DNA of 64,000 nt from Methanomicrobiales archaeon HGW-Methanomicrobiales-1 (GTDB lineage Archaea > Halobacteriota > Methanomicrobia > Methanomicrobiales > Methanospirillaceae). Positions 1 through 64,000 of this stretch are shown piece by piece. Position 1 is the first letter of the stretch. Every line of letters starts with the position of its first letter. The notes below the pieces were generated by a model. It was given only the letters and a program-made list of their open reading frames with translations, had not been told where the DNA came from and did not search any database. Made by a program: the position numbers and the translations under genes. The stretch spans positions 362,683-426,682 of the forward strand of contig PGYM01000001.1 in the NCBI GenBank assembly GCA_002839675.1. The letters are read 5' to 3'.

Positions 1-333
1 GGCATGCTCTTCGGTTTCATTGTCTTAGCGATTGTCGGTATCCTCACGATGATCTTCTCAAACATCGGTATCATACGGTTTGCCCGTACCGGCAGCATGG
101 GTGAGGCGTTCAATTTCAAGGAAATCTCTGCAACGATTGCAAAGATCGGATGGGTCCCGTATATCATCGCACTGGTCGTCCTGATTGTTGTTACGATTGT
201 GATCGAGATCATCCTTTCAGTCATTGGCATGATCCCCGTTCTTGGATTTATCATCACTATCGTCCTCATGGCACCAGTTACGCTCTTTGAGGCACGCTAC
301 CTCTGCCAGGTCTACGACTCTGTCGGCGCATAA
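1..333 (+). CDS. DUF4013-like integral membrane protein, C-terminal part
   Basis: The reading frame is already open at base 1, so the true start lies outside the window and only about 110 C-terminal residues are visible. They show one long hydrophobic segment after an Ile-rich stretch, a short amphipathic region (GEAFNFKEI) and two closely spaced membrane segments broken by a Gly-Met-Ile-Pro turn, ending ARYLCQVYDSVGA. This pattern matches the end of DUF4013 proteins, multi-pass membrane proteins of unknown function common in methanogens. The family call rests on pattern recognition. A T-rich tract just after the stop may terminate transcription. Confidence 0.55.
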   Translation, partial: GMLFGFIVLAIVGILTMIFSNIGIIRFARTGSMGEAFNFKEISATIAKIGWVPYIIALVVLIVVTIVIEIILSVIGMIPVLGFIITIVLMAPVTLFEARYLCQVYDSVGA

Positions 334-691
334 TTCCCTTCATTTCTTTTTTTTAAACAAATTCCGGATTACCTGGTATCCGGGGTAAGATACGATTTTA
401 ACAGACTATGTCCCGACCGGGATGTCCGGTTATTATAGCCCCCTATGTGTGGGGAAAAACCCAGTCCCTGTGTATGATAAATGCCGGCGTTTTCAGCACG
501 GTACCCCGTGGTATTTCTCCGGATGTACAGGATGCGGTAAACAACCGTGTCTTTGTATCACATCATTCCAGAAATGAGCGATAACGGAACAGAATTCACT
601 ACCTGCGAGAGAAATGCTTACGATTTCAAAAATCCTGGTACAATGACATCCCGTCATTGTCTTACGTAAAAAATCTTTAAAAAAAGAGATC
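334..691. other. Convergent intergenic region, no gene seen
   Basis: This 358-base gap separates the plus-strand membrane protein from minus-strand hisI, which are convergent. It starts with a run of T that could terminate the upstream gene. The rest has short homopolymers and no convincing reading frame, tRNA or strong hairpin. The open frame on the minus strand at 493-816 overlaps hisI out of frame and has no family features. Confidence 0.5.
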
Positions 692-1054
692 TTATTTCTT
701 CCCGTACACGGTTTCCGGGTCAAAGACTTTTGTCCCGACAACGGTTCCGTCCAGGGTCCGGTAAAAACAGGATGCGTAACCGGTGTGGCATGCTGCACCG
801 GTCTGCACAACTTCATAGATCAGGCAGTCTTCATCGCAGTCGGTGAAGATCCGCTCCACCTTCTGGAAGTGCCCGCTCTCCTCGCCTTTCTTCCAGAGTT
901 TTTTCCGGCTCCTGCTGTAATAGTGGGCAAAGCCGGTCTCCTGCGTGAGCCGGACTGCCTCTTCGTTGGCATATGCCATCATCAGTACGTCCCGGTTCTT
1001 TGTGTCCTGTACAATGACCGGGATCAACCCGTCAACAAATTTCAGGTTCAGCAT
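692..1054 (-). CDS. hisI: Phosphoribosyl-AMP cyclohydrolase
   Basis: HisI opens the adenine ring of phosphoribosyl-AMP, the third step of histidine biosynthesis. The 120-residue protein has the usual length of the stand-alone archaeal enzyme. It keeps the metal-binding DCDED motif at residues 72-76 and the downstream GAACHTG (87-92) with a further Cys at 96, the expected zinc and magnesium ligands. N-terminal landmarks such as DVLMMAYAN and [11 protein letters not shown] are also typical. It starts 3 bases after the end of the upstream peptidase gene, so the two are probably cotranscribed, although no other his gene lies nearby. Confidence 0.95.
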
Positions 1055-1057
1055 GGT

Positions 1058-2212
1058 TCACCCTCCAATAACTACATTCATGATTGCAAGCAGGAAATCG
1101 CCAAAGACAATGCCGGTGATGAGCCCGGCGGTGATCGGGATGATGAAGGGCACTGCATAGGAGATCCAGACCGTGCCGGCTTTTTTATAGATTGCCAGTT
1201 CTGTGGTAAACTCTTCGGGATGTTCCCGGAGATCCTTGGTGTAAATACGGCCCTCGGCTGCATACATCCTCCGGATAGAGTCAAAAAAGCCGATAAATTT
1301 CCGGCTGACAACACCTTTCTTCTCCTCGAAATCTTCCATGACAAATCCCCATTCATGCTGGATGGTCTCGCCCTGTACGGGAAAGCCGAAGAACATGTAC
1401 ATCAGCGGGGCACGGTTTCCCCGGATGATATTGATCAAAAAGATCCCCAGCGGTGCTACGAGGTTGAGCAGCAGGGCGTTGATCAGGACCGTAAATGCAA
1501 GGAACCCCAGCGGGGTATTTCCCAGCAGCGGTGTGAACGGGAAGGTCGGGACGCAGAACGCGATAAAGATAAGCGCCCAGGCATCCGCTCCCCCGAAGAG
1601 ATGCATCCTGCCAAAGAGATAGAACACCCCGCAGAAGACGGCCGGGAGCAGGATAAAGAATGCCGGTGTTCCCCAGGCTCCGGAAAAGAGGAGCTGGACT
1701 GAGGTTATTGCCAGGATAACAACGATCAGGATGAAATACCACCGGTGGAATGCCTCCTCAACATTGGCTTCCCGCACTTTCCGTTTCGGCCGGATCTTTC
1801 CTTCCGGTTTCTGTTTCCAGGTAGCGTAGGAAATGTACCCAAAAATCCCGGCAAACATCGCGTACCAGGGTACCAGGGACAGGTTGAACGGTGAAGGCAG
1901 TACCAGCCATGCCAGTGCCGGCAGGGCAAGGGTGACGGCAAGGTATTCGAACCGAAATCGTTCACCGGGCTCATGGCTGTCGAGATAATTGGTGTAAAAG
2001 AAACTCACGATCAGCGTCAGGTATCCTGCAATGAGACTGTAATTCCCTGTTTTTATATACAGGAGCCAGACCGATGCGGGAATTCCGATAATGAGCATGG
2101 GATACCATGTCTTGAATGGCACCCGTCGGTCCTTGATGTCGAGATACGAGGCATAGATCAGGGTGGCCAGAACCGCAACCGCCGAGATCACCATCGGGTA
2201 CAAGAGTTCCAT
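1058..2212 (-). CDS. A24-family preflagellin/prepilin-type peptidase
   Basis: This is a polytopic membrane aspartyl protease of the FlaK/EppA/PibD type, which cleaves class III signal peptides of archaellins and type IV pilins. The two catalytic aspartates are apparent at D25 (YLDIKDRRVP) and D210 in FGGAD, the archaeal version of the GxGD motif. About eight hydrophobic segments are visible, and a basic loop (RPKRKVRE, about 141-148) lies between the catalytic halves. At 384 residues it is longer than the roughly 230 of FlaK because of extra membrane segments after the second aspartate. I chose ATG 2212 because the in-frame TTG at 2272 adds an unlikely basic, Cys-containing leader. Its location just upstream of a pilus-motor locus suggests it matures those pilins, but no pilin gene is in the window. 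Confidence 0.8.
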   Translation of the reverse strand: MELLYPMVISAVAVLATLIYASYLDIKDRRVPFKTWYPMLIIGIPASVWLLYIKTGNYSLIAGYLTLIVSFFYTNYLDSHEPGERFRFEYLAVTLALPALAWLVLPSPFNLSLVPWYAMFAGIFGYISYATWKQKPEGKIRPKRKVREANVEEAFHRWYFILIVVILAITSVQLLFSGAWGTPAFFILLPAVFCGVFYLFGRMHLFGGADAWALIFIAFCVPTFPFTPLLGNTPLGFLAFTVLINALLLNLVAPLGIFLINIIRGNRAPLMYMFFGFPVQGETIQHEWGFVMEDFEEKKGVVSRKFIGFFDSIRRMYAAEGRIYTKDLREHPEEFTTELAIYKKAGTVWISYAVPFIIPITAGLITGIVFGDFLLAIMNVVIGG

Positions 2213-2279
2213 AAATTCATTACATGCTTTTTTTTCAGAGCACTTATGTATGGCGCTGGTAAAAAAGGGCAATTGCGCA

Positions 2280-2291
2280 ACTATATAATAG
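2280..2291. promoter_or_regulatory. TATA-like element in divergent promoter region
   Basis: The sequence ACTATATAATAG lies between the divergent peptidase (start 2212) and the 203-residue protein (start 2381). It reads as a TATA box in both directions, and its distance suits a short leader for the minus-strand gene best. No clear BRE purine block is visible, so this is position-based inference. Confidence 0.35.
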
Positions 2292-2380
2292 CCGGGTTGA
2301 AAATATCTCCCTGACGAAAGCAGCGGCAGATCTGGAACAGCCGGTTACTGTACATCTGCATTCCCCGGGATGGTTTTTTT

Positions 2381-2992
2381 ATGAAAATCCAGGATATGAT
2401 AGATACACTCCTCAAGGGATCTTCTCCCTTGGGGTCATTCCCGCTCCCTGAACTGATCGGGTTTGCAGAAAAGGGTGGCATCAACGGCATAGCTGCTGCA
2501 AAAGAGAACGAGAAACTGCAGTATCTTGCAATCCTTGCCGGAGAACCTGAAGGTGCCATTTTCATCGATGAAAAGGGGACCCTCTATGGCGATAAGGCAG
2601 TGATGCTGTTTACGGATAATGAATCGTTTACCCTGTATGATGTCAATCCCGACCTGGTAGATGCGGTGGTTGCCGGGTGCCGTATCTTTGAAAAGTCCCA
2701 CATGAAAAAGAGGGACAGCTATGAACTTCCGGAGTTCGGCAAAAAAAATGCCGGGCTGGGCGTGTTCACCCTGACTATCCGGAGGGAAAATGAACCCCAG
2801 AACGGGGTCCGGGTCTCCCTGCGGAAAGACGGCAAGGTTGTTGGCAGCGATGTAACCACCGGGGATGGCAGCGTCGGCTTTAAGCTGGTGCACGGGAAGT
2901 ACGATGTGATTGTCCAGGACCGCAACCAGCAGCTCACCACGTTTCATGTACAGTTCGAAGAGTCCAGTTCGCAGAAAGTCCTGCAACTGTAA
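2381..2992 (+). CDS. Unknown protein: DUF2226-like N-terminus plus carboxypeptidase-regulatory-like beta domain
   Basis: Not recognised as a named family. Residues 1-105 show an alternating beta pattern, GEPEGAIFIDEKGTLYGD followed by a Phe-Thr-Leu-Tyr-Asp-Val strand, that resembles the DUF2226/DUF4388-type domains encoded at 6177 and 7529. Residues about 130-203 look like a CarboxypepD_reg or Ig-like beta sandwich, with NGVRVSLRKDGKVVGSDVTT then a GSVGF turn and a KYDVIVQDRNQ strand. There is no signal peptide or membrane segment, so it is probably cytoplasmic. It sits between the peptidase and the V4R/Cache sensor and shares a domain type with the cluster downstream, which suggests a related role. 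Confidence 0.6.
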   Translation: MKIQDMIDTLLKGSSPLGSFPLPELIGFAEKGGINGIAAAKENEKLQYLAILAGEPEGAIFIDEKGTLYGDKAVMLFTDNESFTLYDVNPDLVDAVVAGCRIFEKSHMKKRDSYELPEFGKKNAGLGVFTLTIRRENEPQNGVRVSLRKDGKVVGSDVTTGDGSVGFKLVHGKYDVIVQDRNQQLTTFHVQFEESSSQKVLQL

Positions 2993-3103
2993 TAATAAAA
3001 ACCTTGCTTTTTTTATTTTTTCCCAAATCTAGCCCATATCGGGAAATACGGGCCGAAATGCAAGACGAAACGCTTTAATTGAAGGATAACAGAACACTTC
3101 ATT

Positions 3104-4669
3104 ATGAAGATCGGACGTGAAGATTTCGAGGCGCTCATGAAGGGGGACAAAACGATCGCCCCGTATATTGAGCTCGATCCCCTTGCCGGTTCGTACTCGG
3201 TTTTTGGCGTAAAAACTGCAAGCAACCCGAATTATCTCATAAAAGCCATCTACGAGATGTACGAAGCGAACCTCAACAAGAAACTCGCGGTTAAGGCTGT
3301 TCGCAAGCTCTTCCGTTCGGTTGGTGCCGGGTCTGTCGGGCTCAATAATATGTTAAAAAAGCAGGGTATGGAATTAAAACCGGCAGAGTTTCTTATGCTG
3401 GTTTTTAAGCTGCAGCACCAGCAGGGCTGGGGTGCCCCGTTTGAGCTGATCGAGGCGAGCGAGAAGAGGATCGTGCTCCGGTGCAAACAGACCTTTGAGT
3501 CCGAGGTGCTCAAGGACTGGAACATGCCGGTATGCGGGCTCCATCAGGGATGGATCGAGGGGGTCCTCATGGCGGTAACCGGCAAGTCGTGGTTCTGCCT
3601 TGAGAAGAGCTGCCACGCGAAAGGTGACCCGTACTGTGAGTTCGTTGCTGACCAGGTCTCTCCGAGCTGGAAGTACAAAGCAGAAGCGGTTGTCAAGGGC
3701 GAATCTGCGATCACGGAATTTATCGAGCACAAGCCGCTCGAAGGCAAGATATCTCTCATGGATGAACCGGTCGTCATGATGCCCCGTTTCATCTTCACGT
3801 CCATGACCCAGTCGCTGAAAAAGACGATGGGAGAAGCGCCGGCAAGCGGTGTCAACTACCGTGCCTACATGGATATGGGCAAGGAGAATGTCGAGCACTA
3901 CAGGAAGATGAGTATCTCGTATGACCTCTCCAGGACTAAACTTGACAAGGATCTCAACGAGCTGCACAAACGTTTCGCAGCATACGGGACTCCTTTGGTT
4001 TCCGGAGGCCAGATTGCTTATGGCGGCCATATCGTCAACAATAACTTCGAGGTTGTTGATTCCATTGAAAAGGAGATGGGCAGCAAGGCCACCGTCTTCC
4101 AGAAAGTTGGTGATAAGGCAATCCGTGTATCTACCAACGTTGTTGGCGCTGACGGCAAGAGGGCTGTCGGGACCGAGATTTCAAGTGTAGTCTACGATGC
4201 CGTGATCAACAAAGGGCAAACCTATTACGGCACTGCAGATGTGGTTGGTAAAAAGTATGTCGTGGCGTATGAGCCAATCAGGAATCCTGCAGGTGAGATC
4301 ATCGGTATCCTTTTTGTCGGAATTCCTGAAGACACGGTCTACGGCCCGTTAATGGAAGAGAAACTTAAAAAGATCAATCCCAAGACCATCTGCGACATGG
4401 CGTTTGCCTTCTACTCCCAGATGGGCTGGTTCAATATCGTCAAGGAAGAGTGGGATGAGAAGACCAAGACGAAGACCATTACGCTCTCCCACACGGTCGA
4501 ATCCGAATCCTTCGGAAACACCGGTAAGAACGTCTGTTACTGCACGGCCGGCCTGCTTGCTGGTATCATCGAGGGATCGTTTGGTATCCGGGTACAGGGA
4601 CGCGAGATCAAGTGCCGGTCAAAAGGTGATGAGCACTGCGTCTTTACCATCACCAACAAACCAGAATAA
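3104..4669 (+). CDS. Soluble V4R-Cache-V4R sensor protein
   Basis: A 521-residue protein with two V4R (4-vinyl-reductase, small-molecule binding) domains. The first spans about 40-182 and ends in the Cys-rich signature around C165, C170 and C178 (AKGDPYCEF). The second ends at about 516 with the matching RSKGDEHCVFTI. Between them, at about 310-412, lies a Cache-like sensor domain ending PIRNPAGEIIGILFVGIPE. The helices at 225-275 resemble the start of a V4R domain, so Cache may be inserted inside the second V4R rather than beside it. There is no membrane segment, unusual for a Cache domain. No output domain is present, so it probably acts through partner binding. Function unknown. Confidence 0.75.
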   Translation: MKIGREDFEALMKGDKTIAPYIELDPLAGSYSVFGVKTASNPNYLIKAIYEMYEANLNKKLAVKAVRKLFRSVGAGSVGLNNMLKKQGMELKPAEFLMLVFKLQHQQGWGAPFELIEASEKRIVLRCKQTFESEVLKDWNMPVCGLHQGWIEGVLMAVTGKSWFCLEKSCHAKGDPYCEFVADQVSPSWKYKAEAVVKGESAITEFIEHKPLEGKISLMDEPVVMMPRFIFTSMTQSLKKTMGEAPASGVNYRAYMDMGKENVEHYRKMSISYDLSRTKLDKDLNELHKRFAAYGTPLVSGGQIAYGGHIVNNNFEVVDSIEKEMGSKATVFQKVGDKAIRVSTNVVGADGKRAVGTEISSVVYDAVINKGQTYYGTADVVGKKYVVAYEPIRNPAGEIIGILFVGIPEDTVYGPLMEEKLKKINPKTICDMAFAFYSQMGWFNIVKEEWDEKTKTKTITLSHTVESESFGNTGKNVCYCTAGLLAGIIEGSFGIRVQGREIKCRSKGDEHCVFTITNKPE

Positions 4670-4714
4670 CTTTTTTCTTCAGCCAAATTATCCAAAAAAA
4701 CGATAACCGTAAAA

Positions 4715-5509
4715 TTACGCTTCCGGTTTTTTCTTAAAAAGAGCTTTTGAGAACCGGTCAATGAACCCTTCTTTCTTGACAACAACGACCTCTTCTTCAT
4801 AGGCAACCCCAACCAGGTCGGATGCTATGCGCCTGATTGCCTTTGATGCCGGAGAATCAGGGAACTTGAGGACGATCGGGACTTTTGCCGAGGAAGCCCG
4901 GCGCACGTTGGGGTCTTCGGGTATAACCCCGAGCACTTTAACCCCGAGCACTTTTTCCATCTTTTTTATGACGATATCTGACTTGTCCTGATCGACACGG
5001 TTGATGATCGAACCGAGCACGTGTCCGCCCACTACTTCAGTCAGGATTTTGGTCTTGAGTGCATCAACAATAGAGGAAAGTTCAGGGTTTACCACGAGAA
5101 TTACTTCGTCGGCAACGGCAAGCGGGACAACACCATCCTTGCTGATGCCGGCAGGTGCATCGATCAACAGGAACTCGCAGCGTTTTACAATCTCGCCCAT
5201 CACGTCGCGGATCTTGTTCGGGTCGGCTTCCTGGAATCCTTGGAGTGAGATACCGCTCGGGATTACCTTGAGCCCGGCCGGACCCTCGTAGATTGCATCG
5301 TTGACATTGCATTTGCCTGCAAGAACTTCATGCAGGGTGACCGGGGCATCCTGCAGGCCAATGATAAGGCCTACATTTGCCATGCCGATATCAGCGTCCA
5401 TCAGGTAGGTTTCTTTACCGAGCTGGGCAAGCATGGTACCGAGATTGACAGAAACAGTGGTCTTTCCTGTTCCTCCTTTCCCAGAAGCGATCGTGTAAAC
5501 CTTGACCAT
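4715..5509 (-). CDS. minD: MinD/ParA-type ATPase
   Basis: A 264-residue deviant Walker-A ATPase. The P-loop KGGTGKTT at residues 11-18 carries the signature lysine K11, followed by DADIGMANVG (38-46) and LLIDAPAGI as switch II. Archaeal MinD proteins position cell-surface or division machinery; in haloarchaea MinD4 affects archaella and chemosensory-array placement. The C-terminus (FIDRFSKALFKKKPEA) is a basic amphipathic stretch like the membrane-targeting helix of MinD. It is the last of three minus-strand genes next to roadblock proteins and a pilus motor, so a role in placing that motor is plausible but inferred. The paralogue number cannot be decided from sequence alone. Confidence 0.9.
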   Translation of the reverse strand: MVKVYTIASGKGGTGKTTVSVNLGTMLAQLGKETYLMDADIGMANVGLIIGLQDAPVTLHEVLAGKCNVNDAIYEGPAGLKVIPSGISLQGFQEADPNKIRDVMGEIVKRCEFLLIDAPAGISKDGVVPLAVADEVILVVNPELSSIVDALKTKILTEVVGGHVLGSIINRVDQDKSDIVIKKMEKVLGVKVLGVIPEDPNVRRASSAKVPIVLKFPDSPASKAIRRIASDLVGVAYEEEVVVVKKEGFIDRFSKALFKKKPEA

Positions 5510-5542
5510 CGAACACCCTATGGTGATAGGTATTTCTATTGC

Positions 5543-5554
5543 ATTTATATAAGA
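5543..5554 (-). promoter_or_regulatory. TATA box of minD
   Basis: Read on the minus strand, this is CTTATATAAATG, 34-45 bases before the minD start at 5509. That spacing puts transcription initiation about 10 bases upstream of the ATG. minD can therefore probably be transcribed on its own as well as from the upstream genes. Confidence 0.5.
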
Positions 5555-5578
5555 TTACCCAATTACTCTACCTTTGTT

Positions 5579-6154
5579 TTATATCCACCAGTTTAAAACA
5601 ACTTGCGTATCTGCGGCGATCTGCTGTATGACCTCGTTTTTGAGCGGAGTTTTTGCCCTGACAATGCCGACCAGGTCCGATCCTTTATGCGTTATGCCAA
5701 ACAGGCTCACGCCCGGTGTCCTGGCAAGCGGATCGCTTTTGAATATCCCACTGTAGGTTGCAGCATCCACTAAAGCGGTATCTCCGCCGGATGACCCAAA
5801 GAGAAGGCCATCACCCGTTGCGATGGTAAAATTGTTCAGGGAATATTTTTGGGCAAGTGCAGTCAGACTTTCGGTTAAGTCCTGGCGGTTACTGGTGAGA
5901 TCGATATTTTTTGGTTTTGGCACCTCAGTCGTCCCGTCACCGTCCGCAGATTTCACCGGGGGCTGGATCGCGGAAACGGTTTTTGATTTCGGCTGGTAAT
6001 CGAGGGGGTGGCGAACATGGGGTGACGTGTCTGTATCCCTTATAAGAGAGATCCGTGTTTTGGATCGTTTCCGGAACAGCACTATGGCGATAACCGCAAC
6101 AAGGGCAATACCGATGATCACTGCCGGCACAAGCCAACCGGTCAAGGTGTCCAT
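5579..6154 (-). CDS. Membrane-anchored roadblock-like protein
   Basis: A 191-residue protein with one N-terminal transmembrane helix (about 7-27) followed by a basic stop-transfer FRKRSK, a Ser/Pro/Lys-rich linker (about 30-80), and a C-terminal alpha/beta domain (about 88-191). That domain contains DLTESLTALAQKYSLNNFTI and GDGLLFGSSGGDTALVDAAT, which match the strand-helix pattern of roadblock/LC7 domains (the MglB family). It starts 22 bases after the end of the DUF2226-like gene and precedes minD. The topology puts the roadblock-like domain in the cytoplasm. Identification is by pattern only. Confidence 0.55.
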   Translation of the reverse strand: MDTLTGWLVPAVIIGIALVAVIAIVLFRKRSKTRISLIRDTDTSPHVRHPLDYQPKSKTVSAIQPPVKSADGDGTTEVPKPKNIDLTSNRQDLTESLTALAQKYSLNNFTIATGDGLLFGSSGGDTALVDAATYSGIFKSDPLARTPGVSLFGITHKGSDLVGIVRAKTPLKNEVIQQIAADTQVVLNWWI

Positions 6155-6176
6155 GTTATGCTTTCACCTCTCCCCA

Positions 6177-6917
6177 TCATCGTTCCATCAGGTGCTCGAG
6201 CTGCAACTGTTTGATCATGGTCTTGCAGTCCGTGCGGATCTTATCGGTCATATGGTCGATGTCGAGCGTTTCGAAGGTGTCGATATCCTTTTCAAAACTG
6301 CTTGAATCCTCGGAAGTCTCATCCGTTTCAGCAGGCTTTTTTTGTTCCTGAAGGTGAACCGCGATCGGGGCCACAGGTGTCGGAGGATTTTTGGCAGTGA
6401 TTGGCTGTGCCGGGGTGTGTGCAGCTGGTTTTGTGGTTACTGTGGGCAGGGGGGGAACCACAACGCGTATTGTCGGTACTACGCGTGGATGTGCAGGCAG
6501 GGTCTTGTCCGCTTTTACCGGTGGTGCAATGGGTTTTCCTGCAGGTCCGGAGTGGTTAACTGCCGAAGGTTGCTGTGGCTGGTGTGTTGCTGCCGGGGCT
6601 GTTTTTGCGGCTTTGATGACATGGCTTGTCTTGTTAAATTCGAGGGCAAGCCGGATCTGTGCTTCATCCATACTCGAAAGTGCAACATCTGCTTTCTGGC
6701 CGCTCATCTTCTGGATCTCTTCCCATGCCGGATCACCCTGTTTTTGGTCGATCTTTGCAAGTATGCAGGTACCGGATTTAAAGACAATCGTCCCGCCGAC
6801 CGACCCGGATGAGACCGTGCAGATCCCGGAAAATTTTGTATGCGTAAGCTCATCGAGGATAGAACTGATCAGTTCACTTTTTTTGATTTTAAGAAAAGTA
6901 CCCCTCGGGAGTTGCAT
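6177..6917 (-). CDS. DUF2226-like protein with Pro-rich linker and C-terminal helix
   Basis: A 246-residue protein in three parts. Residues 1-105 contain KSELISSILDELTHTKFSG and a SGSVGGTIVFKSG strand, which fit the archaeal DUF2226 family, related in appearance to DUF4388/PATAN signalling domains. Residues about 106-195 are a Pro/Ala/Thr-rich linker with little order. The last 40 residues form an acidic then helical tail (TLDIDHMTDKIRTDCKTMI). No catalytic motif is visible. It heads the minus-strand cluster with a roadblock-like protein and MinD and diverges from the roadblock protein at 7160, so it is probably part of the same module. Exact function unknown. Confidence 0.65.
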   Translation of the reverse strand: MQLPRGTFLKIKKSELISSILDELTHTKFSGICTVSSGSVGGTIVFKSGTCILAKIDQKQGDPAWEEIQKMSGQKADVALSSMDEAQIRLALEFNKTSHVIKAAKTAPAATHQPQQPSAVNHSGPAGKPIAPPVKADKTLPAHPRVVPTIRVVVPPLPTVTTKPAAHTPAQPITAKNPPTPVAPIAVHLQEQKKPAETDETSEDSSSFEKDIDTFETLDIDHMTDKIRTDCKTMIKQLQLEHLMER

Positions 6918-7159
6918 TATATTCTAATGTAATTGGACTCGTGTATATAGTTTCTTTTCGTTCACCACCACCGGTTACGTACTGTAGTATATCGGTTATT
7001 ATCCTCAGAACCGGATACCCGGAATTGCAGCCATCCGGAAAAACCAAAAAAAATGTATTTTTTAGTCAAAACTGTCCATTTTACAGTGAAAGAGGGATAA
7101 AAGCCCAACCTATTAATAGAACAAAAAACAAGAGAATTTATTTATTAGATGGTGAACGT

Positions 7160-7507
7160 ATGCTAAAACCATTATTGGAAGAATTCTTAAAAGTCGAAGG
7201 GGTTTCAGCTGCAGTTGTGGTTGGAAGGGATGGGTTTGTAATAGAAAGTGCTGTTTCCGGGAAGGTCGATATCGAAGCACTGGGTGCAATGGCTTCAACC
7301 GGGCTGGGCACTTCCGAAGCAATGGGCAGTACGCTGGGGAAAGGAGAGCTTCTCCAGATGCTTGTCGAGCTGGAAAAAGGACCCATTATTCTCTCCCCGC
7401 TTTCCAGCGATGAATTGATTGCTATCGTTGCAGATACGACATCCAACGTGGGAAGGATCCGGTACGAGTTAAAGAAAAATAAAGAACGTATCGTTGCTGC
7501 ACTCTGA
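7160..7507 (+). CDS. Roadblock/LC7 domain protein (MglB-like)
   Basis: A 115-residue single-domain protein with the classic roadblock pattern: a helix (LLEEFLKVEGVSAAVVV) then GRDGFVIES, an alanine-rich GAMASTGLGTSEAMG helix and the GPIILSPL strand. Such dimers in bacteria (MglB) act as GTPase-activating partners of small Ras-like GTPases that control pilus polarity; archaeal members are mostly uncharacterised. I chose ATG 7160 rather than the longer open frame because a GGTGA ribosome site precedes it and the upstream part has no family features. It is 21 bases upstream of the DUF2226-roadblock fusion. No MglA-like GTPase gene is seen in the window. Confidence 0.8.
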   Translation: MLKPLLEEFLKVEGVSAAVVVGRDGFVIESAVSGKVDIEALGAMASTGLGTSEAMGSTLGKGELLQMLVELEKGPIILSPLSSDELIAIVADTTSNVGRIRYELKKNKERIVAAL

Positions 7508-7528
7508 TCAACCCTTAATATTCTTTTT

Positions 7529-8251
7529 ATGAACTTACCTGCAGGAACCGACGGTGGAACGATAACAAATCCTCAGGAAGAGGGGTTGATCCCGTACCTT
7601 ATGGCATTCCGCGGGGCAATAGAGATCGAGACCAGCGAAGGTCATGGATTTATCCTTACCGAGAATGGCAAACTCAAAGCCGCATATTTTAAAAGCGGTG
7701 AGAACACCTCCCGCGGAAAGGAAGCCCTCTCGTACCTGATGGCGGATTCACCGGAATCCGGGTCGAATCAGACGTTTAACTTAAGAAAATACAGCGATGA
7801 TGAGTTCAACCGGGCATTAACCATTGCAAACGACGAGAACCTGTTGCTCCCGGTCCCCCCTCCGAAACCTGCAGTACGGCGTGAAGCAGATCCTGATCCC
7901 GATCCCGCAATGCCGGTGCTTCTGGACGAGAATAGTCTCAGGAAAATAGCCAGCCAGCCCGGCGTTATTGCAGTTTCAGCATTTTTTGAAGGTTTTCCTG
8001 TCCAGTCTATGGGCGATGCCGATTTTGAGCATGTTGCCGCCCTGGCAGAAGATCTCATGCGGGCTGGTGCGAAGATCGCACAGGAAATGAAGGTCGGAGA
8101 CCTGGACCAGCTGATCCTGGAGACTGCAGAAAATAAATTTATTATCGCGCCCTGTGGGGATCTCTTCCTCTGTGTTTTTACCACATCGGATGCCCAGCTC
8201 GGGCTTATCCGGGTTGTCCTTAAAAGCATCCAGGCCGAAATTGCCGTTTGA
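7529..8251 (+). CDS. DUF2226-like / roadblock fusion protein
   Basis: A 240-residue protein joining the two domain types seen separately nearby. Residues 15-105 (GLIPYLMAFRGAIEIET, HGFILTENGKLKAAYFKSG) resemble the DUF2226-like domain. Residues about 130-240, starting DENSLRKIASQPGVIAVSAF, resemble a roadblock domain and include EHVAALAEDLMRAG and a FIIAPCGDLFLCVF strand. A proline-rich linker (VPPPKP) with a DPDPDP repeat separates them. The fusion supports a working link between the stand-alone DUF2226-like and roadblock proteins. It lies between the free roadblock gene and the pilus ATPase gene on the same strand. Confidence 0.65.
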   Translation: MNLPAGTDGGTITNPQEEGLIPYLMAFRGAIEIETSEGHGFILTENGKLKAAYFKSGENTSRGKEALSYLMADSPESGSNQTFNLRKYSDDEFNRALTIANDENLLLPVPPPKPAVRREADPDPDPAMPVLLDENSLRKIASQPGVIAVSAFFEGFPVQSMGDADFEHVAALAEDLMRAGAKIAQEMKVGDLDQLILETAENKFIIAPCGDLFLCVFTTSDAQLGLIRVVLKSIQAEIAV

Positions 8252-8409
8252 TACTGGTTGGTGGAAAAAAAGCATAGGATCTTGCTTATTCAACTATTCT
8301 GTCAAGAATTTCTTCAACTTACATTCCACAGAGTAGATATACTTATAGGCAAAATTATCATTTAGCCTGCTCTATGCAAATAGTATAAAATAATCCATCA
8401 ATCAAGGTG

Positions 8410-10773
8410 ATGTCTGGATTGAACAAAGATACCGACGAAATCCTGGACGATAACAACTCGCTTTTAAAGATGATCGGCGGGATTAAGAAAAAGGAGGAGC
8501 AACCGGAGGAGCCCCCCCGGCTCCCTGATACGGAGCCCGCTCCCTCATCCGCCCCTGTGGGTAAAGGCGCGGCAGAACCGGGTGATTTTTCGGAACTGCT
8601 CAAAAAACTGGGGATGGAAAAAAATAAGTCATCCTCTGCGTCTCAAGAGCCCCCGGCACCAGCAGCCCCGGAGCAACCGGATGAAGTGCCTGCTTTTGAT
8701 TTTGATGACCTGCTCGAAGACATTCCGCAACCTCCGGAGACACCGGCCCCTTCCTCTCCCGTGCTGGAATCAGCATCATCCCGCTCCTCCCCTGAAAAAG
8801 AACCCGTGTCCCCTGCCGAACAGGAAGAAGAACCCTTTGTCGAGATTATTAATGAAGATCCCAAGGCGGCACTCCGGAAAAATCCTGCCCGGAAAGTGAC
8901 CCCGTCACCCTCCCCGGCTGCATCAAAAGAGACCGAATATGACGAAAAGATCATTTCCGTTGACCAGATCACCGATTTCTCGGGTCTTATCCTTCCCAAA
9001 GGCGCCACGTTCCGGGTTGACGAGATCAATCTCCACGGGAGAATTAATTCATTCGAGAGTACCGGAACCAGTGCCCTGCCACAAGAGTTTGCCGAGATCT
9101 GGAAGCGGGAATTTTCTACCGCCGGCTTCAAGGATCTCGATATAAATGGGGAGATCGAGATTGCCCGGGAAAAAATCAGGGCCGAACCAAAGAAGTTCAG
9201 TTTCTCCTCCCTGTTCAAGGCAATCATATCCGAGCAGGAGGCATACGATCCCAAGATACACGGCCCCCTTGTTGACCTTTCTTTCCAGCCAAAAACCGGT
9301 ATTGAAGAGATGGAGATGTACCCGGTCAATGAGCCCTTTGCCTACATCCGTATCACGTACGATCACTCAACCCACGAGTACACCTACAATGTGCTCGAAC
9401 CGATCCTCACCGATGCCGAAAAAGACTTGTTAGTCGAGCTGAAAGAACGCCTCTTCGATACGCTCGATATCAATACCAAAGACATCACCAAGGAAGAAGC
9501 CCGGCGCAAACTCCGGGTATCTGCCGATGATATCATCAGCGATTTCGGGATCAAACTCGCCCCGGAGCAACGCGAGAAGATTCACTATAATATGTACAAG
9601 GATTTCCTTGGCGACGGTTTGATCGATCCCATCATGCACGACAAATATATTGAGGATATTTCGTGCGATGGCGTCAATGTTTCCCTGTTTGCATTCCATG
9701 CCAGCTACGAGTCGATGAAGACAACGCTTTCCTATTCCAATGCCAGTGAACTGGATTCGTTCGTCACCAAGCTTGCCCAGCGGGCTGGAAAGTACATATC
9801 GATTGCAGAGCCGATTCTCGATGCCACCATGCAGGATGGTTCCCGTATCCAGATGACCCTGGGACAGGAAGTTACCGCCCATGGATCAACGTTCACCATC
9901 CGTAAGTTCAAGGATGAACCCATCACCCCCACAGATCTCATTGAATGGCGCACTTTCTCGCCGCTTGCGATTGCGTATATCTGGTTGTGCGTCGAGAACG
10001 GCAAATCTGCAATATTTGCCGGGGGAACTGCATCAGGAAAGACAACGGCTCTCAATGCCATCTCCCTGTTTATTCCACCCATGTCTAAGATCGTCACCCT
10101 GGAAGATACCCGTGAAGTGAAGCTGCCCCACCCGAACTGGATCCCAAGCGTAACCCGGGATTCGTTTGATTCGGCTGGGCGGGGTGAGATCAACATGTAC
10201 GAACTGTTGCGTGCTGCAATGCGACAGCGTCCTGAATATATCATCGTGGGTGAAGTTCGTGGCAAGGAATGCCAGACACTCTTCCAGGCGATGAGTACCG
10301 GCCATATCACCTATTCCACAACGCACGCGGATTCTGTTGCCAGTGTCGTGCACCGTATAGAAAACCCGCCAATGGACGTGCCGCGGAACATGCTCTCGGC
10401 ACTGGACTTCATCGCAATCCAGGTGCAGGCCCGGGTCGGCGGAAAGCGTATCCGGCGGAACAAACAGATCGTTGAGATTCTCGATATCGACCCGCGAACC
10501 AATGAACTGATCACCAATGAGGTGTTCAAGTGGCGGTCAGCAACCGACGAGCACTCCTATTCCGGGAAATCCTACCTTCTTGAAGAGATTATGGAAGCAA
10601 AGGGATGGGACGAGACCCGGATGCGCGAGGAACTCAAGCGCCGCCAGGAAGTGCTTGAATGGATGAGGATCAAGAAAATACGCCACTATAAAGACGTGGC
10701 AAAGATCCTCATCTCCTATCATCGCGATCCCGAAGCGGTTGTTGAGAAAGTGAGGAAGGACCTCTATGAATAG
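8410..10773 (+). CDS. Type IV pilus/archaellum-type secretion ATPase (FlaI/TadA family)
   Basis: A hexameric ATPase of the type II/IV secretion superfamily that powers pilin or archaellin assembly. The Walker A motif GGTASGKTT is near residue 538, the Asp box DTREVKLPHPNW near 562, Walker B YIIVGEVRG near 612, and the His box STGHITYSTTHA near 636. Residues 1-180 are a Pro/Glu/Ser-rich, probably disordered extension not seen in short FlaI. Start choice is open: GTG 8407, ATG 8410 and TTG 8419 are in frame, and the AAGGTGA ribosome site at 8404-8410 best fits TTG 8419. The two downstream FlaJ-like genes make a motor-platform operon. No pilin, archaellin or FlaH gene is adjacent, so pilus versus archaellum is undecided; a pilus is likelier. 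Confidence 0.9.
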   Translation: MSGLNKDTDEILDDNNSLLKMIGGIKKKEEQPEEPPRLPDTEPAPSSAPVGKGAAEPGDFSELLKKLGMEKNKSSSASQEPPAPAAPEQPDEVPAFDFDDLLEDIPQPPETPAPSSPVLESASSRSSPEKEPVSPAEQEEEPFVEIINEDPKAALRKNPARKVTPSPSPAASKETEYDEKIISVDQITDFSGLILPKGATFRVDEINLHGRINSFESTGTSALPQEFAEIWKREFSTAGFKDLDINGEIEIAREKIRAEPKKFSFSSLFKAIISEQEAYDPKIHGPLVDLSFQPKTGIEEMEMYPVNEPFAYIRITYDHSTHEYTYNVLEPILTDAEKDLLVELKERLFDTLDINTKDITKEEARRKLRVSADDIISDFGIKLAPEQREKIHYNMYKDFLGDGLIDPIMHDKYIEDISCDGVNVSLFAFHASYESMKTTLSYSNASELDSFVTKLAQRAGKYISIAEPILDATMQDGSRIQMTLGQEVTAHGSTFTIRKFKDEPITPTDLIEWRTFSPLAIAYIWLCVENGKSAIFAGGTASGKTTALNAISLFIPPMSKIVTLEDTREVKLPHPNWIPSVTRDSFDSAGRGEINMYELLRAAMRQRPEYIIVGEVRGKECQTLFQAMSTGHITYSTTHADSVASVVHRIENPPMDVPRNMLSALDFIAIQVQARVGGKRIRRNKQIVEILDIDPRTNELITNEVFKWRSATDEHSYSGKSYLLEEIMEAKGWDETRMREELKRRQEVLEWMRIKKIRHYKDVAKILISYHRDPEAVVEKVRKDLYE

Positions 10774-11689
10774 CTTTGAGCGGTTCTGCTTCAACCTGCT
10801 CGGCAAACGGATGAAGGAGAAGCGCGAGGAGTACGCCCAGCTCAGAAACGATCTCATATCAGCCCGATTCAAGACCTCATTCGAGGCATACCTGTCCACT
10901 GCTTTTGTCAGCTCTATTATTGTCGGGTTCTGTGCAGCGGTAGTAATCGGTCTCTTTACCTGGATCTTAAAACTCCCTACTTTAATCAAGTATAAGGGAG
11001 CCGTGCCCGGCCCGCTGGTTGCCCTGTCCGCTCACAGCCTTGTCCTTGGAACGATATTCATTACGGTCTTCTCCCTTCTGGTATTCGGCGGGCTGACGTA
11101 CGTGGCATTCATCATGTATCCCAGTCTTGAGGCCGGGAACCGGCAGAGGAATATCGATGCCACCTTACCCTATGCAATCAATTACGTCACCTCAATGTCC
11201 ACTGCCGGGATCACTCCAGCCGAGGTTTTCCGGTTGCTGGGGGACAGTCCCATTTATGGACAGAGTGCTGTTGAGGCCCGGTATGTAGCCCGTGAGATTG
11301 ATATATTTGGCCGTGATCTGATCGATGCGCTCCGGCTCGTATCATCTACCACACCCAGCAAGCGGATGAAGGAATTCTTACAGGGTGCCATGGCGAGTAT
11401 CTCGAGCGGGGGTAACCTGACGGATTATTTCCGGACAAAGGCCGACCAGTATGCTCTCGAGAACCGGCAGACACAGAAACTGTTCCTGGACACTCTCGGA
11501 TTGATCGCAGAATCGTATGTTACGGCAATGGTTGCCGGCACGCTGTTTTTGATTATCCTGCAGTCTATTATGTCGGTGCTTTCCGGGGATAACAAGCCGA
11601 TGTTTTTGTATGCGGTAGTCTACATTATGATCCCTCTCGGGAGTATCGCGTTTGTAGTTATGATCAGTTCCATGACACCGGAGACCTGA
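10766..11689 (+). CDS. FlaJ/TadC-type pilus platform membrane protein, half 1
   Basis: A 307-residue type II secretion F-domain protein. Two hydrophobic segments lie near 36-64 and 92-120, then a cytoplasmic helical T2SSF domain with ATLPYAINYVTSMSTAGITP and MKEFLQGAMASISSGGNL, and two final membrane segments near 247-271 and 278-304. These proteins form the membrane platform that couples to the ATPase. The ATG overlaps the end of the ATPase gene by 8 bases, indicating coupled translation. Archaeal FlaJ is usually about 550 residues with two F domains; here each half is a separate gene. Confidence 0.85.
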   Translation: MNSFERFCFNLLGKRMKEKREEYAQLRNDLISARFKTSFEAYLSTAFVSSIIVGFCAAVVIGLFTWILKLPTLIKYKGAVPGPLVALSAHSLVLGTIFITVFSLLVFGGLTYVAFIMYPSLEAGNRQRNIDATLPYAINYVTSMSTAGITPAEVFRLLGDSPIYGQSAVEARYVAREIDIFGRDLIDALRLVSSTTPSKRMKEFLQGAMASISSGGNLTDYFRTKADQYALENRQTQKLFLDTLGLIAESYVTAMVAGTLFLIILQSIMSVLSGDNKPMFLYAVVYIMIPLGSIAFVVMISSMTPET

Positions 11690-11690
11690 A

Positions 11691-12812
11691 ATGGGAATCA
11701 AGGATCGCATCAACACTATCGTACACCGTGACAGTGATACACCTCCCGCAGGTCTCCCGCAGGAAGTTAGTGCGGATACGGGCATAGGGAACCGGTTTAA
11801 GAAACTTTTTCACAGCGGCGGTTCCACCCCCCCGGCCGTAAAACCTGAAGAACTGAGTTCGGTAGAGACAGAATTCCAGGAGATCACAAAGAAACTTGAG
11901 CATGAACGCCAGACGCGGGAAGGCTTTGGAAAGTTCCTCAAACACCCGTTCCAGGTACTCCTGGAAAAACCGGTTAACATTCTTATCGTCTGCATTCCGC
12001 TGGCATTGATCGTGTTCATCGGCGGGTTTATTTTTAGTGTGCAAACCTATGGCATGCAGGTGCTCACCAAAGCCACAATTGTGGATGATTTTGCCGTTTT
12101 AGCGGTGATGATTGCGATCGTCCCCCTTGCCCTGCTTGATTTTAAGGAACAGAAGCGGGTTGTCAACCTTGAAAATGCTCTCCCGAACTTTTTCCGGGAC
12201 CTTGCCGGTATGAATGATTCAGGTATGACCCTGCCCAATGCAGTGCATCTTGTGGCTGCGGCGGAATACGGGGCACTCACCCCGCATATCAGAAAACTTG
12301 ACAATGAAATGTCCTGGGGTATTGGTTTTGTCGAAGCACTCTACCGGTTCGGTAAAAGCCTGGGAACCCCGCTGGCCGACCGGAGTGTCGACCTGATCGC
12401 AAAAGCGAGTAAGGCCGGGGGAGATGTGAGCGAAGTGCTGCGGGCTGCGGCAAAGGATACCTTTGAAGTGGTGAATCTCCAGCAGGAACGCAGTAACAAT
12501 ATGCTGATCTACGTGGTTATCGTCCTTGTTTCGTTTGCCGTGTTCCTGTTCGTTATTGCGATCCTGGTCACCTCATTCCTTTCGACGATGGCAACGGCTG
12601 GTGCTACCGCTGTTGCTTCCGGGGCAAAAGGTTTCGGGGGGATTATCGATATCTTTGTGTACAAGCGGCTCTTCTCGCACGCTGCCATGCTCCAGGGATT
12701 TTTCTCAGGGCTTGTCACCGGTGTGATGGGTGAAGGGCGTTTTATCTCCGGCCTGAAATACTCCGCTCTCATGCTCCTGATTGCCTGGATTACCTTCCGG
12801 TTCTTTATCTGA
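11691..12812 (+). CDS. FlaJ/TadC-type pilus platform membrane protein, half 2
   Basis: A 373-residue partner of the preceding gene, starting 1 base after its stop. A soluble N-terminal 95 residues precede membrane segments near 98-122 and 131-151, then a T2SSF domain containing LENALPNFFRDLAGMNDSG and SKAGGDVSEVLRAAAKDT, and C-terminal membrane segments near 280-310 and 357-373. The N-terminal extension is absent from half 1. It closes the pilus-motor operon, with a T-rich region following. The two halves probably act as a heteromer resembling a split FlaJ. Confidence 0.85.
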   Translation: MGIKDRINTIVHRDSDTPPAGLPQEVSADTGIGNRFKKLFHSGGSTPPAVKPEELSSVETEFQEITKKLEHERQTREGFGKFLKHPFQVLLEKPVNILIVCIPLALIVFIGGFIFSVQTYGMQVLTKATIVDDFAVLAVMIAIVPLALLDFKEQKRVVNLENALPNFFRDLAGMNDSGMTLPNAVHLVAAAEYGALTPHIRKLDNEMSWGIGFVEALYRFGKSLGTPLADRSVDLIAKASKAGGDVSEVLRAAAKDTFEVVNLQQERSNNMLIYVVIVLVSFAVFLFVIAILVTSFLSTMATAGATAVASGAKGFGGIIDIFVYKRLFSHAAMLQGFFSGLVTGVMGEGRFISGLKYSALMLLIAWITFRFFI

Positions 12813-12949
12813 ACTTTTTTTTACTATCGTTTGACCGGTAATCCGGTCATTTTCGCAACGAGGGGGTGAAAAAAGGCCGCTGTAAAAAAAATCAAAAGAG
12901 CTGTCGCTATTAAAAAAACAGGTAAAATACCGCTTAAAAATAAAAAAAA

Positions 12950-13255
12950 TCAGGAAATATTTTCTATTTTGTACCCTTTTAACGAGAGCAGCTCTTTGAC
13001 CCGGTCACGGTGATTTCCCTGGAGTTCGATGGAGCTTCCCTTGACCGTTCCACCGCAGGCCAGTTTTCCTTTCAGGAATTTTTGAAGTTCCTCAATATCG
13101 ATATCAGTTGGATCAAGTCCTTCAACAACAGTCACTTCTTTTCCATAGCGCCGTTTGTTCACTTTGACATTGATCCTTTGCTGTTCTTTTGCTACCTCTT
13201 CACAGATGCAGAGTTCATTAGGTAGTCCACACGTCGGGCAAATCCCACCAATCAT
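12950..13255 (-). CDS. Translation initiation factor aSUI1 (eIF1 homologue)
   Basis: This 101-residue protein belongs to the SUI1/eIF1 family, which acts on the small ribosomal subunit in start-codon selection. The N-terminus carries the zinc knuckle [13 protein letters not shown] (residues 6-18), common in archaeal members. The core shows the basic [16 protein letters not shown] loop, [15 protein letters not shown] and the final [15 protein letters not shown] strand-helix. Length and motif order are normal. It is a single minus-strand gene, convergent with the pilus operon. Confidence 0.95.
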
Positions 13256-13429
13256 TACATGTATTTTTAAGTTTCTGGTTATTTATTACTTGGCATTGCC
13301 GGAAGTATACCGAGCAGGAAATCGGTAGTATTTTCCAAAAAACTGAGCATTTTCGGCCAGTTATTATCTCCAATCATCTGAAATGCATGGATTTTTATGA
13401 CCTGCGTATGCACAGTACACCATACGGAA

Positions 13430-14872
13430 ATGTCATTGTTTGTGATGGGATCTGCATCCCATGTGGGAAAGAGCGTAACGGTTGCAGCCATCTGCCGCTG
13501 TCTCGTGCGGCGGGGGATCACCGTAGCCCCTTTCAAATCGCAGAACATGAGCCTGAACTCGTACGTGACTCCTGATGGCGGGGAGATTGGTATGGCACAG
13601 GCGATGCAGGCAGTTGCGGCGCATCTGTTACCCCATACGGATATGAATCCGGTCCTCCTCAAGCCAAAAGGCGACTGTGTATCGCAGGTGGTGCTCAACG
13701 GGCGCCCGTACAAAGATGTTGCGATCACGGATTACTATAAAGAGACCCCCGAGCTTCTCAAAAAAGCACTTGAATCCTATCATAGATTGAAATCCACGTA
13801 TGGCGAGGTGGTGATTGAAGGGGCGGGGGGTGCAGCAGAGCTCAATCTCTATGACCGGGATATCGCCAATACGCTGCTGGCAAAAAACCTCCGGGTCCCG
13901 ATTATTCTTGTGGCGGACATTGAGCGGGGCGGGGTGTTTGCCCAGGTCTATGGGACACTCACGCTCCTTCCCGAAGAACTCAAACCGCTGGTAAAAGGCA
14001 TTATTATCAATAAGTTCAGGGGAGACCCCACGATCTTTGAACCCGGCATAAAAAAGATCGAGGAGTTGACCGGGGTTCCGGTACTCGGGGTTGTCCCGTA
14101 CTTCAGCCTGCCCCTGCCCAGCGAGGATTCGCTTTCGATTGGTGATAAAAAAGCCGGGCCAAATGGCGTAAGGATTGCCGTTATCCGTCTCCCCCGGATC
14201 TCAAATTTCACCGATTTCGAGCTGCTGGAATGTCATGCCGCTGTTGACTATGTGGCGCCCGGTTCATCGCTTGCAGGGTATGACTGTATCATTATTCCCG
14301 GCACCAAGAATACGATCGAAGACCTTTCGGTCCTTTTCCAGACCGGAACCGATCGCGAGATTAAAAATGCCCGGAAACTGGGTGTTCCTGTTATCGGGAT
14401 CTGCGGGGGATACCAGATGCTGGGCCGGCAGCTCATCGATGCCGGTTTTGAGTCCGCAGCAGGGACCTACGAAGGGCTCGGGCTGCTTGACGGAATCACG
14501 CATTTCTCTTCCTATGACAAGACCACGACCCAGGTGACCCGTACCGCATGTGCCGTGCCACCAATACTATCTGCCATGGGTGAAATCACCGGTTATGAGA
14601 TCCACATGGGGGTGACCGAGCCCGGTCGCGATGCGGAAGCATTGCACGGTGATGGCCGGGTGAGTGAGGACGGTCTGGTCTTTGGCACGTACATGCACGG
14701 GCTGTTCCAGAACCCGTCTGCAGCAAATGCCCTCCTCGCATTTCTCTCCGCAAAGAAAGGAATCCTATTTGAACCGATACCACTCTGCTCTGCGGATCCC
14801 TATGAGGTGCTGGCTGACCTGTTTGAAAAGCATGTGGATATGGATGCGATCCAGGCGATGCTGACATTATAG
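13430..14872 (+). CDS. cbiP: Cobyric acid synthase (adenosylcobyrate a,c-diamide amidating)
   Basis: CbiP/CobQ amidates four side chains of adenosylcobyrinic acid a,c-diamide with glutamine-derived ammonia, a late step of the corrinoid synthesis methanogens need for methyl transfer. The N-terminal synthetase P-loop is GSASHVGKS followed by [13 protein letters not shown]. The C-terminal class I amidotransferase has [10 protein letters not shown] (nucleophile Cys) and the catalytic His in [12 protein letters not shown] 13430 gives the usual N-terminus MSLFVMG; an in-frame ATG at 13397 would add 11 residues without family similarity. At 480 residues the length is normal. Confidence 0.93.
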
Positions 14873-14950
14873 GCCCTTAAAAAAAATCCAGAATCTCCCC
14901 GGGATACCGGCGTGTGAAAATAACCGGAAAGATGTTCACCTGCTTAAAAA

Positions 14951-15217
14951 TCAGCTGATGAGATTGGTGATGCTGTGAAACCCGCCGCCCTGCCGGTCAG
15001 CACATTTCACGGCTTCAGCCTTGGTGAAATCAACTTTTTCGGTTATCCTGCATTTTGTGCAGTAGAGAAGTGCCGGGGATTTGATGAACCGGTCCTGCAC
15101 TTTGAACTCCCGGGAATGGATGCAGAACCCGCAGTTTTCCACGGGCTCTTTTTTTTCGGCAAGGCACTGCACCTTTCCTTTCATAACGGGCAGGATCCGG
15201 TATTCGTCATCGGTCAT
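14951..15217 (-). CDS. Small Cys-rich hypothetical protein
   Basis: An 88-residue protein I do not recognise. Cysteines occur in ENCGFCIHS, YCTKCRI and KCADRQGGGF plus one at position 18, suggesting one or two metal sites. An AAGGAG site sits 10 bases before the ATG at 15217, and codon use matches its neighbours, so it is very likely a real gene. It stands alone between cbiP and the nucleotidyltransferase on the opposite strand. A zinc-ribbon or small regulatory role is possible but unproven. Confidence 0.65.
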   Translation of the reverse strand: MTDDEYRILPVMKGKVQCLAEKKEPVENCGFCIHSREFKVQDRFIKSPALLYCTKCRITEKVDFTKAEAVKCADRQGGGFHSITNLIS

Positions 15218-15446
15218 GGTATGAGTTCTCCTTAGTTAGGCATTGTGTCTGCCGGGAATATAAGACAATAGATGGGGGAATTGTTTGGGTTTAGTAGAAT
15301 CCCATTTTGTCCGGATGTTAATTGACCCTTTAAGCGGTTTTACATCCATGATGAAGGTCAATATGACCTGAATTATGGGCGTAAACCCGGTAAAATCCCA
15401 CTCTCTATCACTATCTTTAAAACACTCCAGCGCTAAAAATTGCGCT

Positions 15447-16625
15447 ATGAAGGTGTGTATTATGTGCGGGGGCGAAGGCACCCGGCTCCGCCCGCTCACG
15501 TTTGAACGGCCAAAACCCTGTATTCCGATTGTTAACCGCCCGTCAATTCACCATCTCGTTTCACACCTGTCGAACCTGGGTTTCCGGGAAGTTGTCCTCA
15601 CCCTTGGCTATATGGGAAAAGCTATCGAAGAAGCGCTGGGGGATGGCTCACTATTTGGCGTCGACATTACGTACGTGCACGAGGAATCCAAGCTGGGAAC
15701 TGCCGGGAGCGTGAAAAACGCCCAGAAACATCTCGATGGCCAGGATTTCCTTGTGGTGGGTGGTGACCATGTCACTGACTTAAATGTGCTCGAGTTTTAC
15801 CGCTCGCACCAGAAACAGAAGTGTACGGCATCCATTGGTCTCATCTCGATTGACGATCCGGGAGAGTACGGTATTGCCGAGATCGATGTGAGCTACGAGA
15901 TAAAACGGTTCAAGGAAAAACCGGCGCCCGGTGAGATCTTCTCGAACCTTGCCAGTACCGGTATGTACGTGTGCAGCCCGGAGGTTTTCGATCATATCCC
16001 GTCAGGCACCCGGTATGATTTTGCCCGCGACCTGTTTCCCAGCCTGATGGAGAGCGGACACAGTATCAAGGGCTGGCTTGCCCGCGGCAACTGGACGGAT
16101 GTGGGGAGCCCGCACTCGCTCCGCCAGGCTGAGCGCTGGAAATTGCAGGATCTCACGTTCACCGACATCATCGGGAACCTCTCCATGCATGGCGCACAGG
16201 TGCAGGGGCCGGTCCAGCTTGGGGATTCGATCACGCTGGGAAAGAATACCAAGGTTATCGGCCCGGTTTCTATCGGCCCGGGAACTACTATTGGCGATAA
16301 CGTCCTGATTGGACCCTATACCAGCATGGGTGACAAATGTATCATCCGTAATAATTCCAAGATCTTTTCCTCATCGCTCTACAACCGGGTCATTGTCGGG
16401 GCGAACAGCTCCATTTCGGGCAGCATTATAGACAATGATACCCATATCGGGGATCATTGCAGTATCGAAAACGACACCGTGATCGGACCCCGCGTGGTGC
16501 TGCGGGATCATGTGGTTGTCCATTCCAAGACGCGCCTCTGGCCTGAAGTAGTTGTCCCGGACGGGATGATTGTAAAAGAACACGTACTCAATGAGAAATT
16601 TGACCTGCGGTATGACGGGTCGTAA
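15447..16625 (+). CDS. Sugar-1-phosphate nucleotidyltransferase with left-handed beta-helix
   Basis: A 392-residue enzyme of the GlmU/RmlA/GMPP class that activates a sugar 1-phosphate with an NTP. The N-terminal Rossmann domain begins with the nucleotide-binding loop CGGEGTRLRPLT, then the RPKPCIPIVNRP segment and VGGDHVTDLN with its metal-binding Asp. From about residue 250 hexapeptide-like repeats (GPVQLGDSITLGKNT, IGPGTTIGDNVLIG) form a left-handed beta-helix. I chose ATG 15447 because the family loop starts there and the preceding 24 codons of the longer frame look non-coding. Substrate (mannose, glucose or GlcNAc phosphate) cannot be settled by eye. A stem-loop terminator follows. Confidence 0.85.
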   Translation: MKVCIMCGGEGTRLRPLTFERPKPCIPIVNRPSIHHLVSHLSNLGFREVVLTLGYMGKAIEEALGDGSLFGVDITYVHEESKLGTAGSVKNAQKHLDGQDFLVVGGDHVTDLNVLEFYRSHQKQKCTASIGLISIDDPGEYGIAEIDVSYEIKRFKEKPAPGEIFSNLASTGMYVCSPEVFDHIPSGTRYDFARDLFPSLMESGHSIKGWLARGNWTDVGSPHSLRQAERWKLQDLTFTDIIGNLSMHGAQVQGPVQLGDSITLGKNTKVIGPVSIGPGTTIGDNVLIGPYTSMGDKCIIRNNSKIFSSSLYNRVIVGANSSISGSIIDNDTHIGDHCSIENDTVIGPRVVLRDHVVVHSKTRLWPEVVVPDGMIVKEHVLNEKFDLRYDGS

Positions 16626-16640
16626 AGGATAAAATCAGGC

Positions 16641-16667
16641 AACCCTGCCCCGTGGAGCAGGGTTTTT
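16641..16667 (+). terminator. Hairpin with T-tract after the nucleotidyltransferase gene
   Basis: AACCCTGC and GCAGGGTT form an 8-bp stem around an 8-base loop, directly followed by further T residues. It starts 15 bases after the stop codon of the nucleotidyltransferase and looks like a rho-independent-style terminator. Confidence 0.6.
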
Positions 16668-16703
16668 CAATCGTTTTTTCCCGCCCTGTGCAGTGGAGAA
16701 AAA

Positions 16704-17489
16704 TCAGACTCTCTTTACCAGGCGGTGGGTGATTGCAACCAGCGGGTGCCGGGCGTAATCAAGTACCTGCACATCGTCCAGGGTCTTTAAATTCATTGCC
16801 TGGGCAGTCCGTTCCATGCCGAGCTCGATATCTTCCCGGATCTCGATAATATAGGCATCAAGGGCGGTAATCCCGAGGCGCTTTGCTGCAATCGCCCGGT
16901 GGTGACCGTCAACAAGAATAATTTTCCCCGGGCGTCTTACTACGATAATTGGTTCGGCCAGGCCTTTTTTTATCTCGTAGATTCTCCCTTCCAGTTCATC
17001 TTCATAGATCTTTGACTGGGTGGGCAGGAGTTCCATGACTGGTACGGTCCCGCGATCCAGGGATGGATCCACGCCATAGAGTTTCTTGAGCGTGGTAATG
17101 AAATTAAACACTTTTTCCGGGGAGACATGCTCGATCTGCGAGCGTATGACATCCGAATTGGAGATGATGCCCAGCAGGTGGTTTTTCTCATCAACCACGG
17201 GCAGCTTCTGGATGCCGGACCGGAAGATCACCCGGGCTGCATCATTGATATCCATATCGGGGTCAGCAACGATGAGGTTGCCGGACATCACCTGCTCTAC
17301 TGCGGCCCCGGGATCAATAAACAGGAGATCGCGTGCGGAAATATACCCCACAACCGCCTCCCCGTCAACTACCGGAAAGCCGTCATGGTTTGTTTTCTGG
17401 ATCTTCTCGATGACATCTTTTGCCGTGCTATGAAGATCAATGCTGACGACGTCATAGGTCATATAATCCTTGACCTTCTTCTTGTCCAT
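16704..17489 (-). CDS. CBS-pair plus ParB-fold protein, possible SerK-like serine kinase
   Basis: A 261-residue protein with two CBS domains (about 1-120: DYMTYDVVSID, DGFPVVDGEAVVGYI, QKLPVVDEKNHLLGI) fused to a ParB/sulfiredoxin-fold domain (about 150-240). The latter contains AEPIIVVRRPGKIILVDGHHR with DGHHR at 194-198. Besides chromosome partition ParB, this fold includes the archaeal SerK family, which phosphorylates free L-serine. No helix-turn-helix follows, which argues against a DNA-partition role. The CBS pair could sense adenine nucleotides. I took ATG 17489 because it begins at the CBS domain; an in-frame start at 17525 adds 12 residues. It is monocistronic. Confidence 0.75.
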   Translation of the reverse strand: MDKKKVKDYMTYDVVSIDLHSTAKDVIEKIQKTNHDGFPVVDGEAVVGYISARDLLFIDPGAAVEQVMSGNLIVADPDMDINDAARVIFRSGIQKLPVVDEKNHLLGIISNSDVIRSQIEHVSPEKVFNFITTLKKLYGVDPSLDRGTVPVMELLPTQSKIYEDELEGRIYEIKKGLAEPIIVVRRPGKIILVDGHHRAIAAKRLGITALDAYIIEIREDIELGMERTAQAMNLKTLDDVQVLDYARHPLVAITHRLVKRV

Positions 17490-17675
17490 TACTACATCTT
17501 CTGATAAGAGAATACTAAAAGACATCGGAAAAAAAAAGTATTATTGGTGTCTGTCCAGGATCTTACGGGCATAGTTTTTCCCGGCTTTTTTTTAGTTCAG
17601 GTACGACTTTTTCCCGGCAACTGCGGAATAGTTTATGACGGTTGGGTTACGATTTAATAAGGAGGATTGTTCCTA

Positions 17676-18365
17676 ATGGGCGAAAAGAAACAGAAAGAAA
17701 AAACAATAGCACAATGGAAAAAGTTCGTGGTGGTCGGTGCCTGCGTCCTTTTTGTTGTACTGATGATTGTCTCGGGCATGGGATTTGGCTGGCTCAGTGC
17801 ATTTTCCGTCGTCAAGCCCGGCGATGTGGCAGTGATCGATTACACGGTTTACGATGCGGCGGGAAATCCTCTTCTCACAACGGACCAGACGCTCTTTAAA
17901 CAGGCTGCAGCCCAGGGAAAAGGAATGCTGTACTCCAAGCAGATTTCCATCACCTCCAACCAGTCGCTGGCGCACCCGCTCTTTCCGGTAGAGGTGTACT
18001 CAACCAGCTCAGGCTGGGGTGACAAGTTTGCACTTTTCAAACCTGAATACGATGCAATGAGTTCCGGTATCGTTGGCATGAAGGTGAACGGACAGAAACG
18101 GATTACCATACCGTCCTCCTCATCAATGACCCAGGTCTGGTCACCTGAAATGCTCAAACGCAATGGCATGAACCTGAGCGATATCAATGTCGGGGATATC
18201 CTGACGATGGCCGTGTCGGATAATCCAGAAGAGATGGCATCCAACCAGTCCGCCCTGACGTACATACGGATTGGCGAGATAAGCCAGAAAACCGATGAGG
18301 GTGCGGTCGTGGATTTCGGGTACCCCTCCATGGATATCCGCGTGGTATCGATTAATGGAAAATAA
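17676..18365 (+). CDS. Membrane-anchored FKBP-like protein
   Basis: A 229-residue protein with a short basic N-terminus, one membrane helix (about 13-38) and an outward domain resembling FKBP-type peptidyl-prolyl isomerases: VKPGDVAVIDYTVYDAAGNP and, further on, SGIVGMKVNGQKRITIPSSS. Between these is an insert of about 80 residues, as in the insert-in-flap of archaeal FKBPs. Whether the active-site aromatic residues are kept is unclear, so it may be a chaperone without isomerase activity. The ATG at 17676 has GGAGG 10 bases upstream; the TTG at 17667 is too close to that site to serve as the start. Confidence 0.65.
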   Translation: MGEKKQKEKTIAQWKKFVVVGACVLFVVLMIVSGMGFGWLSAFSVVKPGDVAVIDYTVYDAAGNPLLTTDQTLFKQAAAQGKGMLYSKQISITSNQSLAHPLFPVEVYSTSSGWGDKFALFKPEYDAMSSGIVGMKVNGQKRITIPSSSSMTQVWSPEMLKRNGMNLSDINVGDILTMAVSDNPEEMASNQSALTYIRIGEISQKTDEGAVVDFGYPSMDIRVVSINGK

Positions 18366-18413
18366 GTAATTCATACCCATACTTTTTTTTATAACGACTG
18401 TTCACACCTGTTC

Positions 18414-18674
18414 ATGGCAGTGCGTGTGATCTGTTTTTACCAGCCGGGGTGCATGGGATGCATGGAGCAGACCCCGATCAACCGTGAAGTTGAAAAAAAC
18501 CTTGCCGTCCGGATCGAAGAGATCGATGCGGTGAAAAATCCGCAGATGATCAAGCAGTACGGGTTAAAAGTGACACCGACTATCGTGATACTGGACAATG
18601 ATGTGGTCAAAGAGCGGCTTGAAGGGGTTGTCCAGACAGAGCAGCTCGAAGCTACCCTGAAAAAATATCTCTGA
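18414..18674 (+). CDS. Thioredoxin-like protein with CMGC active site
   Basis: An 86-residue thioredoxin-fold protein. The redox motif is CMGC (YQPGCMGCMEQ), preceded by a beta strand and followed by a helix. The cis-proline strand is KVTPTIVIL, and the protein ends in a helix (LEATLKKYL). It is short, like archaeal mini-thioredoxins and glutaredoxin-like proteins. It starts 48 bases after the FKBP-like gene on the same strand, so the two may be cotranscribed and both act in protein folding or redox repair. Confidence 0.85.
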   Translation: MAVRVICFYQPGCMGCMEQTPINREVEKNLAVRIEEIDAVKNPQMIKQYGLKVTPTIVILDNDVVKERLEGVVQTEQLEATLKKYL

Positions 18675-18689
18675 CCTTAAAAAAAAGAA

Positions 18690-19268
18690 TTATGACCGGA
18701 CCCCGTAGATCCGCTTGATACGGTGAGCTACGGTCTTCCAGCCTTCCTTTCGCATCAGGGGTCCGTCACGGAGCTTGAGGTGCGAGATCTGGAACTGCTT
18801 TCCGGAAACCACATACTTCTCACCTACGGTAAACTCCTGTTCGCCTTCACAGGGCATGTAGACCGGAATGGTCTTCCTGCCATCGTGGATGGAGATCTTA
18901 ACTACCACCTGCTCGATGGCCCGGGTCCAGAGGGTCAGGATATCCTTTGCCTTAGCCCGCTGCACCCGCTTGTCGCCGGCCAGTTCGATGGAGGCTACCT
19001 GAACGCCGATGGCGTCATCCCCGCATTCCGCGACGAGGTGTTCTTCTACGCTGCATTCTTCATCTTCAGAGAGTTCAATGGCACCGACAACCGATGTCCC
19101 TTCACGGGAGACGATTGTCTTGATGAGCAGGGTCTGCGGCTCACGCTCTTTGGGAATCCGCTGGTGGTGACCGCAGGTAGTGCACCGGACCAGCTGATCG
19201 CGGGATTCGGCTACTACTTCGTGTTCGGTCTCATCCCCGCACTCCGGGCAATGGGCGGTAATAAACAT
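18690..19268 (-). CDS. HVO_0476-family zinc finger protein
   Basis: A 192-residue archaeal protein with an N-terminal zinc finger formed by AHCPECGDETEHEV and RCTTCGHHQRI, then two beta-rich domains (IKTIVSREGTSVVGAIEL and KISIHDGRKTIPVYMP). This matches the family named after HVO_0476, conserved across Euryarchaeota and of unknown role, perhaps in translation. The longer open frame starts at 19391, but ATG 19268 gives the family N-terminus MFITAHCPECG. It is divergent from the DUF371 gene, whose start is 33 bases away. Confidence 0.8.
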   Translation of the reverse strand: MFITAHCPECGDETEHEVVAESRDQLVRCTTCGHHQRIPKEREPQTLLIKTIVSREGTSVVGAIELSEDEECSVEEHLVAECGDDAIGVQVASIELAGDKRVQRAKAKDILTLWTRAIEQVVVKISIHDGRKTIPVYMPCEGEQEFTVGEKYVVSGKQFQISHLKLRDGPLMRKEGWKTVAHRIKRIYGVRS

Positions 19269-19301
19269 TGAATATGAATGGAAACCCTCACATGATAAAG
19301 C

Positions 19302-19730
19302 ATGGAGGCACAGGAAATTATCCATTGCCGGGGCCACCCGCTGGTATCCGGCAGTCACCCGACAACCTTTGAAGTAACTGCCGAGTCGCACCTGACGAGC
19401 ACCGGCAACTGCATCATCGGAATTGCTGCAGACAAAGGCTGTGCCGGCCTTTCAGAAGAATTCAAAAAAGTGCTCTCGCACGACGATGCGCGCCTGCTGA
19501 CCCGGCTCGCGTGCGGGGATGCCGCAGTCGAGATCCATTCCCGGGGTTCGTCGCAGTTCACTCTCACGCACCCGACCGACATGGTCTGGCGGAAGAGTTC
19601 GTTTGTCTGCGGGAGGACGATCGGCATCCTGTCAGACACTGTCGCGGCCACGCTGCCGGACGATCTGATCAGAAACCTGATCGGGGAACAGACAATGGTT
19701 GTAACCCTGATTGTTACGCGTCCCGGCTGA
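19302..19730 (+). CDS. DUF371 protein
   Basis: A 142-residue protein with the DUF371 pattern: RGHPLVSGSHPTTFEVTAE, then GIAADKGCAGLSEEFKK and SSFVCGRTIGILSDTVAATL near the end. DUF371 is an archaeal family of unknown function and this length is usual. The alanine- and serine-rich DKGCAGL segment is the most conserved feature. Its 3' end runs into the 3' end of xseB on the other strand by 17 bases. Confidence 0.85.
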   Translation: MEAQEIIHCRGHPLVSGSHPTTFEVTAESHLTSTGNCIIGIAADKGCAGLSEEFKKVLSHDDARLLTRLACGDAAVEIHSRGSSQFTLTHPTDMVWRKSSFVCGRTIGILSDTVAATLPDDLIRNLIGEQTMVVTLIVTRPG

Positions 19731-19899
19731 GGGTGGTGATCCGTACTTCTGCTTCCGCAAGCATGGTCTCGCACTGCTTGACCAGCACGGCACCCTGCTC
19801 ATAGAGCCGCATGCTCTCGTCAAGGCCGGTTGTTCCGTCTTCGATCTTTTCGATGATCTGTCTCAGCTGTTCTGTTTTTGTCTCATAGGTTTCTTTCAT
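19714..19899 (-). CDS. xseB: Exodeoxyribonuclease VII small subunit
   Basis: A 61-residue, all-helical protein with the XseB signature: QLRQIIEKIEDGTTGLDESM, then LYEQGAVLVKQCETMLAEAE. Several small subunits bind one large subunit in the bacterial enzyme. ATG 19899 is preferred because GGAG lies 10 bases upstream; the ATG at 19908 has no such site. It overlaps the end of xseA by 17 bases, so translation is coupled. Exonuclease VII is chiefly bacterial, which implies past transfer into this archaeal lineage. Confidence 0.88.
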   Translation of the reverse strand: MKETYETKTEQLRQIIEKIEDGTTGLDESMRLYEQGAVLVKQCETMLAEAEVRITTLSRDA

Positions 19900-21133
19900 G
19901 ATCCACACGCTCCACGATTACGTTGGTATTCCCGTCATAAAACCGGATTTTCATCCGGTCGTCCTTCACGATTGCGCCAGCACTCTTTACAATCACGCCA
20001 TCCTTTTCTGCCACGCAATACCCCCGGGCAAGCACGGCAAGCGGGCTCCGGCTTTCAAGAGCCGTTTTTGACTCTGCGAGGAGCAGGCGTTCGCGTTCGA
20101 TCCGTGTCATACATGCCCGTTCGAGCCGGTCTGCAAGATCCGCAGTAGTGGTTTTCCGCTCCTCGATTTTCTGTAAAAAACGGCGGGGGCGCAGCCGGTC
20201 CCGCATGCCAATGAGTTCCTCCCGTGCCCATGCGATCCGCCCCTGCAGGGTTGCGGCCAGTAGCAATTTTAGTTCGTGAACCTGGAGGAGAAGTACTGCC
20301 CGGTCGGGTACCACAAGTTCGGCTGCTGCCGATGGGGTGGGTGCCCGCAGGTCGGCGGCGAGATCGGCTAACGTCACATCCACTTCATGGCCGATTGCGC
20401 TGACAACGGGAACCGGGCAGGCAGCGATGGCCCGCACGACATCCGGATGGTTGAAGGGGAACAAATCTTCAAAGCTGCCGCCCCCCCGGGCAACAATGAT
20501 GACATCCACGCAGGTCCCGAGGCGACGGATTGCCTGTGCAATCTCGCGATGGGCAACTTCTCCCTGCACTGCAGTAGGCGAGATGATGATCTCTACTGGG
20601 TAGCGACGGGTAATAACCGTCCGGATATCATGGATGACTGCTCCCGTTTCGGAGGTGACAACACCCACTTTTTCCGGAAATGCCGGTAAGGGCCGTTTCT
20701 TCTCTGAGGCAAAGCACCCCTCGGCCGCCAGCTCTTTTTTCCACTGTTCCACGAGCAGGTACTTCTCGCCGAGACCCGCCTTCTTCATCTCCTTTACCTG
20801 TAACTGGTACGAGCCATGCGGTGCATACAGCCGGACCGTGCCGGAGACCAACACCTCCATGCCCTCTGCGGGAGTGAAAGCGAGTCGTTCGGCATCGGAG
20901 CGCCACATCACGCACTTGATCACCGCCGCAGTGCCACCCCCTCCTTTCTCTGACAGGGAAAAATAGCGGTGGCCCCGTGCATGGTGGGTATAGTTGGTTA
21001 CTTCACCTTTGACCCAGACCCCCTGGAGGCGTGCATCGTCGAGGAGATTTTCGATAATGGCCGAGAGCTCCGATACCTGCAGGGGTGCAGTTTTCCCACC
21101 GGGAGATTCATCGGGCTTGTTGAACCAGTCCAT
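19883..21133 (-). CDS. xseA: Exodeoxyribonuclease VII large subunit
   Basis: A 416-residue catalytic subunit that degrades single-stranded DNA to short oligonucleotides. The N-terminal OB fold contains GVWVKGEVTNYTHHARGHRYF. The catalytic domain has FPEKVGVVTSETGAVIHDI, IIVARGGGSFEDLFPFN, and VVSAIGHEVDVTLADLAADLRAPTP split over adjacent stretches, all hallmark motifs. A helical region and the final GYCVAEKDG strand follow. ATG 21133 is used; two in-frame TTG codons precede it. Length is close to the bacterial enzyme. Confidence 0.93.
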   Translation of the reverse strand: MDWFNKPDESPGGKTAPLQVSELSAIIENLLDDARLQGVWVKGEVTNYTHHARGHRYFSLSEKGGGGTAAVIKCVMWRSDAERLAFTPAEGMEVLVSGTVRLYAPHGSYQLQVKEMKKAGLGEKYLLVEQWKKELAAEGCFASEKKRPLPAFPEKVGVVTSETGAVIHDIRTVITRRYPVEIIISPTAVQGEVAHREIAQAIRRLGTCVDVIIVARGGGSFEDLFPFNHPDVVRAIAACPVPVVSAIGHEVDVTLADLAADLRAPTPSAAAELVVPDRAVLLLQVHELKLLLAATLQGRIAWAREELIGMRDRLRPRRFLQKIEERKTTTADLADRLERACMTRIERERLLLAESKTALESRSPLAVLARGYCVAEKDGVIVKSAGAIVKDDRMKIRFYDGNTNVIVERVDHERNL

Positions 21134-21175
21134 CAACAACTATTAGGCAAAAACCGCATATGAATTAGTACTACC

Positions 21176-21997
21176 ATGGTTTCGTTCTCCGTTGCGAGTA
21201 TGTTCTTTCACGAGTACACGGTTCCTGAGATATTTTCGTTTGTCTCCCGCACCGGCCTGAACGCAATGGAGTTCTGGTTAGAAACCCCCCATTTCTGGCT
21301 CCGCGACCTGCCGGCCGATGAGGTGATCGCATGCCGGAAGGCTCACCCGGAACTTGCCACGCTGACCGTGCACACCCCTATCCTTGACTTAAATCCCTGT
21401 TCTATCAATCCTGAAGTCGTTGATGTATCCATCGGGTATGCCGTCAGGTCACTGCGGATAGCCGAACAACTCGGAGCCACGGTTCTCACCATTCATCCCG
21501 GCCGGCGCACGGCTAAGCGCCCTCCCAGTGATGCAGACCGGGTCCGCTTTGAGCATTATCTCTCGGTAATTCGGGATGCGGCACGAGGCAGTCCTGTCCG
21601 AATCGGCATGGAGAATATGGAACCGACCGTCAACTCGTTGCTCTGCACTCCGGAGCGGATGCGGGAACTCCTGGATGATGAACCGTGGCTGTTCTTCACG
21701 CTTGACGTGGCGCATGCCCTTGCACGGTCCGAAGAAGAGCCAATCCGGTATATCGAACTCTGTCATGACCGTCTCATCAACGTGCATATCAGCCGCTTCG
21801 ATCATGGCAGGGCGCATTTCCCGCTCGACCGGTATGCGACGATGGCGCAGGTCATGGAATGCTTAAAGGATCACCGGTATGACGGGTACCTTACGCTCGA
21901 AATTGAGGACCTGAACTTTGATCACCTGTTCTCTGCTGAAGAAAAGATCGCAGTCCTTGCCCGGGATTGTGCATTTATGCGGGAATGCATGCGATAA
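21176..21997 (+). CDS. Sugar phosphate isomerase/epimerase-like TIM barrel protein
   Basis: A 273-residue xylose-isomerase-like (AP endonuclease 2 fold) protein. Metal-site landmarks include TVHTPILDLN, LTIHPGRR, GMENMEPTVNS, FTLDVAHALARS, INVHISRFDHGRAH and LTLEIEDLNFD, with the usual Glu/Asp/His order. Such proteins act on sugars, on inositol compounds or as endonuclease IV relatives, and the substrate cannot be told from sequence. It diverges from xseA, with 42 bases between the two starts. Confidence 0.8.
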   Translation: MVSFSVASMFFHEYTVPEIFSFVSRTGLNAMEFWLETPHFWLRDLPADEVIACRKAHPELATLTVHTPILDLNPCSINPEVVDVSIGYAVRSLRIAEQLGATVLTIHPGRRTAKRPPSDADRVRFEHYLSVIRDAARGSPVRIGMENMEPTVNSLLCTPERMRELLDDEPWLFFTLDVAHALARSEEEPIRYIELCHDRLINVHISRFDHGRAHFPLDRYATMAQVMECLKDHRYDGYLTLEIEDLNFDHLFSAEEKIAVLARDCAFMRECMR

Positions 21998-22091
21998 GCG
22001 CTGGGTTTATAAAATTCACCCCCGAATATAGTAGTGAAATTTCATTTATGCATAGTCAAAATAAGCGTGCAACAGCACGATGTGAAGTACA

Positions 22092-23372
22092 ATGATCCAG
22101 GACGCATTGCAGATCCTGCTCTTTATTATCTGTATCCTCCTGTCCGCATTTTTTTCCAGTGCGGAAGTTGCACTTATCTCGATCCACCGGGCAAAAGTGC
22201 GGACTCTTGTCAATGAAGGAAGACCGGGATCACAAGCAGTTGCTGTGTTAAAAGAATCCCCTGAACACCTGCTCATCACGATCCTCATCGGGAACAATAT
22301 TGTCAATGTTGCAGCAGCAGCACTTGCCACCTCAATTGCGATCCAGATGTTCGGGGACATTGGTGTGGGGATCGCTACCGGTTTTGTCGTCATCGTGCTG
22401 CTCCTCTTTGGCGAAATCACTCCTAAGATCTATGCCGCACACGCATCGGATTCATTTGCCCTGACGGTGGCACCCATCATACTTTTCCTCTCGCGTCTCT
22501 TAACCCCGGTTATCTGGTTAGTCGAACGGGTCAGCCCGAAACTGGGTCTCGGAAAAGATTTTGCAGAACCGGTAGTCACCGAAGAGGAGATCAAGGAATG
22601 GATCGATGTGGGCAAGGAAGAGGGCACAATCGAGCAGGGCGAGCAGGACATGCTCTACTCGGTGCTTGAGTTCGCAGATACCACTGCCCGGGAGATCATG
22701 ACGCCCCGCGTCAATGTCATTTTAATGGAAGATACGGTCAGCTTTGAAGAAGCGATCAGGATCTTCAATGACACCGGGTTCTCGCGTATTCCCGTCTACC
22801 ATGAGCATATCGATAATATCACCGGTATCTTAAATGTCAAGGATGTCTTTTCCGCGATGGTTTCGCGACGCAAGGACTCGGCAATAAAAGAAGTGATGTA
22901 CGACCCGATGTTCGTGCCCGAGACCCAGAAGATCGATGACCTGTTAAAGGAACTGCAGGTGCACCGGGTGCAGATGGCCGTTGTCATCGACGAGTACAGC
23001 AGTTTTGTCGGCATTGTAACCGTTGAGGATATCTTAGAAGAACTCGTCGGCGACATCATGGATGAGTTCGATAAGGAAGAACCTGAAGTGCAGGAACTTG
23101 CACCGGGTGTCTATGTGATCGATGCCCAGACATGGGTTGAGGATATCAACGAAGAGATGAACCTTACCCTCCCGACCGATGAATCCTACGAGACCATTGG
23201 CGGACTCATCATCGACCGGCTCGGGCATCTTCCGAAACACCCCGGAGAAAAGGTGGATATCGCGATCGGCAATGGTGTCACGCTCGTGGTCATGCAGATG
23301 CACGGCCGCAGGATCGTGAAAGTGAAGATCGTGGTCCACCCGGAACCGAAGAATGGGAAGCAGAACGAATAA
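22092..23372 (+). CDS. CNNM/CorC-like membrane protein (DUF21, CBS pair, CorC_HlyC)
   Basis: A 426-residue protein in three parts. The N-terminal DUF21 membrane domain (about 1-150) has FIICILLSAFFSSAEVALIS and FGEITPKIYAA with the conserved EITPK motif. Two CBS domains follow (about 195-320: REIMTPRVNVILMEDT, TGFSRIPVYHEHIDNITGI), then a CorC_HlyC domain (VYVIDAQTWVEDINEEMNL, YETIGGLIIDRLGHLP). CNNM/CorC proteins are Mg2+-related transporters or regulators, and family members are often annotated as hemolysins. A TATA-like TTTATAAAA lies at 22006-22014. The gene is complete and of usual length. Confidence 0.9.
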   Translation: MIQDALQILLFIICILLSAFFSSAEVALISIHRAKVRTLVNEGRPGSQAVAVLKESPEHLLITILIGNNIVNVAAAALATSIAIQMFGDIGVGIATGFVVIVLLLFGEITPKIYAAHASDSFALTVAPIILFLSRLLTPVIWLVERVSPKLGLGKDFAEPVVTEEEIKEWIDVGKEEGTIEQGEQDMLYSVLEFADTTAREIMTPRVNVILMEDTVSFEEAIRIFNDTGFSRIPVYHEHIDNITGILNVKDVFSAMVSRRKDSAIKEVMYDPMFVPETQKIDDLLKELQVHRVQMAVVIDEYSSFVGIVTVEDILEELVGDIMDEFDKEEPEVQELAPGVYVIDAQTWVEDINEEMNLTLPTDESYETIGGLIIDRLGHLPKHPGEKVDIAIGNGVTLVVMQMHGRRIVKVKIVVHPEPKNGKQNE

Positions 23373-23408
23373 TCCGGGTGTGAACGAAATCTCCCGCGAG
23401 GAAAACAG

Positions 23409-24011
23409 ATGAAACGCATTGCCGTGGTTGCATCGGGCAGGGGTTCGAATTTCCAGGCGGTCATCGATGCCATCCGTGATGGCAAGGTACCTGCGGAATG
23501 CGTTGCGCTGATCACGGATAACCCGAAAGCCTACGCGATTGAACGGGCGCAGAAGGCGAATATCCCGTGCAGGATCATCGATTATACCACGTTTCCCTCC
23601 CGTGAAGTCTACGAGCGGGCGCTCCTTTTCTCTATGCAGGAAGTGGATGCGGACCTCTTCGTTCTTGCCGGTTACATGCGAATTCTCGGCTCATCGATAG
23701 TCAGGGCGTTTCCCGGGAAGATGATCAATATCCATCCCGCCCTCCTGCCCGCGTTTACCGGGCTTCATGCCCAGCGGCAGGCCGTGCAGTACGGGGTAAA
23801 AGTGGCTGGCTGTACCGTGCATTTCGTTGACGAAAGTCTTGACGGGGGCCCCATCATCCTCCAGAAAAGCGTGCCGGTACTGGAGACCGATGATGAAGAC
23901 GATCTCGCGGAGCGGATATTAGAGCAGGAGCATATCGTGTTTCCCGAGGCGGTCCGGCTTTTCTGTGAAGACCGGCTGGTGATTGAGGGGCGGAAGGTCC
24001 GGATTCTTTAA
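23409..24011 (+). CDS. purN: Phosphoribosylglycinamide formyltransferase
   Basis: A 200-residue GAR transformylase that transfers a formyl group from formyl-tetrahydrofolate to glycinamide ribonucleotide in purine synthesis. The P-loop-like GRGSNFQAVIDA is at the N-terminus, and the catalytic Asn and His lie in INIHPALLPAFTGLHAQ. The catalytic Asp is in VHFVDESLDGGPII. All active-site positions look intact. It starts 36 bases after the CNNM gene and precedes the RNase P subunit gene. Dependence on folate rather than formate is worth noting in a methanogen, where PurT can serve the same step. Confidence 0.92.
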   Translation: MKRIAVVASGRGSNFQAVIDAIRDGKVPAECVALITDNPKAYAIERAQKANIPCRIIDYTTFPSREVYERALLFSMQEVDADLFVLAGYMRILGSSIVRAFPGKMINIHPALLPAFTGLHAQRQAVQYGVKVAGCTVHFVDESLDGGPIILQKSVPVLETDDEDDLAERILEQEHIVFPEAVRLFCEDRLVIEGRKVRIL

Positions 24012-24129
24012 CGGGCCCTGGGCGACTGATGCATATAATCCGTATTTGTCTCAGGATCCTTTTGTTCACCGCGACTATTTCATCTGGCACGCTGATAGTA
24101 TTGCACAACCGGGAGCCGGTGACGAGGCA

Positions 24130-24459
24130 ATGAAAGAGCGATCCAAAACACCCGCGACAAAACAGATTGCACGGGAGCGTATTGAAGTCCTGTTCGAACA
24201 GGCACGGCTCGCTTTTGCAGAGTTTCCGGATCTCAGTAACCGTTATGTGGAGCTCGCGCGCAGGATTGCCATGCGCCAGCGAATCCGGATCCCGCAGGAA
24301 TTGCGCAGGAAATACTGCCATCACTGCAACTCCTACCTCGTGCCGGGAAGCAATATGCGGGTGCGGGTGCACTGCGGCAATGTCGTGGTCACCTGCCTTG
24401 CCTGCAAACAACATACACGTTATCATGTGGTGAAACCTCATGTCGGAAGAAGCGAATAA
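24130..24459 (+). CDS. rnp4: Ribonuclease P protein component 4 (Rpp21/Rpr2 family)
   Basis: A 109-residue subunit of archaeal RNase P, which trims the 5' leader of tRNAs. Helical N-terminal half (RERIEVLFEQARLAFAEFPD, ARRIAMRQRIRIPQELRR), then a zinc ribbon with CHHCNSYLVPGSNMRVRV and VVTCLACKQHTRY, giving the four Cys ligands. ATG 24130 is the family start; the open frame extends upstream to 23983 but that part overlaps purN. The stop overlaps the following CRM-domain gene by 20 bases. Confidence 0.9.
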   Translation: MKERSKTPATKQIARERIEVLFEQARLAFAEFPDLSNRYVELARRIAMRQRIRIPQELRRKYCHHCNSYLVPGSNMRVRVHCGNVVVTCLACKQHTRYHVVKPHVGRSE

Positions 24460-24691
24460 CCTGATGCAGGATCTCAAGCCAACCGTCTGGATTGGCAAAC
24501 AGGGCTGTACCGAGACGATGATCGAAGAGATCGTTGCCCAGCTCAAGAACCGGAAGATGATCAAGGTAAAATGGCTCCAGTCCGTGGAAGTCGACCCGGA
24601 GGCAATTGCCCTGCAGGCCCGGGCAAAACTCGTGCAGACACGGGGGCGGACCATGGTGCTTGCGGACAAAAAGATGAACATAAAAAAGTAA
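24440..24691 (+). CDS. YhbY/CRM-domain RNA-binding protein
   Basis: An 83-residue single CRM (CRS1-YhbY) domain. It has the LKPTVWIGKQGCTETMIEEI start with the GxxG-like RNA-binding loop, NRKMIKVKW in place of the usual HELIKVK strand, and a C-terminal GRTMVLADKK strand. YhbY binds pre-50S ribosomes in bacteria. Its overlap with rnp4 points to coupled expression of two RNA-processing proteins. Confidence 0.88.
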   Translation: MSEEANNLMQDLKPTVWIGKQGCTETMIEEIVAQLKNRKMIKVKWLQSVEVDPEAIALQARAKLVQTRGRTMVLADKKMNIKK

Positions 24692-24732
24692 ATCCGTTTT
24701 TCTTCGGTCAAATGGGCATTCCGCCACTTGGA

Positions 24733-24743
24733 AATATATAAAA
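24733..24743 (+). promoter_or_regulatory. TATA box of the S19e operon
   Basis: AATATATAAAA lies 59-69 bases before the S19e start at 24802, giving a leader of about 35-40 bases. It is the strongest TATA match near this operon and follows a T-rich tract that probably terminates the preceding gene. Confidence 0.55.
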
Positions 24744-24801
24744 ACTTTCTTCGCAAATAAGTAAAGACTGTTATTGAAAAATTCAACAGTGAGGTCTCTA
24801 G

Positions 24802-25371
24802 ATGACAACAGTATACGATGTCCCCGCCGACCATATTATCCGTAGGGTCGCTGAGGAGCTCAAGAAGCGGAAGGAAATAACACCGCCGGAATGGGCTGCC
24901 TTTGCAAAGACCGGGGTACACAAAGAAATGCCGCCTGAAGATCCCGACTGGTGGTTCACCCGGGCAGCAGCAGTGTTGAGACGCGTCTATGTCGACGGCC
25001 CCCTGGGCGTCGAGAGGATGCGAAGCTTTTACGGTGGTAAGAAGAACCGTGGATCACGCCCGAATGCATTCCGCAAGGGCAGTGGATCAGTCCTGAGAAA
25101 AGCTCTCCAGCAGCTGGAAGCAGCAGGCCTGATTGTCCACGACAAGACCGGCCGTAAAGTGTCACCGGCAGGCATGTCTTTCATGGACAACCTGTCCCAC
25201 GAGGTAAAGATTACGCCTCCGGCACCGGTACCGAAGCGTGTCGTCCCTGTAACCGAAGAGCCCAAGAAGGTTGATACCAAGAAGAAGGCAAAGGTTGCAG
25301 TCGAAGGCGCAGACGGTGCCAAGACCGAGAAGAAAGCGCCGAAAGGCAAGAAAGCAGAAGCTAAAAAGTGA
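24802..25371 (+). CDS. rps19e: Ribosomal protein S19e with Lys-rich C-terminal tail
   Basis: An archaeal/eukaryal small-subunit protein. The core, residues 1-150, carries VYDVPADHIIRRVAEELKKR, PEDPDWWFTRAAAVLRR, LGVERMRSFYGGKKNRGSRP and LQQLEAAGLIVHD, all typical. The usual length is about 150 residues, and this one is 189. The last 40 residues are a Lys/Ala/Glu-rich tail resembling histone H1 tails and presumably flexible. It heads the translation operon and is followed after 9 bases by the PDCD5 gene. Confidence 0.95.
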   Translation: MTTVYDVPADHIIRRVAEELKKRKEITPPEWAAFAKTGVHKEMPPEDPDWWFTRAAAVLRRVYVDGPLGVERMRSFYGGKKNRGSRPNAFRKGSGSVLRKALQQLEAAGLIVHDKTGRKVSPAGMSFMDNLSHEVKITPPAPVPKRVVPVTEEPKKVDTKKKAKVAVEGADGAKTEKKAPKGKKAEAKK

Positions 25372-25380
25372 GGTGTTGCA

Positions 25381-25710
25381 ATGGGAGACGATGAACTGAG
25401 TGAACTTCGCAAACGCCGGATGGCGCAAATGCAGCAGCAGGCTGGCGATCAGCAGGAAGAGCTTGAACGCCAGCAGAAGCAAAAAACTCAGATACAGATG
25501 CTCCTGATGCAGGTTCTCGAGCCGGATGCCCGGGAACGCTTAAACACCATCAAACTGACGAAGCCGGAGTTTGCATCTTCGGTGGAACAGCAGTTGATCT
25601 CTCTCGCCCAGAGCGGGAGAGTCAAGAATAAAATCACGGATGCGCAGCTCAAAGAACTGTTACGGCAGATTGCGCCGGCGAGACGTGATTATACGATCAC
25701 ACGAAGATGA
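25381..25710 (+). CDS. PDCD5-family DNA-binding protein
   Basis: A 109-residue helical protein of the PDCD5/TFAR19 family. An N-terminal Gln-rich helix (RRMAQMQQQAGDQQEE) is followed by the core helices LLMQVLEPDARERLNTIKLT and RVKNKITDAQLKELLRQIAP and ends in a basic RRDYTITRR. Archaeal members bind DNA or chaperones in vitro and usually follow S19e, as here. The stop codon overlaps the next start in the ATGA arrangement. Confidence 0.92.
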   Translation: MGDDELSELRKRRMAQMQQQAGDQQEELERQQKQKTQIQMLLMQVLEPDARERLNTIKLTKPEFASSVEQQLISLAQSGRVKNKITDAQLKELLRQIAPARRDYTITRR

Positions 25711-26294
25711 AAGCCGGTGTGCTCTACAGCGGCGGAAAGGACAGTTCCCTTGCAGCAATAATGCTGGGTACGTATTATGAGGTCGAACTAAATACGTTCG
25801 TGCTCGACCCACTCCGCCAGATCCCATCGTTGGAGGCTGCGGCACAGGCTTTGGGGTTTCCCCTGATAAAACGTGTGTTTCGTGAAGGACTGAAAGACGA
25901 GCTGGTGGACCAGGTTGTGTCATGCGGGTACCCGAATGATGCGATCAACCGCATCCACCATATCGCGGTCGAAACCCTCAGCAGGGAGTATAAAGTAGTC
26001 GGTGACGGAACACGGTTCAATGACCGGGTTCCGATGCTGACCCGTGCTGAGGTACAAAGCCTTGGAAACCGGACCGGGTGTTCGTATGTGCGACCCCTGT
26101 TAGGCTTTGTCAAGGCGGAAGTCGATCGTCTGGTTGACCGGTTTCTCATCGTGGAATACGGGGAGACCGGGACCATCCGGAACGGTGATTACGAAGCTGA
26201 GATCAGGGAGGCGTTCCGCTTACGCGGAATCGATTCTGCCCCCCTCTTTCCGGCACACCATGACCAGTCGCTGGTCATCGGGAGAAAGTCATAA
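25707..26294 (+). CDS. PP-loop ATPase (asparagine-synthase-like alpha hydrolase)
   Basis: A 195-residue protein with the PP-loop motif SGGKDSSLAAIM (residues 8-19), indicating ATP pyrophosphatase activity that adenylates a substrate, as in tRNA thiolases and GMP or asparagine synthetases. Later motifs VVGDGTRFNDR and GCSYVRPLLGFVK fit archaeal PP-loop members that occur in this same operon in methanogens. No zinc finger or N-acetyltransferase part is attached. Substrate unknown; an RNA-modification role is suggested by its neighbours. Confidence 0.8.
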   Translation: MKAGVLYSGGKDSSLAAIMLGTYYEVELNTFVLDPLRQIPSLEAAAQALGFPLIKRVFREGLKDELVDQVVSCGYPNDAINRIHHIAVETLSREYKVVGDGTRFNDRVPMLTRAEVQSLGNRTGCSYVRPLLGFVKAEVDRLVDRFLIVEYGETGTIRNGDYEAEIREAFRLRGIDSAPLFPAHHDQSLVIGRKS

Positions 26295-26309
26295 TATCTG
26301 GTGAGTAAA

Positions 26310-26462
26310 ATGAGCAAAGTAAGCAAAGGCAGGAAGATCCGGCTGGCCAAAGCATGTGACCAGAACCGCCGTGTGCCCCAGTGGGTAATGGTTAGGACCA
26401 AGCGTGGGGTTGTTGCGCACCCGAAGAGAAGAAACTGGCGCAAGAGCCAGCTGAAGGTGTGA
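26310..26462 (+). CDS. rpl39e: Ribosomal protein L39e
   Basis: A 50-residue, strongly basic large-subunit protein that lines the peptide exit tunnel. It begins [20 protein letters not shown], continues [13 protein letters not shown] and ends [13 protein letters not shown], with the typical RRNWR motif. Complete at normal length and followed after 3 bases by L31e. Confidence 0.96.
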
Positions 26463-26465
26463 GCT

Positions 26466-26732
26466 ATGGCAGAAATAATGAAGGAACATGTCTACATCAT
26501 CCCTCTGCGGAATGCAAAGAGGATGCCGCGCTGGAAGCGATGCAATGGCGCAATGAAGGATATCAAGAAGTATCTCGCCAAGCACATGAAGAGCGAGGAT
26601 GTCAAGATTGATCAGGGCATCAATGAGAGAGTGTGGTACCGGGGCGCAGAGAAGCCACCGTCAAAGATCCGGGTCCGCGCAATGAAGATGGAGGACGGGC
26701 AGGTTCAGGCTGAACTTGCACCGGAATCGTAG
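26466..26732 (+). CDS. rpl31e: Ribosomal protein L31e
   Basis: An 88-residue large-subunit protein near the tunnel exit. It contains [40 protein letters not shown] and [20 protein letters not shown], all conserved. Normal length. Its stop codon directly abuts the aIF6 start. Confidence 0.97.
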
Positions 26733-27395
26733 ATGGAAAGGACGATCACGTTTGCATGCGATCCGAATATCGGGGTTTTTGCCCGGGTAGTCGGAAATGT
26801 CGCTATAATACCGCCGGAATCCCCCGAGGAATTCAGGCATGCAGTAAAGGAGTCCCTCAAAGTCGAGGTCATTGAGACCACGATCCAGGGAAGCACAATC
26901 ATCGGTTCGCTGGTTGCGGGTAACAGCCGGGGCGTTGTCGTCTCGGGTCTCGCATCGGAAGAGGAGATCCATCTTCTGGAGAAGCACCGCAAGGTGTTCC
27001 TGCTCAGCGATACGATGAATGCCGCGGGCAACGTGATCATGGCCAACGATACCTTTGCCGCTGTTCACCCGGATCTTCCGGAGAGCGTGGCAAAAGCGAT
27101 CGGCGAGTTCCTCGAAGTAGAAGTGATTACGCTGGTTCTTGGTGGCGTGAAGACCGTCGGTATGGCGGGCGTTGCTACGAACAAGGGCGTTATCGTGCAC
27201 CCAAGGGCTACTGCTGCCCAGATCAAGAAGATCGAAGATGTTGCGAAGATCCCGGTCGGTACCGGGTCGATCAACATGGGCAGCGGGCTTATCGGTACTG
27301 GCCTCATGGTCAATGATACCGGTTACCTTGCGGGGAACGCGACGAGCGGGTTTGAACTTGGCAGGATTGAAGACGTATTTGGATTTCTGGAGTGA
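26733..27395 (+). CDS. eif6: Translation initiation factor aIF6
   Basis: A 220-residue anti-association factor that binds the large subunit, with five-fold pseudosymmetric repeats. Typical segments are [10 protein letters not shown] in the variant [69 protein letters not shown] and [20 protein letters not shown]. Complete. The end overlaps possible starts of the LX gene (ATG at 27395, 27398 and 27401). Confidence 0.97.
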
Positions 27396-27400
27396 TGATG

Positions 27401-27544
27401 ATGGAGAATCAGAAGTTTGAGGTTAAAGGAACCTTTTTGAATGGTCTGGAATGGGCCCCGTACACGAAGATTATCGCGGCACCCAATGCAAAGCAGGCAA
27501 CGGAACGCACCTTTGCGGTGATTGGCAGCAAGCACAACCTGTGA
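27401..27544 (+). CDS. rplX: Ribosomal protein L18Ae (LX), C-terminally truncated
   Basis: The frame begins MENQKFEVKGTFLNG and continues NAKQATERTFAVIGSKHNL, clearly LX, but stops after 47 residues. LX is normally about 58 or more residues, with a basic KR-x-I-x-I tail after SKH. Here that tail is missing. The frame starting at the third base of the Leu codon reads VKLVTAE and then TAA, which looks like the remnant of a true C-terminus after a frameshifting deletion. A T8 tract follows. An in-frame ATG at 27395 overlaps the aIF6 stop. A second, startless copy lies at 28271. Whether this shortened protein works is unknown. Confidence 0.65.
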   Translation: MENQKFEVKGTFLNGLEWAPYTKIIAAPNAKQATERTFAVIGSKHNL

Positions 27545-27585
27545 AGCTCGTCACCGCTGAGTAATTTTTTTTATTTCTTTTCTCG
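27416..27585 (+). repeat. Direct repeat copy A (LX 3' end plus T-tract)
   Basis: Bases 27416-27539 match 28271-28394 with one mismatch in 124 (A versus C, changing Asn to His). A block of 16 bases here versus 13 there is unrelated, and then GCTGAGTAA and the T8 tract with TTTCTTTTCTCG match again with one inserted base. Copies A and B enclose the hicBA pair. Confidence 0.9.
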
Positions 27586-27793
27586 TGGATTTTTGAATTA
27601 CGTTTTTGTCAAGTGCGACTTGCTGTACGAAATTTAAAAATCTGTCCCGGAACTTTCTCCAGCGTGTCATGCCGGAAGTTCGGATCAGGTAATGTGTTTT
27701 ACTCTGGAATATGACAGGAGTCGTTGAACCGGAAATGGTGATATCCTGTTTTGAGAGAAAAAATGTATAGTCTCAAAGGATAATGTACTTTTT

Positions 27794-28018
27794 ATGAAAT
27801 ATACGGTAGTGCTTGAACCCCAGGAAGAGGGAGGTTTCACGGTCCAGTGCGTGGAGATCCCCGGCGCAATCAGCGAGGGTGAGACCCGTGAAGAAGCGCT
27901 TGCCAATATCAAAGAAGCCATAGAACTTGTTCTTGAAGTTCAGAGAGAAGAACTGAATAAGACATCCCCCGCACTGCACCGCGAGATCTCCAAGGTCGAA
28001 GTGGCGGATGTCGCATAA
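27794..28018 (+). CDS. hicB: HicB-family antitoxin
   Basis: A 74-residue short HicB-like antitoxin. The partial RNase-H-like fold shows KYTVVLEPQEEGGFTVQC, then EIPGAISEGETREEALANI, the family signature. No helix-turn-helix C-terminal domain is attached, as in the UPF0150 subgroup. It precedes and overlaps hicA by 11 bases; the order antitoxin then toxin reverses the most common hicAB order. It would neutralise HicA and may repress the pair. The cassette lies between LX repeats, in accessory DNA within the translation operon. Confidence 0.88.
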   Translation: MKYTVVLEPQEEGGFTVQCVEIPGAISEGETREEALANIKEAIELVLEVQREELNKTSPALHREISKVEVADVA

Positions 28019-28229
28019 ACTCCCGGTTGTCTCCGGAGAGGATCTCGTCAAGTACCTTTCAAAGCAGGGATTCGAGGCCAAACGACAATCTTCGAGCCAT
28101 GTGGTTGTGCAGAAAGACTGGCGTGTCTTCTCTGTCCCTCTTCACCGGGAACTGAAGAAAGGCACCCTGATTGGAATTCTCAAACAGGCATGGATTGAGG
28201 TTGAGGATTTCAAACGGGGATTCAGGTAA
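28008..28229 (+). CDS. hicA: HicA-family mRNA interferase toxin
   Basis: A 73-residue dsRNA-binding-fold protein. It has the VSGEDLVKYLSKQGFEAKR helix-turn, the catalytic His in SSSHVVVQKD, VPLHRELKKGTLIGILKQA, and the final helix with ISLDEF replaced by VEDFKRGF. HicA cleaves mRNA when HicB is lost. Active-site His and surrounding residues look intact, so the toxin is probably functional. It ends 41 bases before direct repeat copy B. Confidence 0.9.
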   Translation: MSHKLPVVSGEDLVKYLSKQGFEAKRQSSSHVVVQKDWRVFSVPLHRELKKGTLIGILKQAWIEVEDFKRGFR

Positions 28230-28270
28230 GACCGGGTTCCGTTTTTTTCATTTTATTATTTTACTGTTTA

Positions 28271-28405
28271 TTTGAGGTTAAAGGAACCTTTTTGCATGGT
28301 CTGGAATGGGCCCCGTACACGAAGATTATCGCGGCACCCAATGCAAAGCAGGCAACGGAACGCACCTTTGCGGTGATTGGCAGCAAGCACAACCCACGGC
28401 CGTAA
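28271..28405 (+). pseudogene. LX fragment without start codon
   Basis: In-frame translation gives FEVKGTFLHG and later AVIGSKHNPRP then TAA, matching LX residues 6-46. No ATG, GTG or TTG in frame with a ribosome site precedes it, and the 5' five codons are missing. The third-base frame at the end reads QPTAVKAE then stop, parallel to the remnant tail in copy A. It is a duplicate left by the rearrangement that enclosed hicBA. Confidence 0.8.
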
Positions 28406-28438
28406 AGGCTGAGTAATTTTTTTTAGTTTCTTTTCTCG
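28271..28438 (+). repeat. Direct repeat copy B (LX-derived)
   Basis: Second copy of the repeat at 27416-27585. It starts abruptly at TTTGAGGTT, codon 6 of LX, with T/A-rich sequence before it. Its divergent 13-base block CACGGCCGTAAAG replaces the 16-base block of copy A. Confidence 0.9.
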
Positions 28439-28468
28439 CTATCGTATTATCTATCTATTCAATAGGAT

Positions 28469-30559
28469 CTAATGGATATTGGAAAGAATTAATGTTATTA
28501 ATGGGAGTAAATCTTTTATTTCCTTACTAATATCTTTTCCAATATCTATAGCATCCTTTACATTTCGTAACCATTTTTGGGTATTTTCTTTTGTAAGCGC
28601 TGCCGGGGGTCGCTCAATTTTTGTATTTTGAAACGCATCGAGTTTCTCAAGTTGTTGAATTAAATATTGGGTATTCTGTTGAATATTTACATCGATAGAA
28701 ATACTGCTGTTCATTGATTGATTAATTATTAATTGTGGTTTATTTGAGGTTTGCAAAACTTCAATTTGTGCCTCTTTTATTTCTATTGTTCGAGTTTTTT
28801 CTCTCAATTCGTCAACTAATCGTGCTTTTGCTTTTTTGTCTAATTGTTTTTCTTCTTCGGAATAGACAATTTGTTTAATTAATTCTGATACGTTCGGCTT
28901 TGAAAGAATTTGAAATGCAATAGAATCTGCATCGCCATCATGATCATTGTGCAAAGCTTTTCGAAGTTCGTCTAATAAGGGAGATCTTAAAAAAACTTCT
29001 TTTAGTATTTCTGCATTTTCTTCACCAAAATCGACTTTTAATGAAACAAGTTTTGAGTAATCATCCAAAGATAATTCTGTAGTAGGTTGCCTTACTGTAT
29101 ATTTTAAGAGAGCAATTTTTACATCTTCTATATCTATATCATTGAATCTTATTTTTGAATACGCGAAAAGATAATTTAAAAATGTTTTAGGTTGAATGAC
29201 GAAGCCTATATCATCATATTCTTTTAGTTGCGAATAATTTATAAATGATAATAAATTATCATACGTCAAAAACCATTGCCATTTATCCTTATTCTGTTTT
29301 GAAGTATTTTTCTTATAGGAGTAAATTAAGGAAATACAATAGGCATCATGATCATATAGATATTCATTTCTTTTCCGAGGTTGATAATCGATATCTCTAC
29401 CCGCTCTTTCATGGTGTCTGAATTCATCGGCGATTTTTATAAAATTTTTAATTTTACTATAACAATTTAGATTTGTTGGCGGAATTATTTTTTCGGGAAT
29501 TCGTTTAATATTCCAGTTCTCACTAATTGTTTTTTCCCAGGCATCTAAAAGAATAATATATTGACTCCAGGATGTTTTTTCTTTTTGATTCAAATAATCT
29601 AATATAAATTGATTGTTACTTGCGCCACGTGAACCCTTTTGCAGATTACCCGTTTCTTGTTTTGAGGAGTTGATGAGTTTGTTAATTTCTAGTTTAGTCC
29701 TATCTGTATAATAAATTGGAATTTTCATTTTTTTGCATTGATTGCATAAAGACATTGAAAGCATGTATTTGGGATCTGTTTTACACAACAATGGCACAAT
29801 AAAACTTGTATCTAATAATAAAAATTCAATTTTTTCACTAAAATCAATCGATGGAATTTCTTGTTCGCGTGAGACCAAATCGATATTAATAAGTCCAATA
29901 TATGATTTAAAAATAAAATCTGTTAGGATTCTCGAGGTCCCTGATAAATATTCTAATAATATTGTTTCAAATTTGTGTCTGACCTCTTTCACAGAAAATG
30001 CATTTCCCAGTTCAATTTTTAAGACGGGAATAATATTTTCAATCGGTATTGTATCGATCTGATTATCTAGCGGTTTTGAACTTACATATCTCGTAAGAAT
30101 TCGCAATAAAATATTATCAAAAACATTCCTCAATTCTTTGTGGAGATGTAAATCATATGAAGGATATCGTGCAATTAAAAATTTTTGAAAATCTAACCAT
30201 ATAGGTTGAGTTAGTTCAGAAAAGTCAGGAATTGTCTTTTTAATAGTAATTTTATATTGAGTATTTCCTAAATCCTCAAGGATTTTTTCTTTTATCAACT
30301 CTTCTAATATCGAAACAATATCAGCATCGTTTAGAATACATTTGGTGATTGCTTCGATCTTTTGTGATATATCTTTTAATGTAATTTTAGTGTTAATTTC
30401 AAATTCGTTTAAACCCGCCAATACGAGACTTTTTCGAATTTCGCGTCTTTGTTCAACTAAATTTCCTTGAGTAATTATTGACAAACGAACAATTAACTCA
30501 TTATCATTTAGAAGACATTCGTGAAAATCTGTGGTATTTATTGCATTACTATCCGTCAT
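28469..30559 (-). CDS. Large AT-rich protein with internal PIN-like nuclease domain
   Basis: A 696-residue protein I cannot assign to a family. The middle, about 245-440, fits a PIN-type nuclease: LLLDTSF with D250, TKLEINKL with E291, DHDAYCISLIYSYK with D403 and D405, and WFLTYDN with D434. The N-terminal 240 residues are helical. Residues about 570-605 form a probable coiled coil (EKQLDKKAKARLVDELREK), followed by a short beta-like SSISIDVNIQQN and a hydrophobic helical end (LLPLITLILSN). Its A/T-rich codons (Asn, Ile, Lys, Leu-TTA) contrast sharply with all neighbours, a sign of transfer. It could be a defence or toxin effector; that is inference. Confidence 0.8.
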   Translation of the reverse strand: MTDSNAINTTDFHECLLNDNELIVRLSIITQGNLVEQRREIRKSLVLAGLNEFEINTKITLKDISQKIEAITKCILNDADIVSILEELIKEKILEDLGNTQYKITIKKTIPDFSELTQPIWLDFQKFLIARYPSYDLHLHKELRNVFDNILLRILTRYVSSKPLDNQIDTIPIENIIPVLKIELGNAFSVKEVRHKFETILLEYLSGTSRILTDFIFKSYIGLINIDLVSREQEIPSIDFSEKIEFLLLDTSFIVPLLCKTDPKYMLSMSLCNQCKKMKIPIYYTDRTKLEINKLINSSKQETGNLQKGSRGASNNQFILDYLNQKEKTSWSQYIILLDAWEKTISENWNIKRIPEKIIPPTNLNCYSKIKNFIKIADEFRHHERAGRDIDYQPRKRNEYLYDHDAYCISLIYSYKKNTSKQNKDKWQWFLTYDNLLSFINYSQLKEYDDIGFVIQPKTFLNYLFAYSKIRFNDIDIEDVKIALLKYTVRQPTTELSLDDYSKLVSLKVDFGEENAEILKEVFLRSPLLDELRKALHNDHDGDADSIAFQILSKPNVSELIKQIVYSEEEKQLDKKAKARLVDELREKTRTIEIKEAQIEVLQTSNKPQLIINQSMNSSISIDVNIQQNTQYLIQQLEKLDAFQNTKIERPPAALTKENTQKWLRNVKDAIDIGKDISKEIKDLLPLITLILSNIH

Positions 30560-30730
30560 TTATGCCCCACTGAATATACAAAAAGATTCTGATATTAATA
30601 AGTGAACTTATTTTGTTTTCATTTAAAGAGTTCGTTTTTATAGAGAATTGTTTTCTTCTCTGCATCATTTCATCAACCCCCCATTCAGCTAGTACAAGAC
30701 AAGAAAACTCTCCCATCCGCTTTAATCTCA
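30560..30730. other. AT-rich upstream region of the PIN-like gene
   Basis: About 170 bases between the PIN-like gene start and the G/C-rich repeats. It is A/T-rich and presumably holds the promoter of the minus-strand gene, with several TTATAA-like stretches near 30590-30620 but no single clear box. No coding frame is seen. Confidence 0.4.
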
Positions 30731-31372
30731 GTGGGGGACCCCCCTGTCCAATCCTGGAGGGGGGGTAGCTAGCCCCCCATACCCCCCCTCATATTTTGGA
30801 GAGGGGGAGGGGGTGGTACCCCCTCTTGGCAAAGACAGGGGGTACCCCCGCCTTCTTTTTACCGCCCGGCAAATCCCCCATCAGACGTGACTCCACGCAA
30901 AGCCGTGCTCCCATACCTGCCCCAAAGGGGGGGAGGTACCCTGTCTTGCGCTGGACAGGGGGGTAGGGGGTCCCCCCCTCACTTTTTGGAGTGGGGGTGG
31001 GTAGGGTACCATACCCCCCCTCGTACTTTGGAGAGGGGGAGGGGGTACCCCCCTGTCGTACCCGGGAGCGGTCCCCTCCCCCTCTTCTTTTCCGGATGAT
31101 CAAACCGGTAAGTCCACGTCGGAGTTCCACGCGAAGCACACCGTCTGCCCGTGAAGGGAAAAGGGGGGGTGGTACCCTGTCTTGCGCGGGACAGGGGGGT
31201 AGGGGGTCCCCCTCTCTCTTTTTTGAGTGGGGGTAGGCAGGGTACCCTACCCCCTCTCGTACTTTGGAGGGGGGGTGGTCAGGGCAGGATACCCCCCTCT
31301 TCCGGAAGAGTGATGGAGGGTGTGGGTACCCCTCCGGGCACAAGATGGGTACCCACCCCCGCTTCATCTATT
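30731..31372. repeat. G/C-homopolymer tandem repeat array, period about 235 bp
   Basis: About 640 bases of runs of G and C. Three copies of a CTTTGGAG block, the first reading ATTTTGGAG (about 30792, 31025, 31262), recur every 232-237 bases. The segment GGTACCCTGTCTTGCGC and the following GGACAGGGGGGTAGGGGGTC occur at 30935 and 31171, 236 bases apart. A start-proximal GGGGGACCCCCCTGTCC is an inverted relative of that segment. GGTACC palindromes and G-runs such as GGGGGTGGGTAGGG suggest strong hairpins or G-quadruplexes. Open frames across it are low-complexity Pro/Gly/Arg artefacts. No gene is supported. Confidence 0.8.
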
Positions 31373-31430
31373 ACCTGCCCCTTCTGGTAGTTCGCAAGCG
31401 CAACATCGCTGTGCTGCCCCATGCCAAATC

Positions 31431-31438
31431 CTTATATC
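31431..31438 (+). promoter_or_regulatory. TATA box of the padR-ABC operon
   Basis: CTTATATC lies 46-53 bases before the PadR start at 31484. Initiation would fall near 31457-31462, at the left arm of the palindrome described next. Confidence 0.45.
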
Positions 31439-31458
31439 CAATACCCGGCAACCTGATC

Positions 31459-31480
31459 AATAGTACGAAAGCGGACTATT
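31459..31480 (+). promoter_or_regulatory. Candidate PadR operator (inverted repeat)
   Basis: AATAGT, 10 bases, then ACTATT forms a perfect 6-bp inverted repeat ending 3 bases before the PadR ATG. Its half-site spacing suits a dimeric winged-helix repressor, and it covers the probable transcription start, so autorepression is likely. It is not the ATGT-N8-ACAT site known for PadR itself. Confidence 0.45.
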
Positions 31481-31483
31481 GTT

Positions 31484-31966
31484 ATGGCCAGCCTGTTCAG
31501 ATTTTCATCACACAGCGGAAAAGAGAGGAGCCTGCTCGCGCTCTATATTCTCCACACCTTGCAGGAGCGCCCGAAATCCGGTTATGATCTCTTAAAGGAG
31601 ATCGCAGAGACAACCGGCGGGGCGTGGGAGCCGAGCAAAGGTACCATCTACCCCCTGCTCAAACAGCTTAAAAAAGAAGAGCTCATCGAAGGTGCACCAA
31701 CAGAGACCCGGGGAAAGACCCTCTTTTCCGTAACGGAGAAAGGACTTACCACGCTCGCCACCATCCGGGAGATGGGCCGGGATCACCACCGGAAGATGAC
31801 CCAGTACAAGAACCTCATCTTTGCCATCATGGGCGGGAGCGAGCATTCGGTAAAAGGGCTCCTCTTCAACATCCGGGCAATCGTTGAGGAGATGCCCCCG
31901 GGAACAGAGAAACAGGTCATAACCGTACTCGAACAATGCCGTGAAAACTTACAAAGGATCACCTGA
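31484..31966 (+). CDS. PadR-family transcriptional regulator
   Basis: A 160-residue winged-helix regulator. The N-terminal DNA-binding domain has LALYILHTLQERPKSGYDLL, GTIYPLLKQLKKEELIEG and the wing TRGKTLFSVTEKG. The C-terminal part is helical and probably makes the dimer and binds the inducer. It lies 2 bases before the ABC ATPase gene, the usual arrangement of PadR repressors with drug exporters. A palindrome upstream probably is its operator. Confidence 0.9.
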   Translation: MASLFRFSSHSGKERSLLALYILHTLQERPKSGYDLLKEIAETTGGAWEPSKGTIYPLLKQLKKEELIEGAPTETRGKTLFSVTEKGLTTLATIREMGRDHHRKMTQYKNLIFAIMGGSEHSVKGLLFNIRAIVEEMPPGTEKQVITVLEQCRENLQRIT

Positions 31967-31968
31967 TC

Positions 31969-32958
31969 ATGACTACCGCAATCCACGTAGAAAACTTAAC
32001 CCGGCGATTTGGCGAACTCGTTGCTGTCGACCACATATCCTTTGAGATCGGGCAGGGCGAGATCTTCGGCCTGCTGGGACCAAACGGCGCCGGCAAGACC
32101 ACCACCCTCTCCATGCTCGCAACCATGCTCAAGCCGAGTGAAGGAACCGCCACGGTAAATGGCATTGATGTTGAACGCGATGAGGATGGCGTCCGGAGAT
32201 CGATTGGTATCGTCTTCCAGGATCAGAGCCTTGACGAAGAACTCACGGCATGGGAGAACATGGACTTCCATGGCCGGCTCTACCGTATTCCCATGGATAT
32301 CCGGAACCAGCGGATCGATGAGCTCCTGAAACTTGTCGAGCTCGTTGACCGGAAAAACGACATAGTCAAGACCTTCTCCGGTGGGATGCGCCGTCGCCTT
32401 GAGATTGCCCGGGGACTGCTCCACCATCCCTCGGTCCTCTTCCTTGACGAACCCACGCTGGGTCTTGACCCCCAGACCCGCAACCATCTCTGGCAGTATA
32501 TTGCCACCCTGAGCCAGGAGAAGGGGATTACGATCATCCTCACCACGCACTACATGGAGGAGGCCGACCGGCTCTGCAACCGGGTCGCCATCATCGACCA
32601 TGGTAAGATCATCGCTCTCGACACGCCCGCAAATCTCAAGGACGGGATCGGCGGCGATGTTGTGACGATCAGGTCAACAGATACCGCAGCGATTGTAGAG
32701 ACGCTGAAAGAACCGTGGATCAACCGCATGGATACGCATGACGGTGAAGTGGTCATCAGCCTGAAGAATGCGGAGCAACACCTCAGCACGATTGTCACGC
32801 TCCTTGTTGGCCGGCAGATCCCGATCAGTTCGATCTCCGTCCACAAACCGACACTGGAGGATGTATTCCTCTCCTTTACCGGAAAGACCATCCGGGAACA
32901 GGAAGCAAGTACCACGGAGATAATGCGGCAGCAGATGAAGAAGATGGGGAGGCACTAG
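31969..32958 (+). CDS. DrrA-like ABC transporter ATP-binding protein
   Basis: A 329-residue ABC ATPase. Walker A is GPNGAGKTTT (about 38-47), the signature TFSGGMRRRLEIARG near 137, and Walker B VLFLDEPTLGLDP near 156, with the H-loop TTHYMEEADRLC. The roughly 90-residue C-terminal extension is typical of DrrA-type exporters (drug, lipid or polysaccharide efflux). It forms one transcription unit with PadR and the permease and starts right after PadR. Confidence 0.93.
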   Translation: MTTAIHVENLTRRFGELVAVDHISFEIGQGEIFGLLGPNGAGKTTTLSMLATMLKPSEGTATVNGIDVERDEDGVRRSIGIVFQDQSLDEELTAWENMDFHGRLYRIPMDIRNQRIDELLKLVELVDRKNDIVKTFSGGMRRRLEIARGLLHHPSVLFLDEPTLGLDPQTRNHLWQYIATLSQEKGITIILTTHYMEEADRLCNRVAIIDHGKIIALDTPANLKDGIGGDVVTIRSTDTAAIVETLKEPWINRMDTHDGEVVISLKNAEQHLSTIVTLLVGRQIPISSISVHKPTLEDVFLSFTGKTIREQEASTTEIMRQQMKKMGRH

Positions 32959-32961
32959 ATC

Positions 32962-33711
32962 ATGGATATTATTTACACCATCTGGCTCCGCAGCATGAAG
33001 CGGTTCATCCGGTCAAAGAGCAGGATCATCGGGAGCATCGCGATGCCGCTCTTCTTCCTGCTCTTCCTCGGCTTTGGGTTGAACTCGGTAGTCAATATCC
33101 CGGGCCTCGGCGAGAACTACATCCAGTTCCTCATCCCGGGCATGGTTGCCATGAGCGTGCTCTTCACCTCGGTCTTCTCGGGCATCCAGATCATCTGGGA
33201 CAAGCAGTTCGGGTTTTTGAAAGAGACCCTTGTTGCGCCGGTCACCCGGCTGGAGATCATGCTCGGCCAGACTGCCGGGGGAGCAACAACTGCGGTCATC
33301 CAGGGCCTGACGATCCTGATCCTGTCGCTCCTGATCGGCCTCTCGATTCAGTCGATACCCGGGTTCCTTGTCGCGATCGGGTTCATGGTCCTTATCGGGA
33401 TCGGCTTCACCGCGTTTGGTATCGCCATTGCATCGACAATGGAGGACATGAACGGCTTCCAGCTCATCATGAACTTCGTCATCTTCCCGATCTTTGGGCT
33501 GTCAGGAGCACTCTTCCCCATCAGCTCGCTGCCCGGGTGGCTTGGTGCGATTACGATGTTCGACCCGCTTACCTACGGGGTAGAGGGTATCCGCTATGGC
33601 CTGACCGGGGTCTCGCAGATCAACCCCGTCATCTGCTTTGCCGTCATCGCCGGTTTTACCCTTGCAATGACCGGAATCGGGGCTTACCTGTTCCGGAAGA
33701 TCAGCGTCTGA
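32962..33711 (+). CDS. ABC-2 type permease (DrrB-like)
   Basis: A 249-residue integral membrane protein with about six helices. It has the ABC-2 pattern: the N-terminal MKRFIRSKSRIIGSIAMPLF, the YIQFLIPGMVAMSVLFTSVF segment, the conserved KETLVAPVTRLEIMLGQ coupling region, and FPIFGLSGALFPISSLPGWL near the end. It pairs with the preceding ATPase to make a homodimeric exporter. The substrate is unknown. Confidence 0.92.
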   Translation: MDIIYTIWLRSMKRFIRSKSRIIGSIAMPLFFLLFLGFGLNSVVNIPGLGENYIQFLIPGMVAMSVLFTSVFSGIQIIWDKQFGFLKETLVAPVTRLEIMLGQTAGGATTAVIQGLTILILSLLIGLSIQSIPGFLVAIGFMVLIGIGFTAFGIAIASTMEDMNGFQLIMNFVIFPIFGLSGALFPISSLPGWLGAITMFDPLTYGVEGIRYGLTGVSQINPVICFAVIAGFTLAMTGIGAYLFRKISV

Positions 33712-33926
33712 AATGAGATAAAAATCCAGTCTTCCTCTTTTTCCTGAGTGAAATCTCTTGGGTGTGGCATACGGGATTTTTTTAAGAGCCCGACAACAGG
33801 GGCACTCTTTTTTTGGTTCCCGCCTCGTGCAGTATCGACATCTTACGAATTTTGTGCACCGGTATTGGAATTTAAATTAATGAAATTATGAAAGATTTAT
33901 CAGTCTGTGTTTTTAAAAGGGAGGGC

Positions 33927-34592
33927 ATGCAGGAAAAAACGGGGATTCTGCTCGTTCTGGTTTGTATTGCTGCCATAGTCTGTGCCGGATGCACAGGATC
34001 AGCACCTGCGGGTACTCCGGCAGGTACTGAGGTTAAGGCAACAGTCCCGCCGGCAACAACAGAGATACCTGCAACAACGGTGATAAAGGTCGCTCCGGAT
34101 ACGTCGGTTCCGACCCAGGTCCAGAATACAAGCGTAAACCAGGAAACAACGGTTACCGCACAAGTCACGGAAACGATCCCGGCAAAAACTGCGGATCCTA
34201 TTCTCCACCGTTATATTTTCAAATGGCCGGTAGCAGTGAATGGTATCGATTATGGATATGAATATAAATTCTACCCCGACGGCTCTGTGACCTATAAGTA
34301 TGGACCCCTCTCTGAGGTATCAAGTGTCATGACGATCAACCCCACCTCACAGATGGGCGGGACCTGGATGAATCTGGGCGATAATAAATACCTGGTGAAG
34401 ATTATTCCCGAAGGAAAGAATGTCCAGTCGTATACCCGGGAATATACCCTGGTGGCGGAATATGAAGATCCCCTCTACCCAGGAAAGATCAATACGGAAC
34501 ATATCGAAAGCGACTATGAAAAGGGTGCAATTTTCCCGGGCCGGGATACTCTCAACCAGATGTATTACCCGGAGCGGGCAAAGACCGATTAA
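33927..34592 (+). CDS. Putative secreted lipoprotein of unknown function
   Basis: A 221-residue protein with an N-terminal hydrophobic signal and lipobox-like IVCAGCTGS, so Cys is probably lipid-modified outside the cell. A Thr/Pro/Ala-rich linker (about 25-80) is followed by a domain with GYEYKFYPDGSVTYKYGP and LGDNKYLVKIIPEG, seen in other methanogen surface proteins of unknown role. ATG 33927 gives a normal signal peptide; the in-frame start at 33888 adds 13 residues. It follows the exporter operon by about 215 bases, so linkage to it is uncertain. Confidence 0.7.
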   Translation: MQEKTGILLVLVCIAAIVCAGCTGSAPAGTPAGTEVKATVPPATTEIPATTVIKVAPDTSVPTQVQNTSVNQETTVTAQVTETIPAKTADPILHRYIFKWPVAVNGIDYGYEYKFYPDGSVTYKYGPLSEVSSVMTINPTSQMGGTWMNLGDNKYLVKIIPEGKNVQSYTREYTLVAEYEDPLYPGKINTEHIESDYEKGAIFPGRDTLNQMYYPERAKTD

Positions 34593-34606
34593 TCATCTCC
34601 CTTTTT

Positions 34607-34753
34607 TTATTGAATCACGTTCTCCCCGGGTATATTGCCACACCGCTCCTGTTCGATGGCCCGACAGATCCGGGGATCGCGGTAGCAATCCGGTCCCCCA
34701 GCAAAACCGATGGTCTTTTTTGAAACGGGCATCCGACCCACCGGTATCACCAT
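34607..34753 (-). CDS. Possible small Cys-containing protein
   Basis: A 48-residue frame whose codon use (C/G in the third position) matches real neighbours. It ends near the lipoprotein gene and contains FAGGPDCYRDPRICRAIEQE followed by RCG, giving three cysteines. A TATA-like CATAAATAC lies just upstream on this strand, but no ribosome site is clear. Not recognised; it may be a short metal-binding protein or chance. Confidence 0.35.
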   Translation of the reverse strand: MVIPVGRMPVSKKTIGFAGGPDCYRDPRICRAIEQERCGNIPGENVIQ

Positions 34754-34834
34754 GATGTATTTATGATGCCGGAGGACAAACATATCCGGAGTCACGATTA
34801 TTTTCAATCCGACACGAATACGAGGAGGCAGATT

Positions 34835-35293
34835 TTGGCAACAAATACTCAACAACAGGACCAGCGCGAACTGATGATGCTCCAGCAATACCTCAAGGAT
34901 TACGGGCAGCAGGCCGAGATCTTTGTCGAGCAGTTGAACCTGCTCGAAAATGGCAGGATGGAGGCAAGTGCCGCCATTGAGGCACTCGAAGCAATGGTTG
35001 CCGCAGACGACAATACCGTCCTCCTCCAGATCGGTGGCGGGACAAGCGTGCGGGCAAAGGTGCTCGAGCCTGAGAAGATCCTTGTCGCCATCGGTGCAGA
35101 AGTCGTCATTGAACGAACCAACAGTGAAGCCGTGGAATTCTTAAAAGGGCGGATCATGGAGATGGAAGCTTCGCAGAAGCGGGTATCCGAGACGCTTGAA
35201 AAGCTCCGTGCCCAGATGAACGAGATCACCAAACGGCTTGAGTTCGGGTACCAGCAGTCCCAGCAGATGGGTGTACCGCAGGAAGAGGAATAA
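34835..35293 (+). CDS. pfdA: Prefoldin alpha subunit
   Basis: A 152-residue subunit of the prefoldin hexamer that delivers unfolded proteins to the thermosome. The coiled-coil N-terminal helix MMLQQYLKDYGQQAEIF, the central beta hairpins LLQIGGGTSVRAKVL and VAIGAEVVIERT, and the C-terminal helix (KRVSETLEKLRAQMNEITK) are typical. I start it at TTG 34835 with GAGGAGG 6 bases upstream; an ATG at 34763 would add 24 residues unlike prefoldin. It restarts the conserved gene run LX-pfdA-ftsY, here split by accessory DNA. Confidence 0.92.
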   Translation: MATNTQQQDQRELMMLQQYLKDYGQQAEIFVEQLNLLENGRMEASAAIEALEAMVAADDNTVLLQIGGGTSVRAKVLEPEKILVAIGAEVVIERTNSEAVEFLKGRIMEMEASQKRVSETLEKLRAQMNEITKRLEFGYQQSQQMGVPQEEE

Positions 35294-35307
35294 CGAGGTC
35301 TTTTCTC

Positions 35308-36351
35308 ATGTTTGGGGGGCTTAAGGAGCGGTTGCAGGCCGCAAGAAACCGGTTAAGCAGCAGTATCGGAGCGGCTGCTGCACCCCCTGAGGCTGAGCCG
35401 GTCGCCACGCCTTCTACCCCCGCTCCCGCTGCCGTCCCGGGAGAACCGGCAAAAACGTTATCCCCAACTTTTGTTGACAAGGTCAAGGTCCTTGTCCTTG
35501 AACGGGAACTGATCGTATCGGACAAGAGTATCGCCGATGCCCTGTCGGAACTGGAGATGACCCTGCTCGAAAGCGATGTGGCCCTGCCCGTCACTGATGC
35601 CATCATCCTCCATGTCCGGAAAAGCCTGGTCGGGAGACACCGGAAGATCAGCGAATCGGTGGATGCGATGGTGGTCAGTGCCTTAAAGTCGGCACTTCTC
35701 GAAGTGCTGGGCAAGGGCTTTGACCTGAATGAATACATCAGGACCCACCCCCATCCGGTCAAGATCCTGTTTACCGGCGTAAACGGGACCGGCAAGACCA
35801 CGAGCGTTGCCAAGATCGGCTCGTATCTCCGCAAACAGGGCTTTACGGTCGTGATCGGAGCCGGGGATACGTACCGGGCCGGTGCAATCGAACAGATCGC
35901 GGTCCATGCGGAGCGGCTGGGCATCAAGGTTATCCAGCACAAGGAAGGTGCAGACCCGTCTGCGGTTCTCTTTGATACCGTGCAGTACGCCATCTCGCAC
36001 AAGATCGATGTCGTGCTCGCCGATACTGCCGGGCGGTTCCATACCAAGTCGAACCTGATGAACCAGCTCGACAAGATCAAACGCGTGATGAAACCCGATC
36101 TCGTGATCTATGTCGATGAAGCCGTAGCCGGCAACGATGCGGTTATCCGGGCCGCCGAATTTGACAAGACGGTGGGTGCCGATGCGATTGTGCTTACCAA
36201 GGCCGACATGGACTCGAAAGGCGGGGCCGCGATCTCGATCGCCCATACGATAGGAAAACCGCTGATGTTCCTTGGGGTCGGCCAGTCCTATGATGATATC
36301 ATCCCGTTCGATCCCGCGGGAATGGTCGATGAACTCCTGGATGGTGCCTGA
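35308..36351 (+). CDS. ftsY: Signal recognition particle receptor FtsY
   Basis: A 347-residue SRP receptor GTPase. An Ala/Pro-rich N-terminal stretch (about 1-50) precedes the N domain. The G domain has the P-loop [55 protein letters not shown], the TKAD box and [14 protein letters not shown]. All match FtsY. Its stop overlaps the SRP54 start by one base. Confidence 0.96.
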
Positions 36352-37685
36352 TGCTCGACAATCTCTCGTACTCCTTAAAAGATGCATTAAAAAAACTGGC
36401 CGGAAAGACGGTCGTCGATCGTGCAGCAGTCGATGAACTGGTAAAAGATCTCCAGCGGGCGCTCATCTCTGCGGACGTAAACGTCAAGCTCGTTATGGAG
36501 CTGAGCAAGGCGATCCGCACCCGATCTCTCGATGAGCAGCTGCCCAAGGGCACCAATGTCCGCGAGCATGTCCTGCGCATCGTGTACCAGGAACTTGTCC
36601 GGCTTGTCTGGGCATCCACTGAAGTAAAACTCGAACCCCAGACTATCCTTATGGCGGGGCTTCAGGGCAGTGGTAAGACCACAACCACCGCAAAACTTGC
36701 CCGCTATTTCCAGAAGAAGGGCATGAAAGTTGCGGTGATCTGTGCCGATACATTCCGCCCGGGCGCTTACGACCAGCTCAACACGCTCTGTACCAAGATC
36801 CATGTGCCCTGCTTTGGCAACCCGGCGGAAAAGGATGCCATCAAGATCACAAGGGAAGGGCTCGCAGCCCTCAAGGACCACGAACTGATCATCGTCGATA
36901 CCCAGGGCCGGCATGCTCTCGAAGCCGATCTTATCCAGGAGATCATCGATCTCAACAATCTTACGAAAGCCACGCACCGCTGGCTCGTTATCGATGCAGC
37001 ACTCGGCCAGCAGGCAAGCGAGCAGGCAAAACGGTTCCACGAAGCGATCGGGATCGATGGCGTCATCATCACCAAGATGGACGGTACCGCAAAAGGCGGT
37101 GGCGCAATGTCTGCGGTTGCCGAGACCAAGAGCGGGATTGCGTTCATCGGTGCCGGTGAGACGATTGAGGATCTCGAACGGTTCGATGCCGACGGGTTCA
37201 TCTCCCGCCTGCTCGGCATGGGTGACCTAAAGGCACTCTACGAGAAGGCCACCGAGGCGATGAACGCGGAAGACGTGGATATCAACGCGATGATGAAGGG
37301 CAAGTTCACCCTCCGCGACATGTACAAGCAGCTCGAAGCCCTCAACAAGATGGGCCCGTTAAAGCAGATCATGGGCATGCTTCCGATGGGCAACATGGAA
37401 CTGCCCGAAGGGGTGTATGATGTCACGAGCACCAAGATGGTGCGCTACCGGATCATCATGGACTCGATGACCCCCCTTGAACTCGATGATCCCACACTCC
37501 TCAACAGCTCCCGCATGTCGCGGATCGCTCACGGATCAGGAGCAAAACCCGATGAAGTCCGCGAACTGCTCAAGTACTTCAAAATGATGCAGCGCACCCT
37601 GAAAGGGCTCCGCGGAGCAACGGGCGGCGGCGGCGGGAAGTTCAATATGCAGCGCCTGATGAAACGTTTCTCCGGCCAGCAATGA
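36351..37685 (+). CDS. srp54: Signal recognition particle 54 kDa protein
   Basis: A 444-residue SRP GTPase that binds signal sequences. The N domain is followed by the G domain with [47 protein letters not shown] in the DTAGR-like position (Gln for Ala), and [16 protein letters not shown]. The C-terminal M domain has the Met-rich [20 protein letters not shown] and ends with a basic [10 protein letters not shown]. Complete. It overlaps TrmY by 4 bases (ATGA). Confidence 0.97.
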
Positions 37686-38272
37686 GCCCCGATATGACAG
37701 TATTTGCGATTATCGGGCATATTGCCCGGACTGACGGGGGCTATTCCCTCAATGACCTGCCGGGCAGCGGCGGGCGGATGGATGTGCTCTGCCGGTGCGT
37801 GAATGCCTCGTTCTTCCTCTCGCATGATCTCCGCAGGGACGTGGAATGCTACCTTGTGCTCTGCGGTGCGCCGGCGGGTCCGAAGACCGTGAAGTTCTCC
37901 GGGGAAACGGTACGTTCGCTCTCCCCGGATGAGCGGAGTGCCGGAGCATTGATAAAAAAGGCGCTCGATACGGTATGCGGCAATGAGTTCCGCGAAGCGG
38001 CTGATGGCATTCATGTGCGCAAAGGGGGCCTTGAACGGCTCCTGACCGAGCATACGTTTGCGGTGCTGGATGAGCATGGGGCAGATATCCGGAAGGCAGG
38101 CCCCCTTCCCGATGCGTTCCTGCTCTCCGATCATCTCAACTTCACCGAAGCCGAAGAACTACTCATAAAAGACTGCCCGCGGTTTTCCGTGGGGCCGAAC
38201 TGCCTGCATGCCGATCACACGATCACGGTGCTGCAGAACGAACTGGACAGGAGAAAGAGCCAATGGACGTAA
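37682..38272 (+). CDS. trmY: tRNA pseudouridine(54) N1-methyltransferase
   Basis: A 196-residue SPOUT-class enzyme that methylates N1 of pseudouridine 54 in archaeal tRNA. It has the N-terminal [39 protein letters not shown], and the knot region [19 protein letters not shown], with [19 protein letters not shown] at the end. It stands directly upstream of Pus10, which makes the pseudouridine it acts on; the two genes overlap by 10 bases, a telling functional pair. Confidence 0.93.
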
Positions 38273-39495
38273 ACGAACAGGTGGATAAGATCCTCGAATA
38301 TGGCGACTGCTGCGATCACTGCCTCGGGCGGTTCTTTGGCAAACGCTCGCACGGGCTGAGCAATGATGAACGCGGAAGGTCATTGAGGATCGCAAAAGCG
38401 ATCGTGGCAAATGTTCCCTATAAGAAATTCAGCGCAACCTGCTGGGTGTGCGGGAATTTCTTTGACAGTGTCCCGCTCTGGGCAGACCGCGTTATTGCCG
38501 CAGTTGCCGGTCTGGAATATGATAATTTCCTGGTTGGCTGCCGGGTCCCCCCGTTGATTGCCGAGAACGAGGAGATGGTCTGGAGTGACCTGTCGCTCAC
38601 CGAGCCGGAACCGTTCAAGTCGGAAGTGAACCGCGAGGTGGGAAAGGCCGTCTCCGCCCGCACGGGCAAGGTAGTGGATTTCAAGAATCCCCAGATCGTA
38701 GTCATTCTCGATCCCGCTACCGGCAATACCGAGGTGCTGATCAACTCGGTCTTCTTCTATGGCCGATACCAGAAGTTCGAGCGGGGTATTCCGCAGACGC
38801 ACTGGGACTGCCGGGCGTGCCGGGGCAAGGGATGCGAGAAGTGCAATTTCACCGGCGCCCAGTATCTTGATTCCGTGGAAGAGCTGATCGGCAGGCCGGT
38901 CATTGCTGCCTTTGACGGGACCAATGCCGTGCTGCATGGGGCCGGAAGGGAAGATATTGATGCGCGGATGGTGGGCACGGGGCGCCCGTTCATCCTTGAA
39001 GTGGTTGAACCCAAACGGCGCACCCTTGACCTTAAGGCACTTGAAGCCGAGATTAACCGGACGGCGGACGGGCGGGTTTCGGTGGAACTGAAACGCTGGA
39101 CCGACCGGGCTGAGGTGGAAACCCTTAAATCCAACAAAGCGCATAAAAAATACAGGATCCTGGTCGAGGTTGACGGCGCATTATCTGCGGATGAGTTCGC
39201 AAATGCTGTAAAAACCTTGGAGGGCGTCACAATACAACAGCGCACGCCCGAAAGGGTCGCTCACCGGAGAGCAGACAAGATCCGGGAGCGAAAAGTCCTC
39301 GCGATCGAGCATGCAGGCGAACAGGACGGCAAATTTGTTGTCGAAGTCCTGGGAGAAGCCGGCCTCTACATCAAAGAGCTCGTGAGCGGGGATTCTGGCA
39401 GAACCCGTCCGAGTCTTGCCGAGATCCTGAAAAAACCGGCCCGCGTTACCAGCCTCGACGTAACACAGGTAGAAGGAATGAAGGAGGGAGATTAA
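38263..39495 (+). CDS. pus10: tRNA pseudouridine synthase Pus10
   Basis: A 410-residue enzyme that makes pseudouridine 54 and 55 in archaeal tRNA. The N-terminal Cys-rich part has CCDHCLGRFFGKRSHGLSND and CWVCGNFF as zinc ligands, followed by a THUMP-like middle. The catalytic region has GREDIDARMVGTGRPFILEV with the nucleophile Asp. The end shows GEAGLYIKELVSGDSGRTRP, the typical C-terminal PUS motif. Length matches other archaeal Pus10. It ends 2 bases before L21e. Confidence 0.95.
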   Translation: MDVNEQVDKILEYGDCCDHCLGRFFGKRSHGLSNDERGRSLRIAKAIVANVPYKKFSATCWVCGNFFDSVPLWADRVIAAVAGLEYDNFLVGCRVPPLIAENEEMVWSDLSLTEPEPFKSEVNREVGKAVSARTGKVVDFKNPQIVVILDPATGNTEVLINSVFFYGRYQKFERGIPQTHWDCRACRGKGCEKCNFTGAQYLDSVEELIGRPVIAAFDGTNAVLHGAGREDIDARMVGTGRPFILEVVEPKRRTLDLKALEAEINRTADGRVSVELKRWTDRAEVETLKSNKAHKKYRILVEVDGALSADEFANAVKTLEGVTIQQRTPERVAHRRADKIRERKVLAIEHAGEQDGKFVVEVLGEAGLYIKELVSGDSGRTRPSLAEILKKPARVTSLDVTQVEGMKEGD

Positions 39496-39497
39496 AC

Positions 39498-39788
39498 ATG
39501 GCACATCACAATGGTCCACGAAAGGGAACACGGTATAAGTACAAGAAAGATCTGAGAAAGCGCGGGCTGCCGCCCGTAACCTCCGTCATCCAGCATTTCG
39601 AATTAGGTGACAGGGTGCACATAGTGTGTGAGCCAAGTATCCAGAAGGGTATGCCCCACCGCAGGTTCCACGGAAAGACGGGAACCGTTATCGGTCGGCG
39701 TGGACGTGCATGGATGCTTACCATCCGCGATGGTAACGCCGACAAGACCGTCATTTCCAGACCACAACATCTAAAAGCACAAAAGTAA
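39498..39788 (+). CDS. rpl21e: Ribosomal protein L21e
   Basis: A 96-residue large-subunit protein of the SH3-like L21e family. Segments NGPRKGTRYKYKKDLRKRGL, FELGDRVHIVCEPSIQKGMP, HRRFHGKTGTVIGRRGRAWM and a final RPQHLKAQK are typical. It starts just after Pus10 and is followed by RpoF. Confidence 0.97.
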   Translation: MAHHNGPRKGTRYKYKKDLRKRGLPPVTSVIQHFELGDRVHIVCEPSIQKGMPHRRFHGKTGTVIGRRGRAWMLTIRDGNADKTVISRPQHLKAQK

Positions 39789-39810
39789 ACTCACTGTTTA
39801 GGTGATTGGC

Positions 39811-40161
39811 ATGAAAGTCAAGGGTATAATTAGCGAAGAAAAGGTTACGCTCCCCGAGATGCGCGGAGTCCTTTTAGCGGTGGAATCCGAACGGGTTGCC
39901 GCCGAGAAGGAGATGTCATACGAGTTCCGGCGCTGTATTGAACATGCTAATCAGCTGACAAAGACCACGCCGGAAAAAGCTCAGGCTCTTGTAGCCGACC
40001 TCCTCAAATTGGAAAAGATGAAACCGGAGATTGCGTACCGTATCGCCAATATCATGCCAAAGACCCGCGATGAGGTCAGGGCGATCTACGCAAAGGAGCG
40101 GTTCACGCTTCTGCCGGAAGAAGTCGACGCTATCGTCGAACTGGTGATGACACACTTCTGA
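39811..40161 (+). CDS. rpoF: RNA polymerase subunit F (Rpb4 homologue)
   Basis: A 116-residue subunit that forms the polymerase stalk with RpoE. It has MKVKGIISEEKVTLPEMRGV, a helix with RRCIEHANQLTKTTPEKAQA, and the conserved end ERFTLLPEEVDAIVELV. ATG 39811 has AGGTGATT just upstream; an in-frame GTG lies at 39802. Length is usual. Confidence 0.92.
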   Translation: MKVKGIISEEKVTLPEMRGVLLAVESERVAAEKEMSYEFRRCIEHANQLTKTTPEKAQALVADLLKLEKMKPEIAYRIANIMPKTRDEVRAIYAKERFTLLPEEVDAIVELVMTHF

Positions 40162-40173
40162 GGTGTGAATAGC

Positions 40174-40737
40174 ATGAAGGCGGAGAAAAAAGAGATCAAC
40201 GCGATCGTACTGGATGTGCTCATGAAGGGCCATGCTGACGACCCCCGCCCCCAGTTTAAGCGGGAGCCTATCGTGCAGGCAATGGGTGTCGAGCAGTTCA
40301 AGCTGCTCGAACTCGTGCCAAAACCAACCGTCCTTATCCAGCTCCATGACCGGGTCTATATCGGAGATTCCGAGCGGGACAAGGTCGAGCGGGTGAAGCG
40401 CCGGATTGGGTATGCGGATCTCACTCCCACTGCACGTGGCGAACTCCCGTTTGTCATTGCAGAGGTTATCAAGGAGCGGGAAGCGGATTTTGTTGCTTTC
40501 TTTAACAAGGCGATCTCGATCACGCCCCGTCTCCATATGTTACACCTGCTCCCGGGTATCGGGAAGAAGCTGATGTGGGAGATTTTAGAAGAGCGCAACA
40601 AGAAGCCGTTTGCAGATTTTGCAGATATCTCTGCCCGCATCAAATCGATTCCCCACCCCGAGAAGATGATCCAGGCACGGATCATCGAAGAACTCGAGGT
40701 CAAGGAAACCAAATATCACGCGTTCACGACTCAATGA
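40174..40737 (+). CDS. DUF655 protein (helix-hairpin-helix RNA/DNA-binding)
   Basis: A 187-residue archaeal protein of the DUF655 family, which combines an OB-like N-terminal part (PTVLIQLHDRVYIGDSERDK) and a helix-hairpin-helix motif (LHMLHLLPGIGKKLMWEILE). It occurs between rpoF and ksgA in many euryarchaea, so a ribosome or RNA role is likely. ATG 40174 is preferred because AGGTG lies 8 bases before it. Overlaps ksgA in the ATGA arrangement. Confidence 0.88.
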   Translation: MKAEKKEINAIVLDVLMKGHADDPRPQFKREPIVQAMGVEQFKLLELVPKPTVLIQLHDRVYIGDSERDKVERVKRRIGYADLTPTARGELPFVIAEVIKEREADFVAFFNKAISITPRLHMLHLLPGIGKKLMWEILEERNKKPFADFADISARIKSIPHPEKMIQARIIEELEVKETKYHAFTTQ

Positions 40738-41498
40738 AAGCACATCACGACCAGCACTTCCTCATTGATCCCAACGCGGTCAAACGGATCGCAGATCTTG
40801 AGGACGTTAAGGGAAAACGGGTGCTGGAAGTCGGCCCGGGCAACGGGGCACTCACCCGTGCCCTGCTGGACCGCGGTGCAATTGTGCATGCGATTGAGCT
40901 CGACGGGAAGCTCTGCGAGCAACTCGCCGACACTTTTTTTGATGAGATTGAGAGCGGCCAGTTGACCGTGCAGCACGGCGATGCCACAAAGTGCGAACTT
41001 CCGTCCTTTGAGATGTCTGTCTCGAACCTGCCATATTCGGTCAGTTCGAAGATCACGTTCAGGCTGCTCGACTGCGGGTTTAAAGTGGCGGTGCTGATGT
41101 ACCAGAGCGAATTTGCGGACCGGATGGTTGCCCCGGCGGGAACCAAGGACTGCGGCAGGCTCTCGATCATGGTCCAGACCTATGCAGCGGTCCAGAAGTG
41201 TTTCGAGCTTCCCCCGCAGTGTTTCTCTCCCCGCCCGCAGGTTCACTCAACGGTCGTGAAGATCTTCCCCCGCGACCCGATCTTCTTTATCGAGGACCGG
41301 AAACGGTATGCCGATGTGGTCCGGGCACTCTTCTCCCACCGGAGAAAGACCGTCCGGAACTGCCTTAAAGGATCTGGCGGGATGCTTGATCCTGAATGGG
41401 TAAAGCGGGTGATTGCTGCCCTGCCACCGGAGATTCTCCAGAGCCGTCCTGAGGCATTATACTTAGAGGATTTTGCTACGATCAGCAATATGGCGTGA
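40734..41498 (+). CDS. rsmA: 16S rRNA dimethyladenosine transferase (KsgA/Dim1)
   Basis: A 254-residue Rossmann methyltransferase that dimethylates two adenosines at the 3' end of 16S rRNA. It has the HDQHFLIDPNAVKRIADL start, the SAM loop VLEVGPGNGALTRALLDRG, the NLPYSVSSKITF catalytic motif with Asn-Leu-Pro-Tyr, and SPRPQVHSTVVKIFPRD. Normal size. The open frame continues upstream to 40575 but that part overlaps DUF655. Confidence 0.96.
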   Translation: MKAHHDQHFLIDPNAVKRIADLEDVKGKRVLEVGPGNGALTRALLDRGAIVHAIELDGKLCEQLADTFFDEIESGQLTVQHGDATKCELPSFEMSVSNLPYSVSSKITFRLLDCGFKVAVLMYQSEFADRMVAPAGTKDCGRLSIMVQTYAAVQKCFELPPQCFSPRPQVHSTVVKIFPRDPIFFIEDRKRYADVVRALFSHRRKTVRNCLKGSGGMLDPEWVKRVIAALPPEILQSRPEALYLEDFATISNMA

Positions 41499-41746
41499 AT
41501 TTTCATCACTGCTCTCTCTCAAATCTGTTTTGTAGATATTTTAAGAGTAAATCTACCTCTCAAAGGGATTTATTTTAGTGAATTGATTCCAGATCGTGGT
41601 TGATGCCCCCCTGTGTGAGCATTTTTTCGATAAAAATCAGGATTTTTTTCTTTTAAACTACCGGTGGGTATATACAGAGAACGCAAACAATTCAGGGTTC
41701 TTATATCACAAAACGGGGCAAATATCAATAGTACGAGTGTTACCGC

Positions 41747-42313
41747 ATGGCCCATGATCCGTCGCAGGTGTACCAGCCCGAAGATGATACCTATCTCCTG
41801 CTCGATGCTGCAATTAATGAGGTAAAGCCCGGTGATAGGGTGCTGGAAATCGGGACCGGTTCCGGTCTCATATCCCGGGAGCTCTCAAAGGTATCCGATG
41901 TAGTGGCAACGGACATCAATCCCCATGCAGCCCTGTGTGCACGGGGTGACGGTGTCCAGGTAGTGCGGAGCGATCTCTTTGCCGGGATCCGGGGCACGTT
42001 CGATCTTATCATTTTCAACCCGCCGTATCTTCCCACGCAGCCGGAGGAGCGGATTGATGACTGGCTGGAGTATGCGCTGGATGGCGGTGCCACTGGCAGG
42101 GACGTGATCGAAAGGTTTGCTGCCGGGGTGGATACGGTGCTTGCGCTGGACGGGCGGATTCTCCTGTTGATCTCATCGCTTACCGGGCTCGACGAAGTGA
42201 GCGACCTGTTTTCACAGCACGGGTTTGTGACCCGGGTGATGGTGGCCCAGCTGATCGAGGATGAAGAGCTCTACGTGCTGCATATCGCCCGTGTTCCCCA
42301 GATATTTTTGTAA
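41747..42313 (+). CDS. HemK2-like protein methyltransferase
   Basis: A 188-residue SAM methyltransferase. It has VYQPEDDTYLLLDAAI, motif I VLEIGTGSGLISREL, and the catalytic NPPY in FNPPYLPTQPEE. This is the pattern of archaeal/eukaryal HemK2 (Mtq2, partner of Trm112), which methylates a Gln in the release factor aRF1. A CTTATATCA box lies at 41699-41707. A related role on a ribosomal protein cannot be ruled out. Confidence 0.88.
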   Translation: MAHDPSQVYQPEDDTYLLLDAAINEVKPGDRVLEIGTGSGLISRELSKVSDVVATDINPHAALCARGDGVQVVRSDLFAGIRGTFDLIIFNPPYLPTQPEERIDDWLEYALDGGATGRDVIERFAAGVDTVLALDGRILLLISSLTGLDEVSDLFSQHGFVTRVMVAQLIEDEELYVLHIARVPQIFL

Positions 42314-42372
42314 TTGCACTCGTTATCATGCATCTGCATTGCGATGACGATGAGATTGATCATATTCTCTCT

Positions 42373-43158
42373 TCAGGTAATCAGGCGTTTTTTCATCAGG
42401 TTGATCGAGATTACCCAGAAAATTGCGGTTACTGCCACAATCCATGCGAGGTGGAGAAAGATCGTCCACGAAAGGGCGGGCAGGGTTAACATCCGCATAA
42501 TGGCAACAATGTGTGTCAGGGGAAGCAGGGCAAGGGCAATGTACTGGAATGCCTCGGGAAGTAAGGAAAGCGGGAAGAATGTGCCCGAGAAGAGCATCAT
42601 GGGCGTGATGAAGAGGAACATGGGATAATTCAGGGTATCGATGCCCGGCGTGATTGCGGTAAAACACATCCCGATTGTGGCAAAAAGGAGCCCGCCCAGG
42701 AACGCGAGCGGGAGGGCAAGGAGCGCCAGGGGAAGCGAAATCACCCCGAAAGCGGCCAGTACCGGGAGCATGACTGCCACGTACAATACGCTGCGGGTGG
42801 CCCCCCAGAGCAGTTCGCCGGCGATTACATCTTCTATCGAGAGCGGGGTGGCGATCATGGCATCGAAACTTTTCTGGTAATACATGCGGACATAGGAACC
42901 GTATGTGCATTCGAAGAACGCGGAGTTCATCACGGATATTGCGAGAATGGCGGGGGCGATGAACTTGATGTACGGGATGCCATCGACCTCTTTGATATAG
43001 GTACCAAGGCCCATGCCAATGGCAAACAGGTAGAGCAGGGCGTCGACAAACGGCGGGAAGAAGTTGACTTTCCAGGTCCGCACAAAGACCACGAGGTTGC
43101 GGTACCAGACCCGCCCTGCCCGCACTGAAACCGGTGGAAGTGAGAAGAGGTGCGTCAT
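42373..43158 (-). CDS. ABC-2 type permease
   Basis: A 261-residue six-helix membrane protein: VDALLYLFAIGMGLGTYI, the YIKFIAPAILAISVMNSAFF helix, the coupling region YQKSFDAMIATPLSIEDVI, and FITPMMLFSGTFFPLSLLP. It pairs with the ATPase encoded just upstream, separated by 4 bases. It resembles the NodJ/polysaccharide branch of ABC-2 permeases; the cargo is unknown. Confidence 0.9.
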   Translation of the reverse strand: MTHLFSLPPVSVRAGRVWYRNLVVFVRTWKVNFFPPFVDALLYLFAIGMGLGTYIKEVDGIPYIKFIAPAILAISVMNSAFFECTYGSYVRMYYQKSFDAMIATPLSIEDVIAGELLWGATRSVLYVAVMLPVLAAFGVISLPLALLALPLAFLGGLLFATIGMCFTAITPGIDTLNYPMFLFITPMMLFSGTFFPLSLLPEAFQYIALALLPLTHIVAIMRMLTLPALSWTIFLHLAWIVAVTAIFWVISINLMKKRLIT

Positions 43159-43162
43159 GGTA

Positions 43163-44071
43163 TTAGTCCCGAAGGGTCCTCCCGGTAAGTTTCAGGAATA
43201 CGTCTTCAAGCGTTGCCAGCCGGGTGAGCATCTTTTTTGGCTGGCAGGAATCGAGCAGGATCTTGGCGACCTCCCGGGACGAATCCGTGGCGATCTGAAT
43301 GGTATCCCCGGTCACTTCGTGCGGGATGCCGTGTACCACAAGGCAGGCGAGCACTTCGGCACTCGTTTCCACCTCCACGATCTCATCGCCAACGTACTTC
43401 TTCACCAAATCCGCAGGAGCACCCTCGACAAGGATGGTTCCCTTGTCCATGATCACGAGCCGGTCGCAGAGCCGGGCTGCCTCGTCGAGATAATGCGTGG
43501 TAAGTACAATCGTATTTCCCTGTGCCTGCAGGGTCTTGAGTTTCTCCCAGATCAAGTGGCGGGCCTGCGGGTCGAGACCAATGGTTGGTTCATCGAGGAT
43601 GAGCAGATCCGGGTTGTTGACCAGCGCCCGGGCAAGGATAAGGCGCCGCTTCATCCCCCCCGAGAGTTTTTCAACCTCGACATCGCGTTTCTCCTGCAGC
43701 TGGACAAATTCGAGCAGTTCATCGGATCGCTTCTTTGCTGCCGGTGCGGGAATGTCAAAGTAGCCGGAATAGGTAAAGAGGTTTCCGAAGCAGGTGAAGT
43801 CAGGATCAAGGTTGGTCTCCTGCGGGACTACGCCGAGCCGCTTCTTGATCTCAGCCGGTTGCGTGTCCGGGTCCATGCCAAAAACCGAAAGCACACCGGA
43901 TGAACGGGGCGAGACACAAGCGATCATCTTCATGGTCGTAGTCTTACCGGCCCCGTTAGGGCCTAAAAACCCGAAGACCTCGCCTTTTTTTACCGAAAAT
44001 GAGATGCCATCGACAGCGACAAGCTCGCCATAGGTCTTCCTTAAATTGTGTGCTTCAATAATCCCTGTCAA
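43163..44071 (-). CDS. ABC-2 transporter ATP-binding protein
   Basis: A 302-residue ABC ATPase. Walker A GPNGAGKTTTMKMI, signature KLSGGMKRRLILARALV, Walker B LLILDEPTIGLDPQA and the H-loop TTHYLDEAARLCDR are all intact. I start it at TTG 44071 (GGAG nine bases upstream); the open frame reaches 44179 but the added residues are not family-like. With the permease it makes a second exporter besides the one at 31969, but without an adjacent PadR gene. Confidence 0.92.
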   Translation of the reverse strand: MTGIIEAHNLRKTYGELVAVDGISFSVKKGEVFGFLGPNGAGKTTTMKMIACVSPRSSGVLSVFGMDPDTQPAEIKKRLGVVPQETNLDPDFTCFGNLFTYSGYFDIPAPAAKKRSDELLEFVQLQEKRDVEVEKLSGGMKRRLILARALVNNPDLLILDEPTIGLDPQARHLIWEKLKTLQAQGNTIVLTTHYLDEAARLCDRLVIMDKGTILVEGAPADLVKKYVGDEIVEVETSAEVLACLVVHGIPHEVTGDTIQIATDSSREVAKILLDSCQPKKMLTRLATLEDVFLKLTGRTLRD

Positions 44072-44188
44072 TGGATTGCACTCCTTAATCCAGTGTTTTG
44101 TGCGGGAGTGAATAAATACCCTCATGCCGTGCCAGTAGATTATCGCCAAAAAAAGGAGCTGGCGGGGATAAAGATGCAATAAATCCGG

Positions 44189-44659
44189 TTATTTTCCGGT
44201 GAGCCGGTGGATAGCTGCCTGCGCTGATGAGCGGACATCGGAAAAAGGATCGTTAAGCAGGGAAGTGAGCGGCCGGATGGCTCTTTCATCCCCCAGTTTT
44301 CCCAGGATTTCTGCGGCACCGATCCTGACTGTCATATCCTTATCCGTAAGGCAGCCGATGAGTGGACTGACGGCAGCCGGGTCTTTGATCTTTCCCAGTG
44401 CCGTGATCGCTGCGCAGCGGATGGCCGGTTCGGCATCCCCGAGCGCAGTAACCAGGGCAGGTACCGCATCGGAATCACCAAGACGACCCAGGGCCTGCAC
44501 AATCTCGCACCGGACCCGCGGATGAGAGTCGGAAATGGCTGCGGCGAGCGGAACAATTGCCGAAAGATTCCCGGATTTTCCCAGTTCCGCCGCAGCTGCC
44601 TGGCGTTTTTTAACGGTGGGTGCACGGAGATCGGCTAAAAGGGAGTGAAAGTCTTTCAT
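44189..44659 (-). CDS. HEAT-repeat (PBS lyase-type) protein
   Basis: A 156-residue all-helical protein made of four or five HEAT repeats of about 31 residues. Repeats carry PLAAAISDSHPRVRCEIVQA, LVTALGDAEPAIRCAAITAL and LIGCLTDKDMTVRIGAAEIL, with regular Leu/Ala positions. Such small HEAT proteins act as protein-binding scaffolds. The partner is unknown. It is separated from the next gene by 15 bases. Confidence 0.85.
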   Translation of the reverse strand: MKDFHSLLADLRAPTVKKRQAAAAELGKSGNLSAIVPLAAAISDSHPRVRCEIVQALGRLGDSDAVPALVTALGDAEPAIRCAAITALGKIKDPAAVSPLIGCLTDKDMTVRIGAAEILGKLGDERAIRPLTSLLNDPFSDVRSSAQAAIHRLTGK

Positions 44660-44674
44660 AAAAACAGTGTCCGG

Positions 44675-45022
44675 TTAATGATCGCACTCGTATCCGGATT
44701 CGTACGCGGAAATGACCTTTTTGGCCACCTCTTCGGATAACCGGTCCTGCACGAGGTGCACAAACGCCTCGACATCCTCAACGGGAAGGCATCCCATGCT
44801 CTCCTTTCCTTCCTGGATCATATCGGTAAGGTAGGTCAATTCCTCGTCAGTCAACCGGTTTATCCGCTCAATAAAATCATTACTGTCTTCGGCAAAGTGG
44901 TTGGAGATCGGGGGCAGGATCGATTGGAACATATGATCCGATCCTGAACAGGTGAGATTGCCGCATTCCGGTGCAAGTTTTTTAAAGATGGCAAGGTCTT
45001 TTTCAGAGAGTTCCCGTGGCAT
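44675..45022 (-). CDS. Hypothetical protein, mostly helical, Cys-containing
   Basis: A 115-residue protein I do not recognise. It is mostly helical, with ELSEKDLAIFKKLAPECGNL, a DSNDFIERINRLTDEELTYL helix and VEAFVHLVQDRLSEEVAKKV near the end. Four cysteines are present, and it ends GYECDH. ATG 45022 gives a compact start; the frame extends to 45082. It lies beside the HEAT-repeat gene on the same strand and could be its partner; that is a guess. Confidence 0.6.
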   Translation of the reverse strand: MPRELSEKDLAIFKKLAPECGNLTCSGSDHMFQSILPPISNHFAEDSNDFIERINRLTDEELTYLTDMIQEGKESMGCLPVEDVEAFVHLVQDRLSEEVAKKVISAYESGYECDH

Positions 45023-45251
45023 GGTTGTGTTATCCTGATCAATTATTTCTCCGGCTTTGGAATAAACGTGCGTGACAGGCACCGTCCACTCTCACGATCC
45101 GGGGGTCTCGCCATGGATCCGGCGGGTTCCCCTGCCCTTGGTGACAGGCGAATAACTGAGACAGTCTTCGCTCGCTGGCATATACTCCCGTTGTTACTAA
45201 AACGTACTTTATCTTTGCTATGGGGATTACCCGAAAAAAAAGAAGACTGGA

Positions 45252-45626
45252 TTAGAAATATTTGTCAATCCAGTTCTTGATACCGGCAATAATTCCGCCG
45301 GAGTTGCCCGAGCCGGAGGATTTCTTTCCCGGGCGGGGCTGCATGGTTGCGGGGCGGGATATCGTGCGACGCGGTGCCGGTGCTTCCCGTTCCGGAATAT
45401 CCCGTAAGGTGGGCTGCGGTGCTTCGCCATCCGATTCGAAGCCCCATGCAAATCCGATCTTGTAGGCCCTTTCATTCTGGCGGATCCAGTTTGCAGCGTT
45501 CATGTACCCGCGATCTTCGGCTTTCTTGATCGTATCCTCGTGGTTCTGAGTGAAATGGATCTCGCGCTGAAGAGCGGTTAACTCCTCGTATACTTTTCCG
45601 GGGACTCTGATCTTCTCCCTGCTCAT
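45252..45626 (-). CDS. Hypothetical protein with disordered middle
   Basis: A 124-residue protein of unknown family. The N-terminal half (REKIRVPGKVYEELTALQRE, YMNAANWIRQNERAYKIGF) is helical; residues about 70-105 are rich in Pro, Arg and Ser and probably disordered. The end, GIIAGIKNWIDKYF, could be an amphipathic membrane-binding helix. Codon use fits the neighbours. Confidence 0.6.
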   Translation of the reverse strand: MSREKIRVPGKVYEELTALQREIHFTQNHEDTIKKAEDRGYMNAANWIRQNERAYKIGFAWGFESDGEAPQPTLRDIPEREAPAPRRTISRPATMQPRPGKKSSGSGNSGGIIAGIKNWIDKYF

Positions 45627-45795
45627 AACTCCTCATATAGGCATATGCTGGGATACGATATTTAATGTTTCCTCATAAAAACGTCGAAAATACAGGACAA
45701 TTGGTTTTTTGGAGGTTTAAAAAGCGGTTAACCGGTAAACACAGAAAGTTGATACGTGTGCCGGACAATTGAACAACAGTAAGGGGGTGTGAACA

Positions 45796-45984
45796 TTGGT
45801 CAAGGTGGTATACGAAGGGGACGACTTCAAGCGAATGTTAAGAACGGATCTGCAGAAGCTTGAACGCCTTGTTGAATCAAAAAAATTAGGCATCGTTGAA
45901 ATCGACTATAAGGAAGGCAAAATCAAGGTGGAAATCAAAAAGAAGGGAAACGATATTGTGGTAAAACGCTGGCGGCCATCGTAA
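45796..45984 (+). CDS. Small hypothetical protein, TTG start
   Basis: A 62-residue basic protein with DDFKRMLRTDLQKLERLVES, then alternating strands (GIVEIDYKEGKIKVEIKKK) and a final VKRWRPS. A TTG start at 45796 is preceded by AGGGGGTGTG at 45781. The helix-plus-hairpin pattern suggests a small nucleic-acid-binding or regulatory protein, but it is not recognised. Confidence 0.55.
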   Translation: MVKVVYEGDDFKRMLRTDLQKLERLVESKKLGIVEIDYKEGKIKVEIKKKGNDIVVKRWRPS

Positions 45985-46099
45985 TATCAGTTTTCAGATT
46001 TTTTTTAAAAATTACCCCGGGTTTCCTGACGGTCCGAAAAAAACGACCGGGTTATTAACAAAAACGTGTGATAAAAGATATGTCCGGCCACAAAAAAGA

Positions 46100-46486
46100 T
46101 CAGATCTCTTTTTTGTAATCAGAGTGCACTTTTGGCATCTTCATTCTCTGGGCTTTCTGGATCTTTTTTATGGTATCTTCTTTGGCAAGAGTGGTCTTTT
46201 CTGCTGCTGACAGCTCGCTGTCCGCTTCCCGTTCGCCGGCACTTTCTGCCAGGATCTTCCGGTACTCTTCATCGGAAATACCTACTTTTTTAAGTTCAAT
46301 TCCGGTGAAAAAACCCTGCATATATTTTGCATAGTGTTCCGGGCATGCAGGAAGTATGGTCTCTCCATCTGCCGTTTTTCCCTTTACCGGCAAAAGAGTG
46401 CCGGTAACTTTCTCCGGCTGCCGGCAGATGCAGCAGCGGTAATGGTGCCTGCGCCGGATTATGTCAAATTCTGCATTGTCAGTCAT
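46100..46486 (-). CDS. Hypothetical Cys/His zinc-binding protein
   Basis: A 128-residue protein with a likely N-terminal zinc site: HHYRCCICRQPEKVTGTLLP and later LPACPEHYAKY supply Cys and His ligands. The rest is Lys/Glu-rich and helical, with SELSAAEKTTLAKEDTIKKI. It is not recognised. It lies 65 bases from tRNA-Glu on the same strand. Confidence 0.6.
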   Translation of the reverse strand: MTDNAEFDIIRRRHHYRCCICRQPEKVTGTLLPVKGKTADGETILPACPEHYAKYMQGFFTGIELKKVGISDEEYRKILAESAGEREADSELSAAEKTTLAKEDTIKKIQKAQRMKMPKVHSDYKKEI

Positions 46487-46551
46487 GTATTGCCTCTTTT
46501 ATTTTTAAATAACCTGAAGTTATCGGGATTTCAGGATCAGTCAAAACCGGA

Positions 46552-46626
46552 TGCTGCTATGGGGATTCGAACCCCAGTCGCGAGCGTGAGAGGCTCGCAT
46601 GATTGGCCGGACTACACTATAGCAGC
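46552..46626 (-). tRNA. tRNA-Glu (anticodon CTC)
   Basis: Read on the minus strand, a complete cloverleaf: 7-bp acceptor GCTGCTA / TAGCAGC with discriminator A, a D arm with TGTAGTCCGGCCAATCA, an anticodon stem CGAGC / GCTCG with loop CTCTCAC (anticodon CTC), and T-loop GGTTCGAATCC. It decodes GAG. No intron and no encoded CCA. Confidence 0.95.
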
Positions 46627-46655
46627 GTAATTGCTCAATAACTTGGGCGATATTT

Positions 46656-46799
46656 TTACTTATAGTTTATTACTTCATATACCCGGCCCGTTTCTTCATC
46701 CATATACTGCAATCCGTGAAATGGACGCAGTACCTTTAGGGAATCTTTGATCCGGTTAGTTTTTGTTCCTTTTTTTACCCGCGACTTTCCTGCTCGCAT
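46656..46799 (-). CDS. Possible small basic protein
   Basis: A 47-residue frame beginning MRAGKSRVKKGTKTN and ending HGLQYMDEETGRVYEVINYK. Its composition and codons look coding, although no ribosome site is clear at ATG 46799. An upstream extension to 46922 adds an antisense stretch of the DRG gene and is less likely. Not recognised; a ribosome-associated or nucleic-acid-binding peptide is possible. Confidence 0.45.
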   Translation of the reverse strand: MRAGKSRVKKGTKTNRIKDSLKVLRPFHGLQYMDEETGRVYEVINYK

Positions 46800-46872
46800 C
46801 CCATGGAAAAGAACAACCCCTCTCTTTTCTCCACAACAACTATATCTCGGACATGCGGCGATTAATATAGGA

Positions 46873-47985
46873 ATGAGTAGTCTTGAAGAACAGATTAAGG
46901 AGCTCGAGGATGAGCTGGTCAAGACGCCCTATAACAAGGCTACTTCCAAGCATATCGGACGCATAAAGGCAAAGATCGCCCGTCTCAGGGACGAAGCGGT
47001 AAGCCGCGCAATGAAAGCCGGCGGGGGTGGCGAAGGGTATTCGGTCAAAAAGTCCGGAGATGCCACCGCAGTCCTTGTCGGGTTCCCGTCCACCGGTAAA
47101 AGTACGCTCCTCAACAAACTCACCGGCACGGAAAGTGCAGTTGCGGCGTATGCATTCACAACGCTCACGGTGGTACCCGGTGCGCTGGAACACAAAGGGG
47201 CAAAGATCCAGCTGCTCGATATCCCGGGCCTGATTGCCGGTGCAGCAATGGGTAAGGGCCGGGGCAAGGAAGTGATTGCCGTTGTCCGTGGCGCCGATAT
47301 CATTGTCATTCTCGTGGACGTCTTCAATGAGCGGCATTTCGATGTGCTCATCAAGGAACTCTATGATGCCGGCATCCGGATCAATGTGCCAAAACCCGAT
47401 ATCACCATCAAGAAATCCTCGCATGGCGGTATCCGGCTCAATGCGGTCGGTACCTTGGATCTCGACATAGAAGAAGTCCGGTCCATCCTTGCCGAGAGTA
47501 AGATGATGAACGCCGATATCCTGATCCGCGGGAATGCCACCCAGGATGACCTTATCGATGCGATACAGGGCAACCGCGTGTATGTTCCGGCGTTCATTGC
47601 GGTGAACAAGGTGGATCTCGTGGACAAGGAGCGGTACCTGGAGATCGAGCACGATATTGCAGAACGCTTCGGCAGCCAGCCGCTCATGATATCGGCCCAT
47701 GTCGGTTACCACCTCGAAGAGACGAAAGATGCCATCTATGATTGTCTCGGGTTCTTCCGGGTCTATCTCAAACCCCATGGCGGCGAAGCGGATCTCGAAG
47801 AGCCCCTCATTGTCAGGGAAGGCAGCACGATCGAGGATGTCTGTACCAAGCTTCACCGCGAATTTGTCCAGAAGTTCCGCTATGCCCGGGTCTGGGGCAA
47901 ATCGGTCAAACACCCGGGCCAGCGGGTAGGTCTCTCCCACCGGCTGGTGGACAGCGATCTGATCACCATCATTGTCGAGCGCTGA
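46873..47985 (+). CDS. DRG-family Obg-like GTP-binding protein
   Basis: A 370-residue GTPase of the eukaryal/archaeal DRG group, linked to translation. It has a helical lead with KTPYNKATSKHIGRIKAKIA, P-loop GFPSTGKSTLLNKLTG, switch region AFTTLTVVPGALEHKG, LLDIPGLIAGAAMGKGRGKE and NKVD. The C-terminal TGS domain follows (about 295-370). ATG 46873 is the family start; the open frame to 46747 adds unrelated residues. Complete. Confidence 0.94.
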   Translation: MSSLEEQIKELEDELVKTPYNKATSKHIGRIKAKIARLRDEAVSRAMKAGGGGEGYSVKKSGDATAVLVGFPSTGKSTLLNKLTGTESAVAAYAFTTLTVVPGALEHKGAKIQLLDIPGLIAGAAMGKGRGKEVIAVVRGADIIVILVDVFNERHFDVLIKELYDAGIRINVPKPDITIKKSSHGGIRLNAVGTLDLDIEEVRSILAESKMMNADILIRGNATQDDLIDAIQGNRVYVPAFIAVNKVDLVDKERYLEIEHDIAERFGSQPLMISAHVGYHLEETKDAIYDCLGFFRVYLKPHGGEADLEEPLIVREGSTIEDVCTKLHREFVQKFRYARVWGKSVKHPGQRVGLSHRLVDSDLITIIVER

Positions 47986-48091
47986 TACCGGATACCCCGG
48001 TCAGCTGCTCCCTTTTTTCCCGGCATCGTTTGGAAAAATATAATGTGCCCGGAATCCATCTCTCCCTAAGAGACGCCGGAATTCTTCCCAA

Positions 48092-49186
48092 ATGGCCCAA
48101 AAACGCCCGCTCTCTCTCATAAACTGCCTGCTGGAACGGTGCCCGATGACAAACCCCCCCTGTGAGAATCCGGATTGCATACCTGCTGAATTTTCCCATC
48201 CTGTTGTGTTTACTCTTGATGACCAGGGAAAAATTACCTCGGTCAGTTCCGGATGTACCGGGATGCTGGGTTTTTTACCGGATGAGATGATGGGCCAACC
48301 GCTGTCTGCGCTCGTCCTGCCCCGGGAAAAAGATCGTGTCAGCGAAATGTATGGGAAGGAAAACCCGGAAAAAATCCCTTATTCCTGTTTCCATGTTGTG
48401 GGAAAAGAGGGAATCGCTCACCCCGCTATGGCCATTTCCCGGTCTGTTTTTGACGGACGGAATGAGGTTGGCATGTTCGGTCTTATCGGGGAGATAAGCA
48501 CGGATAAACAGGCTGAAAAAATCACCCGGCAGACCAACCTGATGATGAACCGGTTAAACAGCATTGTCCGCCATGATATCAACAACCAGCTTACCGTCTT
48601 AAACGGCTACCTCACCCTGATGGAGCCGGAAGACAGTGCGCTCCGGTCGGGAGATATTGTCCGGATCCTTCTCGGTGCAACAGAAAAAATCCAGAAAATG
48701 ATCACTTTTACCAAGGAGTACAAGGATATCGGTACCCAATCCCCGAAGTGGACCGGTCTTTATGAGATGTTCCAATCCGTCCGCTCCATTTTTAGTGATG
48801 GCAGGTTGCAGATACAAGCGGACCCCGGGTGCAGGGATCTTGAACTTTTCACCGATCCGATGTTTGCAAAAGTCTTTTTGAACCTGATCGATAATTCGCA
48901 TCGCCATGGAAAAACGGTGACAGAAATATCCCTGCGGTGGCACCGGGAGAATGGGGGAGCAACCATTGTGTACGAGGATAATGGAACCGGGATTCCAGAC
49001 GCACTCCGGCCATCCCTTTTCCTGCCGGGCAAGGGGATGAAAACCGGCAACGGGCTGTTCTTAGTCCAGGAAATCCTTGCGATCCCCGGTTTTACCATCG
49101 CCGAGACCGGCAAGCCGGGTAAGGGTGCACGGTTTGAGATTCATATTCCCGCCGGTTCATTCCGGGTGAAAGAAAATAAAGGATAA
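48092..49186 (+). CDS. PAS-domain histidine kinase, soluble
   Basis: A 364-residue protein with one PAS domain (about 35-140: PVVFTLDDQGKITSVSSGC, FLPDEMMGQPLSALVLP) and a kinase core. The H box is NSIVRHDINNQLTVLNGYLT with the phosphoryl-accepting His, the N box FLNLIDNSHRHGKTV, G1 EDNGTGIPD and G2 GKGMKTGNGLFLVQEI. No membrane helix is seen. No response regulator is adjacent, as is common for methanogen kinases. A later start at 48146 is possible. Confidence 0.85.
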   Translation: MAQKRPLSLINCLLERCPMTNPPCENPDCIPAEFSHPVVFTLDDQGKITSVSSGCTGMLGFLPDEMMGQPLSALVLPREKDRVSEMYGKENPEKIPYSCFHVVGKEGIAHPAMAISRSVFDGRNEVGMFGLIGEISTDKQAEKITRQTNLMMNRLNSIVRHDINNQLTVLNGYLTLMEPEDSALRSGDIVRILLGATEKIQKMITFTKEYKDIGTQSPKWTGLYEMFQSVRSIFSDGRLQIQADPGCRDLELFTDPMFAKVFLNLIDNSHRHGKTVTEISLRWHRENGGATIVYEDNGTGIPDALRPSLFLPGKGMKTGNGLFLVQEILAIPGFTIAETGKPGKGARFEIHIPAGSFRVKENKG

Positions 49187-49233
49187 CCGGGATCTCTCCG
49201 GGGCCTGTTTACTCCGTTCTGATTATCCGGTTT

Positions 49234-50355
49234 TTATTTCGTAGCCGGCAGAACCGCTGTCCTGATGATCGCAAGCGGCGCTTCTGTCTTGATCCCGTAC
49301 CCGCAGAAATGCGTCCGTGAGGCAGCAAATCCCGCAGCACGGATACGTTCGAGAACCGTGTTGATGTCCGGGGGGGACACTTTCAGTTGTTTTGCGATAT
49401 GGTGATAATCGTAAAACGATGAGGTGGGGAGTTCCTCGATACTGGTGTTGATGAGTTTTTCGATATCTTTTCTCGTGCCGAGCTCCATGGTATCCAGTTG
49501 CTCCTTCATCTGGAGGAGTACCTCAGTGTTCCGGATACTGCCAAGCCACAGGGGGCCGATAAAACTGAGGGGCACACCGCAGTGCGGGCAGCATACGGTG
49601 GGGGGAATCATGCCCGGGTGCTCCTCCCGGTACGGGCATTTCGGGCACTGGAGGATGAACCCGATCTGCTTGAGGGTATTGTCAGCGGCGCCAGCCCCCC
49701 GGATCAACCGGAGGTGGAGCCGGACGAAATGTTCGCGGGCATAACAGAAGGTTGGCTCAACACCCCGGTCGTACTTGACGGTCTCCCGTACAACAAACCC
49801 GAGAAGGATACGAAGGCCGACTTCGCTGTGGTATTCCGTGTTCAGCGGTCGTGCGAAATACCGCCGTATTCCTGCTTTCAGGTGCGCCCCGCACAGGGGG
49901 GCGGTATCAGTGGCAGTGACAAAGAGAAACCTGCGGGTACCCCGGACCGCAGCATCCACGACCATCGCTGGTGTCCCGAACGGATCGAGATCCACGGCAT
50001 CAAACGATCGTTCCGACATCAGGGCACTGGCATCCCGCTGCACGACCTCGACCGGAAGGTTCGCCCGGAACGCATTGTACGTGATCAGTTCGATGGCTTC
50101 GGCCTCACGATCATTGATGGTAACGGGGATACCGCATTCGTTCAACACCCGCAACCCGCGAATGCCCGTAGCTCCCATTGCATCAAGATATTCCGAGGGT
50201 TTGAGTACCGAGAGCAAAAGGACGGTCACATCGCGGTTCAGTTCCATCTTCCGGTTAAAAAAGATCGGGGCTGAACCGGGAGGAAACTGTGTTGTATTGT
50301 CCTGGACCGGGATAAAAAACCGGGTTTTTCCTTCCGTTGTCTCGATTAACTCCAT
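49234..50355 (-). CDS. trm1: tRNA (guanine26-N2) dimethyltransferase Trm1
   Basis: A 373-residue enzyme making N2,N2-dimethylguanosine 26. It has MELIETTEGKTRFFIPVQD, NRKMELNRDVTVLLL, DPFGTPAMVVDAAVRG and a zinc-ribbon-like CPKCPYREEHPG with CCPHCGVPLSF. The TATA-like TGTATAAGG about 25-33 bases before ATG 50355 suggests a leaderless message, so that start is preferred over frames reaching into the tRNA-Arg gene. It stands divergent from a tRNA gene, with about 60 bases between. Confidence 0.92.
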   Translation of the reverse strand: MELIETTEGKTRFFIPVQDNTTQFPPGSAPIFFNRKMELNRDVTVLLLSVLKPSEYLDAMGATGIRGLRVLNECGIPVTINDREAEAIELITYNAFRANLPVEVVQRDASALMSERSFDAVDLDPFGTPAMVVDAAVRGTRRFLFVTATDTAPLCGAHLKAGIRRYFARPLNTEYHSEVGLRILLGFVVRETVKYDRGVEPTFCYAREHFVRLHLRLIRGAGAADNTLKQIGFILQCPKCPYREEHPGMIPPTVCCPHCGVPLSFIGPLWLGSIRNTEVLLQMKEQLDTMELGTRKDIEKLINTSIEELPTSSFYDYHHIAKQLKVSPPDINTVLERIRAAGFAASRTHFCGYGIKTEAPLAIIRTAVLPATK

Positions 50356-50415
50356 TGCGGAGAACTGTTGCAGCGCGCAAACCTTATACATATTCCTCCA
50401 CAATTGGTATGAGCA

Positions 50416-50490
50416 GGGCGAGTGGCTTAGCCCGGACATAGCGTCAGCCTCCTAAGCTGAATGCCGGGGGTTCAAATCCCCCCTCGCCCG
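50416..50490 (+). tRNA. tRNA-Arg (anticodon CCT)
   Basis: A full cloverleaf: 7-bp acceptor GGGCGAG / CTCGCCC with discriminator G, D arm GGCTTAGCCCGGACA, an anticodon stem TCAGC / GCTGA with loop CTCCTAA (anticodon CCT), and T-loop GGTTCAAATCC. It decodes AGG. No intron or encoded CCA. A T5 run follows as terminator. Confidence 0.95.
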
Positions 50491-50545
50491 TTTTTGTCCG
50501 ACTTTTCGTGCATTTTATTATCCTGACAAGGAGATATGGTATAAA

Positions 50546-51385
50546 ATGAGCATTGCAGGATTTTTTACTATCACCCGCCCGGCAAACGCGGTAATATCCG
50601 GCGTAACTGCAATCATAGCATACCTTGTTGCCACCGGAACCATCGTTCCCTCAACGATTCTCCTGCTGGTCATCGTCACCCTGATCACTGCTGCCGGTAA
50701 TGTGATCAATGATTATTTCGATACTGATATCGACCGGATCAACCGCCCCGAACGCCCCATCCCTTCCGGACTCGTAACTCCGTCAGCTGCACGGTATTTT
50801 GCCGTTATGCTGTTTGTCGCGGGTATCATCGTTGCCCTTTTCACCCCCATGCTCTGTCTGGCCATCGTGATAATCAATTCCGTGATTCTTGTCCTGTATG
50901 CAGCAAAACTCAAGGGTATGCCGGTGATTGGCAATGCAGCGGTTGCTTATCTTGCTGCCAGCATCTTCCTGTTCGGTGGAGCCTTTGCCGGTTGGGATAC
51001 GCTGGTGCATGTAGTCCCGCTTGCGGCAATCACGTTCTTTGCAACCATGGTCCGGGAAATCTTAAAGGATGCCGAGGATGTGGAGGGCGATATGGCGGGA
51101 GGGGCCGATACCCTTCCTATCCGTATAGGAGTCCCGCTGACAACCCGCATTGCGGTGGGATTTGCCCTTGTTTCGGTGGTTGCAAGTGTTGTGCCGTTCC
51201 TCTGGTGGGGTGCGTGGTATCTCGCCGGCATTGTCATTGTTGATATCATCATCCTTGCTGCGGTAATCCGGACGCTGGGCTGCGCAGCTCCTGCCTGTAT
51301 CAGGGCAACCCGATCAACCACGTTCATCAAGGCCGGCATGTTTGCTGCCCTTTTGGTTTTTGCCCTCTCGGCAGTCTTCCTGTAA
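50546..51385 (+). CDS. Digeranylgeranylglyceryl phosphate synthase (UbiA family)
   Basis: A 279-residue, roughly nine-helix prenyltransferase that adds the second geranylgeranyl chain in archaeal lipid synthesis. Both Asp-rich motifs are seen: NVINDYFDTDIDRINRPERP and REILKDAEDVEGDMAGG. The GLVTPSAA segment after the first is typical. Normal length. It stands alone after tRNA-Arg. Confidence 0.92.
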   Translation: MSIAGFFTITRPANAVISGVTAIIAYLVATGTIVPSTILLLVIVTLITAAGNVINDYFDTDIDRINRPERPIPSGLVTPSAARYFAVMLFVAGIIVALFTPMLCLAIVIINSVILVLYAAKLKGMPVIGNAAVAYLAASIFLFGGAFAGWDTLVHVVPLAAITFFATMVREILKDAEDVEGDMAGGADTLPIRIGVPLTTRIAVGFALVSVVASVVPFLWWGAWYLAGIVIVDIIILAAVIRTLGCAAPACIRATRSTTFIKAGMFAALLVFALSAVFL

Positions 51386-51469
51386 CCGGTCACCCGGCCC
51401 GGTCCGGGCGGCAGTATCTTCCAAGCAACAGGTTTATCCCCTGATCATTCCTCAATTACCTTGAGAGCA

Positions 51470-51883
51470 ATGCCGACACTTTTCCAGAAAGGAAATACCT
51501 TTTTTGCACAAAAAGGGACGTATTTTGAGGGGAACGTGAAGGTAGACGGGGACTTTATCGTCCCTCCCCACACGCATTTCTGGGGGCGGCTTACGGTCAC
51601 CGGCTCCCTTGAACTTGGTCCGCGTTCCAGTGTAGCACTCGACGTCAGCTGCTGGAATGCGATCATTGGGAGCCAGTGCCGTATCAAGGGCCCGATTGTT
51701 GCGCACGGGGATGTGACCATCCTCGATCATGCGGCCGTCCATTCAATCCAGGCAGGTGGCAAGGTGATCCTGCGCACCGGCGTTCATGTCGGGGATGTGA
51801 CCAGCGAGGACACGATCATCGTCCATGGCAAGATAAAAAGCGGGAAATTAACCGGGAAGAATATGAATGTCCTCGGGGATTAA
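51470..51883 (+). CDS. Bactofilin-like polymer-forming beta-helix protein
   Basis: A 137-residue beta-strand repeat protein of about eight hexapeptide-like turns, including GTYFEGNVKVDGDFIVPP, GRLTVTGSLELGPRS and IKGPIVAHGDVTILDHAAV. It resembles bactofilin/DUF583 proteins, which polymerise without nucleotide in bacteria, and also carboxylesterase-type beta helices. Its 3' end overlaps the convergent DUF116 gene by 36 bases. The start could be TTG 51461. Confidence 0.7.
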   Translation: MPTLFQKGNTFFAQKGTYFEGNVKVDGDFIVPPHTHFWGRLTVTGSLELGPRSSVALDVSCWNAIIGSQCRIKGPIVAHGDVTILDHAAVHSIQAGGKVILRTGVHVGDVTSEDTIIVHGKIKSGKLTGKNMNVLGD

Positions 51884-52549
51884 AGCCGGATCCACCCCGA
51901 GCACTGCCACTTCGTACACATCCTGCCAGTTTACAATCGTCTCCACACACCCTTCTTTTAAAGTAACAACACCCATCACGATGAGTCCCATCTTGTCGGC
52001 CATGTCGATGCCCTCTTTGACTTCTGAAAGGCAGCCGACACCAAGAATCGCCTTCGGGCGGTATTTTTTTACCATGCGCTTGATGAATGACGAGCCCGGC
52101 ACAATGAATATCCGGTAACCCATCTTCTCAAGCACCCCCCGGGCTTCACCAACGGAACACTGCCCGCAGGAACGGCATTTGAGACCTTCCGGCGTGAGAT
52201 GCGCCGGGCAGCGGGATGACCGCAGGCATTGCGGCATGAAGATTGCCCGTTCCGTAACCGGGATACGAGTGAACTCTGTTGTGTTCATGGTATTATGGAT
52301 CTTGATCAAAAACGTGAGCATCTCGCGGTCTTCAAGGCCGAGAAACCGGAAGAACGCCTTCATCAATCCCTCGAAAAAGACCAGGCCCGCCTTGATCAGC
52401 CGGGGAAAATAGAGGTGCCCTTTCTTTATCGAGTAGAGTGATATCAGGGCAAGGATGAACGCGGAGATCAGCGCCCCAAGTATGATGATGACCGTGAGTT
52501 CACCGATGATAAACATCAGCTGGTTGTAGGGCGTGAAATCGAAGTCCAT
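51848..52549 (-). CDS. DUF116 Cys-rich membrane protein
   Basis: A 233-residue protein with an N-terminal membrane helix (about 9-35) and a Cys-rich cytoplasmic domain. The latter has MPQCLRSSRCPAHLTPEGLK, CRSCGQCS and GVGCLSEVKEG, likely an Fe-S or zinc site. This is the DUF116 family, found in archaea and anaerobic bacteria and of unknown role, sometimes near formyltransferase or lipoate genes. Complete length. Confidence 0.88.
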   Translation of the reverse strand: MDFDFTPYNQLMFIIGELTVIIILGALISAFILALISLYSIKKGHLYFPRLIKAGLVFFEGLMKAFFRFLGLEDREMLTFLIKIHNTMNTTEFTRIPVTERAIFMPQCLRSSRCPAHLTPEGLKCRSCGQCSVGEARGVLEKMGYRIFIVPGSSFIKRMVKKYRPKAILGVGCLSEVKEGIDMADKMGLIVMGVVTLKEGCVETIVNWQDVYEVAVLGVDPALIPEDIHILPG

Positions 52550-52570
52550 AGAAATGGTGCCTTTTTAGCA

Positions 52571-53614
52571 TTATGTAGTGCTGCGACGCGATAAGAGTTT
52601 ACGTATGTCTATAGGCGGGCGCATCACGCCCTTTTCGGTTATCACGGCGGTGACCAGTTCCATCGGTGTCGCATCGAATGCATAGTTCTTCACCTGTGCG
52701 CCATCCGGAACAAAGGTACGGTTACCCATGACAGTGACCTCTTCGCGCCCGCGCTCCTCGATGATCACATCCTTTTCGGTATTATTTGCATCAAATGTCG
52801 AGAGGGGCGCGGCTACGTAGAATGGTATGGCGTGATGGTGTGCGCAGACTGCATGCATGTACGTTCCGATCTTGTTGAAAACCGCGTCGCTGGTGATGCG
52901 ATCCGCGCCAACAACAACGGCATCGATCGCGCCCTTTCGCATAAGATGGGCTGCGGTGGAATCCGTTATCGTGGTTACATCAATGCCATCCCGGGCAAGT
53001 TCCCATGCGGTAAGCCGGGCACCCTGCAGGAGCGGGCGTGTCTCGCAGGAGATCACGTTCACCTTTTTTCCCGCCTTTACTGCTGATCGGATCACGCCCA
53101 GCGCTGTACCCCATGATGAGCATGCCAGTGCCCCGGCATTGCAATGGGTGAGTACCGTGCAGGTATCGGGCAGGAGAGTGGCTCCCTGTTCACCGATTGC
53201 ATGGCAGCAGGCAGTATCTTCCCGGGCGATCTCTTCTGCTTCGGCAATGGCACGGGCGCAGGCTTCATTGCAGTCCCGGGCAGGGGACATCGCCGCAAGC
53301 ACCCGGTCAATACCCCACGCAAGGTTGATTGCAGTCGGGCGGGTTGACCGGAGTACGCTGGCATCCCGGTTCACTGCTGCCATGAACGATGTCATATCGT
53401 TTTTGTCAGCAAGCACAGAAGCAAGTGCAACCCCGTATGCCCCGGCAACGCCAAGAGCGGGGGCTCCCCGTATCTCCAGCCGTTTGATCGCGGTTGCAAG
53501 CCGTTCGATGCTGCGGCATTCCACAATGGCGTACTCATTGGGAAGGAGTGTCTGTTCGATATAGTGAATGCTCTGGTTCCCTGCGTCCCACCAGAGGGTG
53601 GCAGTCTCGTTCAA
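52571..53614 (-). CDS. mtnA: S-methyl-5-thioribose-1-phosphate isomerase
   Basis: A 347-residue aIF2B-like isomerase that converts methylthioribose-1-phosphate to the ribulose form in methionine salvage. Motifs RGAPALGVAGAYGVALA, THCNAGALACSSWGTALGVI, GADRITSDAVFNKIGTYMHA and YVAAPLSTFD fit MtnA, with the catalytic Cys in the THCNAG segment region and Asp in GADRI. The ribose-1,5-bisphosphate isomerase paralogue is a less likely alternative. Overlaps the HdrA-like gene by 4 bases. Confidence 0.88.
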   Translation of the reverse strand: MNETATLWWDAGNQSIHYIEQTLLPNEYAIVECRSIERLATAIKRLEIRGAPALGVAGAYGVALASVLADKNDMTSFMAAVNRDASVLRSTRPTAINLAWGIDRVLAAMSPARDCNEACARAIAEAEEIAREDTACCHAIGEQGATLLPDTCTVLTHCNAGALACSSWGTALGVIRSAVKAGKKVNVISCETRPLLQGARLTAWELARDGIDVTTITDSTAAHLMRKGAIDAVVVGADRITSDAVFNKIGTYMHAVCAHHHAIPFYVAAPLSTFDANNTEKDVIIEERGREEVTVMGNRTFVPDGAQVKNYAFDATPMELVTAVITEKGVMRPPIDIRKLLSRRSTT

Positions 53615-54891
53615 GCGGACCGCGTCCTGACAGCATCGATATATGCCCGCATGGCCGCCGATCCGCCGGAGGCTACACTGTCCGGGATATCCCGGGGGGC
53701 GGTTGCCGTACCGGCAACATAGATCCCGGGACGCAGGGTAGCTACCGTGTCCATGGCATCATGCACGGATTTGAAAAACCCGGTGGTTTCAAGGGGAATG
53801 CCGCATTTCGCAGCAATCCCGGCAGCATTGTCGGACGGGCCGATGCCAATCGAGAGGACTACCAGTTCCGGGTGGAGAACGTGGACTTCGGAGGTTTCGG
53901 AGTTTTCCACCTGCATGATCAACCCTTTGCGATCGGCAAGGATATCAGAAGGCATGCCCCGCAGGAACCGGATTCCCAGTGCTTTTGCCCGTTCGTAATA
54001 CTCCTCGTACCCTTTCCCATAGGCCCGGATATCCATGTAACAGAGGGTGATATCGATATCCGGTTGCTTCTCCTTGATCAGCATCGCGTTCTTCATTGCC
54101 TGCATGCAGCAGATGCACGAGCAGTAGGGGCGGTCGATGGTCATGTCCCGCGAGCCGACACACTGGATGAAGACAATACTTTTTGGCACAGCCCCGTTGC
54201 TCAGCCGCTTGATCTTCCCGCCGGTCGGGCCGCTGGCATTGATCATCCGTTCCAGTTCGAGGCTGGTGATCACATCCGGCAGGATGAGATGGCCGAACTG
54301 CTTTTTGTTCCGGGCATCAAAGACCGTATACCCCGTAGTGATCACGATGCTCGCTGCATGGATCGTGACGAGTTTCCCTTCATCCTTGTGCAAGATGGCA
54401 CCCGGCCCACAGGCATCATAGCAGAGACCGCACTCGATACAGTGCTCCGCATCCTTGACCACGATATCCGGCACTGCCTGGGCATGGGGCTTGTAGATCG
54501 CTTTTCTTACCCCGACTCCGGCATCGAACCGGTTGTACACTTCAACCGGGCAGATCCCGATACAGTCCCCGCAGCCGGTACAGAGTTCTGCATCCACGTA
54601 TCGCGGGTGTTCCCGGATCGTGACCGTGAAGTTACCGACTTCCCCCTCGATAGTTTCGACTTCTGCAAAGGTATGGATCGTAATGAGCGGGTGGCGGGCC
54701 ACGTCCACCATCTTGGGGGAGAGGATGCACATCGAGCAGTCGTTTGTCGGAAATGTCTTGTCGAGCTGGGCCATATGGCCGCCGATACTGGGCTCGCGTT
54801 CGACAAGGTGCACATGGATGCCATGACCTGCGATATCGAGCGCTGCCTGTATGCCGGCGATACCGGCACCGATGACTACCACATCACTCAT
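53611..54891 (-). CDS. Short HdrA-like iron-sulfur flavoprotein
   Basis: A 426-residue HdrA homologue. It has the FAD-binding SDVVVIGAGIAGIQAALDIA, DCSMCILSPKMVDVARHP, two ferredoxin-like clusters (CTGCGDCIGICPVEVYNRFD, CIECGLCYDACGPGAILHK), and the HdrA cluster region CVGSRD with CSCICCMQAMKNAM. Standard HdrA is about 650 residues, so it lacks much of the usual C-terminus. ATG 54891 lies about 10 bases after GGGGAG; a start at 54900 is too close to that site. It is not beside hdrBC. It may move electrons for a neighbour enzyme. Confidence 0.85.
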   Translation of the reverse strand: MSDVVVIGAGIAGIQAALDIAGHGIHVHLVEREPSIGGHMAQLDKTFPTNDCSMCILSPKMVDVARHPLITIHTFAEVETIEGEVGNFTVTIREHPRYVDAELCTGCGDCIGICPVEVYNRFDAGVGVRKAIYKPHAQAVPDIVVKDAEHCIECGLCYDACGPGAILHKDEGKLVTIHAASIVITTGYTVFDARNKKQFGHLILPDVITSLELERMINASGPTGGKIKRLSNGAVPKSIVFIQCVGSRDMTIDRPYCSCICCMQAMKNAMLIKEKQPDIDITLCYMDIRAYGKGYEEYYERAKALGIRFLRGMPSDILADRKGLIMQVENSETSEVHVLHPELVVLSIGIGPSDNAAGIAAKCGIPLETTGFFKSVHDAMDTVATLRPGIYVAGTATAPRDIPDSVASGGSAAMRAYIDAVRTRSA

Positions 54892-55378
54892 GGTGGGCAT
54901 ACTCCCCGGCCAGTTCGATATAAGACATGGCGTTTTTGAGAATCTGTTCCTGCTGTGCGGCATCTGCTTCCTTGACAATTTTTCCCGGAACCCCGACCAC
55001 CACGGAACCCGGGGGGATTACCTTTCCCTCGGTAACCACGGCACCGGCTCCGATGACCGAGCCATCGCCAACCGTTGCCCCGTTTAAGACAATCGCACCC
55101 ATGCCGACCAGCACGCGGTTTCCGATCGTGCAGCCGTGCAGGATCGCGCCGTGCCCGACTGATACATCGGTCCCGAGCATGACCGGGTGTCCCTTGCTGG
55201 TATGCACCACGCAGTTGTCCTGGATATTGGACCGGTCCCCGATCATGATCCGGTCCTTGTCGGCACGGATCACCGCACCAAACCAGATGCCTACCTGTTT
55301 TCCGATCGTGACATCGCCGATGATCGTTGCGTTTCCCGCTGCAAAGAGCGGCACGCCGGAGACCTTATCCATACGCAT
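54884..55378 (-). CDS. Gamma-carbonic anhydrase family protein
   Basis: A 164-residue left-handed beta helix of the gamma-CA/Cam/YrdA type. Hexapeptide turns include GDVTIGKQVGIWFGAVIRAD, HTSKGHPVMLGTDVSVGHGA and GCTIGNRVLVGMGA, with the metal His residues placed as expected (HTS, GHGAILHG). No signal peptide, so it is cytoplasmic. It could be a carbonic anhydrase or an acyl transferase relative. It overlaps the HdrA-like gene by 8 bases. Confidence 0.88.
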   Translation of the reverse strand: MRMDKVSGVPLFAAGNATIIGDVTIGKQVGIWFGAVIRADKDRIMIGDRSNIQDNCVVHTSKGHPVMLGTDVSVGHGAILHGCTIGNRVLVGMGAIVLNGATVGDGSVIGAGAVVTEGKVIPPGSVVVGVPGKIVKEADAAQQEQILKNAMSYIELAGEYAHHE

Positions 55379-55408
55379 AATAACATAAGAAATTAAGAAT
55401 CAAAGAGC

Positions 55409-55867
55409 ATGAAGGTTATGGTCGGGGGAACATTCGATCCCCTTCACGATGGGCACAAAGTCCTTCTTTCCCGGTCATTCGAGATCGCCGGATCCGGTGG
55501 TCATGTGGTAATCGGGCTTACCACTGACAGTTTCGCGAGCCGGAAAACCCACCCTATCCGTCCGTTTGAGGTCCGGAAATCCGAACTCGAGCAGTATATC
55601 GCTGGCAGGAATTTTTCTACCCCCTTTGTTGTCGAACCCCTGCAGGACCGGTTCGGTTCCGCACTCGAAGCTGATTTCGATGCGATTATCGTATCGGAAG
55701 AGACCCTCCCGGTTGCCGTGGAGATAAACAAACTCCGCCGGGAGAAAGGAAGGAAGAAAGTCGATATCCACCAGATCAGCTGCGTACTTGCAGAAGACGG
55801 TCGCTGGATCTCGAGTACCCGGATCTTCCGGGGCGAGATCGATATCCACGGTCACCTGATGCGATAA
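55409..55867 (+). CDS. coaD: Archaeal-type phosphopantetheine adenylyltransferase
   Basis: A 152-residue nucleotidyltransferase of coenzyme A synthesis. It has GGTFDPLHDGHKVLLSRSFE with the TxxxH motif, then VVIGLTTDSFASRKTH, and ISSTRIFRGEIDIHG at the end. The archaeal form lacks close likeness to bacterial CoaD, as here. Divergent from the gamma-CA gene. Confidence 0.92.
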   Translation: MKVMVGGTFDPLHDGHKVLLSRSFEIAGSGGHVVIGLTTDSFASRKTHPIRPFEVRKSELEQYIAGRNFSTPFVVEPLQDRFGSALEADFDAIIVSEETLPVAVEINKLRREKGRKKVDIHQISCVLAEDGRWISSTRIFRGEIDIHGHLMR

Positions 55868-56049
55868 GCGCTTATGGATAGTCTCTTTTTTTGTTCCCGC
55901 TCATCTCCATAATGGGATTCCCACTTCTCAATTACCCCCTTTCAACAGAGGGCGGATTCAGTTCATATCGTCTTCAGGTCTTCCCCTTAACCGGGTTTGT
56001 CAGCCGCATCCGCTGCTTACACCCTTAAAAAGCATAAAAAAAGAAAAAA

Positions 56050-56523
56050 TCAGATGATGTAACTGGTCAGGTCTTTTGTTATTACCCAGTCACAGTAGTA
56101 ACAGTGAAGTCCCGTGGGCCTTACATGGAACTTGCTCTGGATCGGTTCATGGGTATTTGAGATGCAGCCCGGGTTGGGGCAGCGGACAAGTCCCTGGATC
56201 AGGGTTGGGATCTCAACTCCCTTTTTCTCGCAGACCTTGAAGTTACGGATAATATTGATGGTCGCATGCGGAGAGATGAGGGCAATGCGATCAACTTCTT
56301 CTTTTGAGAGTTCACGGTTGGTGAGTTTGACGATGTCCTTTTTCTCCATGTCCCGGCTTGGAACATTGGTGGCAATCGAGAGCGCTTCCTGCGTAGTTCC
56401 GGTGATACCGAGAATCTTTACCACGTTGAGTGCTTCACCACCATCGATGTGATCGATCACCGTGCCGTTCCTGATCCGCCGGACAAGGAGCCCTTCATTA
56501 TCTGCATCTTCGGTGTGGGTCAT
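56050..56523 (-). CDS. pyrI: Aspartate carbamoyltransferase regulatory chain
   Basis: A 157-residue regulatory subunit that binds nucleotides and controls the catalytic chain. It has LLVRRIRNGTVIDHIDGGEA at the start and the C-terminal zinc site VRCPNPGCISNTHEPIQSKF followed by HCYYCDWVI, giving all four Cys ligands. It overlaps pyrB by 4 bases, so subunits are made together. Confidence 0.96.
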   Translation of the reverse strand: MTHTEDADNEGLLVRRIRNGTVIDHIDGGEALNVVKILGITGTTQEALSIATNVPSRDMEKKDIVKLTNRELSKEEVDRIALISPHATINIIRNFKVCEKKGVEIPTLIQGLVRCPNPGCISNTHEPIQSKFHVRPTGLHCYYCDWVITKDLTSYII

Positions 56524-57422
56524 TGCATCACGTCCATCAGCATCGCCATCCGCACCGGTACCCCGTTTCTGGATTGTTCAAAGTACCGGGCATGCGGGGA
56601 CTCATCCACCCGCGGGTCAATCTCATTCACCCGGGGAAGGGGGTGGAGCACGATAAGATGTTCTTTTGCACCGGTCAGCAACTCAGGGGTGATCCGGTAG
56701 CTGGATGCGACATTGAAGTACGAGGCGGAGTCGGGGAATCGTTCGCGCTGGATCCGGGTCACGTAGAGTACATCGACCAGGCCAACCATCTCCTCGATCG
56801 AATCGTGATTCACAATCTCCACTCCCTTTTCGGTAAGCTCCGTGATGAGCGTGTCAGGGAGTTCGAGCCCCGTGGGGGAGAGGGTGTGCAGCCGTGCATT
56901 ATAGAGCGAGAGCGCGGATGCGAGCGAATGTGCTGTGCGCCCGTACCGGAGATCCCCGACCAGCGCGACATCGATCTTATCGATGGGCATTGACTGGCGG
57001 ATGGTGTACAGGTCGAGCAGCGTCTGCGAAGGGTGCTGGCCGGCACCGTCTCCCGCATTGATCACCGGTACGGTGGCAAACTCTGCGGCAAGGCGCGCTG
57101 CCCCTTCCTTGGGATGCCGGATGACAATTGCATCGGCATACCCGCTTACCACCCGGATGGTGTCTGCAAGTGTCTCGCCTTTTGCCATGGAGCAGGCATC
57201 GACACTCCCGACAGAAAGGGAAGTTCCCCCCAGCCGTGCAATGGCAGATTCGAAAGACATCCGTGTCCGGGTGCTGGGTTCAAAGAAGAGGACGGCAAGG
57301 ATCTTGCCGTTAAGTGCATATTTATCATATTTTTTATTGTCGATCTGCCGTGCATGATCCAGCAGGCGGTCGATCTCGTTTCTTTCAAAATCCCCGATCG
57401 AAATGATATGTCGCGTTGCCAC
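56520..57422 (-). CDS. pyrB: Aspartate carbamoyltransferase catalytic chain
   Basis: A 300-residue enzyme making carbamoyl aspartate in pyrimidine synthesis. It has FFEPSTRTRMSFESAIARLG, GDGAGQHPSQTLLDLYTI, DLRYGRTAHSLASALSLYN and LHPLPRVNEIDPRVDESPHA. All active-site loops are present. First gene of the pyrBI pair, with a TATA box just upstream. Confidence 0.97.
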   Translation of the reverse strand: MATRHIISIGDFERNEIDRLLDHARQIDNKKYDKYALNGKILAVLFFEPSTRTRMSFESAIARLGGTSLSVGSVDACSMAKGETLADTIRVVSGYADAIVIRHPKEGAARLAAEFATVPVINAGDGAGQHPSQTLLDLYTIRQSMPIDKIDVALVGDLRYGRTAHSLASALSLYNARLHTLSPTGLELPDTLITELTEKGVEIVNHDSIEEMVGLVDVLYVTRIQRERFPDSASYFNVASSYRITPELLTGAKEHLIVLHPLPRVNEIDPRVDESPHARYFEQSRNGVPVRMAMLMDVMQ

Positions 57423-57442
57423 CCCTCCACTATTCGTTCTTA

Positions 57443-57453
57443 CGATTATATGA
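57443..57453 (-). promoter_or_regulatory. TATA box of pyrBI
   Basis: Read on the minus strand it is TCATATAATCG, 21-31 bases before the pyrB ATG at 57422. That spacing implies a leaderless or nearly leaderless message. Confidence 0.5.
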
Positions 57454-57629
57454 TCGTCTTCTACTAATTAGCTCTTCTTTCGCAGGGGCCGGGATGAAGG
57501 GTGGATTTTTTAGTAAGCAGGAAAATGTTTCACAGAATTGATCTTCTCTGTTTTGACAGACAGGAATGATATTATTGGATGCTTACGCATTTTTTATCCG
57601 GATTATCCTTAAAAAAGCGAGAGTGAATC

Positions 57630-58724
57630 GTGGTCAACATACCTGTTGCGCGACCGGCAATCGGTCAGGAAGAGATCTCGGCAGTCACAGCGGTGCTCGA
57701 ATCCGGCATGCTCGCTTCCGGCGAAAAAGTTACCGAACTCGAAACGAAATTTGCAGATTATTGTGGCGCTACGCATGGTATAGCGATCAACAACGGTACC
57801 GCGGCCCTCCATGCAGCCCTTCTTGCGGCAGATATAGGTCACGGGGACGAAGTAATCGTTCCCGCGTTCTCGTTTATCGCCACAGCAACGGCTGTCCTGA
57901 TGTGCGGGGCAAAGCCGGTCTTCTGCGATGTCAGTGACCAGACCTATACGATTGACACCGCCCAGCTGGAAGAGCGGGTAACCCCGCGGACCCGGGCGGT
58001 AATCGGTGTTCATCTCTATGGCCAGCCGTTCGATGTGCCGGCCGTGCAGAAAGTATGCGAGCTGCACAACCTCAAGCTTATTGAAGATGCAGCCCAGGCA
58101 CACGGTGCAATCTGCAATGGCAGTAAAGTCGGGAGTTTCGGGCACTTCGGCTGCTTCTCCTTTTATGCAACGAAAAACATGATCACCGGTGAAGGGGGGA
58201 TGGTCACGACAAGCGAGAAGGCCTATGCCGAGCGCCTGCGCCTGATCATCAACCATGGCCAGAGTGAAAAATATGTCCATACCCGGCTTGGTTATAATTA
58301 CCGTATGACGGATATGGCCGCAGCGCTGGGTATTGTCCAGTTAAAGAAGCTGGAGAAGTTCAACCTCCGCCGGCGGAAGAACGCGGATTTCTACAATGCG
58401 AACCTGTCGGTAAAAGGACTCATCACCCCCTATGTCGCTCCGGGTATGCACCATGTCTACCACCAGTACGTCATCCGTCTCACGGACGAGTTCCCGATGA
58501 AGCGCGATTCTTTTATGGATTACTTAAAGTCCAAAGGGATCGGCTCTGCGGTGCATTATCCCATACCCATCCACCGCCAGCCGGTCTTCGGGCTGACGAA
58601 TTATCCGGACCCCTGCCCGGTCTCAACCGCACTCTCGTCATCGGTGCTGAGCCTGCCGGTGCACCCGCTGCTCGACCAGAAAGAGATTGCCTATATCTGC
58701 GATACGATCAATAAGGTGAAGTAA
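57630..58724 (+). CDS. DegT/DnrJ/EryC1-type sugar aminotransferase
   Basis: A 364-residue PLP enzyme that aminates a keto nucleotide sugar. It has VLESGMLASGEKVTELETKF, NNGTAALHAALLAADIGHGD, EDAAQAHGAICNG, and the PLP Lys in FYATKNMITGEGGMV. The end PVHPLLDQKEIAYICD is typical. It starts at GTG 57630 and overlaps the next gene by one base. It probably gives a 3-amino sugar in this cluster. Confidence 0.92.
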   Translation: MVNIPVARPAIGQEEISAVTAVLESGMLASGEKVTELETKFADYCGATHGIAINNGTAALHAALLAADIGHGDEVIVPAFSFIATATAVLMCGAKPVFCDVSDQTYTIDTAQLEERVTPRTRAVIGVHLYGQPFDVPAVQKVCELHNLKLIEDAAQAHGAICNGSKVGSFGHFGCFSFYATKNMITGEGGMVTTSEKAYAERLRLIINHGQSEKYVHTRLGYNYRMTDMAAALGIVQLKKLEKFNLRRRKNADFYNANLSVKGLITPYVAPGMHHVYHQYVIRLTDEFPMKRDSFMDYLKSKGIGSAVHYPIPIHRQPVFGLTNYPDPCPVSTALSSSVLSLPVHPLLDQKEIAYICDTINKVK

Positions 58725-59635
58725 TGGATGTCGGTGTAATCGGTGTCGGGACGATGGGAAAGAACCACGTCAGGGTCTACTCAGAGATGAAAAGCGTGGA
58801 TTCTGTCGGGGTCTATGACCCGAACACGGCCGGGGCCCGCGATATGGGAGAGAAGCACGGGGCCACCGTGTACTCCTCGGTCACCGAGCTGCTGGCGCAT
58901 GTCGATGCAGTCAGTGTCTGCGTACCTACGCCGTTCCACCGGGCCACGGTCGAACAGGTCTTTTCTGCCAGAAAATCAGTGTTGATCGAAAAACCGATCT
59001 GTGCAACTGCCGAGGAAGCCACGCAACTCATGAAGAAAGCACCGGCAGGGATCACGATCGGGGTCGGCCATATCGAACGGTTCAACCCGGTTGTCGAAGA
59101 GATAAGGAAGATCGTAAAAAAACCGCTGTACGTGGAGATGAAGCGGCATAATCCCGCATCAGCCCGTGTCACGGGAAGTACGGTTGTCGAGGATCTCATG
59201 ATCCATGATATCGATATCCTTCTCACGCTGTTCTTTAAGGCCCCCTGCATGATCTCGAGTGCCGGCACTGCAGATGTGTGCAGTGTGCTGATGAAATGCG
59301 GCAATGTCCCCGTTGCGCTCTCGGCTAGCCGGAAGTCCTCGAAGAAGATCCGGATGATCTATATCGAGGAAGAAGAGTTCACGATTGAAGGGGACTTCAT
59401 GACCCAGGAAGTGACCATCTACCGCAAGCCGGGGCAGTACACGTTCGAGGCGGAGCGGTATGTGCAGGAAAATATTATCGAGAAAGTAATGGTCAACAAG
59501 CTCGAACCGCTTAAACGCGAGCTTGCCACGTTTATCGATTGCGTGGAACACTGTCGTCCTTTCCCCATCACTCCTGAACAGGCAATCCACAACCTGCGCA
59601 TCTGTGAAGAGATACAGGCAGGGCTTGCAAAATAG
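58724..59635 (+). CDS. Gfo/Idh/MocA-family nucleotide-sugar dehydrogenase
   Basis: A 303-residue NAD(P)-dependent oxidoreductase. Rossmann loop VGVIGVGTMGKNHVRVYSEM, the LIEKPICATAEEATQLMKKA region with the EKP motif, and GHIERFNPVVEEI are typical. In WlbA/WbpB-like pathways such an enzyme oxidises C3 of a UDP-sugar acid before the DegT enzyme aminates it. The adjacent genes support that role. Confidence 0.9.
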   Translation: MDVGVIGVGTMGKNHVRVYSEMKSVDSVGVYDPNTAGARDMGEKHGATVYSSVTELLAHVDAVSVCVPTPFHRATVEQVFSARKSVLIEKPICATAEEATQLMKKAPAGITIGVGHIERFNPVVEEIRKIVKKPLYVEMKRHNPASARVTGSTVVEDLMIHDIDILLTLFFKAPCMISSAGTADVCSVLMKCGNVPVALSASRKSSKKIRMIYIEEEEFTIEGDFMTQEVTIYRKPGQYTFEAERYVQENIIEKVMVNKLEPLKRELATFIDCVEHCRPFPITPEQAIHNLRICEEIQAGLAK

Positions 59636-59649
59636 CCGGGATTACCTCG

Positions 59650-61080
59650 ATGACGCTTGATGTTCTCCTCAAAAAAGCCGGTCCCATCAGGAGGATCGGA
59701 GTCCTCGGCATGGGATACGTGGGTATCCCTGCGGCCGCTCTCTTTGCCGATGTGCCGCAGTACGAGCGGGTGTACGGGTTCCAGCGGGATTCCCCATCAT
59801 CCGGTTACAAGATTGCGATGCTCAACCGGGGCGAGAGCCCGCTGAAGGGTGAAGAACCGGGACTTGAGGAGCTGTTGCAGAAAGTTACCGCAGCACAGAA
59901 GTTTGTCTGCACCTCGGACTTTTCAAAGATCGGGGAATGCGATGCAGTTACCCTCTCGATCCAGACGCCGTTTCTGAACAAGGAAGACCTGCTGCCGGAT
60001 TTTTCTGCCCTGATGGAAGGAGTAAAAAATGTGGGCCGCTACCTCCGGCCCGGGATGCTTGTGGTGCTGGAATCCACGATCACGCCCGGTACCACCATCG
60101 GGATCGCCCGCGAGCTCCTTGAGGCGGAGTCCGGTCTCAAAGCCGGTGTGGATTTCGCCCTTGCCCATGCACCCGAGCGGGTGATGGTGGGACGACTCCT
60201 GCGCAATATCCGGGAGCATGACCGGATTGTGGGCGGGATTGATGAGGCAAGTACACGGAGAGCAACGGAACTGTACACGCCGGTTCTGACCATTGGCAAA
60301 GTGATCCCTATGTCATCTACCGCCGCGGAAGTCACCAAGACCGCGGAGAACACGTTCCGGGATCTCCAGATCGCTGCCATCAACGAGCTGGCACTCTACT
60401 GCGAGGCAATGGGCATCAATGTCTACGATGTAAGGAACGGTATCGACAGCCTCAAAGGAGATGGCATCACCCGTGCGATGCTCTGGCCGGGTGCCGGTGT
60501 CGGGGGGCACTGCCTGACCAAGGACACCTACCATCTTGAACGGGGGGTCCAGCAGCTTGGGAAAGGAACGCTGGATTATCCGGCAGACGAGCCGTCGCTC
60601 TACGTGCTGGCCCGGCATATCAACGATTTCATGCCCACCCACATGTTCCGGCTCACGAAAGATGCCCTGCAGCGTGCGGGAGTCCCGTTGAAAGGCGCAA
60701 AGGTCGCCCTTCTCGGCTGGGCGTTTCTTTCCAATTCGGATGATACCCGGAATACGCCCGCAGAACCGTACCGCGATCTCCTTGTGCAGGAAGGTGTGGT
60801 TGTTTCGGTTCATGATCCCTATGTAGCGGATTATCCCGGTGTGCCGATCGTTTCCTTTGTGGAGGAGGCAGTTGAGGGTGCTGATGCGATTGTGATCTTT
60901 GCCGGTCACAACCTGTATAAAGGCCTGGATGCGCCCTATCTCAAAAACCTCACCCGTAAGAAACACCCGGTGATTATTGACGGGCGCAATATGATTGATC
61001 CGGATGTCTATATCCGACTTGGTTTTATTTACAAAGGCATTGGCCGCGGCGATAAGAACGGGCACGCGATTGTGGACTGA
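59650..61080 (+). CDS. UDP-sugar 6-dehydrogenase (UDP-GlcNAc/ManNAc type)
   Basis: A 476-residue enzyme that oxidises C6 of a nucleotide sugar to the acid. It has RRIGVLGMGYVGIPAAALFA, QTPFLNKEDLLPDFSALM, ESTITPGTTIGIAREL, a TAENTFRDLQIAAINELAL helix and the catalytic Cys in GAGVGGHCLTKDTYH. The C-terminal domain includes KVALLGWAFLSNSDDTRNTP. The substrate (GlcNAc or ManNAc) cannot be told by eye. Third gene of the nucleotide-sugar cluster. Confidence 0.92.
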   Translation: MTLDVLLKKAGPIRRIGVLGMGYVGIPAAALFADVPQYERVYGFQRDSPSSGYKIAMLNRGESPLKGEEPGLEELLQKVTAAQKFVCTSDFSKIGECDAVTLSIQTPFLNKEDLLPDFSALMEGVKNVGRYLRPGMLVVLESTITPGTTIGIARELLEAESGLKAGVDFALAHAPERVMVGRLLRNIREHDRIVGGIDEASTRRATELYTPVLTIGKVIPMSSTAAEVTKTAENTFRDLQIAAINELALYCEAMGINVYDVRNGIDSLKGDGITRAMLWPGAGVGGHCLTKDTYHLERGVQQLGKGTLDYPADEPSLYVLARHINDFMPTHMFRLTKDALQRAGVPLKGAKVALLGWAFLSNSDDTRNTPAEPYRDLLVQEGVVVSVHDPYVADYPGVPIVSFVEEAVEGADAIVIFAGHNLYKGLDAPYLKNLTRKKHPVIIDGRNMIDPDVYIRLGFIYKGIGRGDKNGHAIVD

Positions 61081-61120
61081 CCCCGCATCTCATTTTTTTG
61101 CTATCCTTTTAATATCCGGT

Positions 61121-61624
61121 TCACGCCAGTGCCGGCACGCTGTCTGCCCACGCCTCCACCTTTTTCCGGATCGCGTCGTCCGTGTAGGATGAGACCGTGA
61201 TCCGGTTGCGGGCAAGACTTACGAAATAGAGTTCGCCCGAAGGGTCATGGCATTTCAGCGTAACGGAGAAGAGATCGGCTTCCCTGAGGTGCTTTACCTT
61301 TCCGCGGTGAGCGGCGATGTTGGACATGTTCGTGATCATGGATGCGCTGCCGGTTTCATAGCCTTCAAGGGAGTCGTACACTTCCGAGCTGGTGCCCACC
61401 TGTTTATCGTTCGTATCAAGATACACGAACTTTGCCGTGTACCGTTCGCGCACCGGCATGACCGGTTGGAAGTTTCTCCTTTGGGCGCGGTATGACGTGC
61501 ACCCAAGCGGGTTTCCGACTCGCAGCGCTTTGACAACTGCGGCGAATGCAGCACTGTCCGGGAACGGGTGTTTCAGTATTCGCGATGCGCTCTTGGATCC
61601 GGGTTGTGAACGGAAATGTGTCAA
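61121..61624 (-). CDS. Hypothetical protein, TTG start
   Basis: A 167-residue protein not recognised. It has FPDSAAFAAVVKALRVGNPL, a basic RERYTAKFVYLDTNDK, a strand-rich HLREADLFSVTLKCHDPSGE and a final RKKVEAWADSVPALA helix. A TTG start at 61624 has CAGGAG 7 bases upstream, which decides for it. The alternating strand and helix pattern is like a small alpha/beta sensor domain, but no family can be named. Confidence 0.6.
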   Translation of the reverse strand: MTHFRSQPGSKSASRILKHPFPDSAAFAAVVKALRVGNPLGCTSYRAQRRNFQPVMPVRERYTAKFVYLDTNDKQVGTSSEVYDSLEGYETGSASMITNMSNIAAHRGKVKHLREADLFSVTLKCHDPSGELYFVSLARNRITVSSYTDDAIRKKVEAWADSVPALA

Positions 61625-61735
61625 GGATATCTCCTGCCCTCTTTTTGGTCCTGCCCCGTGGGAATCGTCCTACTTACAGGATACCTGCGTACGAGAATGA
61701 GCGGGACCGATAAATTCTTGGTGGTCTGGTAAACG

Positions 61736-61931
61736 GCGGAAGTGGGGGGTCACGTGGGTACAAAATGCAAAGCTGCTCATGGTCACGGGAGTTGCAGGTT
61801 TTGCCTGATGTAACCGTAGTCTCTCTCGTTATTTTTCCGTTATTCCGGAGCATCAGCGGGCCATTGGACCCTCCGGTTCGGGTCCTGAAAATGATCGTGT
61901 ACCCACGCGACCCCCCCATGCCCCTTCCGGA
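61736..61931. repeat. G-rich inverted repeat element
   Basis: The left arm (61736-61763) reads CGGAAG, then GGGGGGTCACGTGGGTAC. The right arm (61890-61931), read inverted, is CCGGAAGGGGCATG then GGGGTCGCGTGGGTACA. The arms are about 125 bases apart. A third direct copy GGGGGGGTCGCGTGGGTACA is at 61995-62014. It could be a small non-autonomous mobile element or a strong hairpin; no transposase is near. Confidence 0.6.
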
Positions 61932-61994
61932 ATTTGTGCAAAATTATTGAATTGTTACGTCGCTGATGTGGGTGAACAGGGAGATTTTGTTGTA

Positions 61995-62023
61995 GGGGGG
62001 GTCGCGTGGGTACAGAATGATCA
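61995..62023. repeat. Third G-rich block of the 61.7-62.0 kb repeat set
   Basis: Begins GGGGGGGTCGCGTGGGTACA and continues GAATGATCA. It matches the inverted right arm of the element at 61736-61931 over at least 20 bases, so these two blocks form a second inverted pair about 85 bases apart. Confidence 0.55.
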
Positions 62024-62225
62024 AAGGGGTGTCTTGCATACAATGCGATGAATGCCGGATCAAGGAGGCTCATAGCTTCATACAGGTGATGAGAAGCGGA
62101 AAATCAGATGAGGCGTTTTGCGCGTAGATTTATCGCAATTTTAAAAAGAGGTGTCCGAAGAATGACGATATTTCCAGAATTATCAGAATAAACTTAATTT
62201 TTTGTTTCCGCTAAAAAAAAGAGAA

Positions 62226-62951
62226 TTACTTCCTTGCGATCGTCACATACCCCGAGTGACTCACCGAGGTGGACGGCCGGGTCCCCCGCTTGGACCGCGT
62301 CATCTCCCGCTCGATCAGCTCATGAGTATGCACCTCACGGAACAGCGGGGTCGCTTCATCGACCACAATTGACATCTGCTCTATGAACGGGGTGTAACAC
62401 GCGAGATACCCGCCTGAACGCAGCAGCGTGAACGCGTGCCGCACGTGCTCGGGCTGGATCTGGAGATCGAGGTGCACCACATCATAACTCCCTTCTGCTG
62501 CAAGGAAATCTGCGGCAACTGCTTCCACATTGGTGAGTTTCGACTCGGTGATATTCTTCATCGCGAGCGTGGAGAACTCCGGCCGGACCTCATAGGTCTT
62601 TACGGTATTAGCCACACCGCCAAAGTAGATCGCGGCAATCCCGCTGCCGGTGCCGGCATCGAGCACATCATCATTGTGGTTCATGCCGGTATATGCAATG
62701 ACCAGCCCGATATCTTTCGGGAGCATCGGGGCGCCTGACCGCTTGCCATACGCGAAAAAATCGGTTGGACGTGGGATGCGGATGGTAAACTCTGCACCGC
62801 TATGGGTGGTAATGATATCCCCGCCGGATTTACCGACAATGGATTCGAGCTCGATCTGGCCCTTGTCAGTACCGAGTTTTCCCGGCCCAGCCTTGACCCA
62901 GAATTCCCTGCCCTCGCCTGCGAGCAGAACACGATCGCCCGGCTCAATCAT
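62226..62951 (-). CDS. trmI: tRNA (adenine-N1) methyltransferase TrmI
   Basis: A 241-residue SAM methyltransferase making 1-methyladenosine in archaeal tRNA (positions 57/58). The N-terminal beta barrel has DRVLLAGEGREFWVKAGPGK; then PTDFFAYGKRSGAPMLPKDI, the SAM loop DVLDAGTGSGIAAIYF and VHLDLQIQPEHVRHAF. Its length is normal. It overlaps NAC by 4 bases. Confidence 0.92.
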   Translation of the reverse strand: MIEPGDRVLLAGEGREFWVKAGPGKLGTDKGQIELESIVGKSGGDIITTHSGAEFTIRIPRPTDFFAYGKRSGAPMLPKDIGLVIAYTGMNHNDDVLDAGTGSGIAAIYFGGVANTVKTYEVRPEFSTLAMKNITESKLTNVEAVAADFLAAEGSYDVVHLDLQIQPEHVRHAFTLLRSGGYLACYTPFIEQMSIVVDEATPLFREVHTHELIEREMTRSKRGTRPSTSVSHSGYVTIARK

Positions 62952-63298
62952 GAGCTGGAGAGGCGCATGATCGCTTCAGCGATATCGCCCTTGGTCGCCA
63001 CGAGAGCTTCTTTAGCCCTCTCTTCAGACACGTTTGCCGATGATGCCACCATCGTGATATCCTCTTTTGGGATCTCGGCTGTTGCCGGTTCGAACCGGAT
63101 ATCCCCGGTAACCTGGTACGTGGTGGATCCCTGCATGGTCATCGCAGACACTTCGGCTGAATCGAAGATGTAGTTGCCCTTTGGTGTCTTGATGATAATA
63201 CTCTGCACGTCTTCAATCGGCTCGACATTCATGCCGAGCTTCTTCATCATCGCCTTCATCTGGCGTGGATTGATATTTCCCGGAAGCATCTTTTTCAC
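62948..63298 (-). CDS. nac: Nascent polypeptide-associated complex protein (NAC)
   Basis: A 116-residue ribosome-bound chaperone. It has INPRQMKAMMKKLGMNVEPI, VQSIIIKTPKGNYIFDSAEV and the C-terminal UBA domain (DITMVASSANVSEERAKEAL). GTG 63298 and ATG 63289 are both possible starts. Overlaps the PUA gene by 85 bases. Confidence 0.93.
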   Translation of the reverse strand: MKKMLPGNINPRQMKAMMKKLGMNVEPIEDVQSIIIKTPKGNYIFDSAEVSAMTMQGSTTYQVTGDIRFEPATAEIPKEDITMVASSANVSEERAKEALVATKGDIAEAIMRLSSS

Positions 63299-63767
63299 TA
63301 CCCTGCCGTACTCTTACGGCTACTCCATAATTAAATGCAAGCATCTCTGTGCCTGAAACAACCGCAGCGCCGCAGGCAATCAGGCGATCTTCGCTTGCAA
63401 CGACCATGACGTCATCGCCCGCGCGGATTACCGGGTCGGCTGCGACCACGTGTTTTGCAAACGCATTCTTACCCTTTGCCACGAACTCTGCGACATCATC
63501 CTTGATGACTACCCGGTAGGCCGGGGCCGGCAGGCAGGCCTGGAGGCGTTTTGCGCCTTCGATGCCCAGCGTGAGCCTGCCGTCCGATGCCCGGACGGTT
63601 GCAAGGCGCACCCCGCCAAACCCGATCTGCCGGATACGCCCGGTGGTAGAGTAGATGAACTCGCAGCCTTCGGGAAAGAGTCCCGTTCCTGCCAGCCCGC
63701 CGAACTGGTGATCAGCGATTGCCTGAACCCGCCGCAGCGAACTGTTCTCCGAGTATCCTGTTGACAC
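63213..63767 (-). CDS. PUA-domain protein
   Basis: A 184-residue protein with a short N-terminal domain (RRVQAIADHQFGGLAGTGLF, RIRQIGFGGVRLATVRAS) and a C-terminal PUA RNA-binding domain (KNAFAKHVVAADPVIRAGDD, VMVVASEDRLIACGAAVVSG). It resembles the C-terminal part of archaeal tRNA-guanine transglycosylase-like and related PUA proteins. GTG 63767 with GAGGAG about 10 bases upstream is taken as start. The last 28 residues run into NAC in another frame and are not family-like. Confidence 0.75.
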   Translation of the reverse strand: MSTGYSENSSLRRVQAIADHQFGGLAGTGLFPEGCEFIYSTTGRIRQIGFGGVRLATVRASDGRLTLGIEGAKRLQACLPAPAYRVVIKDDVAEFVAKGKNAFAKHVVAADPVIRAGDDVMVVASEDRLIACGAAVVSGTEMLAFNYGVAVRVRQGSEKDASGKYQSTPDEGDDEEARHECRAD

Positions 63768-64000
63768 GAATAACAAACTCCTCTTCTGCTGATTTCGGGA
63801 TATACGCGCCCGCCGCGATCTTATGGCCCCCGCCCCCGCCGCCGTACTCTGCCGAAGCACAGTTGAGCGCCTGCTGGAGATCGACTCCCCGTTCCACCAC
63901 GCGTTCGGTAGTCCGCATGGACACCTTCGTGAGGTTGGTATCCTCGGGCACCTCGCACATGACCAGGATGGGGATGTTGCTGTTGAGCTTCGAGAGCGCC
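63712..64000 (-). CDS. DHH-family phosphoesterase/RecJ-like protein, C-terminal part
   Basis: The frame continues past the window end, so only about 96 C-terminal residues are seen. MRTTERVVERGVDLQQALNC and the glycine-rich AEYGGGGGGHKIAAGAYIP are the DHHA1 domain of archaeal RecJ/GAN-like single-strand nucleases or nano-RNases. It ends about 55 bases inside the PUA gene. Length and the DHH domain cannot be checked here. Confidence 0.85.
   Translation of the reverse strand, partial: ALSKLNSNIPILVMCEVPEDTNLTKVSMRTTERVVERGVDLQQALNCASAEYGGGGGGHKIAAGAYIPKSAEEEFVIRVNRILGEQFAAAGSGNR

Follow-up and report, generated by a model that had tools for sequence, protein, structure and literature searches.

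What do roadblock proteins, PATAN-like domains and a MinD-type ATPase do beside the motor of an archaeal type IV pilus (T4P)? The question is raised by a locus of the Methanomicrobiales archaeon HGW-Methanomicrobiales-1, analysed here within a stretch of 64,000 nucleotides (the window). A first-pass annotation of this stretch had proposed that roadblock and DUF2226 proteins tether or gate the pilus motor without an MglA gene nearby. The answer favoured here, tentatively and at somewhat less than even confidence, is a control module of the polarity or positioning type that would stand between a redox or H2 input and a PilB3-type pilus motor, with a mechanism that we infer from gene order and domain content.

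All eight genes from MinD to the second TadC, as first annotated, are open reading frames arranged in two divergent sets. On the minus strand lie a MinD/ParA-type ATPase (4715..5509; TIGR01969 minD_arch, E=4e-96), which at 321 bits is above the NCBIfam minD_arch cut-off of 201.75, the protein TMRb (5579..6154), predicted to consist of an N-terminal transmembrane helix, a low-confidence linker and a C-terminal roadblock-like domain, and D4388 (6177..6917; 246 aa), which combines a DUF4388/PATAN-like N-domain with a proline-rich middle and a C-terminal motif. The plus strand carries the free roadblock/LC7 protein Rb1 (7160..7507; 115 aa; Robl_LC7 E=2e-16), whose conserved start is the ATG at 7160, and DRb (7529..8251; Robl_LC7 E=6e-10), a PATAN/DUF2226-like N-domain fused to roadblock/LC7. 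These are followed by a PilB3-type (PilB/FlaI-type) T4P assembly ATPase with a long N-terminal extension (8407..10773; T2SSE 5e-31, PilB3_C 3e-7) and the first and second halves of a TadC/FlaJ-type platform protein (10766..11689, T2SSF E=2e-15; 11691..12812, T2SSF E=2e-17). An ATPase of the T2SSE family with PilB3 domains, two TadC genes and an adjoining prepilin peptidase identify the motor as the archaeal PilB3 type. Pilin genes are often located away from the motor locus (PMC4858521).

Two members of the set and the adjoining peptidase had been overlooked. A203 (2381..2992, plus strand; 203 aa) is a companion of PilB of unknown fold with HMM matches in 27 loci of the first locus set. The sensor-like V4R-Cache-V4R protein (3104..4669, plus strand; V4R E=7e-25 in two stretches, sCache_3_3 E=1e-35, both Pfam) is kept at the loci of the window's family, and many of its homologues are V4R-V4R proteins without Cache. 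The archaeal prepilin peptidase of the A24 family (1058..2272, minus strand; Arc_PepC_II E=1e-23, Peptidase_A24 E=6e-7, Pfam) has a conserved position and is an ordinary neighbour of the PilB3-type T4P motor throughout the order. Scans for sigma-70 promoters and terminators stayed near shuffled expectation, the sigma-70 model not being meaningful for Archaea, and no conspicuous repeats, only short ones, occur between the two divergent sets. A relation between the length of the PilB N-terminus and the presence of the module was dropped; the open-frame lengths include upstream sequence and the groups overlap.

Rb1 and DRb reach 60.1 and 39.2 bits for Roadblock/LC7 (PF03259, cut-off 23), and roadblock structures, including Asgard roadblocks, Ragulator subunits and MglB, are the top matches of the AlphaFold model of DRb (E 2e-7). 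The model of TMRb has a long helix (8-40) and a C-terminal domain with a pLDDT of about 90, and its top PDB matches are again roadblock/LC7 proteins and MglB, with marginal E-values of 8e-4 to 1e-3 and TM-scores of 0.5-0.64 on the target (3leq: E 8e-4, prob 1.00). TMRb has no Pfam match, and a profile comparison of 21 diverse sequences with roadblock domains gave no signal, the scores being no better than those of shuffled controls; it is therefore the structure model that suggests a roadblock-like domain in the anchored protein. The early reading of both C-terminal domains as roadblock folds thus agrees with the predicted structures, for TMRb marginally and without support at the sequence level.

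The DUF2226 label stood only in part. The N-domain of DRb matches both DUF4388 and DUF2226 weakly, at 13.1 bits for the latter (PF09987, cut-off 22), whereas the 246-aa divergently encoded protein, which had received the same label, fits DUF4388 better. PF14332 (DUF4388) is, as we take it, the family covering the PATAN domain; it weakly matches 21 of 30 D4388 homologues (best E 8e-4), and the D4388 of the window remains with 15.3 bits below the curated cut-off of 25. The N-domains of D4388 and DRb are homologous to each other (hhalign 96%, E 3e-9), and the alignment of the homologues reveals a conserved C-terminal motif in D4388, ..KIRxxCKxxIKQLxLEHL.

The divergent arrangement of D4388-TMRb-MinD and Rb1-DRb-PilB-TadC-TadC is syntenic in ten Methanoregula-type contigs, some of which are without parts at contig ends and two of which yielded no TMRb. 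Such an arrangement of module and motor genes is far beyond chance. Rb1 is more conserved than any other member of the set and, among close relatives, exceeds MinD and PilB; its identity is 90-99% there and 63-64% in Methanocellales, compared with 82-93% and 57-60% for MinD. Within the order, DRb is present in 98 of 150 genomes and 26 of 35 genera and the PilB motor in 145 of the 150 genomes, and the module is therefore an optional add-on to a near-universal motor. Co-occurrence in other genomes, on which the earlier proposal of a conserved set had been staked beforehand, is present: of the genomes compared, 82 have both TMRb and DRb and 8 have neither; two deviate, one with a fragment in the expected position and the other with a contig that breaks off at the locus. 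In family 1 of the six distinguished here in the Methanomicrobiales, the one to which the window belongs, Rb1-DRb precedes PilB by 5-187 nt. In other families (L107, L108, L111-L117 and the f2, f3 and f4 loci) A203 immediately precedes PilB, and the order A203-PilB-TadC is found in family 6, which is without the roadblock set, and likewise at those pilus loci of families 2 and 5 that lie apart from the module.

Outside the window's family the module has a second neighbour. In a synteny table of 36 loci, Rb1-DRb lies directly downstream of an MvhG-MvhA-type [NiFe] hydrogenase in Methanocellales and families 2-5, and a reading of the module as pilus-specific is thereby incomplete. The gap between MvhA and Rb1 is -7 to +4 nt in Methanocellales and -26 to +50 nt in families 2-5, with one exception of 208 nt. 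Families 3 and 4, and some members of family 2, have a co-directional run of V4Rs-MvhG-MvhA-Rb1-DRb(-D4388-MinD)-A203-PilB-TadC. Family 5 and the remaining members of family 2 are arranged as D4388-TMRb-MinD-V4Rs-MvhG-MvhA-Rb1-DRb, and where such loci were read (L061, L066), a gene for a hydrogenase maturation protease lies upstream of D4388. The small V4Rs protein has only a weak match, to ATC_hydrolase, and is at most a putative relative of the V4R protein in the window. Both MvhA and MvhG match subunits of the Vhu/Mvh type. Since an FrhA outgroup is too distant to root a tree of MvhA, orthology of MvhA is based on synteny and identity. A hydrogenase large subunit of the window genome (C2:232003), considered as a displaced roadblock-linked MvhA, belongs to an ordinary four-gene Frh cluster.

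This linkage allows a reading in which the roadblock, PATAN and MinD proteins act on the MvhGA hydrogenase, or on its electron-transfer complex, by positioning or regulating it, while their location next to PilB in the window's family would be a later re-use and the adjacency in families 3 and 4 a matter of shared transcription only. Unlikely but by no means negligible, it draws on the Methanocellales, the most distant relatives, in which the run contains the hydrogenase and no pilus gene and MvhA overlaps Rb1 by 7 nt in three loci. Moreover, each of 14 tested genomes of families 2-5 has exactly one MvhA, located at the roadblock locus, and the roadblock-linked MvhA has intact Ni-binding motifs, RICGICP..H and DPC.SCATH, in 22 of 22 sequences read, with a C-terminal extension present. 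But family 1, in which as in family 6 no MvhA was found, lost the hydrogenase and in many genera retained the entire module next to PilB, which favours pilus output. Methanocella genomes, furthermore, have a second MvhGA without the module, beside Hdr and MvhD (two loci with a flank long enough), whereas neither MvhD nor Hdr genes were found at the roadblock-linked MvhGA loci.

The control module favoured here also includes a putative switch. No GTPase gene is present in the locus, and the first-pass annotation was right that MglA is missing nearby, but the genome contains one that tracks the module: the nearest candidate, on another contig, is an MglA-like small GTPase of 171 aa beside the EF-2 gene (G000:C2:247341-247853; L097). 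Its matches include Ras, Arf and MglA chains (E from 1e-6 to 7e-5), and its G3 motif YGTPGQE is MglA-like and lacks the usual Asp. The GTPase occurs in 82 of 98 DRb-positive and 4 of 52 DRb-negative genomes, or 4 of 20 when family 6 is left aside, counts that are not phylogenetically independent. It is absent from about 16% of the DRb-positive genomes, several complete family 2 genomes among them, and is therefore not strictly required. Group 4 MglA proteins without conserved neighbours have been described in methanogens by Wuichet and Sogaard-Andersen (PMC4316618), and the module is a plausible partner for them.

A direct tethering or gating of the motor by roadblock and DUF2226/PATAN proteins, independent of any MglA-type GTPase, appears quite improbable against this background. 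The conserved order Rb1-DRb-PilB in family 1, the locus free of a GTPase gene and the several complete genomes which carry the module without a close relative of the GTPase are what it would explain; however, most genomes with the module also have the GTPase, and the hydrogenase-linked loci argue against a module specific for the motor.

The module is mobile. In families whose DRb is followed by D4388 and MinD, or lacks them at that place, the D4388-TMRb-MinD trio is found near rpoB, divergent from a second roadblock gene, and three of the four rpoB-region loci read contain a response regulator. The corresponding locus of the window genome (L015) has retained MinD, the second roadblock and two response regulators. 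A membrane protein with HAMP accompanies a second Rb1-DRb-like pair, and at least one of these loci also has a response regulator. These moves, second copies and differing neighbours therefore describe a unit that can be transferred and whose inputs vary. One Methanoregula sublineage has lost Rb1, DRb and TMRb and kept MinD and a 74-aa peptide with the C-terminal motif of D4388, a pointer to a possible contact between MinD and D4388; such losses within family 1 remain informative despite the phylogenetic dependence of genome counts. A mere housekeeping neighbourhood held together by vertical inheritance and shared promoters, with MinD as a general ATPase and no joint function, is very improbable, since the module moves as a unit (to MvhA, PilB and the rpoB region) and is lost as one, even if the flanking HisI, SUI1, CobQ and prepilin peptidase genes are likewise kept in place.

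For the favoured control module the following division of labour may be envisaged. Rb1 and DRb would pair to a heteromeric roadblock regulator, by analogy to MglB with MglC or RomY, and this regulator would act with the MglA-like GTPase, whose gene is not linked to the locus. The state of the regulator could be relayed by the PATAN-like domains of DRb and D4388 to a client, which in the window would be PilB. TMRb would place the complex at the membrane, and MinD, possibly engaged via the C-terminal motif of D4388, would determine where and when it assembles. The ancestral input may have been the MvhGA-type hydrogenase together with the small V4Rs; as these share an operon with it in Methanocellales and in Methanomicrobiales of other families, the module would originally have reported the H2 or redox state. 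The hydrogenase is gone from the window's family, a V4R-Cache-V4R or response-regulator protein is present in the region, and the output would be pilus extension. We infer the role of the hydrogenase as input from operon structure, and the hydrogenase as client is an equally simple alternative. Several observations speak against the proposed explanation: the module lies away from PilB in Methanocellales, in family 5 and in some members of family 2, the GTPase is lacking in a share of the DRb-positive genomes, and the tie between the V4Rs protein and the V4R protein of the window is weak. A more specific version, in which an Mvh-type [NiFe] hydrogenase is the H2/redox sensor for T4P assembly or placement, a Group 4 MglA-like GTPase the switch, and the Methanoregulaceae exchanged this sensor for V4R proteins or response regulators, must be called rather unlikely as a whole.

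The position of the module next to the motor in the window's family and next to a hydrogenase in its relatives suggests, as far as gene neighbourhoods can, a link between H2/redox sensing and attachment. If this link is real, surface attachment in hydrogenotrophic methanogens may be coupled to the H2 available to them, a point of relevance for the way in which they keep hold of their syntrophic partners. That MvhGA shares an operon with roadblock and MinD genes also questions its assignment as a plain partner of heterodisulfide reductase in Methanomicrobiales and for one of the two Methanocella copies. The annotation of M. paludicola treats both MvhGA copies as Mvh isozymes for heterodisulfide reductase (PMC3146512), and the single copy of Methanoculleus marisnigri was published as Mvh (PMC2686161). 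By type, copy number and map position, Memar_1007-1008 and MCP_2492-2493 are probably the roadblock-linked MvhAG subunits. The F420-non-reducing MvhAG hydrogenase of both orders has thus been described as an Hdr-linked Mvh or isozyme; here it stands beside roadblock and MinD genes and, in Methanocella, is distinct from the Hdr-linked copy.

Parts of the system are familiar. The association of roadblock and MinD genes with archaeal T4P had already been published: Makarova et al. (2016) listed clade-2 (PilB3-type) archaeal T4P loci with a roadblock protein (arCOG02603) and FleN/MinD (arCOG00589) (PMC4858521). Motor type, two TadC genes and the association with roadblock and MinD proteins agree with the present locus, whereas the fusion protein, the D4388-TMRb-MinD trio, the hydrogenase and the moves between loci do not appear in the main text of that work. 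The links of roadblock proteins and of MinD with pili are already known; of the link with a hydrogenase, a literature search of open-licence papers on methanogen roadblock and hydrogenase genes and on the locus tags found no mention.

PATAN proteins near MglB genes are likewise known (PMC4316618), and they co-occur with SgmX, the T4P regulator of Myxococcus xanthus that recruits PilB (PMC11580455). In the PATAN-CheY regulators of Cyanobacteria (PixE, PixG, LsiR), of which PixE was reported to bind PilB1 (PMC7690835), a PATAN-like domain is also found next to a T4P extension ATPase. Here, however, it is fused to a roadblock domain or a proline-rich tail instead of a receiver, with DUF4388 homology below the curated cut-off. 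The MglA/MglB system of M. xanthus (with RomY, MglC and SgmX) shares with the present one the roadblock proteins, probably in heteromeric pairs, for which MglB with RomY is a precedent (PMC9481161), the link to a PilB extension ATPase and, in most genomes, an MglA-like GTPase. It differs in that the archaeal GTPase gene lies outside the locus, that MinD, an anchored roadblock-like protein and a hydrogenase are added, and that the motor is an archaeal PilB3/TadC machine.

Upstream of the window, at a distance of about 27 kb, contig C1 of the same genome (G000) carries a second locus with MinD and roadblock genes (L015:8530-11301). Its MinD, which shows 61% identity to the MinD of the window, is oriented divergently to a further roadblock gene and the genes of two response regulators (receiver plus MetOD2), and this locus is adjoined by RNA polymerase genes. 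D4388, with its DUF4388/PATAN-like N-domain, and the membrane-anchored roadblock-like protein TMRb are also present in the homologous loci of other families. In Methanocellales (L137-L140), D4388 and MinD are separated by an additional protein, which is about 240-320 aa long and matches no Pfam family convincingly.

The fusion of a PATAN/DUF2226-like and a roadblock domain (DRb) varies in its architecture. It is enlarged to 628-666 aa at L067:8411-10297 and L069:8337-10337, where an insert of several hundred residues separates both domains, and it has lost the PATAN-like N-domain in L073, L087 and L103, in which D4388 still possesses one. A paralogous roadblock/DRb-like pair, or a lone DRb-like gene, adjoins a two-helix HAMP membrane protein in L064, L074, L077-L082 and L086, in one case followed by a response regulator. 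In a family of the same phylum outside Methanomicrobiales and Methanocellales (L141, L142), two roadblock genes and the gene of a PATAN-like protein (442-444 aa) lie consecutively, and neither hydrogenase nor pilus genes accompany them.

In some Methanoregula genomes (L098, L099, L101, L103, L149) a receiver-PAS protein of 263-266 aa is located at or beside the position of the V4R protein, which suggests input swapping.
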